Assembly: GCA_903929765.1 (NCBI GenBank)
Contig: CAIYVX010000003.1
Span: 1 to 47,599 of the forward strand
Direction of reading: 5' to 3'
Origin: an uncultured Planctomycetia bacterium
GTDB lineage: Bacteria; Planctomycetota; Phycisphaerae; FEN-1346; JAACEH01
Length of the DNA: 47,599 bases
A model generated the notes under the pieces. That model saw only the letters and a program-made list of their open reading frames with translations. It was not told the DNA's origin and did no database searches. Shown here in pieces: positions 1 to 47,599 of the stretch. A program made the translations under genes and the position numbers. Each line of letters starts with the position of its first letter. The first letter of the stretch is position 1.

Positions 1-2111
1 GCCGAACCGCTCGTCTGCTGATTAATGATGGGGAAACTGTGCGTCTGCAACGAGCCGGAGGTGAAGACGATGTTGAAATTGGCATAGGGCGGAGCGAGTT
101 TTCCCGCGATCCAGGCCAGCGACGTCTGGTCCACCGTTCCGGCCCAGTTGATAATCGTCCGTCCGCTGGTCTTGTTGTTGACGTTGCCCCCGCTGGTATA
201 CGAACCGACGAAGGTGGAACCCGCCAAGTCAATGGTGTTGTAGGTGATGGCGGTGATGGTGAAGGTGCCGTTGGCGTTGGCCGTCAATCCGCCCGTGCCC
301 ACCACATTGCTGACGACCACGGTGTCGCCGATCTGCCAGGCCAAGCCGCTATCGGCCAGTGCGCCGGTCAAACCGTTCACGCTGGTGATCGTCAGGCGAA
401 TCCGGCCGGAACCGTTATTAACGGCGTTAGTGACAAAGTAGCCGGTCGAAGCAACCGAGACCGTCGGCTGGGCCACGGTCATGACACCGTTGGTATCCAC
501 GCCGCAGGTGCCCGGTCCGTCCGGCCACGGATCGCCGCCGGTCTGCAGGAAGAAGGGCTGGAGGCCGCTGGAAGTCGAAAGATAGGCCGAGTTGGTCGTT
601 TTTAATCGTTGAACATAAACGTTCCAGTCGGCCGATAGGGCGGCTTGCGAGTATTGGTTCCCTTCGTTAATCTGGAAGGTATCGGCATGATTGATGCGGC
701 CGACCCAGACCGCGGTGTTCGGCGGAAATGTCCCGGCCCAATTGCTCCCGCTGCAAACCAGTGTGCCCCCGCCTTCACTGATGGTCGGGGCCTTTGGCCC
801 GTATTGGCCCTGAGACACGGTCATCATATAAGTGGCGTCCGTGCTGATCCCCTGCCACGCCGGGCTTTCCTTAAAAGTGAACAGGGAAGTGGCCCCACTG
901 ACCGTCGCCGTCGAGACGGTCAGTTGCGTCAGGTCGTGATAACGCTCGTAATAGACGCCGGCATGATCCCAGGAGCAGTTCCAGAAGGAGATATTGTACC
1001 CGGCGATAAAGCCTAAATCCCAGCCGCTCTGTTTGGTGCAGTTTCTTTCCATCGTGTCAGAATTGAAGTTGGTCGAACAAATATTGCATTCGCACAGATA
1101 ATAGTTCACCCCGGCAAAGAAGTTGTTGGGCGTCCCCTCGTAGCCCGTCGGCGGCCCGGTGACGCCGTTAGAGTCGATAAAGCTGCAACTCTGAAACACG
1201 ATGGTGGTGCTGGCGGACTGGGCCGCGGTTATCTGACAAATTGTCGACAGGTCAAACTTGATCTTGGTGAACAGGGCCACTTGGGCCCGGAGGCCAAAGG
1301 ATCCGAGGCCCGGCCGGGTGAAGATCACGTCTCCGAGATTGCCGGAAGCGGGGTAGTATTCCACCAGTCGTGTCGCCGTATAATCCGGCGAATAGGTGCC
1401 GTCGGTCGGATCGATGTACGTTCCGGAGGCGCAGGAAACCTTGGTGATCCCGCTCGTCTTGGTGGCGCCGGCCATGGCCCTGCTCGGCAGCTTCCACGGC
1501 CCGTGCGGCGCGCCGGGTGTGGGTGAGGTGCCGTCCCAACCGTCGTTGCCGTTATTGAAGTCCAGGTATCGCACGGTGGAACGGCTGATGGTGGCATTGG
1601 TATTGAGCACCAGCGGCAGCGAGATCAGCCGCTCATACCCGTTGACCGGAACGATCCTCGCGTAGAGCGTGTAATCGCCGTCGGTCCCGCCGGTGCCGGT
1701 AATCGGGGTGACGCAAAAGCCCATGTCGCCGGTCCGCGAATTAATCTGCTCGGAGGAGACCGTGACGCTGTTGCCGTTCAGGTAAAACGTGACGTGATCG
1801 ATCCAGGACCGATCCCCGACTGCGGCCCCGACGGTGATTGTGTGCGAGGTGTCCTCAATCCACATGTGCGGCGGTTCGTCAAAGGCGGCGATGACCTTGC
1901 CCGACCAGCCTGAACCGTTGACGGTGCCGTTTTCGGTGGGTATGGATCCATTACCCCCGGCCGCTTGCAGCGTCACGGGCGTCTGAGCCGCCGCCGGCGC
2001 GGCGATCCCGGCAACCGCGCCCAGTATCGTCAGCATCAGGAGGAGAAATAACTTTCCTGTATGGGGTGGAAATATCGCTGAAATAAGGGACGACGATTTT
2101 TTAATAATCAC
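1..2111 (-). CDS. Secreted right-handed beta-helix-type protein, 3' end cut by window edge
   Basis: The minus strand is open from a GTG at 2111 to the window edge (703 codons, no stop), so the C terminus is missing. An in-frame TGA lies just upstream and an AAGGAAGG ribosome site precedes the GTG. Residues 1-43 form a long signal peptide: basic start, hydrophobic core LFLLLMLTILGAVAG, then an APAAAQ cleavage region. Around residues 183-200 a NNGNDGWDGTSPTPG segment resembles the opening of parallel beta-helix repeat proteins. The rest is rich in Thr, Ser, Asn, Gly and aromatic residues with several cysteines, as in extracellular beta-structures. A good sigma70-type promoter lies 100 nt upstream. 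It is probably exported and carbohydrate-related given the neighbouring GH127 and lyase genes. No catalytic motif was identified, so the enzymatic role is unknown. The family assignment is moderate, the coding call strong. Confidence 0.8.
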   Translation of the reverse strand, partial: MIIKKSSSLISAIFPPHTGKLFLLLMLTILGAVAGIAAPAAAQTPVTLQAAGGNGSIPTENGTVNGSGWSGKVIAAFDEPPHMWIEDTSHTITVGAAVGDRSWIDHVTFYLNGNSVTVSSEQINSRTGDMGFCVTPITGTGGTDGDYTLYARIVPVNGYERLISLPLVLNTNATISRSTVRYLDFNNGNDGWDGTSPTPGAPHGPWKLPSRAMAGATKTSGITKVSCASGTYIDPTDGTYSPDYTATRLVEYYPASGNLGDVIFTRPGLGSFGLRAQVALFTKIKFDLSTICQITAAQSASTTIVFQSCSFIDSNGVTGPPTGYEGTPNNFFAGVNYYLCECNICSTNFNSDTMERNCTKQSGWDLGFIAGYNISFWNCSWDHAGVYYERYHDLTQLTVSTATVSGATSLFTFKESPAWQGISTDATYMMTVSQGQYGPKAPTISEGGGTLVCSGSNWAGTFPPNTAVWVGRINHADTFQINEGNQYSQAALSADWNVYVQRLKTTNSAYLSTSSGLQPFFLQTGGDPWPDGPGTCGVDTNGVMTVAQPTVSVASTGYFVTNAVNNGSGRIRLTITSVNGLTGALADSGLAWQIGDTVVVSNVVGTGGLTANANGTFTITAITYNTIDLAGSTFVGSYTSGGNVNNKTSGRTIINWAGTVDQTSLAWIAGKLAPPYANFNIVFTSGSLQTHSFPIINQQTSGS

Positions 2112-2213
2112 TGGAGGCCCTTCCTTTCAATCGGAGGCAATTCGGCCGATGATTGGCGCGCACAACGAGAGGAGTGACGTCGGGCAAGACCGCCTCCTTT
2201 CGTAACATGCTGT

Positions 2214-2242
2214 AGTATACTCCAAAACTCAGGTTTTGGCAA
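2214..2242 (-). promoter_or_regulatory. Sigma70-type promoter of the beta-helix-type gene
   Basis: On the minus strand TTGCCA (2242-2237) and TATACT (2219-2214) are separated by exactly 17 nt. The predicted start is near 2207, giving a leader of about 96 nt before the GTG at 2111. A TAACATG element lies at the start site (2203-2209), and a perfect TAACATGTTA palindrome lies further upstream at 2289-2298; these could be operator sites, which is inference. Confidence 0.6.
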
Positions 2243-2455
2243 ACGGACCGGTTGATTTCGCTCGCGAACACTAAAGCCGACATTGCGGTAACATGTTATG
2301 GTTAGCGAGGTTACGAATGGCCGTTGGGTCGCTAGTTGCAACGGGGGTAACTCCGTGCTTGCTGCACCCAGGTGCCTCGAAAACGCTTTGGATTCTCGTG
2401 AACATAGCTTCTGGGCTGTTTTCGGGGCGGATCCGGCGGGTTTTATGGAAAAATT

Positions 2456-2539
2456 CTTGCGTTTCTGGCGTAAAAACGTCATGTTGGTAACCGAATAGTC
2501 CGGCCGTGGCGCCGGGCCAGATCAAAGGGGAAAGGTCGG
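2456..2539 (+). repeat. 84-bp duplicated upstream sequence, copy 1
   Basis: This segment aligns without gaps to 4508-4591. The last 43 bp (from AGTCCGGCCG to GTCGG) differ at only two positions, while the first 41 bp are more divergent. It ends 69 nt before the GH127 start codon; copy 2 ends 72 nt before the lyase start codon. The matched spacing suggests a shared promoter or leader element, though no convincing -35/-10 pair was found inside it. Confidence 0.75.
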
Positions 2540-2608
2540 CTCTGGGAAGTTTGGCATAGTCAGGAGTCCCGCGCCGGGTTCATCGGCCCGGGTGGACAGG
2601 AGACATCG

Positions 2609-4453
2609 ATGTACCTTTGCAACAGGATTGACGGGACCAAGTTCGAGATTGGCGGCGTGGTGGGCGAGGGCCTCCGCAACGTCTCGGAACAGTGGTTGAA
2701 GATTGCTCCCTGGGCCAACCCGGGGATGCTGGAGATGTTCCGCGATCGCGACCGCAAGCCTTACCGCGACCTGGTGCCCTGGGCCGGGGAGTTTGCCGGC
2801 AAATACCTGACCGCCGCCGTGGAGGTGCTCCGTTTGACCGGCGACCCGGAGTTGCGGGCGCTCCTGGAGCAGTTCGTGGGCGAGTTGATTTCCCTGCAGG
2901 CCGCGGACGGTTATCTCGGCCCTTGGCCGCAGGAATACCAACTGGCCAACCGGGCGCCCAACGTGTCGAACACCCGAGGCGAGGTGCGGGAAAACTGGGA
3001 CACCTGGGGCCTGTACCACATGATGTTGGGCCTGATGCTCTGGCACGAGGTTTCCGGGGACCACAAGGCCCTGGCCGCCGCGAGCCGGATTGCCGATCTG
3101 CTCTGCAAGCGGTTTCTCGGGGCCAAGCGTCCCCGACTGGTGGAGCTGGGCAGCACGGAGATGAACCTCGCTCCGGTGCATGCCTTGGCCATGCTGCATC
3201 GCAAGACCGGGCGGCGACGGTACCTTCAACTGGCGAGACAGTTGGTCGAGGAATTCGGGGCCAAAGACGCCCAGGGCCAACCACTGGCGGGCAACTACCT
3301 TCATGGGGCGCTGTCGGGGCTGGAGTTCCACCAGCTTCCCAAACCCCGTTGGGAAAGCCTGCACCCGATCATGGCCCTGGCGGAACTGCACGACCAGCTT
3401 GGCCAGGACGATTACCGTGAGGCCTTCCAACGAATCTGGCACAGCATTGTCCGCTGCGACCGGCACAACAACGGAGGCTTCAGTTCCGGCGAGAAGGCCA
3501 CCGGCAATCCCTACGATCCAGGGGCCATCGAGACCTGCTGCACCATCGCCTGGATGGCGTTGACGGTGGAAATGCTTCGCCTGAGCGGCGATTCGCGGGT
3601 GGCCGATGAACTGGAATTGAGCCTGCTGAACTCGGTCACGGGGATGCACAACTCCGCCGGGCGCTGGGCCACCTACAACACGCCGATGGACGGGGTTCGG
3701 ATCGCCAGCGCACAAGAGATTGTCTTCCAGGCCAGGGAGGGCACGCCCGAGCTTAATTGCTGCAGTGTCAACTCGCCTCGGGGCTTTGGCCTGTTGTCCG
3801 AGTGGGCTCTGATGCAGGACGCCCAGGGACTGGTGCTGAATGCGTATGGCCCGATGACCCTAAGGACCCCGCTGGACGGCGCCGGCACGGTCACGCTCAG
3901 CCAGCGAACCGAGTATCCGCTGGAGGGAAAGATCGCCCTGGTCGTAAGCCCGCAGAGAAAGGCCGAGTTCTCGCTCAAGCTGCGCATTCCACGCTGGTCC
4001 ACACAAACACGGGTGAAGGTAAACGGCCAAGCCGTTCCCGGCGTACAACCCGGCCGGTATCTGACGCTGCAGCGCATCTGGAGCAGGGGCGACACGGTGG
4101 AGATCTCCCTGGACCTGGGGTTGCACTTCTGGACTGGGCGGCGGGAAGGCGAGGGCAAGACCTCCATCTACCGCGGTCCGCTTCTCCTGGCCTACGACCG
4201 CCGCTACAACGCGATGGACCCCGACGACCTTCCGATCCTGGACGCCGGCCATCTGAGGGCAAGAAGAGCGAGCTGGAAGCACTGGCTCCCGCCGCACCTG
4301 CTGCTGGCGTTCGAGGCGCCTGACGGTCGCACCTTGCGGCTTTGCGATTTTGGCAGCGCGGGCCAGGGCGGCAGTCCATACCGATCTTGGCTGAAGCTGG
4401 ACACAGGCGGCCGGCCGTTGCCGGAGCACTTCTCGCCGGAAGGTCCAGCCTGA
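2609..4453 (+). CDS. GH127-family beta-L-arabinofuranosidase-like glycoside hydrolase
   Basis: The 614-residue protein matches the DUF1680/GH127 (GH146-like) fold of retaining beta-L-arabinofuranosidases, which use a zinc-bound cysteine nucleophile. The key residues line up with Bifidobacterium HypBA1: E295 in a SSGEK motif (acid/base), the E308-T-C310 zinc motif, and the adjacent pair C384-C385 in LNCCSV (nucleophile and zinc ligand). An N-terminal (alpha/alpha)6 barrel is followed by beta-domains after about residue 400. There is no signal peptide, so it probably acts in the cytoplasm on imported oligosaccharides. The ATG is preceded by ACAGGAGAC. The next gene is a secreted polysaccharide lyase with a related upstream region, suggesting co-regulated glycan breakdown. 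The exact substrate is not determined. Confidence 0.92.
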   Translation: MYLCNRIDGTKFEIGGVVGEGLRNVSEQWLKIAPWANPGMLEMFRDRDRKPYRDLVPWAGEFAGKYLTAAVEVLRLTGDPELRALLEQFVGELISLQAADGYLGPWPQEYQLANRAPNVSNTRGEVRENWDTWGLYHMMLGLMLWHEVSGDHKALAAASRIADLLCKRFLGAKRPRLVELGSTEMNLAPVHALAMLHRKTGRRRYLQLARQLVEEFGAKDAQGQPLAGNYLHGALSGLEFHQLPKPRWESLHPIMALAELHDQLGQDDYREAFQRIWHSIVRCDRHNNGGFSSGEKATGNPYDPGAIETCCTIAWMALTVEMLRLSGDSRVADELELSLLNSVTGMHNSAGRWATYNTPMDGVRIASAQEIVFQAREGTPELNCCSVNSPRGFGLLSEWALMQDAQGLVLNAYGPMTLRTPLDGAGTVTLSQRTEYPLEGKIALVVSPQRKAEFSLKLRIPRWSTQTRVKVNGQAVPGVQPGRYLTLQRIWSRGDTVEISLDLGLHFWTGRREGEGKTSIYRGPLLLAYDRRYNAMDPDDLPILDAGHLRARRASWKHWLPPHLLLAFEAPDGRTLRLCDFGSAGQGGSPYRSWLKLDTGGRPLPEHFSPEGPA

Positions 4454-4507
4454 ACCTCCCGCCGCCAGACAGCCGGGGCGCCGGCCTGGTCACGCCCGCA
4501 TCAGGGG

Positions 4508-4591
4508 CTTGCATTTCTGGCGAGGAAGTGTCAAGCTGGTGTCTGAAGAGTCCGGCCGTGGCGCCGGGCCAGGTCAAAGGGGAAATGTCGG
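4508..4591 (+). repeat. 84-bp duplicated upstream sequence, copy 2
   Basis: This is the partner of 2456-2539 at an offset of 2052 bp. It lies in the 210-bp gap between the GH127 gene and the lyase gene and ends 72 nt before the lyase ATG. The 3' half is almost identical between copies and the 5' half has drifted, as expected for a duplicated element in which only part is constrained. Confidence 0.75.
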
Positions 4592-4663
4592 GTGAGTTGA
4601 TGCCGGACAGGGCGGCACGCGACGGCCGCCCTGCCGGTCAGGACATTTTTTGGAGAACAAGCG

Positions 4664-7522
4664 ATGAAGCACCTCTTGCGGTTGACGGTGTTGGTTTCGG
4701 CCGCGTTGGTCGTGGCTGCGGCGGCACGGGCCGAGGAAAAGAAGGTCACGTTTGACAACGCGGAGGCCATCGCCGCGTGGACGGTGAGCGGCGACGTGGC
4801 CGTCGACGCGACCAAGACTCGCGAGGGCGGCACGGGCGGGTCGCTCAAGATCGGTCCGGGCGGCAAGGCCATTTGGAAACTTGGCGAGGCGGACCTCTCC
4901 GGCAAGGTGGAGTTCTGGGTCTACGATGACGGCAAAGTATCGGCCACCCCGAAGGTCCACGGGTACGGGGGAATCAGTGGCATCATGAGCGCGGATGGTC
5001 ACGCCCTGGTCGGCGGGCCGCTCTATGCCCCGTACCTGGGCGGCGACGTCACCTATGCCCTCGGCCAGTACCAGCCGAGCAAGCCCAACGATCAGCCGTC
5101 GCTCAGATGTACCTACCTCGGCCTGGCCCGCAAGGTCGGCTGGCACAAGTGGACCTTCGACATGGACGCCGCCAAGGGCCTGACCGTCCTGGTCGACGAC
5201 CAGGACGTCAACGGGACCAAGCCCAATTCACGGTTAAACTGGAACGATACGGAAATTCCGGGGATTTCGGCCATCATGTTCGTCGGCGACGCGACCAAGG
5301 GCGGCAGCCAGGTGCTGTGGGTCAACAGCCTGACCGTGGCCCAAGGCCCGGCCATGAAGGCCAAGCCGACACCCCCGCCGCCCCCGCCGCCGTTCATGCC
5401 GGACAAGGATCCGGTCGCGGCCGAGGGGCCGACGGTCAAGTATCTCGAGGCCGTGGCCAAGACGCATCCGCGGCTGTTGATCACCGGGGATCGGATTGCG
5501 CAGATCAAGGCGTTTTACGATAGCCCGGAGGGCCAAATCTACCGGAGCCAGATGGAGGGTTACGTCGCTGGTTGCACCGTGCCGAAGGACCGCAAGTTAA
5601 CCCCGGCCTGGGGTCAGGAGTATGGTCTGTTCAAGATACCGATGGTGGCCCTGCACTATGTGCTGACCAAGGATCACAACTCGTTCGAGAAGTCGGTGGC
5701 CTACCTGAAATGGCTGGCCGGGACGGCGGACTGGACCGATGGCGGGGAGCCGGCCGTGGCCGACACGCCGGAGGCCTATGCCAAGGTCCTGGAGACGCTG
5801 AAGCGCTTTCCGCCGAAGGCGGAGCGCAACAGCGACACGACGGCGGCGTTCACCCTGGTCGGGGCGTCGCTCGCCTGGGACTGGCTGTACAACGATCTGG
5901 ACCCGACGTTCCGGGAGGAGTTCCGCCAGGCGCTCTGGCAGCATGCTCGGGCGATGTACTGGGGCGGGCACAAGCTCGGCAATCCCGAGGGCGGTTACTG
6001 GCGCGGCGTGCCGGCCTATAATCACCGCTGGTTCCGGGACTGGGGTCTGACGCTGGCGGCCCTGGGCGCGGGCGAGGGGAAGGCGGAGGAGGGCTGGCTT
6101 CTGAGCGAGGTCGAGAAGGAGCTGCAGTTCATGGTTACCTGGTTGCCGGCGGACGGCAGCCAGCACGAAGGACCGGGTTACGGTTCGAGCGCCGGGGGCC
6201 TGGGCATGGCCTGTGCGGTCTCTGACGATCTGACCGGGACGCATTACCTGGAGTCGCCGTTCTTTCGGACGGTGGCGGCCTACACGGTGGATATGTCGGC
6301 CCCGGGCCTGGGATATGCCCTGTACTTCGCCGATTGCAACGACAAGGCCGGCAGCATTAATCCGTTCTTTCTGAAAACAGCGGCGCGGGACAAACAGGCG
6401 GACGTCGTGGACGGTATCCGGCATGTCCTCCAGATCAACCGCAAGGCTTGGGGCACGGTGGATTTCGCGTGGGTGCCGCTGATCTGCGACGATCCGCGCA
6501 TCCAGGGCGGTTCCTACACGAAGCGGCCCACGACGGTCTTCCTGCCCGACCTGGGCATCGCCGTGATCCGCGACTCGTGGCAGGACAAGGCTGTGGCGGC
6601 GATGTTCAAGTGCGGCCCGATGGGCGGCTACCGGGCCAACGCCTGGCGGATGGCCAGCAAGGACGCCAAGGGCAACCTGCCTTATCTGAACATCGCCCAT
6701 GACCATCCCGACGCCAACTCCTTCATCGTTCTGGGTGAGGGCGAGTATCTGGCCGAGACCGATCGCTACCCGGATACCCCTGGCAAGCTGTCCTCGAGCG
6801 TCAACACCATCCTCATCAATGGCGTGGGGCAGGTTCCGGCCGGGCGACCGGACGGGCTGGGGTGGGAGCAGCCGGGCAGCCTCGACATGACCGACATGGG
6901 CAAGATCACGGCCTTCAAGGACTCTGGCGACGTGGTTGTGACCGAGGGCGAAGCGGCCGGGTCGTACCTGGCTTACAAGGAAGGCAACAAGAGCCGCCCG
7001 GCCATCGACCGTTTCCGCCGGACGTTCATCTGGGTCAAGGACGGTTACATTCTGGTGTTCGATGACATCCGCTCGCCTCAGCCGGTCGAAATCACCTGGC
7101 TCCTGCAGGGGGCCAAACTCGAACCGGTGAACGAAGCCGAGGGGCGGTATCGGCTGGCTAAGGGCCAGGCCCAGTGCGAGTTCCAGTTGGTGGCGGACGT
7201 GCCGCTGAAGTCGCAGATCGGCCTCTCGACGGCCAACAGCCTCAGCAAGCTGATGAAGTGGCAACAACTCCAGGCCGGCACTCAAGGCGCGGCGGCGCGG
7301 TTCGCCTGCGTGATTGACCCGTGGCACAAGAACGTGAAGGTCACGCTGACGCCGGACGGGCCGGACCAGGCGACCATCCTCGTGACCGGGCCGGGTATCA
7401 ACGACACATGGCGCTGGACAGCAGCCAAGGGCCGGTTCGAAGCGGCCACCTGGCACGGCTCGCGCCCGGGCGGGTTCGACCTGACGGTGGAGGCCAAGAC
7501 GGCCGTGCCGCCGGCGCCGTAA
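4664..7522 (+). CDS. Secreted heparinase II/III-like polysaccharide lyase
   Basis: The 952-residue protein begins with a clear signal peptide (basic MKHLLR, then a hydrophobic Ala/Val core ending in AAARAEE). Residues about 25-230 look like a beta-sandwich carbohydrate-binding or concanavalin-like module. A proline-rich linker near residues 238-247 leads into an (alpha/alpha) toroid of the alginate-lyase/heparinase type. Candidate catalytic residues are H501 and Y506 in HEGPGYGSS, and H679/H681 in AHDHPDANSF, which opens the heparinase II/III-like C-terminal beta-domain. Lyases of this class cut uronic-acid-containing polysaccharides by beta-elimination; the actual glycan is unknown. It is followed by a convergent oxidoreductase unit. 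The start is the only good one, downstream of TTTTTTGGAGAACAAGCG. Confidence 0.88.
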   Translation: MKHLLRLTVLVSAALVVAAAARAEEKKVTFDNAEAIAAWTVSGDVAVDATKTREGGTGGSLKIGPGGKAIWKLGEADLSGKVEFWVYDDGKVSATPKVHGYGGISGIMSADGHALVGGPLYAPYLGGDVTYALGQYQPSKPNDQPSLRCTYLGLARKVGWHKWTFDMDAAKGLTVLVDDQDVNGTKPNSRLNWNDTEIPGISAIMFVGDATKGGSQVLWVNSLTVAQGPAMKAKPTPPPPPPPFMPDKDPVAAEGPTVKYLEAVAKTHPRLLITGDRIAQIKAFYDSPEGQIYRSQMEGYVAGCTVPKDRKLTPAWGQEYGLFKIPMVALHYVLTKDHNSFEKSVAYLKWLAGTADWTDGGEPAVADTPEAYAKVLETLKRFPPKAERNSDTTAAFTLVGASLAWDWLYNDLDPTFREEFRQALWQHARAMYWGGHKLGNPEGGYWRGVPAYNHRWFRDWGLTLAALGAGEGKAEEGWLLSEVEKELQFMVTWLPADGSQHEGPGYGSSAGGLGMACAVSDDLTGTHYLESPFFRTVAAYTVDMSAPGLGYALYFADCNDKAGSINPFFLKTAARDKQADVVDGIRHVLQINRKAWGTVDFAWVPLICDDPRIQGGSYTKRPTTVFLPDLGIAVIRDSWQDKAVAAMFKCGPMGGYRANAWRMASKDAKGNLPYLNIAHDHPDANSFIVLGEGEYLAETDRYPDTPGKLSSSVNTILINGVGQVPAGRPDGLGWEQPGSLDMTDMGKITAFKDSGDVVVTEGEAAGSYLAYKEGNKSRPAIDRFRRTFIWVKDGYILVFDDIRSPQPVEITWLLQGAKLEPVNEAEGRYRLAKGQAQCEFQLVADVPLKSQIGLSTANSLSKLMKWQQLQAGTQGAAARFACVIDPWHKNVKVTLTPDGPDQATILVTGPGINDTWRWTAAKGRFEAATWHGSRPGGFDLTVEAKTAVPPAP

Positions 7523-7588
7523 CAAGGTTCATGGAAGGGGCCTGGAATAAGATTTTCCCGAGACGCTACAGCAAAGGCAGGTTGCGCT

Positions 7589-8578
7589 TTAAAGTTGCCG
7601 CCAATCAAACAACACGGTCAGTTCATCCAGTCGACCGTGCAAGATGTCCTGGTAGTGTTTCTGGGGATCCGTGGGGGGTGTTCGTCGGAAGGCGCCCGGT
7701 CCAACCTTAAGCCGGCCTTCGGCGAGCCAACGCAGCGCCGTTTCAATGTGGTACCGATGGCTATGAATCGCCGGATCGGCGGGCATGTTCCATTCCCAGC
7801 CCGTCCTCAGGTTGACATAGTTATGGAAAACCGAATGAAAAACCTGCTGCGCCAGCAGAGAGGTTCGCGGCGCCCAGGGGACGCCGACGAGGGCGACTTC
7901 GCCACCAACCCGTGCGACATTGCAGAGATCCAGAGCGGCCTGTTCATGGCCGGAACATTCCAAGCCCAAGCCGACCTTTTTTTGATATTCCGGATCCGTG
8001 ATGGGGACGGCGGCCGCCGTCGCGTGAATACCGTGTTCCTGGGCGATCCGGCGGCGTTTTTCACCGGGAGCGCACCCCAGGACCTGGTAGCCGAGAAGCT
8101 GTCCGATCTGGGCGGCCATCATCCCCACCACGCCCAATCCGGTGACGATCATTTTTTCCGGGGGACGGATCTCGGAGCGGACCAGCGCCGGCAGGGAAAT
8201 CTTGGCCATTCTGGCGAAGACCGCCGTTTCCGGCGCCAGACCAGGAGGGATTTTCACCACCTGATCTTCGTTGACACACTGGTATGACCGATGAGGGCCG
8301 GACACGAAAACGACGTCCCCCGTGGTAACGCCGGCGACCTTGCTCCCGAGCTGCTCCACCCGAAACACCGCCGCGTATCCGACGTCCATCGGGAAGGCCA
8401 GGCTGGGGATACGGTCCCCATAACAGCCCACGGTTTCAGTGCCGCTACTGACCAGGGAAACCAAAGTAGGTCCGGCCACTTCCGTGGGTTTCAACGACAG
8501 GGAAGGGGCTTCAACCGGAACCAACTCGGCTTTTTCTTTGGCGACAAACCGGACGGCAAATTCTGGTTTGGAGGGCAT
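7589..8578 (-). CDS. Zinc-type (MDR) alcohol dehydrogenase-like oxidoreductase
   Basis: The 329-residue protein has the medium-chain dehydrogenase layout: a GroES-like N-terminal half and a Rossmann half with a GLGVVG nucleotide-binding loop. The structural zinc cysteine cluster is absent, as in MDR enzymes acting on sugar-like substrates. An upstream in-frame start at 8665 would overlap the preceding gene, so I prefer the ATG at 8578 (MPSKPEF). It lies 49 nt after the Gfo/Idh/MocA gene and is probably co-transcribed with it. Such pairs often oxidise and reduce free sugars or inositols, which would fit the adjacent glycan-degradation genes, but the substrate is not visible from sequence. Confidence 0.82.
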   Translation of the reverse strand: MPSKPEFAVRFVAKEKAELVPVEAPSLSLKPTEVAGPTLVSLVSSGTETVGCYGDRIPSLAFPMDVGYAAVFRVEQLGSKVAGVTTGDVVFVSGPHRSYQCVNEDQVVKIPPGLAPETAVFARMAKISLPALVRSEIRPPEKMIVTGLGVVGMMAAQIGQLLGYQVLGCAPGEKRRRIAQEHGIHATAAAVPITDPEYQKKVGLGLECSGHEQAALDLCNVARVGGEVALVGVPWAPRTSLLAQQVFHSVFHNYVNLRTGWEWNMPADPAIHSHRYHIETALRWLAEGRLKVGPGAFRRTPPTDPQKHYQDILHGRLDELTVLFDWRQL

Positions 8579-8627
8579 GCGATTCTTTCTTTTTTTTCCG
8601 ATGGTTCGACTCGACTTTGTGCCTGGA

Positions 8628-9671
8628 TCAGCACCTGACCGGGCGCCCCAGTTCGATCGACTCATAAACTTTAAGAACGAGCGCCAGGGAAGCGCGCCCC
8701 TCCGGGCCGCTGGTCAGCGGCGCGGTCCGCTTAGCGATGCAATTAAAGAAATGAGTATACATTTCCTGATGTTGCCAGGGATCGGAAAAAGGGATATGCT
8801 CCACGCTTTGGCCAAACTCGTGGCCGACCGACAAGCCGTCATTAAAAGTCGCGATGTCGCCACGCGTGCCGAAGACCTCCCACTCGCCACATTTCACCAC
8901 GGCGCCATGTCTGGCCCAATTACAGGTGAAGTTTACCACCAGGCCCGTCTCGAAGCGAAACGAAATGGACGTCGCCGCCTCGGCTTCCAGGCGTTGCGGA
9001 TCCTTGACGCCGTAGGCGAAGACTTCCACCGGTTCGCCAAAAAGCCAGCGCATGAGGTCAAGATTGTGTACGCCCGAACCCATGACGCAACCGCCTCCGA
9101 CGGATTGTTTGGAACGCCAAGCCGCGCCGGCCGGCGGATTGAAATTCTGGTCATGACGGGTGGCCGCGTAGATAGGCTTTCCGATCGCCCCTGTGGTTAC
9201 TTGCTCACGCAATTTTTTTAAGAGAGGGAAAAAGCGTTGGTTGTGGGCGATCATCAGGGTCACCTGGTTTTCCCTGGCGGCCTGGATGATCTGATCCGCC
9301 TCCGCCAGCGTGCGGGCGATGGGTTTGTCGAGCAGGATGTGTTTCTTGTTGCGGGCCGCTTCCACACTCACGGGTGCATGCAGATGATGCGGCAGACTGA
9401 TGGCCACCGCGTCAATTTCAGGATCGTTCAAAACCTCATGATAATCGGAGCATACCTTGCAGGTGGCGGGCAGGGCACATTCCTTCCGCAGGCGCTCCAT
9501 CGCGTCTGGGCTTTGGTCGCAGACCAGTTTCAAATGAAACCGCTCCGGATCATCGAGAAAACCCTTGATATGAAAGCGGCCATACCCGCCGCCGATCACC
9601 GCCACCGTCAGCTTGGAGGCGGGAAGGGGCGAGGTTCTGTCTTTTCCGCCCGTCGGACTTTTGCTGCTCAT
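8628..9671 (-). CDS. Gfo/Idh/MocA-family NAD(P)-dependent oxidoreductase
   Basis: The 347-residue protein carries the family hallmarks: an N-terminal Rossmann fold with GGGYGR (residues 27-32), the LDKP active-site signature (D115-K116-P117, a variant of EKP), and the C-terminal beta-sheet domain with a GSGVHNLDLMRWLFG motif. These enzymes oxidise or isomerise sugars, inositols and related polyols. The ATG at 9671 has an AAAGGA ribosome site; a longer frame from a GTG at 9722 exists, but its extra residues are not family-like. A TATTAT hexamer upstream may be its -10 box. It is the first gene of a two-gene unit with the MDR dehydrogenase. Confidence 0.88.
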   Translation of the reverse strand: MSSKSPTGGKDRTSPLPASKLTVAVIGGGYGRFHIKGFLDDPERFHLKLVCDQSPDAMERLRKECALPATCKVCSDYHEVLNDPEIDAVAISLPHHLHAPVSVEAARNKKHILLDKPIARTLAEADQIIQAARENQVTLMIAHNQRFFPLLKKLREQVTTGAIGKPIYAATRHDQNFNPPAGAAWRSKQSVGGGCVMGSGVHNLDLMRWLFGEPVEVFAYGVKDPQRLEAEAATSISFRFETGLVVNFTCNWARHGAVVKCGEWEVFGTRGDIATFNDGLSVGHEFGQSVEHIPFSDPWQHQEMYTHFFNCIAKRTAPLTSGPEGRASLALVLKVYESIELGRPVRC

Positions 9672-9823
9672 ACCATTGGATCCTTTCAGTTTCTCTAATT
9701 TTGATTCATCGCCATAATACACAACCTGGGCCGTAAGGCCACGCGGCCACCCCTCCGCGGTTGGGGCGAGGGTTAATGTAACACGGCGGGGCGGGAGCGG
9801 TCAAGAGAGACGGGGGTCAGGCG

Positions 9824-10531
9824 TCAGGCGACGGGGAGGCGCGGGGATTTGAAGAGGTCGAGGAGTTGCCAGAGCGAGGCGACGGAGCGGACGTCGGGGT
9901 GGAGGCGGAGCTGGAGGGGGTCGAAGAGGACGGGGGTGAGGCCGACGCGCGAGGCGCCCCAGATGTCGACGTCGTAGAGGTCGCCGACGTAGGCGGCGGA
10001 GGCGGCGACGAGGCCGAGGCGGTCGAGGGGGAGAAGAAAGGCGGCGTTCGAGGGTTTGGAGAAGCCGAGGGTTTCGGAGGCGAAGACGGCTTCGAGATAT
10101 TCGTCGAGACCGAGGAGGGCGAGGGAGTCGGGGAGGTCGCAGGCCCAGTTGCTGACGACGGCGAGGCGGTAGCCGCGTCGCTTGAGTTCGGCGAGGACTT
10201 CCTTGGCTCCGTCGATGCAGACCATGCGCCGGGCTTCGGGGCGGTCGTAGAGGACTTCGTCGAGGGCTTGCTGGAGCCGGGACTGGGAGAGGCCGAATTC
10301 TTTGGCGAGGTAGGCGTTGAGTCCGGGGGCGGCGCCGGGCCGGGCGGTGACGGCGGACTGGCGTTCCTGGACCATGCGGTGGATGGCGGTTTCGTAGGCG
10401 ACGACCATGTCTCGCAGCGGCATAGGGTGGCGGGTGAGTTGGAGGGCGAGGGCGTAGAAGTCCCACCAGGGCATGGCGCCCTGGACGAGGGTGCCGCCGG
10501 CGTCGAAGAGAATGGCGGAGATGGAGGGCAT
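9824..10531 (-). CDS. HAD-superfamily hydrolase
   Basis: The 235-residue protein has the four HAD motifs: motif I FDAGGTL (nucleophile D10), motif II VVSNWA, motif III lysine in GFSKPS, and motif IV VGDLYDVDIWGA. A helical cap lies between motifs I and II, as in subclass IA. In motif I the usual second Asp (D+2) is Gly, which often goes with altered acid/base catalysis, so a simple phosphatase role is uncertain. I chose the ATG at 10531; a TTG at 10540 is also possible. Neither has a clear ribosome site, and the upstream sequence is an A-rich heptad repeat. Third codon positions are mostly C, matching the strand skew of this region. Confidence 0.85.
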   Translation of the reverse strand: MPSISAILFDAGGTLVQGAMPWWDFYALALQLTRHPMPLRDMVVAYETAIHRMVQERQSAVTARPGAAPGLNAYLAKEFGLSQSRLQQALDEVLYDRPEARRMVCIDGAKEVLAELKRRGYRLAVVSNWACDLPDSLALLGLDEYLEAVFASETLGFSKPSNAAFLLPLDRLGLVAASAAYVGDLYDVDIWGASRVGLTPVLFDPLQLRLHPDVRSVASLWQLLDLFKSPRLPVA

Positions 10532-10540
10532 AACGGACAA

Positions 10541-10720
10541 TTCAAAATTAAAAATTAAAAGTTAAAAATTAACGGCAACAACAAGCGGCAAGACTATAAG
10601 TTGGCTGGTGATTTGGAGGCAACAGGTGCACCCTCACCCGGCCTTTCAGGCCACCCTCTCCCGTCAAGGGAGAGGGGTGAAAAAGCAACGGCAAAAACAG
10701 CGACGGCAAAGGGCATTTTA
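10541..10720 (+). repeat. Intergenic repeat cluster: heptad A-tract, CCCTCACCC palindrome, linkers
   Basis: An A-rich tract with a 7-nt period (10541-10571) is followed by an AACGGCAACAACAAGCGGCAAG linker-type stretch. Then comes an AACAGGTGCACC...GGGGTGA palindrome unit (10621-10680) with arms CTCTCCC and GGGAGAG, and a further GCAACGGC-type linker. All modules read in the plus orientation, although both neighbouring genes are on the minus strand. Confidence 0.85.
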
Positions 10721-10752
10721 CGATGGCGCGGGCAAGCACGCAACATTTATGG

Positions 10753-12672
10753 TTACGGTTTGGCGGCCGGGGCGGCGCTGGTGGAGCTGGTGGCGGATAG
10801 GGCGGAGGAAGGTGGAAGCGGTTTTGGTGCGCGGTCGCGGGGGAGGGAGGTGATCCAGGTGAGACTGGAGAGGAGGTCGTCGAATTTTTTGGCGGCGGCG
10901 GGATGGAAGGGCCAGGGGTCGCGCGAGGCGATGAGGTAGGCGAGATTGCCGCGGAGGACGACGGCGGCTTTGAAGTTGAAGTCGCGTCCGGCGGCGCGAC
11001 CGGCGCCCTGCCAGAGGGCGGCGGGAAGGTGGTCGAGGGAGGAGGTGGTGGAGGCGACGTCGTGGAGGGAGTCGAAGGGGGCGGCCCAGAAGTTCTGGTA
11101 GATTTTTTCGGCGGCGGCGGGAGTGGCGGCGGAGGAGGAGAGGGCGAAGGCGAAGAGGTAGAAGGCCGGTCCGCCGGTGAGGTCGGAGAGGACGAGGGCG
11201 CGGCCGTCAGCGGCGGCGACGGGAAGAGCGGGGTAAGGGGGGACGGTTAATTTGTAGCCATAAGTTTCGGAGGAGAAGGTGTTGGAGACGAGTCCGGGGA
11301 GTTGGTTTTCCCATTGGACGGGGCCGTCGAGCTTGAGAGCGGCGCCTTCGACGGAGTCGGTTTCAGAGATCGTGAGGTTGTAGTTGCGGCCGTCGGAGTG
11401 GATGAGGAGGCCGTTGGGGAGAAAGACGTGGGCGGCAGCCATGAGGCCGGACTGTTCTTCGACGAGGTAAGTTTGGCTGATGAGTCCATTACCCTTTTCG
11501 AGTTTCATTTCCTGGGCGGCGGTGGCGCGGGCGTCGCGGCGGGACTGGAAGGCGCCGGAGTTTTCGTCGATGATGGAGCGGCGCAGGGGTTGGCCGGCTT
11601 CGAGGTTCTGCTTGCCGACCCAGAGCAGGAAAGCGCCGGCGAAGGTGGGATGGCCGGTGACGGGGAGGGAGAAGGAACGGGTTTCGCTGCCGGAAGCGGC
11701 GGTGACGGAGAGCTTGTCGTCGGCGATTTGGCCGGAGAGGGATTCGAGGGCGGCGCCGTGGCGGCGCGTGGTGGTGAAGCGGAGGGCGTTGTAATCCTTG
11801 TCCATAAACATGATGGATTCGGAGAGGACGGAGGGGCGGGTCTCGGCGAGGGCGGCTTTGAGGAAGCGGCGGGATTCGAGGCGGAAAGCGGCGGGGGTGG
11901 GGCCGTCGATCTGGTAGAGGGCCTGGTTGAGGTAGCCGATTTTGTTTTCTTCGGAGGTAATCAGGTACCAGCCGGAGGAGAGGAGCTTGCCGGCGGGCTT
12001 TTCGAGCGCGGGCGGGGTGAGAGCGGGGGGGAGGCCGGAGGGGATGGCGGCGGGGGAGGCGGAGGCGCTGGTGGCGGAGACGGAGTTGCGGATCAGCAGC
12101 TTTGCCTCTCCTGCGGGCGCATCTTGGTATAGTTCGGCGGGTCCGGTACTCAGTTTTGCCCCTGTCAATTCGTAGAGCTTCGCAAACTCGTCCGGAGGCT
12201 TAAGGCGGTTGTAGAAAAGTGTGATGACCTTCCCGTTCTCCATGACGGTGACCAAAAGAAGGTTCTGCAATTCGGCTTCTTCAATCGGAGTCGGCATCTG
12301 CGTTATCAAATCCTTAATCTTGCCGGCTTGTACGGGAGTTATCTCGCTCGTATGGATTGCCTGCTCTGCCCAATTGTGGACCGACCTCACGGTAAGAACC
12401 TGGTTGTTGTTCAGGTTTGCGTCGCATTTCATGGCCACTCCGGCACTTCCATGTAGAAACCAGGTCATGCGGATTTCGTCGGGTAAAACTCCTTGTTGCC
12501 AGTCAACCACTGCCTTAATACCCGGGAAAATCTTCGCGGCATAGTCCAAGACTACGGCGCGGGCGGGGGCGGCGCTGGTGGCGGAGGATTCGGCGGCGAA
12601 TGCCGGAGTTGCGGCGAGAAGGGGGAGAAGGAGGAGGGCGGCCAGGGCGGCGCGGAGAGTGGTGAGCCTCAA
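10753..12672 (-). CDS. Exported protein of unknown function, compositionally mosaic
   Basis: I do not recognise the family. From the TTG at 12672 the 639-residue product starts with a signal peptide (MRLTTLRAALAALLLLPLL, then ATPAFAAE). Residues about 40-190 form a mixed alpha/beta segment. A Ser/Ala/Pro-rich linker (about 195-230) leads to a large beta-rich region with a SGWYLITSEENKIGY motif near its start. DNA for about 12085-12550 lacks the extreme G skew seen in the rest of the gene. The frame stays open upstream to an ATG at 12915 that overlaps the ligA stop (ATGA), but those 81 codons consist entirely of intergenic repeat modules, so I regard them as unlikely to be functional protein. 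The Ala/Pro-rich C-terminal tail is low complexity. Start uncertain, coding call firm. Confidence 0.7.
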   Translation of the reverse strand: MRLTTLRAALAALLLLPLLAATPAFAAESSATSAAPARAVVLDYAAKIFPGIKAVVDWQQGVLPDEIRMTWFLHGSAGVAMKCDANLNNNQVLTVRSVHNWAEQAIHTSEITPVQAGKIKDLITQMPTPIEEAELQNLLLVTVMENGKVITLFYNRLKPPDEFAKLYELTGAKLSTGPAELYQDAPAGEAKLLIRNSVSATSASASPAAIPSGLPPALTPPALEKPAGKLLSSGWYLITSEENKIGYLNQALYQIDGPTPAAFRLESRRFLKAALAETRPSVLSESIMFMDKDYNALRFTTTRRHGAALESLSGQIADDKLSVTAASGSETRSFSLPVTGHPTFAGAFLLWVGKQNLEAGQPLRRSIIDENSGAFQSRRDARATAAQEMKLEKGNGLISQTYLVEEQSGLMAAAHVFLPNGLLIHSDGRNYNLTISETDSVEGAALKLDGPVQWENQLPGLVSNTFSSETYGYKLTVPPYPALPVAAADGRALVLSDLTGGPAFYLFAFALSSSAATPAAAEKIYQNFWAAPFDSLHDVASTTSSLDHLPAALWQGAGRAAGRDFNFKAAVVLRGNLAYLIASRDPWPFHPAAAKKFDDLLSSLTWITSLPRDRAPKPLPPSSALSATSSTSAAPAAKP

Positions 12673-12909
12673 CCCCTCACCCGGCCCGTTGGGCCACCCT
12701 CTCCCGAGGGAGAGGGGTGAAGCGGCAGAAGAAGAAACAGAAAAAGAAACGGCGCGGGCGACATGTATGTCGCCCCTACGAGAAGAAGAAGCAACAGAAG
12801 AAGAAACGGCGTCCCCCAGCAATGCTGGGGGCTTCATAAGAAGAAGCAACGGCAGGGCAGAGATAAACTCTGCCCCTACGAAAGAAGAAGAAGAAAAAGA
12901 AGAAGCGGT
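12673..12909 (+). repeat. Repeat cluster between ligA and the exported protein gene
   Basis: The cluster contains a CCCTCACCC palindrome (12671-12720), a GGGCGACAT...CCCTACGA hairpin (12746-12772), a CCCCCAGC...GCTGGGGG hairpin followed by CTTCA (12810-12836), and a GGGCAGAG...CTCTGCCCCTACGAA hairpin (12854-12882). They are separated by GAAGAAGAAAC-type linkers. All are in plus orientation while the flanking genes are minus. The minus frame happens to be open through the cluster. Confidence 0.85.
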
Positions 12910-12911
12910 GG

Positions 12912-14986
<2,075 letters not shown>

Positions 14987-14999
14987 CGGGGCGGAAACG

Positions 15000-15110
15000 G
15001 AAGAAACGGCGAATATCGAATAACCAACACTCAATATCCAATCATGAAGTCAGAGGAAGAAGAAGAAACGGCAAAGGCAAGAGGAGGTCGGGCCGGAAGT
15101 CCGACCTACC
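15000..15110 (+). repeat. Heptad repeat type B plus linker and GTCGGGCC hairpin
   Basis: After a GAAGAAACGGC linker, 15011-15053 holds a 7-nt-period tract (GAATATC, GAATAAC, CAACACT, CAATATC, CAATCAT, GAAGT), almost identical to 18077-18119. A GAAGAAGAAGAAACGGC linker and a GGTCGGGCC...GTCCGACCTAC hairpin (15085-15108) follow. Flanking genes are on the minus strand, yet the modules read on plus. Confidence 0.85.
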
Positions 15111-15112
15111 CG

Positions 15113-16687
15113 CTACTGCTCCAGGAGTTGCCATTGGAGCCGCACGCGCCAAGGCTTTTCCCAAGTGGCGATCTCGGCTACGCTGGCGATGCCGAACCGG
15201 CCGTCAGCCGTCTTGAAGCTCCAGGATTCATAGCGATCACTGGTCACCCACCTGGCCGCTTGCTTGCCCACCGGCGTGGCCAGCCACGCCTCTACATCAT
15301 TCTCTCCCCGGTCCCCGCGGCCTAAGCTTATGATCTGGTCCAAGGACAAGCCGAAACCTTCCAGCCGCACCTCTTTCTCGCCTTCCTCTTCCAAGTCGAT
15401 CCGGCAAACGGCGTCCACCCCGGTCCTGGCGAGCCACTCGGCCAGGGCCTTCTGGGCGTCGGTTCCGCTGGTGGGGGGAATCGCGTAGCACTGGCCCGTT
15501 TCGAAATTCACCGCACACGGCCGGCCCGAACCATAGGCGTACAGGTCGGCTTGCATCACCGGCCCCAATTTCCGGTGCGGGTCGGCATCCTCCACATCCG
15601 AAGCGTCACCTGGCAGCATGTGACGCCCTGCGGTCTGACCCACGCTACGGAGGGCGGCCAGGTCCTCGAACAGGTCTCGTTGTCCGAGCGTCCAACTCTC
15701 CGCGAGAGCCAAAATCTGCCTGGCCCGCTCCACCGAGGCACTTTTGGGATAGGCTTTCAGAATGTGTTCGGAATGGGCCACCGCTTCGGCCTTGTGATGC
15801 TCCGACAAGTACCAGTTCGCCAGCCGCAACTCGGCCTCGGCCGTTAAGTGCGACGAGTGATAAGCCTTCTGAAAAGGCTCAATTTCCACGCGGATGGTGT
15901 TGTGGCCGTCGCGATAGCTTTTCTCTTCCATGAGGGCCAACTGCGCATACGGCGCGAACAGGCCGGCCGGGTACTTCTTCACCACTTGCTCCATGAGGAG
16001 TTTACGGGCCGGATCGTATCTGCAGTCCCAGACGTGTGGCCAATACACGCCGCTTTCTTTCTCGTAGGCGAATAGGCCTGCCTTGGGCTTGTCGCCGCTA
16101 ACCAACTTCAAGGCCGCCATGTCGAAGTCGTTCTCCAGCGGCTTGACTTTCACCGTCAGGCGATTCGACTCGATCGTCCCGCCCCAGCAGGGCCGATCTG
16201 TTGGACCGCCGAACACCGGCGAGTATTTGTCCTCGGACGCGAACGCGGCCTGAAAGGTTACTTCGGCGGCCTCTGCGGTAGGCAATTCTACGAGTGAGAG
16301 GCGGACCAGCCGGTAGAGGTTTTCGCCCTGGCCCAGCGTGACGGCGCGCTGGCCGCTGTAGTCGAGGTCGGACGAAAATGGCTGATCCTCGGTGGTGTGC
16401 GAGCCGCGAGAGATTCTTAGCGTCAGAGTGGGAAAGGGTATACCGAACCAGTCGCTTTGCACGACCACGGGCTGGTCAGACCGGTTCGTGACTCTGACCT
16501 GGAGAAGGATCGGTTCGCCGACGAACAGTTCTGTGGTCTCGGTCGACAAGGTGATATCGAGTGCCGGCTTAGTCGCGGAGGCTGTCGTCACCGCGGGGCC
16601 AGCCGCGGGCCGCGAACAACCCAACAGCGTCGCCATGGCGATCAGCAAGGCGAACATAAGCCCGGCGGCGGCCATTCGTTTCAGCAT
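15113..16687 (-). CDS. Lipoprotein with helical-repeat (TPR-like) region
   Basis: The 524-residue product starts at the ATG at 16687, 8 nt after an AAAGGAG ribosome site; an upstream frame to 16744 lacks one. The signal sequence ends in a lipobox (ATLLGCS), so the protein is probably lipid-anchored in the envelope. Residues about 40-190 look like a beta-sandwich (LFVGEPILLQVRVTN), and about 200-340 a TPR-like helical stretch (ANWYLSEHHKAEAVAHSEH). The C-terminal third is of unknown type. I do not recognise the family. Unlike its neighbours, the DNA has a balanced G/C distribution and ordinary codon choice, which suggests later acquisition or stronger constraint. Confidence 0.82.
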   Translation of the reverse strand: MLKRMAAAGLMFALLIAMATLLGCSRPAAGPAVTTASATKPALDITLSTETTELFVGEPILLQVRVTNRSDQPVVVQSDWFGIPFPTLTLRISRGSHTTEDQPFSSDLDYSGQRAVTLGQGENLYRLVRLSLVELPTAEAAEVTFQAAFASEDKYSPVFGGPTDRPCWGGTIESNRLTVKVKPLENDFDMAALKLVSGDKPKAGLFAYEKESGVYWPHVWDCRYDPARKLLMEQVVKKYPAGLFAPYAQLALMEEKSYRDGHNTIRVEIEPFQKAYHSSHLTAEAELRLANWYLSEHHKAEAVAHSEHILKAYPKSASVERARQILALAESWTLGQRDLFEDLAALRSVGQTAGRHMLPGDASDVEDADPHRKLGPVMQADLYAYGSGRPCAVNFETGQCYAIPPTSGTDAQKALAEWLARTGVDAVCRIDLEEEGEKEVRLEGFGLSLDQIISLGRGDRGENDVEAWLATPVGKQAARWVTSDRYESWSFKTADGRFGIASVAEIATWEKPWRVRLQWQLLEQ

Positions 16688-17144
16688 GTGGCGTTCTCCT
16701 TTCGGGACTTCAAGCGGGAACGGTTTGGCGATTGCTCTCACCATATCTAACTGTTAGACGCCTGGCCAGGGAAAAGGTTTTCTGGAAAGCGGGATGGCGC
16801 TGTCGCCCCTGCGGGGCTAAGAAAAAGAAGAAGAAAAGAAAGGGCGCGCGGAGGCGAGGACCGGGGGCTGACGCCGCCCGGCTAAAAACTTTCGCTGCTT
16901 CGCGGCTGGGAAAGAGCGTGGCGAGACCCATCGGCGGGATGGAGAGTTAAAAGCAAAGGAAGAAGAAACGGCATCCAGTTCGAGCGTCTTCATTTCATGG
17001 CCACGCTGCGCGTGGACCATGCCACCCACGGTTGGGGTTGGGCTAAGAAGAAGAAAAAGAAAAAGAAGAAGAAAAAGAAGAAGAAAAAGAAGAAGAAACA
17101 GCATCCCCCAGCAGTGCTGGGGGCTTCAACAGCAAAAGAAGAAA
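16688..17144 (+). repeat. Large repeat-filled intergenic region with GAA-rich tract
   Basis: This 457-bp gap carries short GC-rich inverted repeats (a GCCCCTGCGGGGC hairpin near 16807), a CATGGCCACGC...GCGTGGACCATGCCACC hairpin (16996-17025), an almost pure purine GAA/AAG trinucleotide tract (17044-17100), and a CCCCCAGC...GCTGGGGG hairpin followed by CTTCAA (17103-17131). No gene is supported; long open frames here are products of the tri-nucleotide repeats. Confidence 0.8.
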
Positions 17145-18005
17145 CTACCGCGCGGCGAGACGTTGGCGGATTTGGAGGACGGCTTGGTAGGGGACGCGGA
17201 GGGGGCCGCGGCCGACGCCGATGCGGACGGTCTGGCGGAGGTGGCCGTGGAAGTCGGTTCCGCCGACGAGGATGAGGCCGAGGTCGCGGGCGATGGATTC
17301 GTAGGCGCGGACGTGTTCGAGGCAATGGTCGGGGTGGTAAACTTCGAGGGCTTCGAGGCCCACGGATTGGAGATCGGCGGCGATGCGGCGGACTTCGTCG
17401 TAGGGGCGGCGCAGTTGGCCGGGGTGGGCGAGGGCGGCGAGACCGCCGGCAGAGCGGATGGCGCGGATGGCGTCGGTGGCGGAGGCTCGGCGGCGCTCGA
17501 CGTAGGCGGGAGCGCCGCGGCCGAGGAACCGTTTGAAGACTTCGTCGGAGGTGCGAGCGAAGCCGGCTTCGACGAGGCACTGGGCGATGTGGGGTCGGCC
17601 GACGCTTTCGCCGGCGGCTTTGGCGCGAACGGCGGCGTAGGGGATGGACATGCCCATTTGGGCGAGGCGGGCGAGGATACGGGGGTTGCGCTCGTCGCGG
17701 TTGCGTTGGTATTGTTGGAGGGCGGCGCGGAGGTCGGGGTGGTCGGGGTCGAAGCCGTAGCCGAGGATGTGCATGGTGCCGAGGGGGAATTCGACGCTGA
17801 CTTCGACGCCGGTGAGGAGTTCGATGTTGTGGCGTCGGGCGGCCGCGGCGGCTTCGGGGAGACCGGCGACGGTGTCGTGGTCGGTGATGGCGAGAGCGGC
17901 GAGGGGGACTTCGGCGGCAAGGCGGACGGTTTCGGCGGGCGGGTAGAGGCCGTCGCTGGCGGTGGTGTGGATGTGGAGGTCGACGAGGTCGGTGGGCAAG
18001 GGCAC
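17145..18005 (-). CDS. PHP-domain phosphoesterase (TrpH/YciV type)
   Basis: The 286-residue protein carries the PHP metal-binding motifs in order: DLHIHTTASDG (H11, H13, D18), ITDHDT, GVEVS, LAHPG and GGTDFHG. The closest functional group is the TrpH/YciV family, which dephosphorylates 3',5'-nucleotides or trims RNA 5' ends. I chose the GTG at 18005, which has a CAGGAG ribosome site 7 nt upstream. The frame extends to 18104, but that upstream part is a heptad repeat of type B and is unlikely to be translated. Third positions are strongly C-biased on the coding strand, consistent with regional skew. Confidence 0.9.
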   Translation of the reverse strand: MPLPTDLVDLHIHTTASDGLYPPAETVRLAAEVPLAALAITDHDTVAGLPEAAAAARRHNIELLTGVEVSVEFPLGTMHILGYGFDPDHPDLRAALQQYQRNRDERNPRILARLAQMGMSIPYAAVRAKAAGESVGRPHIAQCLVEAGFARTSDEVFKRFLGRGAPAYVERRRASATDAIRAIRSAGGLAALAHPGQLRRPYDEVRRIAADLQSVGLEALEVYHPDHCLEHVRAYESIARDLGLILVGGTDFHGHLRQTVRIGVGRGPLRVPYQAVLQIRQRLAAR

Positions 18006-18067
18006 GGGGCGGCTCCTGGCAAAAGATAAGATTGAACCTATGCTATCCGCGTTGACTGGAGCGGGCG

Positions 18068-18122
18068 AGCGAAAAACGGCGAATATCCAATAACCAACAC
18101 TCAATATCCAATCATGAAGTGA
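18068..18122 (+). repeat. Heptad repeat type B, second copy
   Basis: An AAAACGGC lead-in is followed by heptads GAATATC, CAATAAC, CAACACT, CAATATC, CAATCAT and GAAGT. It matches 15011-15053 at all but one or two positions. It lies upstream of the PHP gene (minus), producing a false N-terminal extension there. Confidence 0.85.
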
Positions 18123-18199
18123 AAAAAGCCTGGTTCGGGAGATTGATACTCTGAACTTGTTGCAGGGTAATATGAGGCGTCAAGACGCAACAAAGCACA

Positions 18200-18243
18200 C
18201 ACTTTGGCCCCGGTGAAGCCGGGGCTTCAAAGTGTGGCACCCG
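18200..18243 (+). repeat. CACTTTGG...CAAAGTGTGGCACCCGG hairpin
   Basis: A nested inverted repeat has an outer stem CACTTTG/CAAAGTG and an inner stem GCCCCGG/CCGGGGC, followed by the constant flank TGGCACCCGG. It ends just before the stop codon of the ThiF-like gene (minus). The same element occurs at 23743-23789, and a stem variant at 41388-41435. Confidence 0.85.
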
Positions 18244-18247
18244 GATT

Positions 18248-19306
18248 TCAGATGGCGACGTAGTCGTTGTAGAGGCGGCGGGCGGTGGGGAGGTGGGTGA
18301 GGCCCTGGATGATGGCGCGACCGTCGTCGAAGACGGTGAAGCGGCAGCCTTCGGCGCTGAAGCGGACGAGGAATTCGTTGACGAGGTTGGGGCCGGGGGC
18401 GGCGCGGGGATCGGCGGGGGCGCGGGCGAGGAGCCGGGCGAGGTCGGGCGGGGCGGCGCCGGGAGCGGGGAGGATCTGGACGCCGTCGCGTCCGGCGAGG
18501 ACTTCGGGGGGTTCGAGGGCGGCGTCGAGATAGTCGAAGCGGCGCTGTTCGCAGGTGCGGCAGTGGCCCCGGCCGCGCACCTTTTCGATTTTGCGATAGT
18601 TGAAGGTTCCGGCCCAGAGGTCGAAATCGACGAGACGGCGTTCGAGGCATTTGATATTGCCGGATAGGAATTTGAGGGCTTCGGCGCACTGGAGGGCGGC
18701 GACGACGTGGACGGTGGAGGCGAGGACGCCTTGCTGGTCGCAGGAGGGGACGGCCCCGGGCGGGGGCAGGTCGCCGAGGACGCAGCGGAGGCAGGGGGAG
18801 AGGCCGGGGCGGACGACGAGCATCATGCCGTGGGCGGCGAGGGCGGAACCGAAGATCCAGGGCTGGGCGTGTTTGACGGCGGCGTCGTTGAGGAGGTAGC
18901 GGGTGGCGAAGTTGTCGGTGCCGTCGATGACGAGATCGACGTCGGCGATGAGGGACTGGATGTTGGCGGCAGAGACCTGGGTGATGAGGGGTTCGATTTG
19001 GCAGGCGGAGTTGATGCGGGCGAGCTTGCGGGAGACGGCAATGACCTTGGGGAGGACTTGGGCGACGTCGGATTCGTCGAAGAGGGATTGGCGTGGGAGG
19101 TTGGAATAGTCGACGAAGTCGCGGTCGATGAGGCGGAGGCGGCCGAGGCCGGCGCGGGCGAGGATTTCGGCGCTGACGGAGCCGAGGGCGCCGCAACCGA
19201 GGACGGCGACGCGGGCGGCGAGGAGTCGCTCCTGGCCGGTGACGCCGAGGCCGTCGAAACGGAGCTGGCGGCTGTAGCGTTCGAGTTGGTCGGAAGAGAG
19301 GGACAT
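18248..19306 (-). CDS. ThiF/MoeB/HesA-family E1-like adenylyltransferase
   Basis: The 352-residue protein has the E1-like fold: a Rossmann loop VLGCGALGS (residues 35-43), the acidic LIDRDFVDYSNLPRQ segment binding ATP and Mg, a DGTDN motif, two CXXC pairs (CLRC and CRTC) for structural zinc, and a downstream SCDQQGVL region that may hold the catalytic cysteine. Such enzymes adenylate the C terminus of a ubiquitin-like sulfur carrier (ThiS or MoaD) for thiamine or molybdopterin synthesis. No sulfur-carrier gene is seen nearby, so the partner is unknown. The ATG at 19306 follows TATAAT by six bases (leaderless). The open frame extends to 19486, but that part is repeat-derived. Confidence 0.9.
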   Translation of the reverse strand: MSLSSDQLERYSRQLRFDGLGVTGQERLLAARVAVLGCGALGSVSAEILARAGLGRLRLIDRDFVDYSNLPRQSLFDESDVAQVLPKVIAVSRKLARINSACQIEPLITQVSAANIQSLIADVDLVIDGTDNFATRYLLNDAAVKHAQPWIFGSALAAHGMMLVVRPGLSPCLRCVLGDLPPPGAVPSCDQQGVLASTVHVVAALQCAEALKFLSGNIKCLERRLVDFDLWAGTFNYRKIEKVRGRGHCRTCEQRRFDYLDAALEPPEVLAGRDGVQILPAPGAAPPDLARLLARAPADPRAAPGPNLVNEFLVRFSAEGCRFTVFDDGRAIIQGLTHLPTARRLYNDYVAI

Positions 19307-19318
19307 GGGGGTATTATA
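19307..19318 (-). promoter_or_regulatory. -10 box adjacent to the ThiF-like start codon (leaderless)
   Basis: A perfect TATAAT (19318-19313) is followed by ACCCCC and the ATG at 19306, as at ligA. The -35 match at 17 nt is poor. No Shine-Dalgarno is present. Confidence 0.6.
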
Positions 19319-19335
19319 CGGTGGGGTGGGTGGAG

Positions 19336-19490
19336 AGGAAAAATTCAAAATGCAAAATGAAAAATTAAAAATGAGAAGCGGCAACAACAGCCTTGAGCGA
19401 TTTGGGCGAAACAGGTGCACCCTCACCCGGCCGTTCCGGCCACCCTCCCCCGTCAAGGGGGAGGGGTGAAGAAACAACAGGGGCAAATTT
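19336..19490 (+). repeat. Repeat cluster: heptad A-tract and CCCTCACCC palindrome
   Basis: An A-rich heptad tract (19340-19374), a GAAGCGGCAACAACAG linker, and a GAAACAGGTGCACC...GGGGTGAAG palindrome unit (19409-19470) are followed by an AAACAAC linker. They read in plus orientation between a minus gene and a plus gene. Confidence 0.85.
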
Positions 19491-19601
19491 GGTTGCAGGG
19501 CGGGGCGAATGGGATTACACTTGGCGGATACGATGGAGGAGGTTCGCGCGCTCGTGGGGCGGGCGGGTCAAAGGAAAGTTTAGCCAGGCGAGGAGTTGGC
19601 G

Positions 19602-20405
19602 ATGAAGACAAAATTGATCATGGCGGTGGGTCTGGTGCTGCTGGTGGCGGGCGTGTGGGTGGCGGCCCAGGAGATGCAGTTGGACCAGGAGTACGTGAGC
19701 CGGGCGGCGGCGCTGAAGGCCGAGGACGCGGCAGGGCACTATGATCTGGCGAAATGGGCCTTGAAGAAGGGGCTGAATCGTGAGGCGTCGGCGGAGGCGG
19801 ATAAGCTGCTGGCGCTGGACGGCAGCGATCTGCGAGGAAAATATCTGAAGCAGGCGGCGGATTATTACCAGAACGGCGCGACGGCGCCGGCGGCGGTGGT
19901 TACTCCGCCGGAGGGTGACGCGGGGAACACGGCGACGAGCGCGACGGGCGTGGAGGCGGCGGGGTCCGGGGAGCCGGCGGTGGTGGCGGCGAAGGTGAAG
20001 CCGGGCGAGCCGATGACGAAAGACGAGGTGGACAAGCTGTACAAGACGTTCGACAAGAACATGACGGAGTTTCGGACCACGGTTCAGCCGGTGCTGGTGA
20101 ATCGGTGCGGGAACGAGAATTGTCACGGCGGCAGCGAGCACCTGGGGCGGTTCTATCTGCGAACCAAGAACCTGGGGGACCGGGCGACGATCGCGGAGAA
20201 CTTCAAGTCGATGGACAAATACATCGACCACAACACCTTTGCGAACAGCCGGCTGCTGGCGATGGCGGTGGCGAAGAACGACGTGCACAAGAACGACAAG
20301 GCGCCGATATTCGCCAACGAGAACGACACGGGGTACAAGCTGCTGAAGGCGTTCATCGTGAAGCTGCCGAGCGCGGCGGATTTGATGTGGGGCACGGGCA
20401 AGTGA
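19602..20405 (+). CDS. Exported cytochrome c-like protein with atypical heme motif
   Basis: The 267-residue protein starts at the ATG at 19602 with a good AGGCGAGGAG site; an in-frame TTG at 19596 is less likely. Residues 1-22 form a signal peptide or anchor. Residues about 30-90 resemble a single TPR-like helical pair, followed by an Ala/Gly/Pro-rich linker. The C-terminal domain (about 140-267) has C169-GNEN-C174-H175, a CX4CH sequence like a heme c site with one or two extra spacer residues, then GGSEH. Planctomycete surface proteins often carry a related cytochrome domain with a CXXCH-G motif. Heme binding is inferred and should be treated as likely, not proven. The membrane protein gene follows after 22 nt. 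Confidence 0.72.
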   Translation: MKTKLIMAVGLVLLVAGVWVAAQEMQLDQEYVSRAAALKAEDAAGHYDLAKWALKKGLNREASAEADKLLALDGSDLRGKYLKQAADYYQNGATAPAAVVTPPEGDAGNTATSATGVEAAGSGEPAVVAAKVKPGEPMTKDEVDKLYKTFDKNMTEFRTTVQPVLVNRCGNENCHGGSEHLGRFYLRTKNLGDRATIAENFKSMDKYIDHNTFANSRLLAMAVAKNDVHKNDKAPIFANENDTGYKLLKAFIVKLPSAADLMWGTGK

Positions 20406-20427
20406 GGGCGGACGGGGCGGAACAACC

Positions 20428-21090
20428 ATGCCAGTCGTCGTGTTCATGCTCTTCGCGTGCCTGGTCGTGGTGCTGATCTGCGTCAGCTATGTGATTAATA
20501 AGAAGCGGCGGCAGGAACTGGCGGCGTGGGGTGAGCAGCGGGGGCTGCGGTTTTCGGTGGACGATCCATTTGACATTCCGGAGCGCTTCAGCCAGTTCGG
20601 GCTGATGCAGCAGGGGCACAGCCGCGAGGCCACGAATGTGCTATGGCGCGAGGGCCAGGCGGGCGAGGCGTTCATTTTCGAATACAGCTACACAACCGGC
20701 AGCGGCAAGGATGAAACGACGTACACTTGCTGCGCGTGTTCGTGGCAGTTGCCGGTTTCGCTGAAGGAAATCGTGGTTCGTCCGGAGGGATTTTTCGATC
20801 ATGTGGCGGCGTGGTTCGGCCATGATCGGATTGAGTTCGAGAGTACGGAGTTCAACAAGCGGTTTCATGTCGCGGGGGCGGATAAGCGGGAGATTTATGC
20901 GGTGATCACACCGCAGATGATGGAATTCATCATGCAGCACGACCTCGATAATCTGGAGGTGCGCGGGCGGACGGCGCTGGTACACCAGGAGGAGACACTC
21001 GACGTAGAGCGCGGCCAGTGGTTGCTGGAGGCGGCGGATGGTTTCACGAAACTTATTCCCGAGCACTTGGTCGGCAACAAGGAGGGGTGA
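20428..21090 (+). CDS. Membrane-anchored protein of unknown function (DUF3137-like)
   Basis: The 220-residue protein has one N-terminal transmembrane segment (residues about 4-24), a basic KKRR stop-transfer, and a cytoplasmic or periplasmic domain with a run FEYSYTTGSGKDETTYTC. The architecture resembles DUF3137/galanin-like membrane proteins often found beside LemA, but similarity is weak and the function is unknown. It begins 22 nt after the cytochrome-like gene, and its stop is 5 nt before the LemA start, so these genes form an operon. Confidence 0.72.
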   Translation: MPVVVFMLFACLVVVLICVSYVINKKRRQELAAWGEQRGLRFSVDDPFDIPERFSQFGLMQQGHSREATNVLWREGQAGEAFIFEYSYTTGSGKDETTYTCCACSWQLPVSLKEIVVRPEGFFDHVAAWFGHDRIEFESTEFNKRFHVAGADKREIYAVITPQMMEFIMQHDLDNLEVRGRTALVHQEETLDVERGQWLLEAADGFTKLIPEHLVGNKEG

Positions 21091-21095
21091 AGGCG

Positions 21096-21710
21096 ATGGG
21101 GGCGACGCACGTTATGGAGCCGGCGAGTTTGCTCTGCGTCCTGGCGGCGGTGGCGGGGGTGCCGCTGGTTCTGGCGGTGCTGGTGCTGACGAATTACAAC
21201 GCGCTGGTGCGGGGGCGGAACGCGATCAGGGAAAGTTGGGCGGACGTGGATACGGAGTTGAAGCGGCGGTATGATCTGATACCGAACCTGGTGGCGACGG
21301 TGCAGGGTTATGCGGCGCACGAGCGGGAGACCTTACAGCGGGTGACGGACGCCCGGACGCGGGCGGTGGCGTCGCAGGGTTCGCCGGCGAGCCAGGCGGC
21401 AGATGAGAACGTGCTGGTGGGGGCGTTGCGGCAGGTGTTCGCGGTGGCGGAGGGGTATCCGCAATTGAAGGCGGACGGGCATTTTCTGGCGCTGCAGAAG
21501 GAACTGGTCAATACGGAGGACCGGATTCAGGCGGCGCGGCGGTTTTATAATGCGAACGTGCGGGATTACAACAACCGGTGCCAGGCGCTGCCGTCGAGCG
21601 TGATCGCGGGGCTGTTTCATTTTGCGGCGGCGGAATATTTTGAGATCGAGAGCGTGGGGGAACGGGCGGCGGTGGCGGTGAGTTTTGGCGGGGCGGGGGG
21701 AGAGAATTAA
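21096..21710 (+). CDS. LemA family membrane protein, paralogue 1
   Basis: The 204-residue protein has a single transmembrane helix (about 10-32) followed by the LemA signature: N-Y-N-x-L-V, SWADVDTELKRRYDLIPNL and VQGYAAHE, then a long helical bundle. LemA proteins expose a helical domain outside the cytoplasmic membrane; their biochemical role is not established. I chose the ATG at 21096, 5 nt after the previous stop and behind GGAGGGGTGAAG; ATG 21114 is an alternative. The stop codon lies in the first bases of an A-rich heptad tract. A second, diverged copy occurs at 23028. Confidence 0.9.
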   Translation: MGATHVMEPASLLCVLAAVAGVPLVLAVLVLTNYNALVRGRNAIRESWADVDTELKRRYDLIPNLVATVQGYAAHERETLQRVTDARTRAVASQGSPASQAADENVLVGALRQVFAVAEGYPQLKADGHFLALQKELVNTEDRIQAARRFYNANVRDYNNRCQALPSSVIAGLFHFAAAEYFEIESVGERAAVAVSFGGAGGEN

Positions 21711-21960
21711 AAATGCAAAATGAAAAATTAAAAATGAGAAACGGCAACGGCAGTTTCGAGCGATATGCGTGAAACAGGTTCACCTTCACCCGGCCCTGAA
21801 GGGCCACCCTCTCCCTCAAGGGAGAGAGGTGAAGAAGAAAAAGAAGCAACAGAAGAAACCAGGGGCAAGATGCCCCTGTAACTCACGGGCGGGACGCCCG
21901 TGCCACTGGTGAAGAAGAAACAACGTTCCCCAGCAGTGCTGGGGGCTTCAAAAGAAACAG
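21704..21960 (+). repeat. Repeat cluster with four module types
   Basis: In order there are: an A-rich heptad tract (21704-21736) that includes the LemA stop codon, an AGAAACGGCAACGG linker, a CCTTCACCC...GAGAGAGGTGA palindrome (21775-21832), and a double hairpin GGGGCAAGATGCCCC plus CACGGGCGGGACGCCCGTG (21861-21903). A CCCCAGC...GCTGGGG hairpin with CTTCAAAAG (21929-21955) follows. It is the most complete module series in the window. Confidence 0.88.
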
Positions 21961-21972
21961 GAGGAAGCGGCA

Positions 21973-22848
21973 ATGCGGGGGCTGATGATAGCGGTGGTTG
22001 TGGTGGTGTGTGTGGCGGCAGGGGTGGTGGGATACATGGTTTACCGGCAGATGGCGAAAGGGCCGCAAACTGCGGCGGTCGAGGCGCCGGCGGTGAAGCC
22101 GGCGGCATCGGCGGCGCCGGTTCATGCCGCACCGCTGGTTAAGCCTATGGCGGTCGCAAAGGAGACGGAGGAGCCGGCGGCCGTGGAGGCTTCGGCGACG
22201 AGTGCGGAAGCGGCGGAGACGGGGTCGTTTGATGCCAATGCGCTGCTGGGCAAGCTGGACAAGAAACAGCAAGAGGCGCTGCTGGCCTCAATGTTCGCGC
22301 AAATGATCAGCCAGGGCATCAAGGGCAATCATTACCAGTTGCCGGTGCTGAACAAGTTCCGGGCGCTGGATACTCAGGACAAGGGGAAAAATAAGCTGAC
22401 GGCGGCACAGCAGGCCCAGTTGAAAACGGTGATGCAAAATATTAAGCCGCAGATGGACGCGGCGCTGGGGGAATTGTGGGCGAAGCAGGATCAGGCGAGG
22501 GGTCAGCTCGGACAATTAATCACCAAGGGGATGTCCGATCCGAGCGCGGCGGAGAACGACCCGCAAGTGCAACAGCAAGCCGCGAACCTGGGGAAGCAGA
22601 TGGCCGATTTGGAAAAGACGGTGCAGCCGCAGATGGCGGCGTTCGATCAGCAGGCGCTGGCGGCGATGACGCCGTACCTGACGGCGGAGCAGGTGGCGGC
22701 GATTCAGGCGATGCCGGCGGAGGGAGATCAGACGTTTTTCCTGACGGGGCCGAACGGGGAAGAGATGCCGCCGCTCGAGGGCGGCACGGGTACGGTGTTC
22801 AAGATGAAGATTCAATCCACGACCACCTTTGGCGGGGACGGAAAGTGA
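21973..22848 (+). CDS. Single-pass membrane protein of unknown function
   Basis: The 291-residue product has an N-terminal transmembrane helix (residues about 4-22), an Ala/Pro-rich spacer to about residue 85, and a mostly helical, Gln- and Met-rich domain (about 90-250) with likely coiled-coil character. I do not recognise the family. An ACAGGAGGAAGCGGC ribosome site, one of the best in the window, precedes the ATG. It lies between two LemA paralogues and could work with them at the membrane, but this rests only on position. Confidence 0.75.
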   Translation: MRGLMIAVVVVVCVAAGVVGYMVYRQMAKGPQTAAVEAPAVKPAASAAPVHAAPLVKPMAVAKETEEPAAVEASATSAEAAETGSFDANALLGKLDKKQQEALLASMFAQMISQGIKGNHYQLPVLNKFRALDTQDKGKNKLTAAQQAQLKTVMQNIKPQMDAALGELWAKQDQARGQLGQLITKGMSDPSAAENDPQVQQQAANLGKQMADLEKTVQPQMAAFDQQALAAMTPYLTAEQVAAIQAMPAEGDQTFFLTGPNGEEMPPLEGGTGTVFKMKIQSTTTFGGDGK

Positions 22849-22889
22849 ACGGCGGCTGGCGAACAAGGTTCTGCGGTGACCGGCGTGGA

Positions 22890-22940
22890 AACAGCGAACT
22901 GCAGAATATCGAATAGCGAATGTCGAATCAGGAAGTCGGA
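22890..22940 (+). repeat. Heptad repeat type B, diverged copy
   Basis: A GGAAACAGCGAACTGCA lead-in precedes heptads GAATATC, GAATAGC, GAATGTC, GAATCAG and GAAGTCGG. It shares period and start/end words with 15011-15053 and 18077-18119 but differs in internal bases. Confidence 0.75.
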
Positions 22941-23027
22941 TGCTGTGGCGGGAGGTAGTCCTGATATGTTAGGCACCCGGTAGCATATCCCGGAGCAGAT
23001 CGTCGGCGGCGATGGAGGGTGAGAGCG

Positions 23028-23684
23028 ATGGATCCGGACACCAGCAGGCTGGTGTGCCTCGCGGCGGAGGTAGCCATTCTGCTGACGCTGGCTCTGGGGC
23101 TGGCGCTGGCGAGCTACATCGGCTTGGCGCGGGGGTGCAGGGCGGTCGAGGAAAGCTGGGCCGGCGTGGATACGGAGTTGAGGCGGCGCTACGACCTGAT
23201 ACCGAACCTGGCAACAATTGTGCAGGGGTATGCGACGCACGAGCGGGAGACGTTGCAGCGGATGGTGGAAGCGCGGAGTCGGGCGATGGTATCGACGGGG
23301 TCGCCGACCTTTCAGGCGTTGGAGGAGAACGTGCTGGTGAAGGCGTTGCGGGAGGTATTCGCGGTGGCGGAAAGGCACCCGCAACTCAAGGCCGATGGAG
23401 ATTTTCTGGCAGTGATGAAGGAATTGTCTGAGGTCGAAGATCGGATTCAGGCGGCGCGGCGGGAGTATAACGTCAACGTTCGAGTATATAACGGCCGGTG
23501 CCAGGCGAAGCCTGTGTGGCTCGTGAAGTTGCTTTTCCGGCTGCGTTTCCTGGACGCGCCCTGCGCCGGCGTCGACGTCGCGGAGGCGCTGCCGTCGGGC
23601 ATCGTGGCGTGGTTGTTCGATTTCGGGCCGGCGGAGTTTTTTGAGATCGATGGCTTGTGGGATAAGGCGGTTTCGGAGGAATGA
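23028..23684 (+). CDS. LemA family membrane protein, paralogue 2
   Basis: The 218-residue protein aligns along its length with the LemA protein at 21096, sharing VDTELRRRYDLIPNL, a VQGYATHERETLQR stretch and QLKADGDFLA. It differs by an insertion of about 27 residues (rich in Leu, Arg and Val) between the QA and LPS positions near the C terminus, which could form a second membrane-associated helix. I chose the ATG at 23028 behind GATGGAGGGTGAGAGCG. The pair probably arose by duplication, with the single-pass protein gene now between them. Confidence 0.88.
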   Translation: MDPDTSRLVCLAAEVAILLTLALGLALASYIGLARGCRAVEESWAGVDTELRRRYDLIPNLATIVQGYATHERETLQRMVEARSRAMVSTGSPTFQALEENVLVKALREVFAVAERHPQLKADGDFLAVMKELSEVEDRIQAARREYNVNVRVYNGRCQAKPVWLVKLLFRLRFLDAPCAGVDVAEALPSGIVAWLFDFGPAEFFEIDGLWDKAVSEE

Positions 23685-23740
23685 AATTGGCCGCAAGCGG
23701 CCTAGTTACTCTTGTTCGGTTGGTTTGCCCAGCTACAAAG

Positions 23741-23868
23741 AACACACTTTGGCCCCGGCTAGCCGGGGCTTCAAAGTGTGGCACCCGGAAAAGAAGTAAA
23801 AGAAGAAACAAAGACCAGGGGCAAGATGCCCCTGAGACTCACGGGCGGGACGCCCGTGCCACGGGTGA
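23741..23868 (+). repeat. Two hairpin modules after LemA 2
   Basis: A CACTTTGG...CAAAGTGTGGCACCCGG hairpin (23743-23789), a GAAGTAAAAGAAGAAAC linker, and a double hairpin GGGGCAAGATGCCCC plus CACGGGCGGGACGCCCGTG (23817-23863) are present. They end directly at the A-run of the terminator of the small basic gene on the other strand. Confidence 0.85.
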
Positions 23869-23899
23869 AAAAAAGACAGGCGCCGGAGTGGCGCCTGTC
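23868..23899 (-). terminator. Rho-independent terminator of the small basic protein gene
   Basis: On the minus strand the perfect 10-bp stem GACAGGCGCC/GGCGCCTGTC (23899-23890 and 23884-23875) has a 5-nt loop and is followed by seven T residues. It lies 25 nt after the stop codon at 23925. Confidence 0.85.
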
Positions 23900-23924
23900 G
23901 GAGTGGGTGGGTGAAGAGCGGCGG

Positions 23925-24065
23925 TTAATTCTGGTGGGTACTCTTGCGGCTTCGGCGGCGCTGGCGAACGAAGCGGGATTTGAGCTTGCCCTTGCCGGGT
24001 TTGCGGCCGTGGTTGGCCTTGGACATACGATAATTGAGACGCGAATTTCTTGCCGGCCGTGCCAT
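23925..24065 (-). CDS. 46-residue highly basic protein, candidate ribosome-associated protein
   Basis: The ATG at 24065 is preceded by AAGGGGAAG at good spacing and opens a 46-codon frame ending in TAA, followed by a strong terminator, so it is very likely a real single-gene transcript. The product is extremely rich in Arg, Lys and Ser with Gly and Asn (for example MSKANHGRKPGKGKLKSR from residue 14) and has no hydrophobic segment. Its size and composition are like small ribosomal proteins of the bTHX or bS22 type, but I do not see a firm family match. A second in-frame ATG would give 33 residues. A DNA-binding peptide is the main alternative. Confidence 0.72.
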   Translation of the reverse strand: MARPARNSRLNYRMSKANHGRKPGKGKLKSRFVRQRRRSRKSTHQN

Positions 24066-24124
24066 AGGATCTTCCCCTTGTGAACAGTAGCGACGAAACA
24101 GAGTCGCGTATTATACAGAACGGG

Positions 24125-24330
24125 GAGGGGAAGTCAAGAAGAAGGCTTAAGGCTTTAAAAAAGAGAGTCCTCCGTCTTCAGGCTTCAGGCGCAGCGGAAG
24201 GAACAGAAGAAACAAAAGAAGAAACGGCCGGACAGGGCAGAGCCCTGTCCCTACGAACGGCAACAGAAACGGCAAAGGCAAGCGGAAGACGGCGTTATAC
24301 CATGTCGGGCCAGGGCCCGACCTACAAAGG
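24125..24330 (+). repeat. Repeat cluster upstream of the flavin reductase gene
   Basis: The cluster holds GGCTTAAGGC and CTTCAGGCTTCAGGCGCAG motifs, GAAGAAACAAAAGAAGAAACGGC linkers, and a GACAGGGCAGAGCCCTGTCCCTACGAA hairpin-type module (24231-24257). These are followed by further linkers and a GTCGGGCCAGGGCCCGACCTAC-type hairpin (24305-24326). The last hairpin runs into the ribosome site of the next gene. Confidence 0.82.
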
Positions 24331-24339
24331 AGATGGAAA

Positions 24340-24948
24340 ATGGCGAAGGTGGCGGGGAAAGAGACGCATCGGGTGTTGCCGGCGACGATTGGGCTGATGC
24401 CGCTGCCGGCGGCGATGGTGACGACCCGGGGGCGGGACGGGAAGGATAATATCGTTACGCTGGCGTGGGTGGGGGTGGTGTGCAGCGAACCACCGATGGT
24501 CTCGATTGCGGTGCGGCCGAGCCGGTACAGCCACGAGTTGCTGCGCGAGAACGGGGATTTTGTGGTGCATGTGCCGTCGGCGGCGCAGATGGAGGCGGCC
24601 GATCATTGCGGAGTGGTGTCGGGGCGGGACGAGGATAAGTTTGAGAAGCTGGGGCTGACGAAGCGGGCGGCGTCGCAGGTGAAGGCGGCGATTATTGCGG
24701 AGTGCCCGGTGGCGCTGGAGTGCCGGACGCGGCACGTGCTGGGTCTGGGAACGCACGACCTGTTCGTGGCGGAAATTCTGGCGGTGCAGGTGCGGGAGGA
24801 CGTGCTGGAGGAGAGCGGTCGGATCGACCTGGCGAAGATGGCGCCGCTGGGGTATTGTCCGAATGTGCGCGGAGCGGGGGAATATGTTTCGATTACGCAA
24901 GGCGTGGGGCGGCATGGGTGCTCGGCGAAGAAGAAAATTAAAAGTTAA
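24340..24948 (+). CDS. Flavin reductase-like FMN-binding protein
   Basis: The 202-residue protein matches the flavin reductase domain family: a split-barrel FMN-binding fold with a conserved early segment (VTTRGRDGKDNIVTLAWVG), SIAVRPSRYSHELLRENGDFV in the middle, and the AAQMEAADHCGVVSGRDEDKF helix. Family members reduce flavins with NAD(P)H or act as flavoprotein oxidoreductases with unknown partners. The ATG has an AAAGGAGATGGAAA site. No partner monooxygenase is nearby. The stop codon lies in the A-rich heptad tract, which also encodes the last residues (KKKIKS). Confidence 0.88.
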   Translation: MAKVAGKETHRVLPATIGLMPLPAAMVTTRGRDGKDNIVTLAWVGVVCSEPPMVSIAVRPSRYSHELLRENGDFVVHVPSAAQMEAADHCGVVSGRDEDKFEKLGLTKRAASQVKAAIIAECPVALECRTRHVLGLGTHDLFVAEILAVQVREDVLEESGRIDLAKMAPLGYCPNVRGAGEYVSITQGVGRHGCSAKKKIKS

Positions 24949-24982
24949 AAATTAAAAATGAAAAATTAGAAGAAGAAACAAG
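24932..24982 (+). repeat. Heptad A-tract and linker
   Basis: AAAATTA-type heptads (24934-24969) overlap the 3' end of the flavin reductase gene and are followed by an AGAAGAAGAAACAAG linker that reaches the proB stop codon. Confidence 0.85.
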
Positions 24983-26107
24983 TCAGGAGCGTAGGACGAG
25001 GTTGTCGCGGTGGACGACTTCGTCGTAGAATTTTTCGCCGAGGATTTTTTTGAAATCGGAAGAGCGGCGACCGCGGATGAGGGCGAGGTCGGGGGCGTCG
25101 TAGTTGGTGAGGCCGCGGGCGAGGTCGCGTCCGGCGGCATCGGCGATGGTGATCACGTCGCCGGCTTTGAAATTCCCGGAAATAGCGGTGATGCCGGAAG
25201 CGAGGAGGCTTTTGCCGCGCTCGCGGAGGGCTTTGGCGGCGCCGTCGTCGATGGTGAGTCGGCCGCGGCTGCGGGCGGTGAAGGCGATCCAGCGCTGGCG
25301 GGCGTTCATTTTGGATTTGACGGGGAGAAAGAGGGTGCCGACGGGTTGGCCGTCGAGGAGGTCGTCGAGGACGTTTTCGCGGCGGCCGGAGGCGATGACG
25401 GCGGGCAGTCCGGCGGCGGTGACCATCTGGGCGGCGAGGAGTTTGGTGTCCATGCCGCCGGAGCCGAGGGCGGAGCGGGTGCCGTCGGCGAGGCGGAGGA
25501 TGCGTTCGTCGAGTTTTTCGACGACGTCGACGAGGTCGTGGCGGGCGGCGTCGCGGTAGAGGCCTTCGACGGAGGTGAGGAGGACGAGGAGGTCGGCCTG
25601 GAGGTTGTTGGCGACGAGGGCGGCGATACAATCGTTTTCGCCGTAGCGGATTTCTTCGACGGCGACGGAGTCGTTTTCGTTGAGGATGGGGACGGCGCCG
25701 AGTTCGGCGAGGGCGTTGAGGGTGTTGCGGATGTTGAGGTAGCGGTCGCGGTGCTCGAAGTCGTCGCGGGTGATGAGGAGCTGGGCGGCATGGCAGCCGT
25801 GGGCGGCGAAGGCCTGGTCGTAGGCGAGCATGAGGTGAGCCTGGCCGACGGCGGCGCAGGCCTGGAGGCGCGGGAGGTCGTCAGGTCGGGCGGTGAGGCC
25901 GAGGGCGTCGGTCCCGGCGGCGATGGCGCCGGAGGTGACGACGGTGGTGGTGATGCCGCGGGCGCGAAGATTGGCGATGGAGGCGGCGAGGCGGGCGATT
26001 AACTTTTGGTCGAGGGAGCCGCGCTCGGTGACGAGGACGTTGGAGCCGAGCTTGACGACGAGTCGGCGGACGGAGGACATGATGTTTTTACGAATTTCGA
26101 GGGACAT
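24983..26107 (-). CDS. proB: Glutamate 5-kinase ProB
   Basis: The 374-residue enzyme phosphorylates L-glutamate with ATP in the first step of proline synthesis. The amino-acid kinase domain shows RRLVVKLGSNVLV at the start, TTVVTSGAIAAG, LITRDDFEHRDRYLN, PILNENDSVAVEE and a GSGGMDTKLLAA loop. A PUA domain follows from about residue 280. No proA is in the window. Two starts are possible: ATG 26107 (given here) or ATG 26080 (MSSVRRLV), the latter closer to typical family N termini; neither has a strong ribosome site. Confidence 0.95.
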   Translation of the reverse strand: MSLEIRKNIMSSVRRLVVKLGSNVLVTERGSLDQKLIARLAASIANLRARGITTTVVTSGAIAAGTDALGLTARPDDLPRLQACAAVGQAHLMLAYDQAFAAHGCHAAQLLITRDDFEHRDRYLNIRNTLNALAELGAVPILNENDSVAVEEIRYGENDCIAALVANNLQADLLVLLTSVEGLYRDAARHDLVDVVEKLDERILRLADGTRSALGSGGMDTKLLAAQMVTAAGLPAVIASGRRENVLDDLLDGQPVGTLFLPVKSKMNARQRWIAFTARSRGRLTIDDGAAKALRERGKSLLASGITAISGNFKAGDVITIADAAGRDLARGLTNYDAPDLALIRGRRSSDFKKILGEKFYDEVVHRDNLVLRS

Positions 26108-26118
26108 GGGGCACCAAG

Positions 26119-26172
26119 AATTAAAAGTTCAAAATTAAAAATGCAAAATTAACAAGAAACGGCAACAACACA
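26119..26172 (+). repeat. Heptad A-tract and linker between proB and waaA
   Basis: AATTAAAAGTTCAAAATTAA-type heptads (26119-26152) are followed by an ACAAGAAACGGCAACAACAC linker that ends at the waaA stop codon. Both neighbouring genes are minus; the module order is the usual plus orientation. Confidence 0.85.
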
Positions 26173-27582
26173 TTACGAACGGCGCGGCAACAAGTCGGAG
26201 AGCAAGGCGAGGTTGCGGTCGGTGGCGCCGCGGCGCTGGAGGACGGCTTCGCGGGCCAGGCGGCCGAGTTCGGTCAGACGTTGGGGAGATTGTAACAAAT
26301 CGTCGAGGGCGGCGGCCAGGGAATCGGCGTCGGTGACGACGCGGGCGGCGCCAGAGGCGAGGAAGAGTTCGTGGGACTCGGGGAAGTTGAACATGTGCGG
26401 GCCGAAGAGGAGCGGGAGGCCGAGGCTGGCGGGGTCGATGGGGTTTGAGCCGCCGAGGGGGATGAGGGAGCGGCCGATGAAGGCGATGCGGGCGAGCTGG
26501 TAGAACTTCATGAGTTCGCCCATGGTGTCGCCGAGGATGACGGGGGCGGTTGAAGCATGGCCGCGAGCGGCCATGCCACCCACGTTATTGGATTTGGTTT
26601 CGGAGCGGCGCAGGAGGGGGAAGTCGCGGGCGGCGATGAGGCGGGCGACTTCGTCGAAGCGTTCGGGTTTGCGCGGGACGAGGGCGAGGCGTAGGGCGGG
26701 GAAGCGGGGTTTGAGGGCGGCATAGGCGTCGAGGAGAATTTCTTCTTCGCCGGGACCGGTGGAGCCGGCGACGAGGAGGATTTCTTCAGAAGTAGAAACA
26801 GAAGAAACAGCAGCCACGGGCAAGATGCCCGTGGGACTCATGGGCGAGACGCCCATGCTACTGTAAGACAGGCCGAGGTCGCGGGCTAGGTCGGGGGCGC
26901 CGGGGACGGGATCGCCGGTGATGTTGTCGTATTTCATCTGGCCAGTGACGACGAGGCGGCCGGGATCGACGCCGAGAGTGAGGAGGCGGTCGCGGTACTG
27001 GTCGTTCTGGACGGCGACGAGCGAGGCGGCGTTGATCATGGCGGCGGCGAGTGGTCGGACGCGGAGGTAGCCGCGCAGGCTTTTTTCGGTGATGCGGACG
27101 TTGACGGCGGCGAGGGGGATGCGGCGGCGGGCGGCGATGAAGAGGAACGAGGGCCACCATTCGGGCTCGACTTCGACGATGAGGGCGGGACGGATGCGGC
27201 GGAAGGAGCGGCGCACGGCCCAGGGGCAGTCGAAGGGATAGTGGAAGAGGGTGAGTCCGGGGAAGAGTTTGGCGGCGCGGGCGCGGCCGGTGCGTGTGGT
27301 GGTGGAGATGACGAGTTCGGCGTCGGGAAATTTTTTGCGGAGGACGGCGACGAGGGGTAGGGCGGCTTCGCATTCGCCGACGCTGATGGCGTGAATCCAG
27401 ATGCGGAGCGGGTGGGGCGGGAGGCGCGGGACGAAGCCGAAGCGTTCGGCGAGTCCGGGGCGCCACTTATCTTTTAACAACAAAAACGGCAGAAGGATGG
27501 GCCAGGAGAGGAGCGCGAAGAGAGCGTAGGCCAGGAAGAGGAAGGCGGTGAGGAGTGAGGATGGGAGGCGAGGAGGATACAA
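26173..27582 (-). CDS. waaA: 3-deoxy-D-manno-octulosonic acid (Kdo) transferase WaaA with two repeat insertions
   Basis: The 469-residue GT30 enzyme transfers Kdo from CMP-Kdo to lipid A and indicates a lipopolysaccharide outer membrane. An N-terminal membrane-proximal hydrophobic helix, a DKWRPGLAERFGF segment, the WIHAISVGECEAALPL motif (catalytic acid about E70), EPEWWPSFL, and the C-terminal GGSNPIDPASLGLPLLFGPHMFNF signature are all present. It is longer than usual (about 425). The excess is largely two in-frame genomic repeat modules, at about residues 239-256 (SMGVSPMSPTGILPV) and 333-344 (GGMAARGHAST). The first codon appears to be TTG at 27582. Whether the insertions are tolerated in variable loops is inferred. 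Confidence 0.93.
   Translation of the reverse strand: MYPPRLPSSLLTAFLFLAYALFALLSWPILLPFLLLKDKWRPGLAERFGFVPRLPPHPLRIWIHAISVGECEAALPLVAVLRKKFPDAELVISTTTRTGRARAAKLFPGLTLFHYPFDCPWAVRRSFRRIRPALIVEVEPEWWPSFLFIAARRRIPLAAVNVRITEKSLRGYLRVRPLAAAMINAASLVAVQNDQYRDRLLTLGVDPGRLVVTGQMKYDNITGDPVPGAPDLARDLGLSYSSMGVSPMSPTGILPVAAVSSVSTSEEILLVAGSTGPGEEEILLDAYAALKPRFPALRLALVPRKPERFDEVARLIAARDFPLLRRSETKSNNVGGMAARGHASTAPVILGDTMGELMKFYQLARIAFIGRSLIPLGGSNPIDPASLGLPLLFGPHMFNFPESHELFLASGAARVVTDADSLAAALDDLLQSPQRLTELGRLAREAVLQRRGATDRNLALLSDLLPRRS
26553..26588 (+). repeat. GCATGGCCGCG...GCCATGCCACC hairpin inside waaA
   Basis: A perfect stem GCATGGCCGC/GCGGCCATGC is followed by the constant flank CACCC. It is in frame within waaA and reads in the same plus orientation as its intergenic relatives. 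Confidence 0.85.
26815..26866 (+). repeat. Double hairpin module inside waaA
   Basis: CACGGGCAAGATGCCCGTG and CATGGGCGAGACGCCCATG are joined by GGACT and preceded by a GAAACAGAAGAAACAGCAG linker (from about 26790). The module is in frame and translated as part of WaaA. Relatives are at 21861, 23817 and 32908. Confidence 0.88.
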
Positions 27583-27599
27583 GTTATTCGGTTCCCATA

Positions 27600-27700
27600 A
27601 CGAGACGGCGGAGGGGCACGGGTCTGCAAGCAGACCCGTGGCACCCGGCCCCTATAGAGGATACCAAGTATTGCCGCGTGGCTGCAAGCAGCCACCCTAC
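27600..27700 (+). repeat. Two hairpins between waaA and the hydrolase gene
   Basis: CACGGGTCTGC-AAGCAGACCCGTG with the flank GCACCCGG (27618-27649) and GTGGCTGC-AAGCAGCCAC with the flank CCTAC (27678-27700) are present. The last bases contain the TAG stop codon of the hydrolase gene on the minus strand. Confidence 0.82.
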
Positions 27701-28419
27701 GTAATCTCGGGTTTCAGGAAAGAGGAGACGAAAGCGATTTGTTTTTCGAGGACGGCCAGGGGGACGGCGGTGCCGTGGCCCAGGCCGGGGACTTCGAGGT
27801 AATCGACGTTGAGGCTGCGGCGGCGCATGGCGGCGACCATGGGGTCGGAGTGGATGGTTTTGGAGACGGCTGCGTCCTGGTCGCCGTGGATGAACTGATA
27901 GGGGATGGGCGGCAACTTGTCGACCTGGCAGAGTGGGGAATTTTCGGTGAGGAATTCGTCCCAGGTTCCGGGGTAGCCGAGGAAGGCGTGGCGGATGGTG
28001 GGCGGGAGGTCGGGGCGTTCGGTGAAGTGGAGCTTGAAGTCGCAGACGGGGAAGAGGGCGAGGCAGGCGGCGACGGAGCGGCGGGCGTAGCGGGTGTAGA
28101 TGAGGGAGCTGAGGCCGCCCATGCTGCCGCCGGTGGAGATGAGGGGGATGCGGTCGGGGAGTTGGAACTTGGCGTAGACGGCGTCGACGAGGTCGTCGAC
28201 GAAGGCGCGGGCGGGGCGGTTCATCCAGGACCAGGGGCCGTAATAGGGGAAGACGACGAGACCTCCGGCGGCGGCCCAGGCGAGTTCGACGGTGGAGATG
28301 TCGGATTTAATTCCGCCGCCGAGGCCGTGGAAGGAGAGGACGACGCCGCGAATGGGGCCGCGGAGGTAGCGGTCGCCGAGCCAGGCGACCTGGGGGATGA
28401 GGTCGGGGGAGAGGGACAT
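27697..28419 (-). CDS. Alpha/beta-hydrolase (dienelactone hydrolase or serine esterase-like)
   Basis: The 240-residue protein has an alpha/beta-hydrolase layout: an oxyanion-side SFHGLGGG loop, the nucleophile elbow GGSMGG (S99), HGDQDAAV carrying the probable catalytic Asp, and GLGHG carrying the catalytic His. There is no signal peptide, so it is probably cytoplasmic. The substrate is unknown. The ATG is preceded by GAAAGG. The stop codon TAG is the last part of a repeated hairpin module, and A-rich heptads lie just upstream of the start. Confidence 0.88.
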   Translation of the reverse strand: MSLSPDLIPQVAWLGDRYLRGPIRGVVLSFHGLGGGIKSDISTVELAWAAAGGLVVFPYYGPWSWMNRPARAFVDDLVDAVYAKFQLPDRIPLISTGGSMGGLSSLIYTRYARRSVAACLALFPVCDFKLHFTERPDLPPTIRHAFLGYPGTWDEFLTENSPLCQVDKLPPIPYQFIHGDQDAAVSKTIHSDPMVAAMRRRSLNVDYLEVPGLGHGTAVPLAVLEKQIAFVSSFLKPEIT

Positions 28420-28430
28420 GGCGAGCCTTT

Positions 28431-28606
28431 CAATTAAAAATTAAAAATTCAAAATGAAAAATTAGAAGAGGCCAAAGAAGAAACAGCCGGACAGGGCAGA
28501 GCCCTGTCCCTACGAAAACAACAACGGCAACAACAGAAACAGCAAGCGGATGTCGGGCCAGGGCCCGACCTATATTACAGCCGCGTGGCTGCAAGCAGCC
28601 ACCCTA
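28431..28606 (+). repeat. Repeat cluster between hydrolase and second lyase genes
   Basis: The order is: heptad A-tract (28431-28465), GAAGAAACAGCC linker, GACAGGGCAGAGCCCTGTCCCTACGAA-type hairpin (28488-28515), AACAACGGCAACAACAGAAAC linker. Then come a GTCGGGCCAGGGCCCGACCTA hairpin (28551-28572) and a GTGGCTGCAAGCAGCCACCCTAC hairpin (28585-28607). The final hairpin supplies the lyase stop codon. Confidence 0.87.
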
Positions 28607-30979
28607 CTTCGTCCACTTGATGCCGGGGGACGAGGAGTCGATGGTGACGCCGGCGCAGGTGGCGAAGGTGCCGCCGAGGAAGCCGGAGGGGGCAAGGAGT
28701 TTGCCTTTGGCGTCGAGGCGGAGGACGGTGACGAGGGCGTTGGTCTTGCCGCCGTCGAAGGCGCTTGGTGCGGCGAGTTGGTTGCCGGTCTGGGGATCGA
28801 AGCGGACGATGATGAGATCCTGTCCGCCGTCGGTGCGTTTGACGCGGAGTCCGGCGGCGGGGACGGGTCCGTCAACCTTGAGCGGCTCGACGGAGGCGAC
28901 GGCGCTGTCGCCTTTGTAGGGATTGATGACGGAGGCGAAGACGGCTTCGGCGCCGGAGCGGCGCACGATGACGCGGTCGCGGGCGTCGACGTCGCGGCAG
29001 AGATAGATGGTGGTGGCCGGAGCGCCGAGGAGGTTGACGCGGACGTCGTTGGCGGGGTTGTCTTTCCCGGCGGCGCGATGCCATTCGCCCGTCCAGGCGT
29101 CGGCGGAATTTTCGATGGTCTTGGCGATTTTCAGGCTGTTGTAGCCAGGCGAGGAGCCGAGATCTTTTGATTCTCCAGCCGGGCCGGTGGCGGCGAGTTG
29201 GTCGAGCTTGCCGCTGAAGCAGAGCGGATAGTCATAGGAGTGGGGGGTTGAGGCGGAGCCACGGTAGATATCGGCGACGTAGCCGGGCATCTGGACGACG
29301 GTGCGGTCGAGGAGGACGCCGGGATAGGCGGCGGGGCACTGGGCGCGCATGACTTTGACAGGTCCGGCGTCGGCGTAGGCGAGGAGCTTGGCGGGGGCGT
29401 TGGCCTGGTTCTGCTGGTCGACGGCGAGGGTGAAGTGGGCGATGGTGGTTTTGGTCCAGTTGGCATGTTTGGAATCTTCGTAGCGGTAGAAAGTGGGTTC
29501 TCCAGCGAGTTCGTCGCCGTCGGCGAAGAGGAGGAGATTGAGCTTGTCGGGATGGGCGTGAGGGCCGTTGGGCTGGCTGTAATTGAAGAGGAGGTAGGTG
29601 GGCAGGTCGTGTTCGCGGCCGCGCATGATGGCGTAGCCGAGGCTGTCAAAGACGAGGCTGGTCTGGATTCCGGGCGGCGGGGTGTTGGGGGCGACGGGGA
29701 GGGTGTCGTAGACGAGGGTGGGGAAATAGACGCCCTGGCTGGGCGCGATCTGGCGGGGGGCGCCGTTGATGATGGGGGCATAGGATTTGTCGCCGTAGCG
29801 GAGCCAGGCGAAATCGTAGGCGCCGGCCATGTAGTCATTGGGCGGGCCGATGCGGCCGGAATCGTTGATGCCGGGGCAGGAGCCGTCGGGATAGGCGTAG
29901 CTGAAGATGGCGTCCCAGAGGTTTTTGACGCGGCACTTGTCGTAGCCGTAGAGGTCGAGGCCCTGGCGGGCGAGTGGTTCAAGGCAACCGACGAGGGCCA
30001 TGCGAGCGAACTGCTGGTAGCCGATGGCGCCTTCGTCCCACATGCCGTCGTCGCCGATGCCGTTGACGATGTTGAACTTGGTTCCGTCGATGCCGATGTC
30101 GATCCAGTTCTGGTTGGCGGTGGCGATGCCGACCTGGATGTAAGCGGCGTTATCAAAGTTGGTCCAGTTGTAAGCTTTGCGGCCGCGGACGGTGTCGGCG
30201 GTGCGCCAGTTGGGGTTGGCTTTGTCGCGTCGGGCGACTTCGGCGGCGGCGTCACGATGGATGATGAAGGTGGTGACGGCCTGCAAGAGATCGCGTTCGA
30301 TCAGTTTGTGATCCTCGGCGGTGAGGCATTTGGAATTGTAGATCATGTCGTAGGCCTGGGCGATGGGGAGGAGCCACATCGCCTCGGAGAGCCGCTGGGA
30401 AAAGATCTTGCCGGTGTCCGGGCCGTTGATGCCGTGGTGTTCGGCGTAGTCGTTGGGATAGAGCTTGGCGTAACCGACGAGGATTTCGCGGACCTTCTGG
30501 GCGCAGACTTCGTTGTCGGTGAGCTGATAGGCGTAGCCGAGCGCTCCGGCGAGGTTGGAAAGGCGGTCGTGGGCCTTGGCGGCCGGGTCGTCACGGTCTT
30601 TCAACTGGGCGGGGACTTTGGGGTCGGGGAAATCGATTTTCATCCCTTCGGCCTGTTTGGCGAGGCCGGTGAAGTGGGCGAGGAGGTGCTGGCCGCGCGG
30701 GGAGTTTTTGAGGGTGTCGCGGAGTTTGAGGAAGTCGTCGCGGGAGAGGTAAATGGCGGGGTGCTGGCCGAGGGGGATTTTGGCGGGCATGGCGACCTTG
30801 ACGCCGGAATAATCGGCGCGGGGGTAGTTGGCCTGGACGTAGACGGGAGCGTTGGAATTGTAGCCGGGCGGATCGGCGGCAGGCGCCGGTTTGCCGGCTT
30901 TGGGGCCGGCGGCCCAGGCGGCGAAGGCGGTCAGGGCGACGGCGGCCAAGACAGCGAAAGACATTTTGAACAGGTTCAT
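28604..30979 (-). CDS. Secreted heparinase II/III-like lyase (alginate/oligo-alginate lyase type)
   Basis: The 791-residue protein has a signal peptide (MNLFKMSF, then a hydrophobic core ending AAWAAG). An (alpha/alpha) toroid domain of the alginate-lyase type spans about residues 80-400, and a heparinase II/III-like beta-domain follows. Candidate catalytic residues are Y321 in AIGYQQFA and H474/H476 in NGPHAHPDKLN, the pattern seen in PL15 and PL17 lyases. It probably cleaves uronic-acid polymers outside the cytoplasm. It is only distantly similar to the lyase at 4664. A clear TTGGAGG site precedes the ATG. The TAG stop coincides with a repeat hairpin. Confidence 0.88.
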   Translation of the reverse strand: MNLFKMSFAVLAAVALTAFAAWAAGPKAGKPAPAADPPGYNSNAPVYVQANYPRADYSGVKVAMPAKIPLGQHPAIYLSRDDFLKLRDTLKNSPRGQHLLAHFTGLAKQAEGMKIDFPDPKVPAQLKDRDDPAAKAHDRLSNLAGALGYAYQLTDNEVCAQKVREILVGYAKLYPNDYAEHHGINGPDTGKIFSQRLSEAMWLLPIAQAYDMIYNSKCLTAEDHKLIERDLLQAVTTFIIHRDAAAEVARRDKANPNWRTADTVRGRKAYNWTNFDNAAYIQVGIATANQNWIDIGIDGTKFNIVNGIGDDGMWDEGAIGYQQFARMALVGCLEPLARQGLDLYGYDKCRVKNLWDAIFSYAYPDGSCPGINDSGRIGPPNDYMAGAYDFAWLRYGDKSYAPIINGAPRQIAPSQGVYFPTLVYDTLPVAPNTPPPGIQTSLVFDSLGYAIMRGREHDLPTYLLFNYSQPNGPHAHPDKLNLLLFADGDELAGEPTFYRYEDSKHANWTKTTIAHFTLAVDQQNQANAPAKLLAYADAGPVKVMRAQCPAAYPGVLLDRTVVQMPGYVADIYRGSASTPHSYDYPLCFSGKLDQLAATGPAGESKDLGSSPGYNSLKIAKTIENSADAWTGEWHRAAGKDNPANDVRVNLLGAPATTIYLCRDVDARDRVIVRRSGAEAVFASVINPYKGDSAVASVEPLKVDGPVPAAGLRVKRTDGGQDLIIVRFDPQTGNQLAAPSAFDGGKTNALVTVLRLDAKGKLLAPSGFLGGTFATCAGVTIDSSSPGIKWTK

Positions 30980-31299
30980 CGGTTGCCTCCAAGGGAAAGT
31001 GAAGTGTCACGCACCGCTTGAATAAACACCAGGGTGCGGAAAGAGTGTCGGGAAAACGGTTTTTTGAGGAGGCCAGTTTACCAATTCGGGGCGGGAAGGG
31101 AACGGGGTTTTTTGGGTGACAGGGTGGGAGGGAAGGTCTAGAATCGGGGAAAAGAGAGTCTTCAGTCCTCAGGCGCAGCAGAAGAAACAGCAGAAACAGA
31201 AACAGCAGAAACAAAAACAGAAACAGTGTCCCCCAGCAGCGCTGGGGGCTTCAAAAGAAGAAGCAACCAAAACAACAACGGCAAAAGAGGAGACCATTC
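30980..31299 (+). repeat. Intergenic region with linkers and CCCCCAGC hairpin
   Basis: The left part (to about 31145) is the promoter side of the lyase gene; nothing specific was recognised. From 31145 there are CTTCAGTCCTCAGGCGCAGC, repeated AGAAACAGCAGAAAC linkers, a CCCCCAGC...GCTGGGGG hairpin with CTTCAAAAG (31226-31254), and more AACAACAACGGC linker up to the next ribosome site. Confidence 0.78.
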
Positions 31300-32133
31300 G
31301 TGCAATCGATTTATGTGCGAGAAAAGTCGTTGCCGGCGGCGTGGGAACGGGCGGTGCTGGAGACTTGGGCCACGGGGGCGCGGTTTCGGACGGAATATGA
31401 CAAGCCGGGCGACCCGGAGTCGCGGGACACGGTGGCGATGATTCATGTGACGGAGCCGTTCTCGGAACCGCGCATTCATAAGGCTTTCCCGGGGGGCCTG
31501 GACGATCTGGAGGTTTACCGGGCCGAGGTGCTCTACGGGGCGCACGATCACTGGATCAACCCGGCCGAGGGGAAATGGGAGTACACGTATCACGAGCGGC
31601 TGTTCGCGTACAAGGTGCCGGGGCTGGCGGCGCCGATTGATCAGATCGCGGGGGCGATTGAGAAGCTGCGGGCGACGCCGCACACGCGGCGGGCCCAGGC
31701 GGTGACGTGGCAGGCCTGGCAGGACATCGGGATTCACGATCCGGCGTGCCTCCAGCGGCTCTGGTTTCGGATTGAGAACGGGCGGCTGAACCTGAACATT
31801 CACATCCGCTCGAACGACGCGTACAAGGCGGCATTTATGAACATGTACGCCTTTACGGAGTTGCAGCAATGGGCGGCGGGGCAACTGGGTGTCGCGTGCG
31901 GGGAGTATGTGCACATCGCCGACAGTTTCCACATTTACGGCTCGTATTTCAAGGAGTTCGAGGGGTTCCTGCGGAGCGTGCGGGAACGGCCGGACCGGTA
32001 TTTTACGACGGAGTTTGCGCGGCCGATGTTCCTGGACGGGGCGGAGCGGGTGCTGGCGGAGAAGGATTTGCCGGCGGAGAAGCGGGCGGCGATGGAGGAG
32101 CGGAAGGCGGAAATCGAGCGGCAGTTGCCGTGA
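31300..32133 (+). CDS. ThyA-like thymidylate synthase family protein
   Basis: The 277-residue protein resembles the ThyA fold: a C-x-x-L active-site region with C150 in IHDPACLQRLWFRI (cf. PCH in ThyA), the R170-S-N-D173 phosphate and substrate segment in HIRSNDAYKAAFMNM, and HIADSFHIYGSYF near the C-terminal side. ThyA converts dUMP to dTMP using methylene-tetrahydrofolate; relatives act as dCMP hydroxymethylases. The early Arg loop and overall spacing are divergent, so the exact substrate is uncertain. The GTG start at 31300 has an AGAGGAG site. It stands alone between repeat clusters. Confidence 0.82.
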   Translation: MQSIYVREKSLPAAWERAVLETWATGARFRTEYDKPGDPESRDTVAMIHVTEPFSEPRIHKAFPGGLDDLEVYRAEVLYGAHDHWINPAEGKWEYTYHERLFAYKVPGLAAPIDQIAGAIEKLRATPHTRRAQAVTWQAWQDIGIHDPACLQRLWFRIENGRLNLNIHIRSNDAYKAAFMNMYAFTELQQWAAGQLGVACGEYVHIADSFHIYGSYFKEFEGFLRSVRERPDRYFTTEFARPMFLDGAERVLAEKDLPAEKRAAMEERKAEIERQLP

Positions 32134-32141
32134 GACGCCTA

Positions 32142-32190
32142 AGAATGAAAAATTAAAAATGCAAAATTAAAAATGGGAAGAAGAATCAGC
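32142..32190 (+). repeat. Heptad A-tract and linker
   Basis: AATGAAAAATTAAAAATGC-type heptads (32145-32175), directly after the ThyA-like stop, are followed by a GGGAAGAAGAATCAGCGGC linker. Confidence 0.83.
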
Positions 32191-32224
32191 GGCGCGGGCG
32201 GGTGGTAGAATTGGGAGCGACGAA

Positions 32225-32785
32225 GTGAAACTGGAAGAGTTGACGAGCGATGTGCTGGGCCGGGCGATTGAGATATACCTGCGGCTGGCCTATGCCGGGG
32301 CAGAGCCATCGGAGACGGTGCGCGAGCGGGCGGCGATTCCGGCGGGGCGGCGGGGAAGAGAGTTGGTGGAAGATTCGAGGTTTGAGCGGGTGGAGGCGAA
32401 AACACCTAAGAGCGAAGCAAAAACAGAAGCCCCCGGAGATTTGGGAGCAACAGGTACACCCTCACCCTACCCTCTCCCGTCAAGGGAGAGGGGTGAAGAA
32501 ACAGCAGAGCGGTATAACCTGCGGCTGGGGAACGCGGGATACCTTAATATGAAGTTGGGGATTTGCCGGGTGGCGGTGACGGAAGATTATGTGTTGCGCG
32601 TCGATACGCACGATAAGATGTTTGCGGCGATGGTGCAGGAGAAGGAAAACGCGGAATATACGGCGCTGATCGAGCGGAATCGGAAATTGCAGAACGAGAT
32701 CGAACGGGCGTGGAGCGAGGCGGGGCTGCCGACGTTTGAGAATTATTTGCGGGAAAAATTGGAGAAGGGGAAGGTAAAAAGGTAA
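32225..32785 (+). CDS. Hypothetical protein with an in-frame repeat insertion
   Basis: The 186-residue product starts at a GTG at 32225 with a weak GGGAGCG site. The N-terminal half (helical, acidic) and C-terminal half (YNLRLGNAGYLNMKLGICRV onward, ending in a charged helix with likely coiled coil) look like genuine protein. Residues about 63-93 are the translation of a linker plus a CCCTCACCC palindrome (GATGTPSPYPLPSRERGEE). Without the insertion it would be about 150 residues. I do not recognise the family; it may regulate or accompany the kinase encoded downstream, but that rests on position only. Confidence 0.68.
   Translation: MKLEELTSDVLGRAIEIYLRLAYAGAEPSETVRERAAIPAGRRGRELVEDSRFERVEAKTPKSEAKTEAPGDLGATGTPSPYPLPSRERGEETAERYNLRLGNAGYLNMKLGICRVAVTEDYVLRVDTHDKMFAAMVQEKENAEYTALIERNRKLQNEIERAWSEAGLPTFENYLREKLEKGKVKR
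32450..32497 (+). repeat. CCCTCACCC palindrome inside a coding frame
   Basis: An AACAGGTACACCCTCACCC start, a CTCTCCC/GGGAGAG stem with a GTCAA-type loop, and GGGGTGAAGAA flank are present. The ribosomal frame stays open through it. Confidence 0.85.
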
Positions 32786-32960
32786 AGGTGAAAAGCAGAA
32801 ACAGCAACAGAGTTTTTGGGTGATATGGTTGCAACAGGTGCACCCTCACCCTACCCTCACCCTTCAAGGGAGAGGGGTGAAGAAGAGGCAGCAGAAACAA
32901 CAACGGCACAGGGGCGGGACGCCCCTGCTACTCACGGGCAAGATGCCCGTGCCACGGGTA
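32786..32960 (+). repeat. Repeat cluster upstream of the sensor kinase
   Basis: The cluster has an AGAAACAGCAACAG linker, a GCAACAGGTGCACC...GGGGTGAAG palindrome (32832-32881), and a GAAGAGGCAGCAGAAACAACAACGGC-type linker. It ends with a double hairpin AGGGGCGGGACGCCCCT plus CACGGGCAAGATGCCCGTG (32909-32953) just before the kinase ATG. Confidence 0.85.
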
Positions 32961-32965
32961 AAACT

Positions 32966-34570
32966 ATGAGACCGCAGGTACGGTTGTCCCACAAACTCAT
33001 TGTGCTGGTGCTGCTGACGACGGCGGTGGCGGTGGTGGTGCCGAGCATGATCATGATCAAGCGGAGCCACGAGGCGCTGGTGCAGCAGAAGGAGCCTGAG
33101 GCGGCGATCCGGGACATCACGCATGAGGTGGTGGCGTGGGACGTGGCGACGGGTCTGGCGGCGATTGTGCTGGGCCTGGTGATCATCCGGCAGTTGACGC
33201 GTCCGGTGGTGGACCTGGTGGAGGCGGCGAACCGGGTGGGCGAGGGAGACCTGACGACGCCGGTGGGGGTGGCGACGCGGGATGAGATCGGGCAACTGGC
33301 CCTGGCCTTCAACGAGATGCAGGTGCGATTGCGGGAGATGTACGACAAGCTGGAGCGGATGGTGGAGGAGCGGACGCGGGAGTTGCAGCAGACGACGGAT
33401 TTCCTCAATTCGGTGCTGGATTCGTCGACCGAGTACAGCATCATTGCGACGGATTTGAATGGGACGATTTTGTCGTATAACGAAGGATCGCGGCGGACGT
33501 ACGGCTACGAGCCGGAGGAGATCATCGGGGCGCCGATCACGATTTTTGTGCCGCCGGGGCAGGAGGAGCAGCAGCGGTCGCGGGAGATTCTGCGGCAGGT
33601 GCGGCGCGACGGTTCGTTTTCGGGCGAGACGGAGCGGGTCCGCAAGGGCGGCAAGCGGTTCGCGGTGCGAATCGTGATGACGCTGCGCTATGATAATGAG
33701 GGCGAGCCGGTGGGTTACACGACGGTGAGCCGCGACATAACGGACCGCAAGGAGTTGGAGGCGAAGCTGCGGGAGTACACGGAGAACCTGGAGGCGCTGG
33801 TGGACTCGAAGACGGGTCAGCTCCAGGAGGCCAACGCGCTGTTGGAGCGGGCGAACCGGCTGAAGGCGGAATTTCTGGCGTCGATGAGCCACGAGCTGCG
33901 CACGCCGCTGAACGCGATCTTGGGCTTTGCGGATGTGCTGCGCGAGGAGTTGACGGGTCCGCTGAACGAGCAGCAGCGGCAGTTTACGGCGGACATTCTG
34001 GAGTCGGGGCGGCAGCTTTTGAATCTGATCAACGACATTCTGGACTTGTCGAAGGTGGATGCGGGGAAGATGGAGCTGGTGGCGGAGGAGGTGGAGCTGG
34101 CGGGGATTTTCGACGAGGTGCAGACGATTGTGCAGGGGATGGCGGTGCGGAAGGGGTTGTCGCTGTCGTTCCGGGAGGAGCCGGCGGGGCTGGTGGTGCG
34201 CTGCGACCGCGTGAAGCTGTTGCAGATATTGTATAACCTGTTGTCGAACGCGGTGAAGTTCACGCCGGCGGGCGGGTCGGTTCGGGTGGAGACGGAGCGG
34301 CGCGAGGGGGCGGTCTATTTCCGGGTGATCGACACGGGGGTGGGGATTCCGGCGGATGCGTTGGAAATGATTTTCGAGGAATTCCGTCAGGTGGACGCGC
34401 GGCTGTCGCGGGAGTACGGCGGGACGGGCCTGGGTCTGGCCCTGACTAGAAAATATGTGGAGTTGCACGGCGGGACGATCGCGGTGGAGAGCCAGGTGGG
34501 CAAGGGGTCGGTGTTCACGTTTACGATTCCGGACCATTTGCCGGGAGAAGAGTCGAGAATTAAAACTTAA
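32966..34570 (+). CDS. Membrane sensor histidine kinase (HAMP-PAS-HisKA-HATPase)
   Basis: The 534-residue protein has two transmembrane helices (about 9-28 and 55-75) around a very short external loop. A HAMP domain follows (about 75-128), then a PAS/PAC module (about 145-265), a coiled linker, HisKA with phosphoacceptor H309 in MSHELRTPLNAILGF, and a HATPase domain with LSNAVKFT (N box), DTGVGIP (G1) and GGTGLGLAL (G2). It should sense an envelope or redox signal and phosphorylate a response regulator. The ATG at 32966 directly follows a repeat hairpin; the frame upstream to 32816 is repeat-derived. A receiver-kinase hybrid lies 98 nt downstream. Confidence 0.94.
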   Translation: MRPQVRLSHKLIVLVLLTTAVAVVVPSMIMIKRSHEALVQQKEPEAAIRDITHEVVAWDVATGLAAIVLGLVIIRQLTRPVVDLVEAANRVGEGDLTTPVGVATRDEIGQLALAFNEMQVRLREMYDKLERMVEERTRELQQTTDFLNSVLDSSTEYSIIATDLNGTILSYNEGSRRTYGYEPEEIIGAPITIFVPPGQEEQQRSREILRQVRRDGSFSGETERVRKGGKRFAVRIVMTLRYDNEGEPVGYTTVSRDITDRKELEAKLREYTENLEALVDSKTGQLQEANALLERANRLKAEFLASMSHELRTPLNAILGFADVLREELTGPLNEQQRQFTADILESGRQLLNLINDILDLSKVDAGKMELVAEEVELAGIFDEVQTIVQGMAVRKGLSLSFREEPAGLVVRCDRVKLLQILYNLLSNAVKFTPAGGSVRVETERREGAVYFRVIDTGVGIPADALEMIFEEFRQVDARLSREYGGTGLGLALTRKYVELHGGTIAVESQVGKGSVFTFTIPDHLPGEESRIKT

Positions 34571-34650
34571 AAATTAAAAATGAAAAATTAACGGCACAAG
34601 AAGCAACACGGGCGACCCATAGGTCGCCCCTACGAACGGCAAAAGCAACG
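34557..34650 (+). repeat. Heptad A-tract, linker and GGGCGACC hairpin
   Basis: AATTAAAACTTAAAAATTA-type heptads (34557-34591) encode the last kinase residues and its stop. An ACGGCACAAGAAGCAACAC linker and a GGGCGACCCATAGGTCGCCCCTACGAA-type hairpin (34609-34636) follow, then AACGGCAAAAGC linker. Confidence 0.85.
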
Positions 34651-34668
34651 GCAGCACGAGGTGAAGCG

Positions 34669-36174
34669 ATGACGGAAATCGGGTCGGCGGGGAAGATTTT
34701 GATTGTGGACGACAACGAGGCCAACGTGCGGCTGCTCGACGTCTACCTGCGCGCGGCCGGGTATACGACGGAGAAGGCCTACGATGGGGAACAGGCGCTG
34801 GGGCAGGTGCGGGCGACGAATCCGGACCTGGTGCTGCTGGACGTGATGATGCCGCGGTTGGACGGGTACGAGGTGTGCCGGCGGTTGCGGGCGGACGAGG
34901 CGACGAACGTGGTGCCGGTGGTGATGATCACGGCGCTGAAGGACACGGAGGACCGGATTCGGGGGATCGAGGCGGGGGCGGACGATTTTATCTCGAAGCC
35001 GTTCGACAAGGCGGAGCTGCTGGCCCGGGTGAAGAACCTGCTGCGGATCAAGTATTACCGGTCGATGGTGGCGGAGCGCGGCAAGCTGGACGCGGTGATC
35101 GAGGACATCAGCCACGGGATCATCATCACGGGGCCGGATTTTTCGGTGACGCTGCTGAATCACCGGGCGCGGGTGCTGCTGGGGCGGGAGAACGAGGAGT
35201 GCCTGGGGCGGAAACTGTTCGAGTTGTTCGCGGGGTTTCGGATGAGTCCGACGACGGCGGAGTTGCTGGCGCCGGGCAAGCGGACGGTGGCGGTGAGCCT
35301 GGAGCGCGAGAACGTGAGTCCGGGGATCTATCTGCTTGGGCGGCTGACGCGGATTGCGGATTCGACGGGGGCGGTGTCGAACGTGGCCTTCGTTTTTCGG
35401 GACGCGAGCGAGGAACGGCGCAAGGAGAAGTTGCAGCGAGATTTTCTGTCGCTGGTGAGCCACAAGCTGAAGACGCCGCTGACGATCGTGTCGGGGTACC
35501 TGTCGCTGATAAACATGCAGAAATATGGTCCGCTGAATGCGGAGCAGGCCAAGGCCCTGAAGCTGGTGGAAGCGCGGGTGGGGGAATTGAAGGGTCTGAT
35601 CGAGAAGCTGCTGCAATACGCGGGGCTGAGCGCGGAGGAGTTGCGGCACGAGGCGGGGGTGGTGGAGCTGGGGGCGGCGGCGGCGCGGGCCGAGGCGCGG
35701 ATCGCGCAGCGGTACGGTACGGGGCACGTGAACTTTGAAACCGAGGTACCGGCGGATTTGCCGAAAGTGCTGGTGGAGGTGGAACACCTGGCCCTGGTGC
35801 TGGACAACCTGTTGGACAACGCAGTGAAGTTCACGACGGGGTCGGGGGCGGTGCGGGTGCGGCTGGCGGCGCGGCTGGCGGACGAGCGGACGGTGGAGGT
35901 GACGGTTCAGGATTACGGTCCGGGGATTTTGCTGTCGCATCAGACGGACATATTTTCTGATTTTCTCCAGGTGGAGGAATCGTTTACGGGGAACGTGGGC
36001 GGGTTGGGGCTGGGGCTGCCGACGGCGAAGCGGCTGGTGGAATCGTGGGGCGGGACGATTTCGGTGCAGTCGAAGCCGGGGGAAGGGGCGTCGTTCGTGT
36101 TCACGATTCCGGTGTACGCTCCGGCGGCGACGGAGAAGCGGGCGGCGGGACCGGGGTTGATGGAAACGGCTTAA
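34669..36174 (+). CDS. Response-regulator/histidine kinase hybrid (receiver-PAS-HisKA-HATPase)
   Basis: The 501-residue protein is soluble. A receiver domain comes first (acidic pair D14-D15, phosphoacceptor D58 in LLDVMMPRLDG, T88, K110), then a PAS-like sensor (about 140-245), HisKA with H265 in LVSHKLKTPLTI, and HATPase with LLDNAVKFT, YGPGIL and GLGLGLPTAKRL. Phosphorylation of the receiver could gate the kinase. It lies 98 nt after the membrane kinase gene, so a phosphorelay between the two is likely but not shown. There is no DNA-binding output domain in either protein. The ATG has a GAGGTGAAGCG site. Confidence 0.93.
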   Translation: MTEIGSAGKILIVDDNEANVRLLDVYLRAAGYTTEKAYDGEQALGQVRATNPDLVLLDVMMPRLDGYEVCRRLRADEATNVVPVVMITALKDTEDRIRGIEAGADDFISKPFDKAELLARVKNLLRIKYYRSMVAERGKLDAVIEDISHGIIITGPDFSVTLLNHRARVLLGRENEECLGRKLFELFAGFRMSPTTAELLAPGKRTVAVSLERENVSPGIYLLGRLTRIADSTGAVSNVAFVFRDASEERRKEKLQRDFLSLVSHKLKTPLTIVSGYLSLINMQKYGPLNAEQAKALKLVEARVGELKGLIEKLLQYAGLSAEELRHEAGVVELGAAAARAEARIAQRYGTGHVNFETEVPADLPKVLVEVEHLALVLDNLLDNAVKFTTGSGAVRVRLAARLADERTVEVTVQDYGPGILLSHQTDIFSDFLQVEESFTGNVGGLGLGLPTAKRLVESWGGTISVQSKPGEGASFVFTIPVYAPAATEKRAAGPGLMETA

Positions 36175-36275
36175 CGGCAGGCTTAAGAACGGCAGGCTTA
36201 AGAACGGCAGGCTTAAGACCTAAGGCTTAAGGCGCAGAAGAAGAACCAGAAAAAAAAGAAACAGAAGAAACAGAA
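36173..36275 (+). repeat. Three tandem copies of a 15-bp unit plus linker
   Basis: AACGGCAGGCTTAAG occurs three times head to tail (36173-36187, 36188-36202, 36203-36217). ACCTAAGGCTTAAGGCGCAG and GAAGAAGAACCAG-type linkers follow. The first unit overlaps the hybrid kinase stop codon. Confidence 0.9.
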
Positions 36276-36387
36276 CGCTTTCCGGTGGATTCACGACCGG
36301 CGACAATCGTGTTTTTTTCGCTGCGCGCTAAGTGCGGTACAATCGCAGTTGGCGGCGATGTCGGGCCGCGAAATAAAAGGGGGCTTT

Positions 36388-36816
36388 ATGAACAGAATCG
36401 GACAAAGGCGGCTGGGGTTGGTTTTGCTGGTTGGCCTTCTGGCGACGACGCTGGGCGGGTGCGCGACCGGAACGCAGTGGGCGCGGGTCTCGGACCAGCA
36501 GGACTTCCAGCACCGCATCAGCGGCACGGCGCAGCCGGTGCTGGTGGAGTTCTACCGGACCGAATGTCCACACTGCTGGGGGATCGCGCCCATGCTGAAC
36601 AGTCTGTCCGACGATTACCAGGGCCGGGTCACGTTCCTGGCCGTGGAATACTCGGCGGGCGGCGCGCTCTTCGGCCAGTACGGCATCCAGGGCACGCCGA
36701 CGGTGATCCTCTTCTCCAGCGGCGTCGAGCGGCAGCGCTTCGTGGGCGAAGGCTCGAAATCGGCCTACACGCAGGCGTTGGATTCGTATCTGGGCGGAAA
36801 GCGCCGCGGGCCGTAG
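36388..36816 (+). CDS. Thioredoxin-fold lipoprotein
   Basis: The 142-residue protein has a lipobox (TLGGC25) after a hydrophobic signal, placing it in the envelope. It shows a compact thioredoxin domain with the active site C60-P-H-C63, the same dipeptide as in DsbA, and the cis-proline P104 in QGTPTVILF. It should act in thiol-disulfide exchange, either oxidative folding or cytochrome maturation. No DsbB or DsbD partner is in the window. The ATG at 36388 has an AAAAGGGGG site; the longer upstream frame is not plausible. Confidence 0.9.
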   Translation: MNRIGQRRLGLVLLVGLLATTLGGCATGTQWARVSDQQDFQHRISGTAQPVLVEFYRTECPHCWGIAPMLNSLSDDYQGRVTFLAVEYSAGGALFGQYGIQGTPTVILFSSGVERQRFVGEGSKSAYTQALDSYLGGKRRGP

Positions 36817-36844
36817 CGGGCAGGGTGCAATCCAGTCTTGTGGC

Positions 36845-36874
36845 TTGACCCATCCGGGCCATTGCGGCTAGAAC
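36845..36874 (+). promoter_or_regulatory. Possible hicBA promoter
   Basis: TTGACC (36845-36850) and TAGAAC (36869-36874) are separated by 18 nt and lie about 20 nt before the hicB ATG. The -10 match is only moderate. Confidence 0.35.
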
Positions 36875-36893
36875 GCCACGAGAGGAGACGCGC

Positions 36894-37100
36894 ATGAAAC
36901 TAATCGTTACACTTGAACGCGACGAGACGGGCATGATCGTGGCCGAATGTCCGGCTATTCCGGGGTGCGTGTCACAAGGCCGCACCGAGCCGGAAGCTCT
37001 GGCCAACGTCACCGAGGCGATCAAGGGTTGCCTGGAGAGCCGCGCTGCGGCCGGCCTGCCGCTTACCGTGGCCACACGCGAAATCGAGGTTCCGGTCTGA
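36894..37100 (+). CDS. hicB: HicB-family antitoxin
   Basis: The 68-residue protein has the partial RNase H-like fold of HicB antitoxins: LIVTLERDETGMIVAECPAI then PGCVSQGRTEPEALANVTEAI. It normally neutralises the HicA mRNA interferase. It lacks an added C-terminal DNA-binding domain, as in the short HicB type. The ATG has an AGAGGAGACGCGC site. The stop codon overlaps the hicA start (TGATG, 37098-37102), so the pair was translationally coupled. Confidence 0.92.
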   Translation: MKLIVTLERDETGMIVAECPAIPGCVSQGRTEPEALANVTEAIKGCLESRAAAGLPLTVATREIEVPV

Positions 37101-37323
37101 TGCCCAAGCTACCGGTCGTCTCCGGCGCGGACGCCGTCAAGGCCTTCCAGCGGGCGGGTGGCGGGTTGACCGCCAGCGCGGGAGCCACGTCATCATGCTT
37201 CAGGCCGGACACATGGCCAGTCTTTCTGTTCCCCAACACCGCGAACTCTCGCCTGGCACCTTGCGCGCTCTGATCCGGGCTTCCGGCCTGAGCGTTGAGG
37301 AGTTTGCGGAACACTGCCGGTAG
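37100..37323 (+). pseudogene. hicA: hicA mRNA interferase gene with a one-base frameshift
   Basis: The first 16 or so codons read MPKLPVVSGADAVKAFQRAG, the normal HicA start. After about 37153 the frame is shifted: reading the +2 frame continues as WRVDRQRGSHVIMLQ, then HRELSPGTLRALIRASG and LSVEEFAEHCR, ending in TAG at 37323. A missing base (one T near GGGT/GGCGGG, about 37152-37157) restores a full-length HicA including the GSH catalytic histidine. It is either a disabled toxin or a sequencing or assembly error. Everything outside that point looks intact, suggesting a recent event. Confidence 0.85.
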
Positions 37324-37386
37324 CGGGTTTGTTCTTGCCGAAAACACAATCCCATTGATATGCTTTCCGAGACAAGGAGGCGAACC

Positions 37387-37713
37387 ATGCCCCGGTGGTT
37401 GAAAATCGTGCTGGCCGTTATTGCCTCGGTAAGCGGGATTTTCGTTTTCGCCCGAGCTTTCAGGGATCCCAAGTTGCTAGAACCCCTGCTGGTTGCGCTC
37501 GTCGTCTACGGGATTCCGGTGATGGCGGCATACGCCGTGCATCGACGAGTGGACAGGGAACTGGAGAAATTCGCCGGCTTCCTTTCGCCGGATCAACAGG
37601 TTGCATGCCGGCTATGTGCAAAACGAATTGCCCGCTGGAATGTTCTGCTCGTATTGTGCGTAGCTGTGTATTTTGTCCTCGCATCATTATTCGCACAACT
37701 TCTTTTGGGCTGA
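37387..37713 (+). CDS. Small multi-pass membrane protein of unknown function
   Basis: The 108-residue protein starts at an ATG with an ideal ACAAGGAGGCGAACC site. It has about three hydrophobic segments (near residues 5-22, 31-48 and 80-104) and a CRLC pair (around residue 77) in the loop before the last helix. I do not recognise the family. It ends 16 nt from the convergent rodA stop. Confidence 0.8.
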   Translation: MPRWLKIVLAVIASVSGIFVFARAFRDPKLLEPLLVALVVYGIPVMAAYAVHRRVDRELEKFAGFLSPDQQVACRLCAKRIARWNVLLVLCVAVYFVLASLFAQLLLG

Positions 37714-37728
37714 GAGAAATGCTCCCGC

Positions 37729-39231
37729 TTAATCCAGGAACGTAAACGGCGTGGGGGCGTTGAGGACGTAGCGGCGCATGCCGATGTTGCAGAGGAGGCC
37801 GATGGCGACGTAGCTGGCCACGAGCGAGCTGCCGCCGTAGCTCACAAAAGGCAGGGTGAGGCCGGTGACGGGCGTCAGGCCGACGGTGATGGCGATGTTG
37901 AGGAAGGCCTGGACGGTGATCATGGCCACGAGGCCGACGGCCAGGAGCTTGCCGTAAGGTTCGTTGGTCGAGAGGCCCACGTCGACGCCGAAGACGATGA
38001 TAATCAGGTAGAGGAGCAGGACGACCAGCGCTCCGACGAAACCCCATTCCTCGGCGATTACGGCGAAGATGTAATCGGTGTGCGATTCGGGCAGGAAGCC
38101 GTATTGGGTTTGCGAGCCGGCGCCGAAACCTTCGCCGGTCATTCCGCCGGAGCCGACGGCGACCTTGGCCTGCCAGGGCTGGTAGCCGGTGCCGGTGAGC
38201 CAGTTGCGGACGAAGTGCGAGGCCCGGCGGAACGGGGCATCGGCGGCGCTGTCGGGCGCGGCCGGATCGGCGTCGAGTTCGCTGTGATATGGCCCGTCGC
38301 AGAAACCCCTTCGCGTCAATTTATTGTTGCCGAAGAGCCAGCCGGCGTGGGTTCCGGTCCACCACTTGGCGTAATCGGCGGCCAGATAGGCCCGGACGCG
38401 CCATGAATTTCGCAGCGCCGCCACGGCCTCGCGTTGCTGCTCGAGCGTGGGCTTCGTGTCCTGACGCTGGAGGGTATCCTGCTGGAGATGGAAATCTTCG
38501 AGCGGTCCGGCCAGGAGCCACTGGTCGACGCGGCGCTGCTGATAGCGCTCCACTTTCAGGTAGAGGACTGGGGCCAGGAGCAGAATGACCAGGCCGACCA
38601 GGACGAGGTGGCGAACGCGGGCGCCGGCGGCCAGGAGCATGAGAACAAGAATGGGCATGTACATCAGGGCCATGCCCAGGGCCGGCTCGACGATGATCAG
38701 GAGCGTCGGGACCAGGGCCATCAGGAAGGGCGGCACCAGGCCGGTCCAGGTGCGGTAGTTGCGGCGATAGCGGAGGTATTGGGCCAAGGCCATGATGAAA
38801 GCGATCTTGGCCACCTCGGAAGGTTCGAAGGCGATCTTGGTGCCGGGAATCTGGAACCAGCAGAAGGCGTGGTTGCGCGGCTCGACCAGGTGGGGAATGC
38901 CGTGGCCGCCGGGCAGGTATTTGGCCACGCAGAGAATGACCAGCAGGAGGAGCGAACCGAGATAGAAGAGGTAGCCGTAATCGATCAGCCGGGTGTAGCC
39001 GGGGTAAATCGCGATGGCGCAGACGGCGAGGCTGACGAGGAGCCAGGTGATCTGGACTTCGGCGAGGTTTTGGGGCGCTTCGCGCAGGACGCCGCCGGCG
39101 TCGGGGGCCGGGGCGTGGCTCAAGGTGGTGCTGTAGATGCCCAGGAGACCGATGAGGGTCAGGCCGAGAGCGGCGGCCAGGACGATCCACGGGAAGTTGA
39201 AGAAGTATTTCTTGTCCAAGTCGAGCCTCAA
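37729..39231 (-). CDS. rodA: RodA/FtsW-family peptidoglycan polymerase with a large loop insertion
   Basis: The 500-residue SEDS protein polymerises glycan strands from lipid II. Hydrophobic helices cover most of the length. Family motifs include FEPSEVAKIAFIMALA, VEPALGMALMYMPI, WQAKVAVGSGGMTGEGFGAG, PESHTDYIFAVIAEEWGF and the C-terminal PFVSYGGSSLVASY. Between VERYQQRR (about residue 228) and WQAKVAVGSGG (353) there are about 125 residues, whereas E. coli-type RodA has about 25, so an extra domain of about 100 residues sits in the extracellular loop. I chose TTG 39231; the frame extends to 40677, but that part is antisense to other genes. A TATACT box lies about 35 nt upstream. Confidence 0.92.
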   Translation of the reverse strand: MRLDLDKKYFFNFPWIVLAAALGLTLIGLLGIYSTTLSHAPAPDAGGVLREAPQNLAEVQITWLLVSLAVCAIAIYPGYTRLIDYGYLFYLGSLLLLVILCVAKYLPGGHGIPHLVEPRNHAFCWFQIPGTKIAFEPSEVAKIAFIMALAQYLRYRRNYRTWTGLVPPFLMALVPTLLIIVEPALGMALMYMPILVLMLLAAGARVRHLVLVGLVILLLAPVLYLKVERYQQRRVDQWLLAGPLEDFHLQQDTLQRQDTKPTLEQQREAVAALRNSWRVRAYLAADYAKWWTGTHAGWLFGNNKLTRRGFCDGPYHSELDADPAAPDSAADAPFRRASHFVRNWLTGTGYQPWQAKVAVGSGGMTGEGFGAGSQTQYGFLPESHTDYIFAVIAEEWGFVGALVVLLLYLIIIVFGVDVGLSTNEPYGKLLAVGLVAMITVQAFLNIAITVGLTPVTGLTLPFVSYGGSSLVASYVAIGLLCNIGMRRYVLNAPTPFTFLD

Positions 39232-39315
39232 AAACCATTGGCAGGGCTGCGCTGGCGCAAGTATAATCCAAAATGTTCGAGCGGCGAAGCGGAAAGATGA
39301 TTCTGTTGAAGCAGG

Positions 39316-39391
39316 GTGGCATGGTTCACGCGAAGCGTGACCATGAACCCCGGCAGCAAACGTGGCCACGCAAGCGTGGGCCACGCCACCC
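39316..39391 (+). repeat. Two CATGG/CGTGG hairpins
   Basis: GTGGCATGGTTCACGC-GAAGCGTGACCATG (39317-39345) and CGTGGCCACGCAAGCGTGG...CCACGCCACCC (39361-39391) are variants of the family at 16996, 26553 and 44836. The upstream frame of the next gene runs through them. Confidence 0.8.
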
Positions 39392-39414
39392 GATATTTCT
39401 TGGGAGACTTGGTC

Positions 39415-40368
39415 ATGGCTGGTCTGAATCGCGTACTGGTCGGCGTGCTGCTGTGCGGCCTGGCCTGGGCGACGGCGTCGTGCGGTCCGCCGGGCAACCA
39501 AATGCAGAACCGCGTCGACGCCCTGCAACAACCGCTGAAAAAAGTGGTCCAGGACGCCGTCTACAGCAACAGCGGCCGCGGCCCGTTTACCTGGGGGCAG
39601 CAGAACAACCTGGTCGTGGAGATGACCTGGTCGGACTATCGGCACGGGTACAAGCCGGAGAACAGCCACCGCATTTACACCATCGACCTGGCGGGCCAGC
39701 GGATGCGGATCGACGACGACACGGCCCGGACCGTGGCCCTGTGCGACGGGTCGTCGTGGCGGTTCTTCACGGGCGGGCAGGAGATCAAGAAGCCGTCCGA
39801 CATTAATGCCGAGACGGTCGGTTACGCCTACGCGCTGGAAACGGCGGCCGGGGAGATGCGCAGCCTGCGGACGTTTCTGACCATGCCCTTTGCGCTGCTG
39901 GACCAGGGCGTGACGCTGAAGTACATGGGCGAGGTGGCCGGCGCCGACGGCGGGAACAAGTGGAACGTCGTCAGGGCGACTTTCGATTTTGCGGCGACCG
40001 GGCGGCTGAAGAACGACGAGATGATGGTTTACTTCGATCCGGGGAGCAAGCGTGTCGACCGGGCTTTGTTCACGTTCGCCGATGCTCCGTTCTACGGCAT
40101 TACGCACTGGGGCGAATGGTCGGATTACCGCAAACTGACCAACGGGTTGGTGCTGGCCCACCGCTACGATTTTCGGATGACCGACACCCCGGGCCAGGCC
40201 GACCTGGGCCGGCGGCTGACGTTTCTGGTGAGCAAGGCGGCTTGCAACGTGGCGCTGCCGGGGGATATTTATTCTTCGCCGACGGCGAAGTTGCCGCACA
40301 TCACCGATCAGACGGTCGGCGCGCCGGACGAGAAGCTGCTGGGTCCGCCGGTCGCGTTGCCGAAGTAG
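39415..40368 (+). CDS. Lipoprotein, possibly LolA-like fold, unknown function
   Basis: The 317-residue product has a signal sequence ending in a lipobox-like ATASC, so it is probably a membrane-anchored lipoprotein. The body is rich in beta-strand patterns (SHRIYTIDLAGQRMRIDD, then KNDEMMVYFDPGSKRVD and HRYDFRMTD), which resemble the LolA/LolB-type half-barrel that binds acyl chains, but no specific family was recognised. The ATG at 39415 has a TGGGAGACTT site; the longer frame from 39316 is repeat-derived. It is divergent from rodA. Confidence 0.78.
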   Translation: MAGLNRVLVGVLLCGLAWATASCGPPGNQMQNRVDALQQPLKKVVQDAVYSNSGRGPFTWGQQNNLVVEMTWSDYRHGYKPENSHRIYTIDLAGQRMRIDDDTARTVALCDGSSWRFFTGGQEIKKPSDINAETVGYAYALETAAGEMRSLRTFLTMPFALLDQGVTLKYMGEVAGADGGNKWNVVRATFDFAATGRLKNDEMMVYFDPGSKRVDRALFTFADAPFYGITHWGEWSDYRKLTNGLVLAHRYDFRMTDTPGQADLGRRLTFLVSKAACNVALPGDIYSSPTAKLPHITDQTVGAPDEKLLGPPVALPK

Positions 40369-40371
40369 GTA

Positions 40372-40392
40372 GGGTGCGTGCTTGCACGCACC
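40372..40392 (+). repeat. GGTGCGTGC-TTGCACGCACC hairpin
   Basis: A perfect inverted repeat follows the lipoprotein stop codon and precedes the DUF2148 gene, probably a member of the same loose hairpin class. It could act as a weak terminator or processing site. Confidence 0.65.
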
Positions 40393-40414
40393 AAAAATGA
40401 ACTGGAGTGAATCC

Positions 40415-40948
40415 ATGTCCGAAACCGAAGCCCTGAAACTGGTGGCTGATTTGATTTGCCTGGCGGCCCGGACGGCGCCGAAGACCTGCGGGATCGACCA
40501 GATTCTGGTTCGCCCCGCGACGGAAGACGAGCGCCGGCGGCTCGGCGAGGAAATGGCCCGCATCGCCCAGGAGCGGCAACTGGCGTTTTTCCTGCGCGAC
40601 TCGGCGAACATCGCCCAAAGCCCGCAGGTGATTCTGCTGGCCGCCAAAGGCCGACGCTGCGGCCTGAAGGGCTGCAACTATTGCGGGTTCGCCGGTTGCG
40701 CTGCCAACGAGGCTGCCGGCGGAACTTGTGCCTTCAACCATCTGGACCTGGGCATTGCCGCCAGTTCGGCGGCGGCCGTGGCGGGGCTGCACCACGCCGA
40801 TTGCCGCCTGATGTACTCGGTGGGCGTGGCGGCGCAGAGACTGGACCTGTTCGGCGAAGCGGTTATCTCGGCCCTGGGCCTGCCCCTGTCGGCCACCGGC
40901 AAGAACCCGTTCTTCGACCGCACGATGCCGGAGTTGAATAAAAAATAG
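40415..40948 (+). CDS. DUF2148 ferredoxin-domain protein
   Basis: The 177-residue protein matches DUF2148 proteins, which have a four-cysteine cluster likely binding iron-sulfur: C82-GLKG-C87-NY-C90-GFAG-C95, with C105 following in GGTCAFN. The remaining sequence forms a helical and beta-sheet frame around it. The redox partner is unknown. I chose the ATG at 40415 (MSETEAL) behind a CTGGAGTGAATCC site; starts at 40382 or 40400 are less likely. It precedes the YbjQ gene. Confidence 0.88.
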   Translation: MSETEALKLVADLICLAARTAPKTCGIDQILVRPATEDERRRLGEEMARIAQERQLAFFLRDSANIAQSPQVILLAAKGRRCGLKGCNYCGFAGCAANEAAGGTCAFNHLDLGIAASSAAAVAGLHHADCRLMYSVGVAAQRLDLFGEAVISALGLPLSATGKNPFFDRTMPELNKK

Positions 40949-40950
40949 GG

Positions 40951-40979
40951 TGGCATGGCGGCCGTCGTTTGCCGCCATA
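40951..40979 (+). repeat. GTGGCATGGCGGC...GCCGCCAT inverted repeat
   Basis: An imperfect stem ATGGCGGC/GCCGCCAT with a short loop lies directly after the DUF2148 stop codon. Confidence 0.55.
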
Positions 40980-41013
40980 AAGTCACGAAGACGAACACAG
41001 AAAGGAATTGCCG

Positions 41014-41343
41014 ATGACTATTCCCGTGACGACGACGTTTACGATTGAGGGCTATCGCATAACGAAGTACCTGGGCGTGGTGCGCGGCATTGTGGTGCGT
41101 TCGCCGACGATCCCGCAGAACATTCTGGGCGGGCTCAAGACGATCATCGGCGGCACGGTGGGGGCGTACCGGGAGATGTGCGAACAGACCCGCCAGCAGG
41201 CTTATGAGGAGATGGTCCAGCACGCCCAGAAGATCGGGGCCAACGCGGTTCTGGGCATGCGCTACGATGCCTCGGAGGTGGTGGCCAGAAGCACCGAGGT
41301 CATCTGCTACGGCACGGCGGTGGTCATCGAGCTGGCGGCTTAG
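41014..41343 (+). CDS. YbjQ family protein (DUF74)
   Basis: The 109-residue protein matches the YbjQ family: TTFTIEGYRITKYLGVVRGI, then GGLKTIIGGTVGAYREMCEQ, GANAVLGMRYDASEV, and a C-terminal ICYGTAVVIE strand. These proteins form stable pentameric beta-barrel assemblies annotated as heavy-metal-binding-like; the role is unknown. The ATG at 41014 has an AGAAAGGAATTGCCG site. Confidence 0.92.
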   Translation: MTIPVTTTFTIEGYRITKYLGVVRGIVVRSPTIPQNILGGLKTIIGGTVGAYREMCEQTRQQAYEEMVQHAQKIGANAVLGMRYDASEVVARSTEVICYGTAVVIELAA

Positions 41344-41387
41344 AGCAGTTAATGGTTGGGTGTTCTCTCTGGGAAAGTTTGCCGGCC

Positions 41388-41435
41388 TTCCTCACACCTT
41401 GCCCCCGAAAAGCCGGGGGCCAAGGCGTGGCACCC
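41388..41435 (+). repeat. CACCTTGCCCCC...GGGGGCCAAGGCGTGGCACC hairpin
   Basis: A stem variant of the CACTTTGG family (18200 and 23743): outer stem CCTTG/CAAGG, inner CCCCC/GGGGG, same flank TGGCACCC. It lies downstream of ybjQ. Confidence 0.8.
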
Positions 41436-41495
41436 TGGAAGTAACCATTCAATCTTGAAATGCTCTAATACAGGGCTTGATTCCTGTCGCGCGGC

Positions 41496-41909
41496 TCACT
41501 TGTCTTTCGCCGGCGTTCTGGCGGCCGCTTCGATGGTCGTCACGTCGAGAATCCAGTAATCGAGATACTTGTCTAATTGCGAAGACGGGTTATCCGAGGC
41601 CGTCTTGTAAAAATTCGGGTAGCCGCTGACTTCGACCTTGCGGTGGACGAACTTGGCGATGCCCGGATCGCTGAGCGACTTATTGAGCCGCAGGTAGAGC
41701 GGATCGTAGTCCTTCTGCCCCTTGAGGACGTAGCCGCTGGGGTCGGCTTGGCCGCCCCGTCCGGCGTTGCCCTGGTGGAACTCGACCGTGCCGGTGAGGG
41801 CGATGGTCTCGGACTGGTGAGAGCGGCTGGCGGCGGCGTCACAACCGCCCGAGGTGGCCAGGGCCAGGGCGGCAGAGAGACAGATTACGATTCTTGCGAG
41901 CACGCGCAT
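41496..41909 (-). CDS. Lipoprotein-like exported protein, paired paralogue A
   Basis: The 137-residue protein has a signal sequence ending in SGGC, a probable lipobox. The mature part contains ALTGTVEFHQG, then GYVLKGQKDYDPLYLRL, KVEVSGYPNFYK and LDYWILDVTTIE. The order and spacing match the next gene (42008), so the two are paralogues. The pattern of short strands could be an OB-like beta-barrel. The function is unknown. Lysine-rich C terminus. Confidence 0.85.
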   Translation of the reverse strand: MRVLARIVICLSAALALATSGGCDAAASRSHQSETIALTGTVEFHQGNAGRGGQADPSGYVLKGQKDYDPLYLRLNKSLSDPGIAKFVHRKVEVSGYPNFYKTASDNPSSQLDKYLDYWILDVTTIEAAARTPAKDK

Positions 41910-42007
41910 CTCCTTATAACTTTGTCCCAGGTTACGACGCGAGCCTCGCCCGTGCGGATACGGGCGCGGCTCACGTCACAGGTTGATTGAACACCGCACG
42001 TCGAACT

Positions 42008-42391
42008 TCATTCGGCCAACTGGATGCTCTTGACGTCGAGGATCCAATAGGAGTCGGTCGTCTTGAGGTCGTCACTGTTGATCCTCGGCAATTCGATGAA
42101 GTTCAGGTTCCCGGAAACCTGGACGCGATGGCCCTCGAACTGGAGGAACATCGGGTCTTCCAGCGAACCCTCGGACGACCGGAGCAACAACGGCTGGTAA
42201 TCCGACTGCCCGGCCAACGCATACCCCGTGGGCACGCCGAAGCCGCCGATGGCGTCGCCCACCGAAAACTGCACTACGCCGGTCAGCGTCACCAGGTTCT
42301 GATCGGCCGCCCGGGCCTGATCCAGGGCATAGCCGCCCGCTAGCAATCCGACCGCTACCAAAGCCGCAACCGCAATTCCCTTGGCAACCAT
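42008..42391 (-). CDS. Exported protein, paired paralogue B
   Basis: The 127-residue protein has an N-terminal signal or anchor (AVAALVAVGLLAGGY), probably cleaved after AARA-like DQARAA. The mature part shows TLTGVVQFSVGD, GYALAGQSDYQPLLLRS, HRVQVSGNLNFIE and TDSYWILDVKSIQ, parallel to the gene at 41496. An AAGGGGGATTAGAA site precedes the ATG. It is probably co-transcribed with paralogue A, 98 nt downstream. The function is unknown. Confidence 0.85.
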   Translation of the reverse strand: MVAKGIAVAALVAVGLLAGGYALDQARAADQNLVTLTGVVQFSVGDAIGGFGVPTGYALAGQSDYQPLLLRSSEGSLEDPMFLQFEGHRVQVSGNLNFIELPRINSDDLKTTDSYWILDVKSIQLAE

Positions 42392-42832
42392 TTCTAATCC
42401 CCCTTATTCCTGACTCGCACTGTGTTCCCGGAGGCGTCACGTTCCTTCCTTGCCTCATGGAATACTAGACGCGAGTTGGTCTGGGGAATTGTTAATTTTT
42501 TCGGTTGGGCAACCTTTCTATTAGCCTTTCGGCGACGATTCGCCTGGAAAAAGGGCCTTTTTGAAGGGCGATTTCGCCGCCGGATCAGCGGCCGCACGTC
42601 TCTGCTTTGCGCCCGTCGCCGAGAGGACATCTGGTGTCGAGCGACGCCGATAATATAGGCCGTCGGCCCGGCGGGGTAAAGGGTTTTCCGGCATTTTCGG
42701 CTCAGAGGCGGGCACCGCCTGTTATTCCCAAACGTCCGACCGGAAAAGCACTTGACCGCGAACCGTACCGATGGTATACTTGGTACGGCCAGTAAGGATT
42801 GAGTATACAGGATACAGGACAGAGGACAGACG
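42392..42832. other. Divergent intergenic region before the toxin-antitoxin module
   Basis: This 441-bp gap holds the leader of the minus-strand exported protein, two short inverted repeats near 42540-42580, and the strong promoter and operator of the toxin-antitoxin pair at 42753-42788. A 78-codon plus frame at 42422 lacks a ribosome site and recognisable protein character. Confidence 0.55.
42753..42788 (+). promoter_or_regulatory. Promoter with overlapping operator of the toxin-antitoxin module
   Basis: TTGACC (42753-42758), a 17-nt spacer and TATACT (42776-42781) form a strong sigma70-type promoter. A perfect inverted repeat CCGTACC (42764-42770) and GGTACGG (42782-42788) brackets the -10 box, the usual arrangement for autoregulation by an antitoxin or toxin-antitoxin complex. 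Confidence 0.72.
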
Positions 42833-43075
42833 ATGACCAGTATAACGATAGGCGAAGCCCGCGAGCATCTGGCCGATCTGGGTAACCGCGCGTCTTTGCG
42901 CGGCGAACGTGTAGTCGTGACGCGCCGGGGCAAGAGGCTGTTTGCTTTGGTTCCGGTGGAGGACATGGACCTGCTGGAACGGCTGGAAGACAAGATGGAC
43001 TTGGAGGCCATCGAGGCGTCCCGCAACGAGCCTACCAAGCCCTGGGCCCAGGTCAAAAAGGAACTCGGACTCTAA
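42833..43075 (+). CDS. Phd/YefM-family antitoxin
   Basis: The 80-residue protein has the Phd/YefM N-terminal DNA-binding fold (SITIGEAREHLADLGNRASLRG, then VVVTRRGKRLFALVPVED) and a charged helical C terminus that wraps the toxin. It should repress its own promoter, which carries a matching inverted repeat 45-70 nt upstream. The ATG has an AGAGGACAGACG site. The toxin gene starts 3 nt after its stop. Confidence 0.92.
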   Translation: MTSITIGEAREHLADLGNRASLRGERVVVTRRGKRLFALVPVEDMDLLERLEDKMDLEAIEASRNEPTKPWAQVKKELGL

Positions 43076-43078
43076 CTC

Positions 43079-43342
43079 ATGCCCTACCGCCTAGAGATCA
43101 AGCCGCAACCCGAGAAGGCTTTGGAAAAGATACCCAATCCTTACCGGTCGCGCATCACCAAAGCAATCGCGGATCTGGCCCACGACCCTCGCCCGATAAA
43201 TGCCACTAAAATTGTCGGCAGCGATATCGCCTACCGGGTTCGCGTGGGCGATTATCGCATTATCTACGAAATATTTGATCGAGTGCTGGTCATTCACATT
43301 GTCCGTGTCGCCCATCGCAAGGATGTTTATCGCGGTATCTAG
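43079..43342 (+). CDS. RelE/ParE-family toxin
   Basis: The 87-residue protein has the RelE fold: PYRLEIKPQPEKALEKIP, then HDPRPINATKIVGSDIAYRVRVGDYRIIYEI and VIHIVRVAHRKDVYRG. The conserved R-x-G-D-Y-R-I-I-Y stretch and terminal H-R-K-D-V-Y are typical of RelE-type toxins that cleave mRNA on the ribosome, though ParE gyrase poisons cannot be excluded. It is intact and paired with the antitoxin (3-nt gap). Confidence 0.93.
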   Translation: MPYRLEIKPQPEKALEKIPNPYRSRITKAIADLAHDPRPINATKIVGSDIAYRVRVGDYRIIYEIFDRVLVIHIVRVAHRKDVYRGI

Positions 43343-43359
43343 TTCTGCCACCAAGAACA

Positions 43360-43385
43360 CGGTCGGGCAAGCCGACCGTGGCACT
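43360..43385 (+). repeat. CACGGTCGG-GCAAG-CCGACCGTG hairpin
   Basis: A perfect stem with a GCAAG-like loop is followed by GCACTCC, matching the style of the other hairpins. It lies between the toxin stop and the pgsA-like gene. Confidence 0.8.
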
Positions 43386-43404
43386 CCGGAGGAAGCGCGA
43401 GACA

Positions 43405-44004
43405 ATGATGACCTGGCCCAATCGGATCACGGTCCTGCGGATTCTGCTGCTGGCCCCGTTTCTGATTCTGCTGTTGAATGCCGAGGAGCGGCCCGAGTAT
43501 CGGTACTGGGCGCTGGGCGTGTTCGTGGTGATGGGGCTGTGCGACCTGGCGGACGGGCAGGTGGCGCGGCGGTTCCGGCAGGAGACGCGGCTGGGGCAAG
43601 TGCTGGATCCGCTGGCCGACAAGCTGGTGCTGACGGTCACGCTGATCGTGCTGACTTATACGCACTGGCTCGGGCCGCAGACGCCGTACCATATTCCGCT
43701 GTGGGTCACGGTGACGGTCCTGTCGAAGGACGGGATCATCCTGCTGGGCGTGGTAATCGTACACTTCGTGACGAACAAGACGGATTTCGGGCATCCGAGC
43801 GTGCTGGGGAAAATGGCGACGGCGGCGACGTTCGTGCTGGTGCTGGGGACGCTGGTTTCGCCGGATGCGGCGCGGCTGGCGAATGCGGAACTGCTGGAGT
43901 GGGGACTCTGGGGCCTGGGCGTCCTGGCGGCGGCGTCGAGCGCGGCGGCATGTCTGGATTACGTCCGGCGGGGGTCGAAGATGCTGGCGGGGAATGGGAA
44001 TTAA
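43405..44004 (+). CDS. pgsA: CDP-alcohol phosphatidyltransferase (PgsA-like)
   Basis: The 199-residue membrane protein carries the full CDP-alcohol phosphotransferase signature: D47-x2-D50-G51-x2-A54-R55-x8-G64-x3-D68-x3-D72. Several hydrophobic helices surround it. The most likely role is phosphatidylglycerophosphate synthesis from CDP-diacylglycerol and glycerol-3-phosphate; other CDP-alcohol transferases share the motif, so the substrate is probable, not certain. I chose the ATG at 43405 behind GGAGGAAGCGCG. The stop codon overlaps an A-rich heptad tract. Confidence 0.9.
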   Translation: MMTWPNRITVLRILLLAPFLILLLNAEERPEYRYWALGVFVVMGLCDLADGQVARRFRQETRLGQVLDPLADKLVLTVTLIVLTYTHWLGPQTPYHIPLWVTVTVLSKDGIILLGVVIVHFVTNKTDFGHPSVLGKMATAATFVLVLGTLVSPDAARLANAELLEWGLWGLGVLAAASSAAACLDYVRRGSKMLAGNGN

Positions 44005-44155
44005 AAATTCAAAATGAAAAATTAAAAGCGACAACAGAAGCAGCATGAAGTGATCGGCATTTCCAAGTGGCCGTGAGGTTTCAGCGTGAAACCCTCACCC
44101 GGCCGCTGTGCGGCGACTCTCCCTCAGGGGGGAGGGGTGAAACTACAACGGCAAA
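43999..44155 (+). repeat. Heptad A-tract, linker and CCCTCACCC palindrome
   Basis: GGAATTAAAAATTCAAAATG-type heptads (43999-44027) are followed by a GCGACAACAGAAGCAGC linker and a GTGAAACCCTCACCC...GGGAGGGGTGAAAC palindrome (44086-44143). An ACAACGGCAAAG linker ends at the oxidoreductase stop. Confidence 0.83.
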
Positions 44156-44157
44156 GA

Positions 44158-44730
44158 TCACTGGACCAGTCCGGTGGCGAAGTTGGCGGCGCGGGCCAGG
44201 AGGGCGTTGCGGGCGGGGCCGGTTTCGCCGGCGGGGGCTTCGACCAGTTCGCCGCGATCTTTGAGTTGCATGAATTCGGCGATGCGGCGATAGGCGGAGA
44301 CGCAGAGTTCGGCCCCGTCGTAAGGTCCGCCGCCGGCGGTGACGAGGAGGGCGGACTGCTTGCCGGCAATGAGCGAGTGGACGCCGCCGTCGGGGGCAAC
44401 GCCGAACTTGCAGAAGGCGTAGAAGCGGTCGATGGCGGCCTTGAGCTGGGCGGTCATGCCCCAACAGAAAACCGGGGTGGCCAGGATTATGAGGTCGGTG
44501 TCGCGGACGGCGTCGTAGACGGCGGGCATGTCGTCCTTGGTCGGGCAGCCGGGATGATCCTGGACCTTCTGACAGGCGAAACATTCGCGGCAGCCGTGGA
44601 GTTCGAGGTCGGCCAGACGAATGGTGCGGACGGAGGCGCCGCCCTGGGTCATGGTCTTGGCGACGTGGTTGGCCAGGACTTCGGTGTTGCCGCCTTCGCG
44701 GGGACTGCCCTGAAGAATGAGTGCGTTCAT
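44158..44730 (-). CDS. Flavodoxin-fold NAD(P)H-dependent oxidoreductase
   Basis: The 190-residue protein matches the NADPH-dependent FMN reductase and iron-sulfur flavoprotein family: an N-terminal ILQGSPREGGNT phosphate-binding loop, a C-x2-C-x2-C...C cluster (CRECFACQKVQDHPGC) that may bind an iron-sulfur cluster or zinc, and ILATPVFCWGMTAQLKAAID around the flavin. It should transfer electrons from NAD(P)H through FMN; the partner is unknown. A GAAAGGAGCG site precedes the ATG. The gene stands alone between repeat modules. Confidence 0.91.
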   Translation of the reverse strand: MNALILQGSPREGGNTEVLANHVAKTMTQGGASVRTIRLADLELHGCRECFACQKVQDHPGCPTKDDMPAVYDAVRDTDLIILATPVFCWGMTAQLKAAIDRFYAFCKFGVAPDGGVHSLIAGKQSALLVTAGGGPYDGAELCVSAYRRIAEFMQLKDRGELVEAPAGETGPARNALLARAANFATGLVQ

Positions 44731-44835
44731 GGTAGCGGCGCTCCTTTCGGGTTCGGGGCCGGCGGCGTGCCAGCATAGTGGGGATTATAACCGGGGGACG
44801 GTGCACGGAGATAATAGTTGGGACGATCAACGGAG

Positions 44836-44866
44836 CATGGCCACGCAAGCGTGGACCATGCCACCC
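44836..44866 (+). repeat. CATGGCCACGC-AAGCGTGGACCATGCCACC hairpin
   Basis: A near-perfect match to 16996-17025 and close to 39361, again with the right flank TGCCACC. It lies upstream of the HNH endonuclease gene. Confidence 0.87.
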
Positions 44867-44943
44867 CGTTTCTCACCGGAATTTGACTTGTTCAGCGGGG
44901 GGCGTTGTGATAGGGTTATGGCGGTGATTTGCGAGGCGAAGAC

Positions 44944-45603
44944 GTGAGTACGATAGCGCTTAACCCTGCCCGGCCTGTCCAAGGCGATCCGCTGGAAGCC
45001 AGCGTTCTGGTGTTGAACCGGCTGTTCATGGCCGTGCGCGTGGTGAACATGCGGCGGGCGTTCACGCTGCTGTACAAGCGTCTGGCGGAAGTGGTGTCGG
45101 TGGAGGGGGAGTCGTTTGCGACGTACGATTTTCCGACCTGGACGCAGATTTCGCTATATAAGAAAGAGTTTGAGCCGACGGAACACGAGTGGATTCGCAC
45201 CGTGCGGCTGGAGATAGCGGCGCCGCGGGTGATCCGGCTGCTGGGCTTTGACAAGGCGCTGCGTCAGGAGGCGCGGTTCAACCGGCGGAACATTTACAGC
45301 CGCGACCGGAACCGCTGCCAGTATTGCGGGAAGAAATTTACGACGAGCGAACTGTCGCTGGATCATGTGATCCCCAAGAGCCGGGGCGGGCAGATGAGTT
45401 GGGAGAACGTGGTCTGCGCGTGCGTGGCCTGCAACGTGCGCAAGGGCGGTCGCACGCCGCGCGAGGCGGGGATGACGCTGATCCGGTTGCCGGTGAAGCC
45501 GAAGACCTGTCCGACGCTGACGCTGCACGCGGCGACGCCGCGCTACCGGTCGTGGAAACAGTTCCTCGATGCGGCGTATTGGAATGTGGAGTTGAAAGAG
45601 TAG
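44944..45603 (+). CDS. HNH endonuclease domain protein
   Basis: The 219-residue protein has an HNH nuclease core in the C-terminal half: C125-x2-C128, LDHVIPKSRGG (D140-H141), N155 in WENVV, and C160-x2-C163 then NVRKGGRTP. The N-terminal domain (about 1-110) is a separate helical/beta region found in related planctomycete and cyanobacterial HNH proteins. It could be a housekeeping or repair nuclease; a mobile or restriction role has no support here. I chose the GTG at 44944 with a GAGGCGAAG site; a TTG at 44929 is possible. Confidence 0.9.
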   Translation: MSTIALNPARPVQGDPLEASVLVLNRLFMAVRVVNMRRAFTLLYKRLAEVVSVEGESFATYDFPTWTQISLYKKEFEPTEHEWIRTVRLEIAAPRVIRLLGFDKALRQEARFNRRNIYSRDRNRCQYCGKKFTTSELSLDHVIPKSRGGQMSWENVVCACVACNVRKGGRTPREAGMTLIRLPVKPKTCPTLTLHAATPRYRSWKQFLDAAYWNVELKE

Positions 45604-45613
45604 CGGGGTAATA

Positions 45614-46111
45614 ATGCGCATACCTTCGGCAAGTCGGACCTTCCTGACGGCGGTCGTTCTTGCGGCCTTCCTGCTCGTCGGATGCAGTAAGTCCCAACCT
45701 CCGGTCGAGCCCCAGCCGCCATCACCTCCGGTATCCCCCAACGCCTGTCTATCGACGGACTTCAAACATGAACTGGACAAGTCCGTCGCTTCCAACCCGA
45801 ATGTGGCCATCGTTGTTGCCACGGTCCGCTCCGCCGACGATTTCGCCGTGCGGGGAGACGGGCGATGGGACACGCACTGGTACCTGGTGAAGCTCGATGT
45901 TGTGACCGTCGAAAAGGGTCCCTGGTCGGACAAGAATATCAGTTTCGTTTATAAAGACCAGTGGCCTGACCCGCGGTCTGGCATAAGGGTGGACATGGTA
46001 TTCCCCTACCGAGTAGGTGCCACATTCGCTTTCGCCCTCGACACATCGACCAAACCGGCGACGATCCTGGCGCAGAAATTCCGGTCGCCGACGCCGAGGC
46101 CGGTGAAATAA
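45614..46111 (+). CDS. Lipoprotein of unknown function
   Basis: The 165-residue protein has a signal sequence with lipobox LLVGC, a proline-rich spacer (VEPQPPSPPVSP), and a small beta-rich domain (AIVVATVRSADDF, then WYLVKLDVVTVEKGPW). The family is not recognised. Its stop codon (46109-46111) directly abuts the hepT stop on the opposite strand. It begins 10 nt after the HNH gene stop, so it may be co-transcribed. Confidence 0.82.
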   Translation: MRIPSASRTFLTAVVLAAFLLVGCSKSQPPVEPQPPSPPVSPNACLSTDFKHELDKSVASNPNVAIVVATVRSADDFAVRGDGRWDTHWYLVKLDVVTVEKGPWSDKNISFVYKDQWPDPRSGIRVDMVFPYRVGATFAFALDTSTKPATILAQKFRSPTPRPVK

Positions 46112-46447
46112 TCAAATATCGCATTGGAGCAGTTCGTCGACGGCCTGTCGTAATGCGGGTAGGTGGCTCTGGATGATGTTCCAGACTTCTGTGGCATCAA
46201 CACCCATATAATCATGGATAAGCACATCGCGAAAACCGGCGACGCGGCGCCAGGGGACTCCCGGAAACTTGACCTTTTGGGATTCACTCAGCCGTTTGAC
46301 GGCCTCGCCGATGATCTCGAAATTTCTAATCACGGCATCCTGCACCATAGGATTACGAAAGAACTCTTCGCTACCCGCTGCCGTGTAGACGGCAATCTTG
46401 TCGATGGCCTCGCGGATGTGTTCGAGGTAGAGCCGGTCGTTTTTCAT
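46112..46447 (-). CDS. hepT: HepT-family toxin RNase
   Basis: The 111-residue HEPN-domain protein has the R-x4-H-x-Y active-site signature R73-DVLI-H78-D-Y80. HepT toxins are RNases; in related pairs the Tyr is AMPylated by the MntA partner. An all-helical pattern and a family-typical VIRNFEIIGEAVKRLSE stretch support the call. The start overlaps the mntA stop by 4 nt (ATGA), so they are translationally coupled. Confidence 0.92.
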   Translation of the reverse strand: MKNDRLYLEHIREAIDKIAVYTAAGSEEFFRNPMVQDAVIRNFEIIGEAVKRLSESQKVKFPGVPWRRVAGFRDVLIHDYMGVDATEVWNIIQSHLPALRQAVDELLQCDI

Positions 46448-46734
46448 AGCGGCAGGGCCTCGGCCAGAACTTGGTCGCGGATGGTGCGGTGCAGGGCACG
46501 CTCATTTACCACGTCCACTCGACAGCCCAACATGTCTTCCAAATCCTGAATTAGCGCGACGTGGTCGAGGAGTGAGCGGTCGGCGTCCAGGGCGACCAGG
46601 AGGTCCAGGTCGCTGCCCTCGCGGATCTGGCCGCGGACCACGGAGCCAAAGAGCCGCAGGTTGTGGGCGCCGTGTTCGGCGGCAACCGTCAGAATCGCCT
46701 CTCTTCGCAGCAGAATGTCGTTCAGCGAAACCAT
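46444..46734 (-). CDS. mntA: MntA-family nucleotidyltransferase antitoxin
   Basis: The 96-residue protein has the minimal nucleotidyltransferase motif G30-S31-x10-D42-x-D44. It should transfer AMP to the HepT tyrosine to neutralise it. I chose the ATG at 46734, about 8 nt after GAGGAAG; starts at 46740 or 46926 are less likely. It is the first gene of the pair. Confidence 0.92.
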   Translation of the reverse strand: MVSLNDILLRREAILTVAAEHGAHNLRLFGSVVRGQIREGSDLDLLVALDADRSLLDHVALIQDLEDMLGCRVDVVNERALHRTIRDQVLAEALPL

Positions 46735-47599
46735 GCTCATCTTCCTCGGCTTAATCCTGCCTGATTGTATCACTTTGAGGCCTGGGCGTCTATGTTTGGA
46801 ATCCTGTTCCGGAGGAAAAAACACACCCTTTCTGCGGCCCGGCGCGAGTAACGTCGGAAGTCCAAAAATTATTTTTAGGCTTCGTAACCCCATACCCCAC
46901 AACAACTTACGACGACAAAAAATCACGCCCTCGGCCGGCGATTTGACCGCACGTCGGGAATGTGTAGGGTTGCTTGCGGAGACGCTTGAAAGGGAGGTGA
47001 CTTCTTAAAAGAGTGTCTGGCGAGTCCGGGCGGGATCGGCCGAAAGCTGCGGAGGTTTTCGGCGGTGAAGTGTGGTGTGCGGCGGTCCTGTCTGCGAGAG
47101 CTTGCCCTGGTTCCGGGGCTTCCGAAGCCCGAAGCGACGACGAGGTTTTTGGCGGCTGATCATCGTGCGCAGGCCAAACCAATCAGGTACTAGCGCCGGC
47201 GGGTATTTCCGCTGGAGGCGCGAAATGAGGTGGCCTTTGAGCGCGGAGATAGAAATCGATGGCGGCGGCGGAGTCGCGCGGGCGAGAGTAGCTGCAATGT
47301 GAGCGGGTCGGTGGCACTCACCCCCCACTCTGCCACTGGTGCGCCCCCCGGCGTGCCGGGATTCCCCCTCGGCGGAGTTCTCCCCAAGAGAGTGCGATCG
47401 GCACGGCGCGGCGGCGAAAACGGCCCTCTGGGATTTGAGCCAAGAAGAAATTTTGACGGTTAGCCTCGGCGGCGGGCGGGCGTTTGGGTTCGCCGGATGA
47501 GAAATCAGGTTTCGGCCGGACGGTTGGTTCCGGTTTGCGGTTTTGTGGTCTTTTTTCGGTTTGTCTGGCGTCGCCGCGGGTCTCGACGGTTCGAGACCC
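46735..47599. other. Long region without a convincing gene
   Basis: Apart from the mntA promoter I see no supported coding region in these 865 bases. There are several strong inverted repeats: GGGGCTTC/GAAGCCC near 47117-47133, a GCGCCGGCGG/CCGC-GGCGC pair near 47191-47222, and a terminal GGGTCTCGA/TCGAGACCC hairpin (47578-47599). Short open frames on both strands lack good ribosome sites. A frame open from an ATG near 47499 to the edge could be the start of a gene beyond the window. Confidence 0.5.
46764..46792 (-). promoter_or_regulatory. Probable mntA-hepT promoter
   Basis: On the minus strand TAGACG (46792-46787) and TACAAT (46769-46764) are 17 nt apart. The predicted start is about 25 nt before the mntA ATG. 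Confidence 0.5.

Follow-up and report, generated by a model that had tools for sequence, protein, structure and literature searches.

REP elements translated in frame within a planctomycete waaA gene, and a candidate RAYT transposase embedded in valyl-tRNA synthetase

REPs are extragenic by name, and RAYTs are regarded as freestanding genes that may have been domesticated. The familiar mobile enzyme genes that occupy conserved sites within essential genes and keep the frame are those of the inteins. Hairpins preceded by GTAG or GTGG, single or paired and mostly intergenic, are known from the PVC group (Di Nocera et al. 2013, PMC3733652), and in the passages of that study covered here some GTAG REPs lie in frame within genes, among them tRNA synthetases and uvrA; the same passages describe RAYTs, or REPtrons, as REP-flanked genes and mention no RAYT inside a gene. 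In vitro, the tag guides cutting by TnpAREP, such that GTAG directs it to CT or CA and GTGG to CA or CC (PMC8266576). REPINs are paired REPs as well, associated with RAYTs and of inferred mobility (Bertels and Rainey 2011, PMC3116915). Palindromic elements of Rickettsia are likewise translated in frame in many proteins, and two of them, RPE-4 and RPE-6, are grouped with the CGTC repeats, which are described there as unassociated with transposase genes (PMC3733652). A 2018 survey of RAYTs (PMC6006769) left out proteins of unexpected length, taking them for fusions or errors. In the literature searched, which was largely that outside subscription, no earlier report was found of whole RAYTs in frame inside essential genes.

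Here we describe two palindromic segments translated within waaA on a contig of an uncultured planctomycete; the window is the whole stretch of 47,599 nt that was analysed. The family to which the larger segment belongs has the same tags, hairpins and intragenic cases as the GTAG REPs of Di Nocera et al., and differs in that its pairs are direct tandems with a fixed 24 nt spacing. REPINs, in contrast, are inverted and extragenic, while the basic planctomycete pair is a direct tandem, although clusters of the form --++ also occur. With the E. coli TnpAREP system the planctomycete one has in common the HUH motif and tyrosine of the enzyme and a GTAG tag beside the cut site, which on the planctomycete side is a predicted one. 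The REPtrons of E. coli are freestanding genes, whereas the planctomycete candidate for the cognate RAYT lies itself inside an essential gene, that of valyl-tRNA synthetase (ValRS), which also separates it from the REPtrons of Di Nocera et al. The Rickettsia elements belong to the Rickettsiales, of another phylum, and are set apart from the waaA REPs by description. Taken alone, the WaaA inserts are a new case of a known phenomenon, intragenic REPs. Our main reading, to which we give a probability of roughly 85%, is that they are REPs of the kind moved by RAYTs and that the ValRS-embedded RAYT is their likely mover, mobility being judged by comparison.

The waaA gene and its two inserts

The host frame matches the Pfam domain Glycos_transf_N (3.5e-52), and the best Foldseek match to its structural model is 2xci, the WaaA of Aquifex aeolicus (E 8e-21). 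Its closest named WaaA relatives are from Planctomycetota, and a search of the genome returned no second WaaA match, so that the gene is present as a single copy. Two repeat modules translated in frame inside this gene had been proposed in a sequence-only reading, and both hairpin regions lie where it placed them and are read through in frame (Table 1).

Insert A, whose double hairpin spans 52 nt plus a linker, lies before ILLVAGSTGPGEE, in the linker that joins the two Rossmann domains of WaaA. It is missing from all 29 aligned WaaA relatives, one of which (G001) belongs to the same family; the closest relative at this site is only about 62% identical, so the edges of the insert are not exact to the nucleotide. 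Its predicted RNA fold has a z-score of -6.6, and a closing stem folds around this REP pair, but such a stem is not general in the REP family. A native-loop origin of insert A is rejected in view of the 29 empty relatives together with the 45 genomic copies of its 19-mer. For insert B (z-score -2.5) the alignment with relatives, proposed as a check by the sequence-only reading and clear for insert A, is ambiguous, since the site is a loop of varying length, at which one relative has a longer, unrelated sequence. Insert B is likely, though not proven, to be an insertion, as judged solely from its membership in a family of 22 copies.

In an AlphaFold model of WaaA made from 29 sequences the mean pLDDT is 89.8 and values below 50 occur only at residues 246-255 and 333-342, each within one insert. 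The two inserts fall in the sole very-low-confidence loops of an otherwise confident model, which favours the suggestion that they lie in surface loops, in the sense of disordered ones. It is supported that in-frame modules are tolerated in WaaA, a single-copy enzyme of an essential type.

Table 1. Positions of waaA, its inserts and related repeats (window coordinates unless a locus is named)
Feature	Position	Strand	Remarks
waaA, Kdo transferase, host gene	26173..27582	minus	469 aa; start codon uncertain, the earliest in the open frame being TTG
Insert A, REP pair with tail pyrimidine-rich on the sense strand	26788..26862	minus	YSSMGVSPMSPTGILPVAAVSSVST, about 25 residues; either edge may be off by a few bases
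GTAG tag (CTAC on the plus strand)	26858..26861	minus	5' of hairpin 1 on the sense strand, CA before the tag
Hairpin 1 of insert A	26839..26857	minus	sense order CATGGGC-GTCTC-GCCCATG; plus strand, exact, CATGGGCG-aga-CGCCCATG; member of the 177-unit family
Hairpin 2 of insert A	26814..26834	minus	CCACGGGC-ATCTT-GCCCGTGG; plus strand, exact, CCACGGGCA-aga-TGCCCGTGG; 24 nt after hairpin 1
Pyrimidine-rich tail (purine-rich on the plus strand)	26788..26813	minus	translation AAVSSVSTS; family profile has a T-rich 3' tail
Insert B, GTGG-tagged hairpin, second REP-like family	26553..26588	minus	GCATGGCCGCTCGCGGCCATGC; translation GGMAARGHAS
Hairpin of insert B, 22 nt	26555-26576		GCATGGCC; GCATGGCCG-cgag-CGGCCATGC
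REP pair of the insert A family, outside genes	21860..21902	plus	
REP pair of the insert A family, outside genes	23816..23858	plus	
REP pair of the insert A family, outside genes	32909..32951	plus	
Palindromic module CCCTCACCC...GGGAGAGGG	10619, 19408, 32435, 32819; L157:4698; L167:2628		
AAAATTAAAAATTAAAAATG blocks	10519, 19329, 21692, 24923, 26106, 28419, 32131, 34545, 43986		

The REP family across the genome

Throughout the genome, an assembly of 116 contigs, the 19-mer CACGGGCAAGATGCCCGTG occurs 45 times and its reversed control not at all, while a looser core, GGGCRRGAYGCCC, has 177 matches against 2 for the control. The core of insert B, CATGGCCGCNNGCGGCCATG, is found at 22 places (reversed control 0), and in every copy of that family inspected CATGGCCGC is preceded by GGGTGG, which contains the GTGG tag. 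The unit of the larger family reads C[A/C]-GTRG-hairpin1-AGTCC-hairpin2-pyrimidine-rich tail and is repeated mostly between genes. Oriented from the tag, all 69 of its pairs are direct tandems with a spacing of exactly 24 nt; GAGT is invariant between the hairpins, and the 3' tail of the family profile is rich in T. Since 24 nt is eight codons, the reading frame is kept when units are added. Of the 69 first units of pairs, 64 have GTGG or GTAG ahead of the stem, as do 21 of 27 single units. The tag itself is preceded by CA or CC, GTGG going with CA in 44 cases and with CC in 25, GTAG with CA in nine and with CC in one. The preference of CC for GTGG over GTAG (25 against 1) fits the guide rule described for TnpAREP (PMC8266576).

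The family is therefore a short palindrome (about 20-40 nt) of high copy number, with GTAG or GTGG at the foot of the hairpin, mostly extragenic and close to the ends of genes, and with a RAYT flanked by its copies; the waaA segments are REP elements, GTRG-tagged and of the GTAG superfamily. They are not REPINs, of which the basic unit is an inverted pair, for inversion is seen here only in some clusters (--++).

To see how often such units lie inside genes we surveyed 452 kb of stretches chosen around REP copies, in which element-bearing DNA is thus oversampled, and classified 86 distinct loci with a codon model whose frame accuracy is 97%. About 13 of the 86 are in frame inside genes and about 73 are outside. 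Besides WaaA, the hosts are ValRS, isoleucyl-tRNA synthetase (IleRS), MiaB, an MMPL transporter, a BatA-like protein, a DinG-like helicase, a GT9 heptosyltransferase, a GT4 enzyme, a P-type ATPase, a GH42-like enzyme, a DUF4175-like membrane protein and one unknown, and Pfam domains span or flank the inserts. No broken gene was found among the 86 loci; the 12 at which the classification was discordant, all read by eye, are gene boundaries. Of the five frames free of stops, copies within genes (L157, L167, L168, L211, L245) use only SGTGVPPVSPTGILPV and HGQDARATHGRDARAT, which have the same codon register but lie on opposite strands. A uniform use of every open frame, also considered, is contradicted by this.

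The cleanest empty site is in IleRS, which reads CCG ATG [66 nt] GAC GGC in this genome and CCG ATG GAC GGC in G001. The sequence-only reading had argued that the modules spread and are not mere debris, a view borne out by this site and by the absence of insert A from its 29 relatives. It had also suggested looking for flanking target duplications, of which none can be claimed: the ends of the IleRS insert have at most AAA in common, and a RAYT mechanism predicts none. Its statement that the modules keep the orientation of the intergenic copies holds for the window, where the other three pairs are all '++', but not for the genome, in which the two orientations are balanced (89/88) and no preference is seen.

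RAYTs inside ValRS and other enzymes

Eight matches to Y1_Tnp (Pfam PF01797) are present in the genome, and one of them lies within a ValRS frame of 1308 residues, with REP pairs to its left (-- --) and right (++), all in a single frame. The Pfam domain tRNA-synt_1 spans the insert, with Y1_Tnp within it, and ValRS relatives are without about residues 253-517, their flanks abutting within a few codons. This frame is the sole ValRS match in the genome, and its embedded RAYT retains the PNHIHAV (HUH) motif and the tyrosine of MYAISHP. Flanking pairs of the waaA-type REP were sought at the other seven Y1_Tnp loci and none were found; one of these loci has a single REP unit about 1.4 kb away, and another has units about 2.5 kb off, inside a neighbouring gene. 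No other RAYT was found to be bounded by inverted pairs of the waaA-type REP; the ValRS RAYT is therefore the best candidate mover of the WaaA element, and it probably moves REPs of the waaA type, although the flanking REPs from which its cognate status is read could have inserted independently. Both this probable transposase and the GTRG-tagged REP identity of the modules had been missed in the sequence-only reading, whose account was in that respect incomplete. Pfam scans of the embedded frames matched no intein or splicing domain, and an embedded RAYT, unlike an intein, presumably stays in the host protein.

Relatives of the ValRS RAYT were searched for in 392 Planctomycetota genomes, mostly fragmented metagenome assemblies, and 57 of these hold one at E <= 1e-20. 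Reading of the frames places 24 of the 42 matches with E <1e-40 inside a different gene. The hosts include FabZ in ten genomes, all of one family and all at one site (in one of the ten, G319, the frame leads into a run of N), alanyl-tRNA synthetase (AlaRS) in three genomes, again at one site, as well as PurH, a flavin enzyme, DinG and several PglX or Eco57I-like methyltransferases. Pfam confirms both sides for two AlaRS cases, PurH and the flavin enzyme; in two of the FabZ frames it matches FabA as well as Y1_Tnp, and it places a more distant RAYT in LeuRS. In Planctomycetales bacterium 4572_13 the identical ValRS site is occupied by a RAYT, and large frames of a Verrucomicrobia genome contain RAYTs. 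Large RAYT frames in G167 (919 aa), G210 and G224 (565 aa) look neighbouring or spurious and are uncounted.

The HUH motif is present in all 46 RAYT domains examined, and nearly all embedded RAYTs have the tyrosine motif and hairpins on both sides. In a tree of the RAYTs the two ValRS copies pair with moderate support (99/67), and the copies embedded in FabZ and AlaRS intermingle, which suggests movement between sites. FabZ is without a RAYT in G189, which is of the same genus as G105. These genomes also have a FabZ paralogue of about 40% identity, so that FabZ may not be indispensable there. RAYTs stand in frame in BREX PglX-like and in Eco57I-like or DUF1156-like methyltransferases, genes of a defence type (L279, L293, L294, L296, L297, L298).

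The repeated finding of a transposase in frame in ValRS, AlaRS, FabZ, PurH and BREX-type methyltransferases makes an old question, that of the persistence and movement of REPs and RAYTs, directly testable, and the long RAYT proteins dropped from the 2018 survey (PMC6006769) may be real. By embedding of this kind a mobile element could stay concealed within essential genes with no need of splicing.

Routes of spread and other repeats

Under the main reading, the RAYT would cut the folded single strand at the CA or CC beside GTRG and paste the REP elsewhere without a target duplication. The 24-nt period, the open frames and the small, flexible peptide would allow copies to survive in loops, while other insertions would be lost through selection. 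The likely transposase would be the RAYT in frame in ValRS, with relatives residing in other housekeeping or defence genes. Perhaps, with chances a little short of even, this RAYT lineage has adopted in-frame residence in essential and defence genes as a lifestyle, as a loop domain of the host enzyme that would be protected against deletion (only exact removal restores the host) and would still feed its REPs; if true, such residence would match that of inteins, but with no splicing.

The embedded RAYTs might instead be domesticated domains that function for the host enzyme, and not parasites to which essential genes give shelter. The catalytic motifs are retained, and the FabZ RAYT recurs at the same site in ten genomes of one family, as domestication would have it; the distribution is nevertheless patchy, with a FabZ free of RAYT within the same genus, the hosts are unrelated enzymes, and the FabZ and AlaRS copies are mixed in the tree, and we regard domestication as unlikely. 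It is also improbable that the REPs spread without a RAYT, whether repeats recombine with or convert one another or replication switches templates at the hairpins. No transposition was seen, the pyrimidine-rich tail belongs to the insert, and the FabZ and AlaRS RAYTs of one genome are similar, all of which would suit such a route, but the CA/CC-GTRG tag agrees with the cutting rule of TnpAREP and a RAYT is bounded by inverted pairs of the waaA-type REP. Very little speaks for the WaaA segments being native lineage-specific loops or slippage expansions, immobile and palindromic by chance: loop length does vary among relatives at insert B, and the purine-rich linkers of the window are of low complexity, yet the identical 19-mers recur 45 times against a control of 0, the second core stands at 22 places, and the tag is conserved, the pairs keep their 24 nt and IleRS has its empty site. 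Assembly chimeras or mis-joined contigs, for which only the fragmented state of most of these metagenome assemblies speaks, are scarcely credible as the source of the in-frame RAYTs and REPs, given sites that recur in independent genomes (two for ValRS, three for AlaRS, ten for FabZ), long open frames and hairpin flanks.

Several other repeats accompany the REPs. The palindromic module CCCTCACCC...GGGAGAGGG, which encodes the peptide HPSPLGEGGPSGPGEGL, has 93 matches in the 452 kb and also occurs in frame in ValRS and MiaB. Hairpins of the form CCCCCAGC-NNN-GCTGGGGG make up another REP-like family, with 42 members in the 452 kb of stretches from this genome, including those at 12813, 17105, 21928 and 31230 of the window. 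Palindromes ACACTTTG...CAAAGTGT around a GC hairpin are a further repeat type (five in the 452 kb; window 23744-23780). The A/T-rich AAAATTAAAAATTAAAAATG blocks, nine of which lie in the window, are often found beside purine-rich linkers and hairpins.
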